Origin: Cymbomonas tetramitiformis
Taxonomy: Eukaryota > Chlorophyta > Pyramimonadophyceae > Pyramimonadales > Pyramimonadaceae
Assembly (NCBI GenBank): GCA_001247695.2
Contig: LGRX02031351.1
Span: forward strand, 1 to 11,991
DNA length: 11,991 bases
Direction of reading: 5' to 3'
This document shows, in pieces, positions 1 through 11,991 of this stretch. The stretch's first letter is position 1. Each line of letters starts with the position of its first letter. The position numbers and the translations under genes are program-made. A model generated the notes under the pieces. It saw only the letters and a program-made list of their open reading frames with translations, was not told where the DNA came from and made no database searches.

Positions 1-273
1 CGCCGAACATGACGAGAATAAATTAATTAAGATATTGTGGTGTAACAAACCTTAAAAAGTATTCCACTTTGTGAAGAATCCCCCCCTAAGATATGCGAGA
101 CTGTGAAAAAGGCGAGTCGCAACAAACCGTGGTAAAAAACAATTAGAAAAATGTTTTTGGGAGCCAAGTTGCGATTTGCATGGGTTTGAATGCACCTGAC
201 ATGATATATATCCTACCAGGATGCGTGTGACGGCATATTCCCGTGTTCATGATGATGTTGGCTAGCTATATTG
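1..273. other. AT-rich non-coding flank upstream of the retroelement reading
   Basis: I see no gene, RNA gene or clear repeat here. The stretch is AT-rich, with several A runs. The reading frame of the downstream pol gene is closed by a TGA at 253-255, and the first in-frame ATG is at 274. I compared the segment by eye with 6160-7200 for an LTR pair and found only weak similarity around the word TTTTTGGG. No Gag zinc knuckle and no protease D-S/T-G motif can be read here. Confidence 0.6.
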
Positions 274-3200
274 ATGATTCGTAACGACAAACCGTTAAAT
301 TTATGCCCCCATACCGTCGATTTAGCTTGGGTACATCCCTATGTACCCAGACCCTCTTGGGTACATCCCCATGTACCACCGGGTAGTGGACAACAGGGAT
401 TTGCGAGCACGGTCGACGAGGCCGGGGATCACCCTGACCCTCTCAGCTTTTTCGCTAGCAAACAGGAGGCGAACGGAGCATTTGCGTTGCTTCCGCCAGC
501 GGTGCGTAGGCAGGCGATAGAGGATCACGCGGCCGGGAAGCCACCCACCTGGCACGCGCAGGCAGCCGCGGCGCTCCAGCAGGGCCGGGGTCTGGTCGCG
601 GAGCGACGACCCCGAGCACGGCGTAAGCGAGTGCGTTGGCGTGACCAGGTCGCAGCAGTCGGTCAGCCTGGTGCTGAAAGTGGCCCCTCCACCGAGCAGC
701 CGCCGGGACCAAAAGTCCCCACCGCCCCGAGCCCTCAGAGTCAGAAGTCGCGAGCCTCGGCACCAGTCGTGCCGCCAGACACTACCCCGCCGCCAGCTCC
801 GCAGACCACAGACCCGCCGGTACCGGCCGCCCCGCCAGGTACTACCTCGCCGCCAGCCCCACAGACTGCTCAGGCCTCCCCGGAGCCGCCGGAGGACGAG
901 ATAGACGAGACGGTGTCGCCGGAAATCTGGCAGCAGCTTAGGGATCTGGAAAAGGAGTTCGCAGATGTCATTTGCACAGAGCTGCCGGAATCAGTCCAGT
1001 CAAGGGAATTCAAGTCCGGCGTCCGGCTCAGGCCAGATTGGAATGGGAACGCCTTGCACCGGCGAGGGTACAAGCTGTCGCAGGAGGAGTTGCGGCAACT
1101 CCGGCAACAGCTAGATGAGCTCTTAGCCAAAGGGTACATACGACCCTCGGCCTCTCCGTGGGGCTGCCCTGTGCTGATGGTCCCCAAGCCGAGTAATCCC
1201 AAGGAGTTGCGTCTAGTCATTGACTACAGACAGATCAATGAGATCACAGTCAAGGACAAGTACCCCCTCCCGGATGTCCAGAGTCTCCTAGATGATCTAC
1301 AAGGGGCTACCGTCTTCTCTACGATGGATGCCCTTTGGGGATTTTGGCAGGTCCCTATGAAAGCAGAGGACGTGGAGAAAACCGCAATGACTACGCACTT
1401 TGGAGCGTACGAGTGGTTGGTCATGCCTATGGGATTGTCAAACTCCCCAAGTACCTGGCAAAGGATGATGCAACAGTACCTCCGGCACCTACCCTTTTGC
1501 AGAGTATTTGTAGATGACATCATGATTTTCTCGGCTGAGGTTCCGGGTAAGAGCGCCCATGAGGTACACCTCGACCACCTCCGCCAGGTCCTGGAGGCAT
1601 GCCGAAAGAATTCAGTCTACCTCAAAAAGTCGAAAGTCAAATTGTGCAAGCGATCAGTCCGGTTCCTAGGGCATGTGGTGGATCGGGATGGATGTCGTCC
1701 ACAGCAGGATAAGGTTGCGTCGGTACGCGATTGGCCAGACCTAGAAACTGTCACACACGTGCGACAGTTTCTGGGCATGTGTGGCTTCTACCGGAGGTAC
1801 ATCCAGAACTTCGCAGATATCGCGTACCCGTTGACCCGCCTCACCAAATCCGGCGTGGACTGGACCTGGGGCGAGAATGAAAAGGCAGCATTTAAACAGC
1901 TAAAAACTGCCTTGATCTCCTCCCCAGCCTTGGCCCTACCTGATCAAAAGGGTGCAGCAGACGGTTCCAGACCCTTCTTTGTGCAGACAGATGCCAGTGG
2001 AGTAGCACTAGGGGGTGTACTCATGCAGGATCAGGGACGAGGCTTACAGCCCTTGGCCTTTGAAAGCCGACAGTTCTCCAGCGCAGAGCAGAACTATCAC
2101 GCTGGGGAACGGGAGCTTTGTGCCATCCATCACTGCACCACGGTCACCTGGAGACATTATCTGATTTTCACATCATTTAAGCTCATGGGAGACCATAAAC
2201 CCCTTCAGTGGCTCTTCGCCCCAGCTAGGGAGCTCAGCCGACGTCAGGCTCGCTGGCGGTACGAGGACTTGGTAGAGGTAGGAGTCCATCAGATGGAGCA
2301 CGTGCCAGGGCGCTGTTTAGTAGTACCAGACGCGCAGTCCCGGCGACCAGACTATCAGGAAATGTCAGCCAGAGAAGGGTTGAAGGAAAAAGGGATTGTG
2401 GATCGCGCCACGGATGGGCCCAGAGACTCCGCACCGGCAGGCAAGGGGTCCGAAGAGGACGAGGATCCTACCTCTGTCCTCGGGGCAGTTGATTGCACCA
2501 CCGATGGATCTGATGGACCCGAGTACTCTGAGCCGAAAGGCAAGAGATGCGAAGGGGACGAGGATCCCACATCTGTCTTAGGCGCCACCTTCGAGTATAG
2601 TGATTCCGAGGACGAGTCCTTCCCTCCCACCAGTCCAGCACCGGTCATTGGTGAGCTCACCCATCTGAATGGGCTCACGTGGGTAGAGTCGCCGGCCCTT
2701 TGGCTGGACGCAGCTGCCACCCTAGCAGTAGGCGAGAAATCCTTGAGGGATGCCGAATCGCTAGCAGTCATGACCAGAGCAGACCGAGCTAGGGAACAGG
2801 CCACAGCAGAAGTCCAGAGTCACCCGAAGTTCCCCCACCCTGAGGCCCAGAGTCATCCAAAGGCAGCCGGAAAGGCACCTGAGCCCGTTAAGCCCCCAGA
2901 AAGTAGCTCCCACTACGACCAGGTCGTAGATCGCCAGGACTGGAAGCTGATCAGGGAGCGCTTTGAGGAGATAGCAGCCCAGTACGGGGTGTTTGACGTT
3001 GACGCGTGTTGCGACTCCATGGGCGTTAACCGGCAGGTTGACACCTATTGGACCGATTGCTTGAAGGAAAAGTGGCGCGGGAAACACGTTTGGTGCAACC
3101 CCCCTTACACGAAGGATTCAGACTTGATAGAAAGAATTCTTCGGCATTTCCTTGCTGAGTGGCGCGCCGATCCGGAAAACACCTCAGCGATGTTCCTTCT

Positions 3201-4848
3201 GCCAGACTATGACGCCCCCTGGAGGCGGTTGATTCACCCCAAGTATGGGCTTCATCCGGTCAAAGTCTTTGACACGAAGGACGAAAAAGGTCGTCCCACC
3301 CACCTCTTCGAGTCCCCTGATGGAGGTCGACCCCCGCTGCGCTGGCCGGTCCTTCTGGTGTGGGCCCCAGCAGCCAGCAGGGCAAAGCCCCGAGCGCCGC
3401 CTGCGCGAAAGGACAGTGAGGCAGAACCCGACGAGCCTTTAGTCACTACAGGGGTTGCAGCGAGGGCCCGGGCAGCATCAGGCCCACTGAAGGCTGATGA
3501 GTTCGTCCGCGCCTTGCAAGCGGAATACGAACGCAGCCAGTACCTCAGCTCGTTGAAGGAGGAACTGGTCGCAGCCCCACATCAGAGGACAGACACATTT
3601 CGCATGGTAGACGACATGATATGGCGAGTGGCAGAAGGGCGGTATCAGCTAGTGCTAGCTCAGGATTCCCCCCTCAGAGAGCTGGTGATGCGCGAAGCAC
3701 ACGAGTCCCCAGCAGCAGGGCACACAGGAAGGGATAAGACACTGGACAGAGTATCCCGTCGCTTTTGGTGGCCACGCATGAGCAAGGATGTCACCGACTG
3801 GTGCAAATCCTGCGTTGTGTGCCAACAGACCCGGCCACGCAACGGGTATCCAGACGGTCAGCTTAACCCCCTGCAAGTCCCAGTAAGACTGTGGCAAGTG
3901 GTTAGTATCGACTTCGTCACTGGGCTGCCCCGCACAGAGCGAGGGTACGACGCGTTTGCTACCTTCACGGACAAGTTGTCCAAGATGGTGCACGTAGTTC
4001 CCATGCTTTACGCTGACAGCTCAGCTGCACAGATCGCGCGCATGTATTTCGACCAAGTGTGGCGTTTGCACGGCGCTCCCATGAAGATCGGCTGTGATCG
4101 GGACTCCCGCTTCAGGGATGAGATGCATCTCGAGCTACATCGGTTGATGGGAGTCCAGGTTGCCTCTACCACGCCGTACCACCCACAAGGTGATGGGCAG
4201 GCAGAGCACACAAACCACACGGTCGAACGCATGTTGCGCGCGTACGTCGACGCCAACCAGCACGATTGGGATTTATGGTGTACCCCGGTCGAGTACGCCA
4301 TTAATGACTCTCGTTCCGCCGTCACGGGATTCACCCCTTTTGAACTGCCGTATGGTCACGCTCCGGCCTCTCAGCTGGACTTCTTCGTGGAGGCAGCACT
4401 TGCATCACGGAGAGGCCGAGCTAAGGGGGGGAGGGGCGCAGCAGTAAAAAAGGGTACGGCCCACGAGACAGCCCGCCAGTTTGTTCGCCAGTTGCAGCTC
4501 GCTAGGGAGAAGCTGCTCTTAGCTCAGCAGCAACAGATCGCCCAGTACGACGCGCGTCACAGGTCCAGGAGTTACGCAGTAGGCGATGAGGTTTGGGTGG
4601 ATGCCACGCACCTCACTCAGCCGGGCGACCGCGGGTTGCACAAGAAGCTGCTTAAGAAGCGCCTTGGGCCCCTTCGGGTGCTGGAAGTCTTTCACAGCGA
4701 CAGGCAGATGGCCCTTCCCGCGAGCGATAGAGGCGCACCGTCGGCCTATAGGTTGCAGACGCCTAAGCAGTGGAAAGTGCACGATGTGTTTACCGTGGAC
4801 CGGCTTTCGCCAGTAGAGTCGGGCAGCCGCTTCGTTGAGAGAGCTTAG
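274..4848 (+). CDS. Retrotransposon Pol polyprotein: RT, RNase H, Dam-like adenine methyltransferase, integrase
   Basis: Numbered from the ATG at 274, the product has 1524 residues. Residues 1-235 are low-complexity and proline-rich and contain no protease. RT follows, with catalytic D352 in FSTMDALWGFWQ and D414/D415 in the FVDD box. RNase H shows TDASG (D573), GERELCAI, GDHKPL and VPDAQSR (D686). An acidic, repetitive linker leads to a Dam-like domain at about 880-1032, with FDVDACCD at 907-914 and NPPY at 942-945. The integrase H2C2 finger is H1143, H1150, C1180 and C1183. Its core triad is D1213, D1275 and E1311, with exactly 35 residues between the last two. A GPY/F-like module (GPL at 1465-1467) precedes the TAG stop. 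In the family these enzymes copy RNA to DNA and insert the copy in the nucleus. The role of the adenine methyltransferase is unknown. Gag and protease are absent. Confidence 0.9.
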   Translation: MIRNDKPLNLCPHTVDLAWVHPYVPRPSWVHPHVPPGSGQQGFASTVDEAGDHPDPLSFFASKQEANGAFALLPPAVRRQAIEDHAAGKPPTWHAQAAAALQQGRGLVAERRPRARRKRVRWRDQVAAVGQPGAESGPSTEQPPGPKVPTAPSPQSQKSRASAPVVPPDTTPPPAPQTTDPPVPAAPPGTTSPPAPQTAQASPEPPEDEIDETVSPEIWQQLRDLEKEFADVICTELPESVQSREFKSGVRLRPDWNGNALHRRGYKLSQEELRQLRQQLDELLAKGYIRPSASPWGCPVLMVPKPSNPKELRLVIDYRQINEITVKDKYPLPDVQSLLDDLQGATVFSTMDALWGFWQVPMKAEDVEKTAMTTHFGAYEWLVMPMGLSNSPSTWQRMMQQYLRHLPFCRVFVDDIMIFSAEVPGKSAHEVHLDHLRQVLEACRKNSVYLKKSKVKLCKRSVRFLGHVVDRDGCRPQQDKVASVRDWPDLETVTHVRQFLGMCGFYRRYIQNFADIAYPLTRLTKSGVDWTWGENEKAAFKQLKTALISSPALALPDQKGAADGSRPFFVQTDASGVALGGVLMQDQGRGLQPLAFESRQFSSAEQNYHAGERELCAIHHCTTVTWRHYLIFTSFKLMGDHKPLQWLFAPARELSRRQARWRYEDLVEVGVHQMEHVPGRCLVVPDAQSRRPDYQEMSAREGLKEKGIVDRATDGPRDSAPAGKGSEEDEDPTSVLGAVDCTTDGSDGPEYSEPKGKRCEGDEDPTSVLGATFEYSDSEDESFPPTSPAPVIGELTHLNGLTWVESPALWLDAAATLAVGEKSLRDAESLAVMTRADRAREQATAEVQSHPKFPHPEAQSHPKAAGKAPEPVKPPESSSHYDQVVDRQDWKLIRERFEEIAAQYGVFDVDACCDSMGVNRQVDTYWTDCLKEKWRGKHVWCNPPYTKDSDLIERILRHFLAEWRADPENTSAMFLLPDYDAPWRRLIHPKYGLHPVKVFDTKDEKGRPTHLFESPDGGRPPLRWPVLLVWAPAASRAKPRAPPARKDSEAEPDEPLVTTGVAARARAASGPLKADEFVRALQAEYERSQYLSSLKEELVAAPHQRTDTFRMVDDMIWRVAEGRYQLVLAQDSPLRELVMREAHESPAAGHTGRDKTLDRVSRRFWWPRMSKDVTDWCKSCVVCQQTRPRNGYPDGQLNPLQVPVRLWQVVSIDFVTGLPRTERGYDAFATFTDKLSKMVHVVPMLYADSSAAQIARMYFDQVWRLHGAPMKIGCDRDSRFRDEMHLELHRLMGVQVASTTPYHPQGDGQAEHTNHTVERMLRAYVDANQHDWDLWCTPVEYAINDSRSAVTGFTPFELPYGHAPASQLDFFVEAALASRRGRAKGGRGAAVKKGTAHETARQFVRQLQLAREKLLLAQQQQIAQYDARHRSRSYAVGDEVWVDATHLTQPGDRGLHKKLLKKRLGPLRVLEVFHSDRQMALPASDRGAPSAYRLQTPKQWKVHDVFTVDRLSPVESGSRFVERA
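326..377 (+). repeat. Two 22-bp direct repeats, each containing an inverted repeat, at the 5' edge of pol
   Basis: CTTGGGTACATCC followed by C/T and then ATGTACC occurs at 326-347 and 356-377, a 30-base period. It encodes WVHPYVP and WVHPHVP. The first copy contains a perfect inverted repeat, GGGTACAT (329-336) and ATGTACCC (341-348), with a 4-base spacer. It sits where the sequence changes from AT-rich flank to GC-rich element body, so it may mark a junction. Confidence 0.75.
765..870 (+). repeat. Proline-rich in-frame repeat in the N-terminal part of Pol
   Basis: Two related units, near 765-806 and 829-870, encode PP-x-TT-x-PPAPQT. They lie in a Pro/Ala/Thr-rich low-complexity segment just before the RT domain, in the place where a protease would normally be found. 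Confidence 0.6.
2405..2586 (+). repeat. Imperfect in-frame 99-bp-period tandem duplication in the acidic linker of Pol
   Basis: The word EDPTSVLGA is encoded twice, at 2458 and 2557 onward, with a 99-base (33-codon) period. Similar Gly/Lys/Glu-rich residues precede each copy. The repeat lies between RNase H and the Dam-like domain, in a Ser/Asp/Glu-rich linker that also contains SDSEDES. Synonymous differences between the copies show it is not a very recent duplication. Confidence 0.75.
2911..3369 (+). other. Dam-like N6-adenine DNA methyltransferase domain inside Pol
   Basis: This in-frame segment lies between RNase H and the integrase zinc finger. It shows FDVDACCD at 2992-3015, a WRGKHVWCNPPY stretch ending at 3108 and a following hydrophobic FLLPDYDAPWRRLI element. 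This is the layout of the phage-type Dam family (Pfam Dam, PF05869), in which NPPY is the catalytic motif of amino-methyltransferases. The expected reaction is methyl transfer from S-adenosylmethionine to the N6 of adenine. DIRS-type retroelements are known to carry a related Dam-like domain near RT and RNase H; finding it in a DDE-integrase chromovirus is the unusual part. The active motif is intact, but activity and target site cannot be read from sequence. Confidence 0.8.
4846..4848 (+). other. In-frame TAG separating integrase from chromodomain
   Basis: The frame is open on both sides of this single codon. The codons right after it encode EIPPPPLDVSG, a proline-rich spacer of the kind that joins the integrase C-terminus to the chromodomain in uninterrupted chromovirus polyproteins. 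The immediate context is GCT TAG GAG. It could be a recoded stop (readthrough), a recent point mutation in this copy, or a reassigned codon. Reassignment is unlikely, because no other TAG or TAA occurs in about 1960 codons and the final stop is TGA. Confidence 0.85.
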
Positions 4849-6159
4849 GAGATTCCCCCTCCTCCGTTGGACGTCAGCGGGCGCAAGGAAACCCACGTCG
4901 AGAGGGTGGAGCGTTCGCGCACGCGCCAGCGCCAGGGCAGGAGGTGGACAGAGTACCTGGTCAAGTGGACAGGAATGCCCCGCAGTGAGAACGAGTGGAA
5001 GACCCGAGAGGATCTGGAGTGGGACGGAGCCGGCAGGCCCGGCGTTCCCAACCGAGCGTTGTTGGAATTTGAGAGGATCGAGGCTAAGAGAGTGGAGCGA
5101 GAGAAGCTTAGGGTCCGTAAGAGGCGCGACGAGTCCGCAGGAGCGGTATGGACCACGCTATCGGAGGAGCTCAAGGTAGACGGAGCAATGCCATGGGTGC
5201 CAAAGGAGAGGTTTGATGAGGAAGTAGGAACTTTCGCGAGAGTATCTGCTCAGAGCACCCTGCCGCCAGTCAACGGAGCCGCAACACTTGAGAAGGAGCC
5301 AGTCGGCCAGTCTAAGATTCTCGTATTGTTTTGTGGGACCGGGTCAGTCGAGAGTCAGTTCACTAAGCAATTTCCCAACAGCGAAGTAGTTGCCGTAGAC
5401 ATTCAGCCCAAGTGGGGCCCCACACATTGCGAGGATATCATGCGATGGGACTATCGACAGTGCAGACCAGGACACTTCGACGTAGTCTGGGCTAGCCCAC
5501 CTTGCACAGAGTACAGCCAAGCGAAGACGGTAGGCATCCGAGATTTGCGTGCTGCGGACAGGCGAGTTCGTAGGACATTGGAGATCATCCGGTACTTGAG
5601 GCCCGAAGCATACTTCATTGAGAACCCGAGGGGAAGAGAGCCCCACGGGTTGCACACGCGTCGCTGCATGAGCAATCTACCAGCTCCGCACCTCGTCACG
5701 TACTGCAAATACGGGACCGCATACAGGAAGCCCCCGCACATCTGGACCAACGTTCCGTTGCGCACACCCTTGCGAGTATGCGATTCCGATACGCCTTGCG
5801 AGTTCTTCCGGCAGCACGGTAGGCACGAGAAAGTAGCGCAAGGAGGGCGCGCGATGAGAGCCGGAGGTGTGTTCGCGAAGGGCATGGGAGCGCGAGAGAA
5901 TTTGTATGGGATTCCGTCAGCACTGTTAAAACAGCTTTTCCACAACCTGACCCTACATGAAGAGGTGCATGCGTTCCTGTCTGAACTGCTTGTCAGGGAG
6001 GATCTGAGCGAGATGAGCGTTTTAGTCCAGTCAGCTGTTGTTGAGAGTGACCCGCCCGAGTTTGAGCCGGAACCGATAGCGTTGGCGGGAGTGCGAGCTG
6101 AGGTGACGATCATACCTGAGGGCGGATGGGAATCTGACGCGAGTGGTCTTAGCGATTGA
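4849..6159 (+). CDS. Chromodomain plus C5-cytosine DNA methyltransferase, in frame with Pol behind a TAG
   Basis: This is a 436-codon continuation of the pol frame. It has no ATG before the chromodomain; TTG at 4867 is the only near-cognate option, and the ATG at 4975 would cut the chromodomain, so readthrough or fusion with Pol is the natural reading. The chromodomain (about 4891-5082) shows VERVERSR, WTEYLVKWTGMP and ENEWKTREDLE; family members bind methylated histone H3 tails. After a basic linker, the methyltransferase (about 5314-5970) shows motif I LFCGTGS (from 5326), motif IV PPC with catalytic Cys at 5503-5505, motif VI ENP at 5620-5628 instead of the usual ENV, and YRKPPHIWTN from 5722. 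The target-recognition region is short, which recalls phage and large-virus enzymes more than DNMT1 or CMT. A C-terminal acidic tail ends at TGA. Confidence 0.85.
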   Translation, partial: EIPPPPLDVSGRKETHVERVERSRTRQRQGRRWTEYLVKWTGMPRSENEWKTREDLEWDGAGRPGVPNRALLEFERIEAKRVEREKLRVRKRRDESAGAVWTTLSEELKVDGAMPWVPKERFDEEVGTFARVSAQSTLPPVNGAATLEKEPVGQSKILVLFCGTGSVESQFTKQFPNSEVVAVDIQPKWGPTHCEDIMRWDYRQCRPGHFDVVWASPPCTEYSQAKTVGIRDLRAADRRVRRTLEIIRYLRPEAYFIENPRGREPHGLHTRRCMSNLPAPHLVTYCKYGTAYRKPPHIWTNVPLRTPLRVCDSDTPCEFFRQHGRHEKVAQGGRAMRAGGVFAKGMGARENLYGIPSALLKQLFHNLTLHEEVHAFLSELLVREDLSEMSVLVQSAVVESDPPEFEPEPIALAGVRAEVTIIPEGGWESDASGLSD

Positions 6160-6180
6160 GAGCGTTGGGGGGCGTCGGGA

Positions 6181-6304
6181 AGAGCGGTGGCTCCAGCCTT
6201 GGCGAGACCAGGCGGCAGGTGAGAACCTGGGTAATCCATCCGAGAGAGCAGTGGCTCTAGCCTCGGCACAGCCAGGCAACAGGTGGAAATCTGTATAATC
6301 CATT
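6181..6304 (+). repeat. Imperfect tandem duplication, 64-bp period, right after the pol stop
   Basis: AGAGCGGTGGCTCCAGCC at 6181 recurs as AGAGCAGTGGCTCTAGCC at 6245. Each copy continues through CCAGGC, ACAGGTG or GCAGGTG, and TAATCCAT. The copies differ at many positions, so the duplication is old. The position directly behind the pol stop fits a retroelement 3' untranslated region; GGGGGGCGTCGGGAAGAG just before it could be a polypurine-like tract, but I cannot confirm this without an LTR. Confidence 0.75.
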
Positions 6305-6592
6305 TTGTAGGAGTCTACACTTGACTTCTTCTCTTCTTTACGGTTTCGGACTTATACTATTCTACACTTATTAAACGACCGCACGAGGTATGCTTACGAT
6401 TGGTCAACTACAAGACTTCGGTTTCGTAAATCTTAATAGTTATGCTTATGCTTTCAAGTGTATGCTTTCAATACACAATATACAGCGGATACGGCTCTTA
6501 CTTTTTATGTTACAATTCTCAGTTCAGTTCATCTCTCCGAAACGGGTTACTCTTAGAGTTCTTATACATTCAGGAACTCTTTCCATAACTCA

Positions 6593-6681
6593 ACTGTACT
6601 GAGTACTCCGTACAACAGTCTAGGCACCTCAGACACATCAACATCATTCTGATCGGTCCTACTGTACTCCGTACTGAGTAC
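6593..6681. repeat. Pair of 21-bp GTAC-rich repeats with swapped modules
   Basis: Positions 6593-6613 read ACTG, TACTGAGTAC, TCCGTAC. Positions 6661-6681 read ACTG, TACTCCGTAC, TGAGTAC. The two segments share the same modules in exchanged order. The function is unknown. Confidence 0.6.
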
Positions 6682-6780
6682 TTCTGCGTTTTATACTTAG
6701 CCGTTTTTCTTGCTCTTGTGCTTGCCTCCTAGCACATTTCACGCCCCGCGCTCGAGACGTGGAGACTGGAGACGTGGCGA

Positions 6781-6796
6781 CTCTCCAGCTGGAGAG
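6781..6796. repeat. Perfect 16-bp palindrome
   Basis: CTCTCCAG followed directly by CTGGAGAG, with no spacer. Just upstream, GAGACGTGG occurs twice near 6755-6778. Confidence 0.85.
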
Positions 6797-6833
6797 CCAT
6801 GCATTGTTTCTGCGTTCAACGCCACAATCCTGA

Positions 6834-6859
6834 AAATGATAGTGCGCACACTATCATTT
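6834..6859. repeat. Hairpin with 11-bp arms and 4-nt spacer
   Basis: AAATGATAGTG (6834-6844), CGCA, then CACTATCATTT (6849-6859): a perfect inverted repeat that could form a stem-loop. No T run of a bacterial-type terminator follows, and the surroundings are eukaryotic. Confidence 0.85.
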
Positions 6860-6870
6860 CACCATCATTT

Positions 6871-7165
6871 TTGAAGATATTCGCAATGGGGTATATTTTG
6901 GGTGTTTAAGGTACATTTATTGGTGCTAATACACGGACGATCTTTGATTTTTTGAAATTTTTGGTTCAAAGCAGTTTTTGGGCGATATTTGTGCTCCGCG
7001 CGTGGCGCGGAGGACCCACAAATAGCAACATTTTGGAATATAAAGCAAATGACATATATGAAGGATGTTTACAGTACGTTTTTGGTTGGTAATACAAGTT
7101 GTTTTGTCCGAATTCTAAAAAACTGTGTAAACAACAATTTTTGGGCCATTTTGTTGCCGCGCGGG
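6871..7165. repeat. Diverged tandem duplication with a 163-bp period
   Basis: Matching landmarks are spaced by exactly 163 bases: GTAC at 6911 and 7074, TAATAC at 6927 and 7090, and TTTTTGGGC with GGG at 6980 and 7143. Each is followed by a GC-rich block (CTCCGCGCG or TTGCCGCGCG). The first copy ends with a small hairpin, CTCCGCG (6994-7000) and CGCGGAG (7006-7012). Many substitutions separate the copies. Short readings inside have no protein character. Confidence 0.75.
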
Positions 7166-8436
7166 AGTCATGCCTGATAGGGTTTAGGGTTCCTAAGTCA
7201 ATCTAGGCAAATTTGAGCCAGTTATGCCTTCGATATAAGAGACAAGCCGAAAATGGTTGTCTATATCCTCGTTTGTATGTCCAACTATCCTTGGGCCGAA
7301 TGCCTGCTGAAAACATATTCGTCAAGTTAACACATTATCACTTCATTGCCAGGGTGCATCAATAAAGGTTGCGTCGATAGTACCATGCATAGACGTCGTA
7401 CAACCAACGGCTGACTGCAATACGTGGGTGGGGGTACACATCATTGTACCACCAGAACATGGTGAATATTCTAGTGGACTGTGGCAACTACAGATACGTA
7501 AAGCCCCAAGCAAATGTTGCCCCCATGTAATATGCCAAGGTCACGGGCAACCGGACCTCCTCATAAAGACGCCGTGCGAAATTGTACCGGTATACCGGAA
7601 CATGTCTTTCTAACGCCCTGAGCATCCTTTCTTCCACCCAGTCCCGCACGAAGCAGCTTTCCCTCCACCTTCGAAGATCTCCCGTCCATCACTGCAGGAC
7701 GATCCGCAAGGCAGCACGGGCTAGCACCTCCGCCTGCAAAAGCAAACCAATAAATTTCTGTCACGTAAGTATCGACAAAAAAACAGCAATTTTCGGTCAC
7801 GAAAGTATCGTAATAAAGTTTGCATAACAACTAAAAAGTGCAGATACTAAAGTTTCTTATATTTACATTAAACATGATTGTACAAACTATATAACCATGT
7901 TCTTTAGGGTTTTAGGGTCTTCTAGCAACTAAGAGGTCATCGACCATCTGAACTTACGCCTTTGTCGGATATATAGTTCCGCTGTAATATATATCTAGCT
8001 GGAGAGATAAACCCCGAGTTGAGGGGTTACGATATCAGAACGGTAAAGAGAGAATGATAAAAGTAGAGATGACATAAATACCTAACGGGTGTTTCCCGTC
8101 TACTGGTGACGGTCACCCAGCCTACTATAGGAAGTGACATGTGACAGTTTCGGGTGCCACAGTGTCAAATCCAGCACACCACCTAGGGTGGTGACCGGAG
8201 CTAGTGGTGAAACGAAGCAACAAACTCCCTACTCAACTTCAGGAGGAAATTGTAGCACAACTGGGGGCCTGTACTCTTGGTCAAGGCGGTCCCAGCTCAC
8301 AGCAAAGATTGTCATATATAGCTGTTAAGTGCTAAAACCCTAAACACAACTCAAATTCAGAGAGCTCTTCTGCACATCTAGAAAGCTAATCACCAGTCAA
8401 TCCCTAGGCAGGCACGGTGTAAGCAATCTTCAGCCA
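7166..8436. other. Non-coding stretch with telomere-like words, no convincing gene
   Basis: No supported coding region. TTTAGGG-type words occur at 7178-7192 and 7903-7917, and CCCTAAA lies at 8338-8344. GTCACG-A/T-AAGTATCG appears twice with a 36-base period near 7760-7810. Short + strand readings at 7582-7827 and 8134-8328 have no recognisable protein features. A minus-strand stretch near 7488-7688 may be a decayed transposase and is treated as a finding only. Confidence 0.5.
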
Positions 8437-9693
8437 CTAGATGGTTCTGGAACTGGTCGGCCAGCTCGGAGCAACGTGAGGGTGCAGTAGTTGCCGGCCT
8501 CCGGAGCCGGTGGTAAAATCATGCGTAGACAAAATTAAGGAATCCCCGATCTCAATCGCGGAGTCCCCAGAGCCCGGCGCCTCGTCCTCGGACGAGTACG
8601 GTGGCGGTGAGTAAGGCGGTGAAGAGGGAATTGGCGGATCAGGATCCACGAGCTCTGGCGGTAGCGGGAGAAAGCCGTAGAAGCGGAATCCCTGTCGCAG
8701 CTCCCGATACCGCGCCTGTCTCCGCGGCGGTATAGCATCCGGCACTGCACCACCCACCGCGTCGCCCAGCACGCCACGGAAAGGTGCAGGCGGTGAAGTT
8801 GCCGCAGTTGGGACTGCCGAGGCAGTCCACGCAGCACCACCGACCGGTGGAGCCGCGCATCCGCGTGCATTGGCACCACCGACACCGGAAACGGCGTGTG
8901 GTGCGGCGGTAGCACAAATTACGAAGAGTGCACACACCAAAGAGGAAGTGAGGAAAGACCTCCCCAAGCCGTGAATGCCCCTCCCACAGCCGTACCGTGG
9001 CTGCGGCAGCGCAACAGAGGCATCCTCGTCGTCGTCGTCGCTCGTGGCGTAGGTGCGGGTGACGGGAGGGCAAAAGGGGTTAGGCGGACCGGTCCACCCC
9101 TCGTCGGATTCAACCGACGCGGGCGGGGAGTGCGTGGCCGGTTCCGACACCACCGGCATGTTGGTGGTGAAAGTGTTGACGTTGAAAGTCGATGCCCCAG
9201 CCGTACGTGCCAACTCTGAGAACTCAGTGACGGCGGACACGAGGGCCTCACCGTCCTCCTCGCAGAATGAGCACGCGGAGAGGTCGGCGAAGATGTCCGG
9301 TTTCCCGCCCGCGAGCATGCAGAGGAGGGCGTCGAACTCTTCGGCGTCGTCGTGGTCGATGGCATGTTGAAACTTCGCGGCCAACACCGAGTTCTCGGTC
9401 GGCCTCCTCAGCGAAAGCGTAGGCCGAGAGGCCGGTCCGGCCCCCGTTCGGGCAGTCCCGATGCCAATGCCGTGCCTTGCCCTTCGCGCACACCTGGTTC
9501 TGACAATACGGTACGGTCGCACCGGTGTCGCGGTGAAAGGCGACCTTCTTCGAGATGGACTGTGACCAATTGTGAGATAGGATGTTAGTCCAGTGACGCG
9601 TCCAAAAACTCGGCCGTCCGTCCAAAAACTCGTCCGTCCAAGATTTGGACGGACGGACGGACGGACCGTTTTTTGGACGGACGGACGGACCAA
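8437..9693 (-). pseudogene. Broken retroelement Gag-like gene with extended CCHC zinc knuckle
   Basis: On the minus strand, one frame (to about 9400) encodes a zinc knuckle C-x4-C-x6-H-x4-C at 9505-9452, in CQNQVC and ARHWHRDCP. The rest of the protein, from about 9393 down to the stop at 8437, is in the other frame (one base further on). It encodes FQHAIDHDDAEEFDALLCML and LSACSFCEE, a DDDDED acidic run, a hydrophobic probable membrane segment (8958-8902, SFLTSSLVCALFVICATAA) and a Pro-rich tail with PPYSPPPYSSEDEA. Zinc knuckles of this kind mark Gag nucleocapsid proteins, which bind element RNA. The frame change and the absence of a downstream pol point to a decayed or non-autonomous element. 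The first 30 or so codons of the long frame are only the GGAC hairpin read as protein (repeated VRPS). I do not recognise the C-terminal region; an intron instead of a frameshift is possible. Confidence 0.5.
9616..9682. repeat. Nested GGAC/GTCC hairpin, copy 1
   Basis: Outer arms GTCCGTCCAAAAA (9616-9628) and TTTTTGGACGGAC (9670-9682) enclose inner arms CGTCCGTCCAA (9631-9641) and TTGGACGGACG (9645-9655). Both pairs are perfect. The structure interrupts the 5' part of the minus-strand Gag-like reading and adjoins a conserved flank shared with a second copy 894 bases downstream. Confidence 0.85.
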
Positions 9694-9844
9694 ACATTCT
9701 TAACATTCTAAGATTTCGCAAATTAGGGCTCCCATACTTAAGTCCATACTTAAGGAGTGTAACGCGTCGGCCCGCGTCGACGCCTGCGTTTCCCCATACT
9801 TAAGAAAATTTAAATTTTTTCTTCATACGTAAGGAAAATATACT
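9675..9844. repeat. Direct repeat module, copy 1 (GGAC edge plus CATACTTAAG words)
   Basis: From the GGACGGAC edge through TTCTTAACATTCTAAGA to the end at about 9844, this segment matches 10569-10742 closely over about 170 bases, with small indels. It contains CATACTTAAG at 9733, 9745 and 9795 and a variant (CATACGTAAG) at 9824, plus ACGCGTCGGCCCGCGTCGAC in the middle. It is probably the terminal part of a repeated element. Confidence 0.85.
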
Positions 9845-9889
9845 GTTTCCTTGCAAGTGGGGGGTTGTGGTGGGGGGCAAACAGGTTCG

Positions 9890-9930
9890 GCCTACGTTTT
9901 TCGGTCTATACGGGCTATATAGAAATTATT
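9890..9930. repeat. 41-bp direct repeat, copy 1
   Basis: The segment begins GCCTACGTTTTTCGG and includes TCTATACGGGCTATATA. It matches 11212-11252 at 40 of 41 positions. The flanks on both sides are unrelated. Confidence 0.9.
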
Positions 9931-10512
9931 GCTGGAATACGACCTGTATAGGCAGCCCCGACAGTGTGCCCCTATGACAGACCCCTAGGACCAACACTGG
10001 ACCGTTGACTGATCTATAGGTTCGTGTTGTGACACACGCTGTGTCACAGGTAGGCTAGTTCCCGAGACCGTTGCGAGACCGTTCCGGGTATATCTAGCTT
10101 AGGGTTTATTTATCTGAAGAGAGTTTATCCACAGAGTTCGGGACCCTCTGATATCTAGTGAACTAGGATATTCCGGTAGGTCGTGGCCCCATCCACGCTT
10201 TATTCCACTTGCTAGTTTGGCCATGGTTGGCTAAACGGCCGCTCGGAGAGGTGGTGCGCGTTTGCGCGTTTGGGCATCAGTGAGAATTATGAGATGAGCA
10301 GCTTGCGGTGAGCGACTTGAGCCGCAGCTATGGGGTACCGGCTTGGATCGGGTTTCGTCGACGCAATGTTCATTCACGGTTTTCTGCTAGTCTTGATCCC
10401 GCTGGCTACCGATTTTTGGGCTGGTGACCTTGGCACCTTTGACCTCGACGACATCTTCCTTCGCCCCTCGCTCGCATGGCTCGACCGGAGAGGTGATATT
10501 GGTCCACGAAAG
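9931..10512. other. Non-coding stretch between the two GGAC modules
   Basis: No supported gene. It contains the perfect hairpin at 10028-10048. A + strand reading at 10330-10608 has a short hydrophobic run but ends inside the GGAC palindrome and its flank and lacks recognisable features, so I do not call it a gene. Confidence 0.5.
10028..10048. repeat. Perfect hairpin, 9-bp arms and 3-nt loop
   Basis: TGTGACACA, CGC, TGTGTCACA. It is compact and perfect, and lies in the spacer between the two GGAC modules. Function unknown. Confidence 0.85.
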
Positions 10513-10513
10513 T

Positions 10514-10585
10514 CGTCCGTCCGTCCGTCCGTCGTCCACTGTCCGTCCACAGTGGACGGACGGACAGTGGACGGACGGACGGACC
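10514..10585. repeat. GGAC/GTCC hairpin, copy 2
   Basis: Inner arms GTCCGTCCAC (10541-10550) and GTGGACGGAC (10552-10561) are perfect around a single A. After a one-unit slip, GTCCACTGTCC (10534-10544) can pair with GGACAGTGGAC (10562-10572), and further GTCC and GGAC units extend the arms outward. It corresponds to the copy 1 hairpin but has different internal spacing. Confidence 0.85.
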
Positions 10586-10742
10586 AAACATTATTCTTAA
10601 CATTCTAAGATTTCGCAAATTAGGGCGCCCATACTTAAGCCCATACTTAAGGAGTGTAACGCGTCGGCCCGCGTCGACGCCTACGTTTTCCCATACTTAA
10701 GAAAAATTATTTTTTTTCTTCATACTTAAGGAATATACACTG
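10569..10742. repeat. Direct repeat module, copy 2 (GGAC edge plus CATACTTAAG words)
   Basis: This is the partner of 9675-9844, in the same orientation and offset by 894 bases at the left edge. CATACTTAAG occurs at 10630, 10642, 10692 and 10721, so the fourth word, degenerate in copy 1, is intact here. Differences from copy 1 are scattered substitutions and small indels. Confidence 0.85.
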
Positions 10743-10783
10743 ACTCCCCCCTCCCCCCCTAACCAGGGACTCAGGGGGCATAA

Positions 10784-10818
10784 CCCAGTCGTATGCGAGT
10801 GTCAAACGTGCGTCAGAG
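10784..10818. repeat. Degenerate partial copy of the 87-bp unit
   Basis: CAGTCGTATGCGAGTGTC and the following CAAACGTGCGTCAG resemble the palindrome and TGAGTCA part of the tandem units at 10832-11092. The spacing to the first full unit is shorter, 58 bases. Confidence 0.7.
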
Positions 10819-10831
10819 AGACGAACCTAAC

Positions 10832-11092
10832 CACAGAGCTTGCCAATCGTATGCGATTGTCAAACGTGAGTCAGGCAGTAACCCTGTGATTTTTTGTTTC
10901 ATATTTTTGGGGCATTCACACAGAGCTTGACAATCGTATACGATTGTCAAACGTGAGTCAGGCGGTAACCCTGTGATTTTTTGTTTCATATTTTTGGGGC
11001 ATTCACACAGAGCTTGACAATCGTATACGATTGTCAAACGTGAGTCAGGCAGTAACCGTGCGATTTTTTGTTTCATATTTTTTGGGCATTCG
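10832..11092. repeat. Three 87-bp tandem repeats, each with a 24-bp palindrome
   Basis: Units begin with CACAGAGCTTG at 10832, 10919 and 11006, an exact 87-base period with only a few substitutions between neighbours. Units 2 and 3 contain a perfect 24-bp palindrome (10927-10950 and 11014-11037; half-site TTGACAATCGTA). Unit 1 has two changes in it (10840-10863). Each palindrome is followed within a few bases by TGAGTCA, a bZIP-type (GCN4/AP-1) core. Because 87 is a multiple of three, the minus strand stays open as a 29-residue repeat; that is a by-product of the period and I do not call it a gene. Confidence 0.92.
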
Positions 11093-11190
11093 CGGATGAT
11101 GCCATGCGCGACAGTCACAGTGATGTGTAGATCATTACACTCACCCCGTGTCTATATAGAGTATTCCTTTCATTATAAAAAATCATTTTT

Positions 11191-11212
11191 CATGGTACCT
11201 TAGCATACCATG
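11191..11212. repeat. Small hairpin abutting the 41-bp repeat
   Basis: CATGGTA (11191-11197) and TACCATG (11206-11212), with an 8-base spacer. The right arm ends on the first base of the 41-bp repeat copy 2. Confidence 0.7.
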
Positions 11213-11252
11213 CCTACGTTTTTCGGTCTATACGGGCTATATATAAATTATT
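11212..11252. repeat. 41-bp direct repeat, copy 2
   Basis: Partner of 9890-9930, differing at a single position (T instead of G near the right end). It is followed after 16 bases by a perfect hairpin at 11269-11296 that has no counterpart at copy 1. Confidence 0.9.
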
Positions 11253-11268
11253 AATGACCACGCGATAC

Positions 11269-11296
11269 ACAGTTCTGACACGATTGTCAGAACTGT
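11269..11296. repeat. Perfect hairpin, 12-bp arms and 4-nt spacer
   Basis: ACAGTTCTGACA (11269-11280), CGAT, TGTCAGAACTGT (11285-11296). A strong stem-loop in otherwise AT-rich non-coding DNA. Confidence 0.88.
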
Positions 11297-11389
11297 TTCC
11301 CAAACGAATTTTGTAATTGTTTTGTTGTTTACAGTTAAAAAAATACACCGAACCCCACAACAATAATATGGGGGTCCGAACCAGTTTTG

Positions 11390-11478
11390 AAATCTAACGT
11401 AGAGCAAAATGACGTATGTAAAAATCTGAAGTCAAGCATTCCAAAAACTGATATGTGAAATCTTACGTAGAGCAAAAT
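11390..11478. repeat. Short direct repeats, 68-bp period
   Basis: AAATCTAACGTAGAGCAAAA at 11390 recurs at 11458 with one base changed. GCAAAATTAGC-type words continue to 11510. Confidence 0.7.
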
Positions 11479-11520
11479 TAGCAAAAAAATTCTAGAAAAT
11501 TAGCAAAATTTTAAAATGGA

Positions 11521-11790
11521 ATCCCCCTCCCCACTCGAAGCGGAAACTCGAATCCCAAGCGGTATCCCCCTCTCCCCCCTCCCCACTTACCCACTTTTTC
11601 GGGACCAGGAGTGAGGGCAAGATTTTTTTTAAAAAAACCCTCTATTATAATACAAGCTGCAGATACAAGCTGGTAGTCCTCCCCCCGGCCCCCGACTTCA
11701 TTTCCAAACTCGAGTCCAAGTCGGTAGGGGGGAGGGGGGGCTCGTAGTGGAAGTGGGCGAGATTTTTTTTAAAAAAGCTCGTCTTATTGT
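11521..11790. repeat. Duplicated C/G-run-rich segment
   Basis: AAACTCGA, then TCCAAG or CCCAAGC, then CGGTA begins at 11544 and again at 11706. Each is followed by C or G runs and then GATTTTTTTTAAAAAA at 11621 and 11761. The second copy is about 22 bases shorter between these landmarks. Poly-C in copy 1 is partly replaced by poly-G in copy 2, which suggests slippage or inversion inside a homopurine/homopyrimidine tract. Confidence 0.7.
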
Positions 11791-11991
11791 TATAAGTAAA
11801 ATAAAAATTATAATCCGTCACAATAGTCTGCTTCGTACTTGCTAGCTATTCTATTGCAAGGAAACTCCACGACAACTGCATCAATCGAATGTCGGAGTGA
11901 ATGCGCATCAAAGCCGGGTAGAGGCTATAAATTGACTTCTGAACTGGTCTGACAAGTTTTGGCGTAACATCGATTTTCCTGCGAATCCTGC
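11791..11991. other. Non-coding end of the window
   Basis: I see no gene, repeat or structured element here. Confidence 0.5.

Follow-up and report, generated by a model that had tools for sequence, protein, structure and literature searches.

In an 11,991-nt stretch of the genome of the green alga Cymbomonas tetramitiformis (contig LGRX02031351.1; hereafter the window), the original prediction had read both an N6-adenine and a C5-cytosine methyltransferase in one retrotransposon pol. The window contains a Ty3/gypsy chromodomain retrotransposon of a high-copy family, truncated and interrupted by a stop codon. The element fragment, delimited by blastn, spans 393..6305 of the forward strand and is 98.7% identical to a complete copy on contig C22517. 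A first forward open frame of 1530 aa from stop to stop (256..4848; ORF list, Pfam), which by blastn against the C22517 copy starts ~137 nt before the element, encodes reverse transcriptase (RT; PF00078, RVT_1; 1180..1677, Pfam 5.4e-31, frame residues 309-474), RNase H (PF17917; 1966..2259, 3.5e-27, residues 571-668), a Dam-like domain (PF05869; 2929..3363, 3.8e-8) and integrase (3667..4311), the last with a zinc-binding segment at 3667-3840 (Integrase_H2C2, 8.9e-24) and a core at 3901-4311. A second forward frame of 436 aa (4849..6159) encodes a chromodomain (PF00385; 4894..5019, 6.6e-8, residues 16-57), a compact C5 methyltransferase domain (5314..5940) and a tail. The motifs NPPY (3097-3108) and PPC (5497-5505) fall exactly where they had been placed, and Pfam bears out the order RT-RNase H-Dam-integrase-chromodomain-C5, with Dam between RNase H and integrase and C5 behind the chromodomain.

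Both methyltransferases had also been assigned to the same frame. The two open frames do share a phase, but in this copy they are split by an in-frame TAG (4846..4848) between integrase and chromodomain. No stop was present at this position in any of 19 other copies compared, so the interruption is private to the window copy. That copy is truncated at both ends and its own LTR pair is missing; an LTR of the same family lies reversed, on the minus strand, at ~6306..6736 (blastn match 6300-6737, 95% identity to the C22517 LTR). A copy so broken and rearranged could be suspected of being an assembly chimera or a chance fusion of unrelated genes. The same fusion, however, was found in dozens of full-length frames in one genome and in metagenome contigs of many families, and this recurrence across copies and families rules such an origin out, leaving it with next to no probability.

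The complete copy on contig C22517 shows the element in its intact form. It measures 14,422 bp, with identical 427-bp LTRs that have TG..CA ends, a GTTTA target duplication and a purine tract. A single uninterrupted frame of 2755 aa encodes protease (residues 580-686), RT (1074-1259), RNase H (1315-1457), Dam, integrase (1935-2140), chromodomain and C5; the frame upstream of Pol (1368 aa), where a Gag with its zinc knuckle would be expected, has a CCHC match of 0.0028, under the cutoff. No recombinase, such as the tyrosine recombinase of DIRS elements, was found among the Pfam matches of either frame, and the zinc-binding and core segments of an integrase are present instead. The protease-RT-RNase H-integrase order, the chromodomain behind integrase and the terminal features of this copy are those of a Ty3/gypsy chromovirus; the RT tree was built from database relatives. 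When the best 150 of 7956 candidates in the C5 search were scored, all 150 were at least 98% identical over the query and 17 lay in frames of 2750-2760 aa, as did 26 of 150 scored Dam matches (150 of 8634 candidates).

Recurrence of the pair was followed into more distant relatives. Both domains are present in 48 of 92 full-length relatives, Dam alone in 23 and neither in 19; of 36 proteins retrieved with C5 as the only query, 34 also contain Dam. Where the two occur together they do so in five domain orders, two of which are represented by one row each; an independent-pairs test of the association on the tree was without power. The pairing thus recurs in uninterrupted frames, both in other copies and in divergent families, but more distant relatives lack one or both domains, and it is therefore typical of the window's group and not of all its kin.

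The Dam-like domain is predicted to methylate adenine in DNA. PF05869 scored 33.6 bits against a curated cutoff of 28.1, the NPP[YFW] motif is present as NPPY in the window copy, and the sequence families matched (PF05869 and phrog_111) are phage DNA methyltransferases. In a quick tree, the retroelement Dams, including two presumed DIRS-like ones, were set apart from nine phage Dams with support of 100. The AlphaFold2 model (pLDDT 90.9) found as its top fold match the RNA cap N6-adenosine methyltransferase 6irw (E 3.5e-4), with E. coli Dam at E 0.027. RNA is for this reason a possible substrate, and the two domains might serve different steps, Dam acting on genomic RNA or its cap, and C5 on DNA. 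This division of labour appears improbable, as the cap methyltransferase match is weak and the sequence families point to DNA.

For the C5-type domain, methylation of cytosine in DNA is predicted. Motif I (LFCGTGS, 5326-5346), PPC, ENP (5620-5628) and a class I fold are all present, the fold by AlphaFold2 and Foldseek. DNA_methylase (PF00145) stayed below its cutoff of 22 bits, at 4.8e-4 and 20.1 bits (21.8 for the excised piece), whereas two PHROG methyltransferase families matched the region at 1.5e-15 and 9e-12; the predicted identity is thus upheld by these matches and by the motifs, not by the Pfam profile. The model (pLDDT 88.1) was placed by Foldseek nearest Dnmt3a, with DNMT1 and HhaI close. 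In PDB, searches by the sequence of one domain at a time gave no meaningful match; a profile of the C5 domain gave 38 matches, among which DNMT3 was absent and a DNMT2-type enzyme was best (2e-6). At ~210 aa the domain is short; outside retroelements, the closest matches to it in the collections searched were phage proteins of 28-34% identity. In IMG/VR, the window domain alone as query retrieved no relatives, and alignment retrieved five weak loci (28-33%). One conserved C5 peptide pattern, run against 84,980 prokaryote genomes, hit no free-standing bacterial C5 gene and a single contig, which is listed in a Verrucomicrobiaceae MAG. The contig was rejected as a bacterial C5 gene: it is itself an integrase-chromodomain-C5 fragment, and therefore most likely a misbinned retroelement. 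A single origin of all retroelement C5 domains was not borne out by the tree (support 55).

Both domains might by now be mainly folded DNA- or RNA-binding units in which catalysis is dispensable. Of 71 full-length rows with Dam, 26 depart from the NPP[YFW] motif, as do 7 of the 38 in the core order. Moreover, C-terminal tails in three sets of relatives (P0080/82/84, P0095 and P0096/97) resemble C5 by profile, with probabilities of 94%, 90% and 75% against at most 5.2% for column-shuffled controls (20 each), and by eye contain neither PPC nor ENP; the tail of P0109 did not match the C5 profile. Retention of the motifs argues the other way. PPC is found in 61 of 64 C5 matches and EN in 59, the remainder being partial matches, although the profile favours rows with intact motifs, and both motifs are intact in 29 of 38 full-length core-order rows. 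We regard a mainly binding role as unlikely.

Codon variation indicates that Dam and C5 are both under purifying selection, their pN/pS lying far below 1. Within the family, Dam has 6 nonsynonymous and 9 synonymous codon variants in 19 copies (pN/pS 0.19), integrase and the following stretch (window 3556-4845) 10 and 26 (0.12), and C5 3 and 9 in 20 copies (0.10, a value pulled downwards by the ranking of copies on C5 similarity); the small counts for the chromodomain are 4 and 1. Between three families, where pN and pS were counted directly because Biopython dS was undefined through saturation, pN/pS was 0.07-0.14 for Dam, 0.04 for the integrase core and 0.20-0.24 for C5, with pS of 0.76-0.87. 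Among 19 copies, one has an indel in Dam and three have one in the integrase stretch; among 20, two have one in the chromodomain and none in C5.

In the core order C5 follows the chromodomain, which suggests a use at the insertion site. The chromodomain would take integrase to heterochromatin and C5 would methylate the site; silencing of new copies would then be fast and their cost to the host small, with Dam labelling cDNA or serving as an auxiliary. Near-median expression of transcripts from over-represented Cymbomonas scaffolds, given in passages of Burns et al. 2015 (PMC5741210), is in keeping with this. C5 is, however, N-terminal in P0054 and P0123, or lies at the end with no chromodomain found in P0048 and P0050-P0052, and Dam is left unexplained. 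Young copies also show no CpG decay: private C>T/G>A changes fell in CpG in 4 of 20 cases, not above expectation in these small numbers (25% of C+G lies in CpG), and thus give no sign of CpG methylation on the copies. Silencing of the site is, on balance, a somewhat unlikely explanation.

The use that we infer to be most likely, at slightly under an even chance, is that the predicted Dam and C5 activities serve to mark cDNA of the element itself at A and C. Cleavage by its protease would leave Dam in the polymerase part (RT-RNase H-Dam), where it could methylate adenines of new cDNA during synthesis, and C5 with integrase and chromodomain, where it could methylate cytosines of the same cDNA within the pre-integration complex. 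A fresh copy would then reach the genome premarked on both bases, and the host might treat it less readily as naked foreign DNA. In the core order each writer adjoins one replication step, which was counted for self-marking, as was CG methylation by a DIRS-borne Dnmt3 of Symbiodinium; altered Dam motifs, relatives without one or both domains, the chromodomain variant counts, the indels, the CpG null result and the 6irw fold match were counted against it.

More broadly, and only as a tentative proposal, retroelements may repeatedly have built a two-base marking kit, with Dam and C5 together in gypsy-type Pol in at least five orders, and perhaps in a DIRS-like element too; copies would be double-marked at birth, in a eukaryotic counterpart of phage DNA-shielding modification genes. 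A young and abundant family here retains two unrelated writers together, and C. tetramitiformis has already been nanopore-sequenced, according to sections of PMC10675990, so that self-marking is testable in this organism. If it holds, 6mA and 5mC in algal genomes would come in part from transposons, whose signals would confound algal methylomes.

A use in host defence has been raised elsewhere: Morozov et al. 2019, in a passage of PMC6338049, speculate that transposon-borne DAM and DCM domains act on DNA viruses, and the Cymbomonas genome contains many large DNA viruses in integrated form (described in parts of PMC10675990). In the window family, there is no sequence evidence for such a role and the domains lie inside Pol with RT and integrase, which makes it very unlikely.

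In the literature searched, no Dam and C5 pair in one Pol was found, in agreement with the original claim that no described Ty3/gypsy element combines them. Elements bearing a single domain of this sort were already known: C5 in gypsy and DIRS retrotransposons, Dam in DIRS. KnitGypsy-Dnmt3 of Klebsormidium nitens (de Mendoza et al. 2018, PMC5890265) likewise has a C5 domain inside a gypsy Pol frame under purifying selection, and the passages describing it mention no Dam-like domain. Its domain is Dnmt3-class, a placement that for the window's C5 domain the fold ranking favours and the PDB sequence matches do not. The Discussion of that paper includes a Symbiodinium DIRS retrotransposon-borne Dnmt3 that methylates CG. 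DIRS elements with a Dam-like domain, cited in passages of PMC5890265 and PMC6338049, share that domain in a retroelement Pol, but use a tyrosine recombinase where the Cymbomonas family has a DDE integrase, LTRs and a chromodomain. Chromoviruses noted in Cymbomonas (PMC10675990) have a chromodomain pol in the same genome, while 'methyltransferase' occurs 0 times in that paper's main text. Burns et al. 2015 (PMC5741210) reported homology to chromodomain, RNase H and cytosine methyltransferase on Cymbomonas scaffolds of >10,000x coverage (mode 19-21x); these scaffolds are probably the window's family, although the passages concerned neither join the pieces into one element nor name an adenine methyltransferase. 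The idea of an element marking itself is shared with Sola1-1_Ec32 of Ectocarpus, for whose transposon protein N6A or N4C DNA methylation is predicted in a section of PMC12477816; that element, unlike the window family, is a DNA transposon, with one methyltransferase encoded by a separate gene with a ParB-like domain.

The domain series described for the window recurs as an intact element in the genome of Cymbomonas tetramitiformis. A complete copy of 14,422 bp, on contig C22517, is bounded by identical LTRs of 427 bp each (ends TGT...ACA) and a GTTTA target duplication, with a purine tract preceding the 3′ LTR. Its upstream frame of 1368 aa has a weak zinc-knuckle match, and its main frame of 2755 aa encodes protease, reverse transcriptase (RT), RNase H, the Dam-like domain, integrase, chromodomain and the C5-cytosine methyltransferase (C5). 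Among five stretches examined, a second copy with an LTR pair (99.5% identity) was present on contig C20708; the remaining three yielded no LTR pair in place. A C5 query of the genome gave 7956 first-look candidates; the best 150 of these were scored, and all 150 had at least 98% identity over the query and no internal stop. The Dam query gave 8634 candidates, of which 150 were scored. Open frames of 2750-2760 aa, tallied by hand from the match tables, contain 17 of the 150 scored C5 matches and 26 of the 150 scored Dam matches. The named matches in the protein search were C. tetramitiformis proteins, and the C5 sequence of one relative, P0001, was found at 100% on contig C20275. In the same 851.7-Mb assembly, contig C21686 corresponds to the window.

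In the window copy, Pfam profiles matched RT, RNase H, Dam (33.6 bits against a cutoff of 28.1) and integrase in the first frame and the chromodomain in the next. C5 scored slightly below its Pfam cutoff (20.1 vs. 22 bits) and clearly matched PHROG methyltransferase families (1.5e-15). The Dam NPPY and C5 PPC motifs were re-read at the positions assigned by the original prediction. The single frame described there is interrupted in the window copy by a TAG at 4846-4848, a stop private to this copy and absent from 19 of 19 other copies compared. Positions 393-6305 align to the C22517 copy. A same-family LTR in reverse orientation (6306-6736) abuts this truncated element and can be read as a rearranged or nested insertion. 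Elsewhere in the window, an 87-nt sequence is present in three tandem copies (10832-11092), two of which contain the inner palindrome TTGACAATCGTATACGATTGTCAA. At 9646-9850 and 10568-10747, beside a 420-aa minus-strand frame (8437-9699), there are repeats rich in GGAC and a direct repeat of 155 nt (92%).

Within-family selection was estimated from 18 fetched copies together with the window copy and C22517, of which 19 or 20 could be used for each stretch. The ratio pN/pS was 0.19 for Dam and 0.12 for integrase plus its downstream part (window 3556-4845), both free of C5-ranking bias; for C5 it was 0.10, or 0.03 once window-private changes were removed, values biased low because copies were chosen from a C5-ranked list. 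The chromodomain had 4 nonsynonymous and 1 synonymous variants. Indels occurred in 1 copy for Dam, 3 for the integrase stretch, 2 for the chromodomain and 0 for C5. Between families (C22517, the P0001 copy and L148, a third family), pN/pS was 0.07-0.14 for Dam, 0.04 for the integrase core and 0.20-0.24 for C5, with synonymous sites saturated (pS 0.76-0.87). Identity to the C22517 frame over 13 relatives was 36-91% for Dam and 45-72% for C5; linker values were 19-51% (RNase H-Dam), 20-73% (Dam-integrase) and 12-58% (chromodomain-C5).

Three protein searches seeded with Dam, C5 and RT (the last taking the nearest 120 of 525) gave 146 proteins. By HMM architecture, 34 of 36 C5-seeded proteins also carry Dam (exceptions P0049 and P0056). 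C5 is present in 18 of the 30 Dam-seeded proteins; 10 lack a C5 profile match, most ending early, and the remaining two, P0029 and P0030, are putative DIRS-like elements. An RT-RNase H tree of 129 rows places the window within a 69-row group (support 91), in which Dam lies behind RNase H in 63 rows, the remaining 6 being frames that stop short of the Dam position. Among 92 full-length rows pooled from all three seeds, excluding partial rows and 16 multi-RT rows, 48 have both domains, 23 Dam only, 2 C5 only and 19 neither; for the 81 full-length rows within the nearest 120 of 525 RT matches, the counts are 38, 23, 1 and 19. The 48 rows with both comprise 38 with Dam in the middle and C5 at the end (the core order), 4 with both at the end, 4 with C5 at the start and Dam at the end, 1 with Dam in the middle and C5 at the start, and 1 with both at the start. 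An independent-pairs test of the association yielded just 4-5 pairs, on starred branches, too few to decide. Four relatives (P0027, P0035, P0038 and P0091) additionally have a PHD finger (PF00628) in precomputed domains.

PPC is present in 61 and EN in 59 of 64 C5 matches, the motif-less rows being partial matches, and NPP[YFW] is unaltered in 45 of 71 full-length Dam rows. Both motifs are intact in 29 of the 38 core-order rows; in 7 the Dam motif is altered and C5 intact, and in 2 C5 is truncated. In seven Dam-bearing elements, 237-294 aa follow the chromodomain and give no hit to the C5 profile. Comparison of profiles linked six of these tails, in three groups, to C5 and showed no such tie for that of P0109. 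In the C5-like C-terminal tails of P0080, P0082, P0084, P0095, P0096 and P0097, elements with long frames, PPC and ENP are absent by eye, and these tails are possibly pseudo-enzymes.

Other arrangements were also seen. P0029 has a C5 domain of a different, Dcm-like type above the Pfam cutoff (36.8 bits) and a Dam-like domain below its own cutoff (20.6 vs. 28.1 bits). The gypsy element P0140 has, in its N-terminal 670 aa, a C5 domain that is likewise Dcm-like and of a different type (entered by hand from Pfam), and the stretch ahead of it resembles a decayed Dam by eye. P0140 and the putatively DIRS-like P0029 are possibly separate Dam-C5 pairings. A Dam-like domain lies at the Pol N end of 12 chromodomain gypsy elements (P0111, P0112, P0116, P0117, P0121, P0124, P0127, P0128, P0131, P0138, P0142 and P0146); their NPPY motif is altered in 9 of 12, and no C5 was found in their HMM architectures.

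In the core order, Dam falls on the polymerase side, and C5 comes after integrase and chromodomain. We infer that the element would mark its own cDNA on both bases. A CpG-decay test was negative (4 of 20 private C>T or G>A changes at CpG).

No retrotransposon with both Dam and C5 was found in the accessible portions of the open-licence literature, including PMC5890265, PMC12695648, PMC12344493, PMC10675990, PMC9998398, PMC12477816, PMC3627910, PMC5741210 and PMC6338049. In the collections searched, the closest non-retroelement sequences to both domains are phage proteins (C5, 11 of 50,697 records at 28-34% identity; Dam, 92 records). A search of 84,980 prokaryote genomes with one conserved C5 peptide pattern gave a single match, an integrase-chromodomain-C5 fragment (NHEN01000032.1) assigned to a bacterial MAG, Verrucomicrobiaceae TMED86, which is likely a misbinned eukaryotic retroelement. 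A quick tree separated retroelement Dams, including those of P0029 and P0030, from nine phage Dams with support 100; the corresponding C5 split had support of only 55. The predicted Dam model (pLDDT 91) has weak fold matches to cap-adenosine methyltransferase, and the predicted C5 model (pLDDT 88) matches the folds of Dnmt3a, DNMT1 and HhaI.
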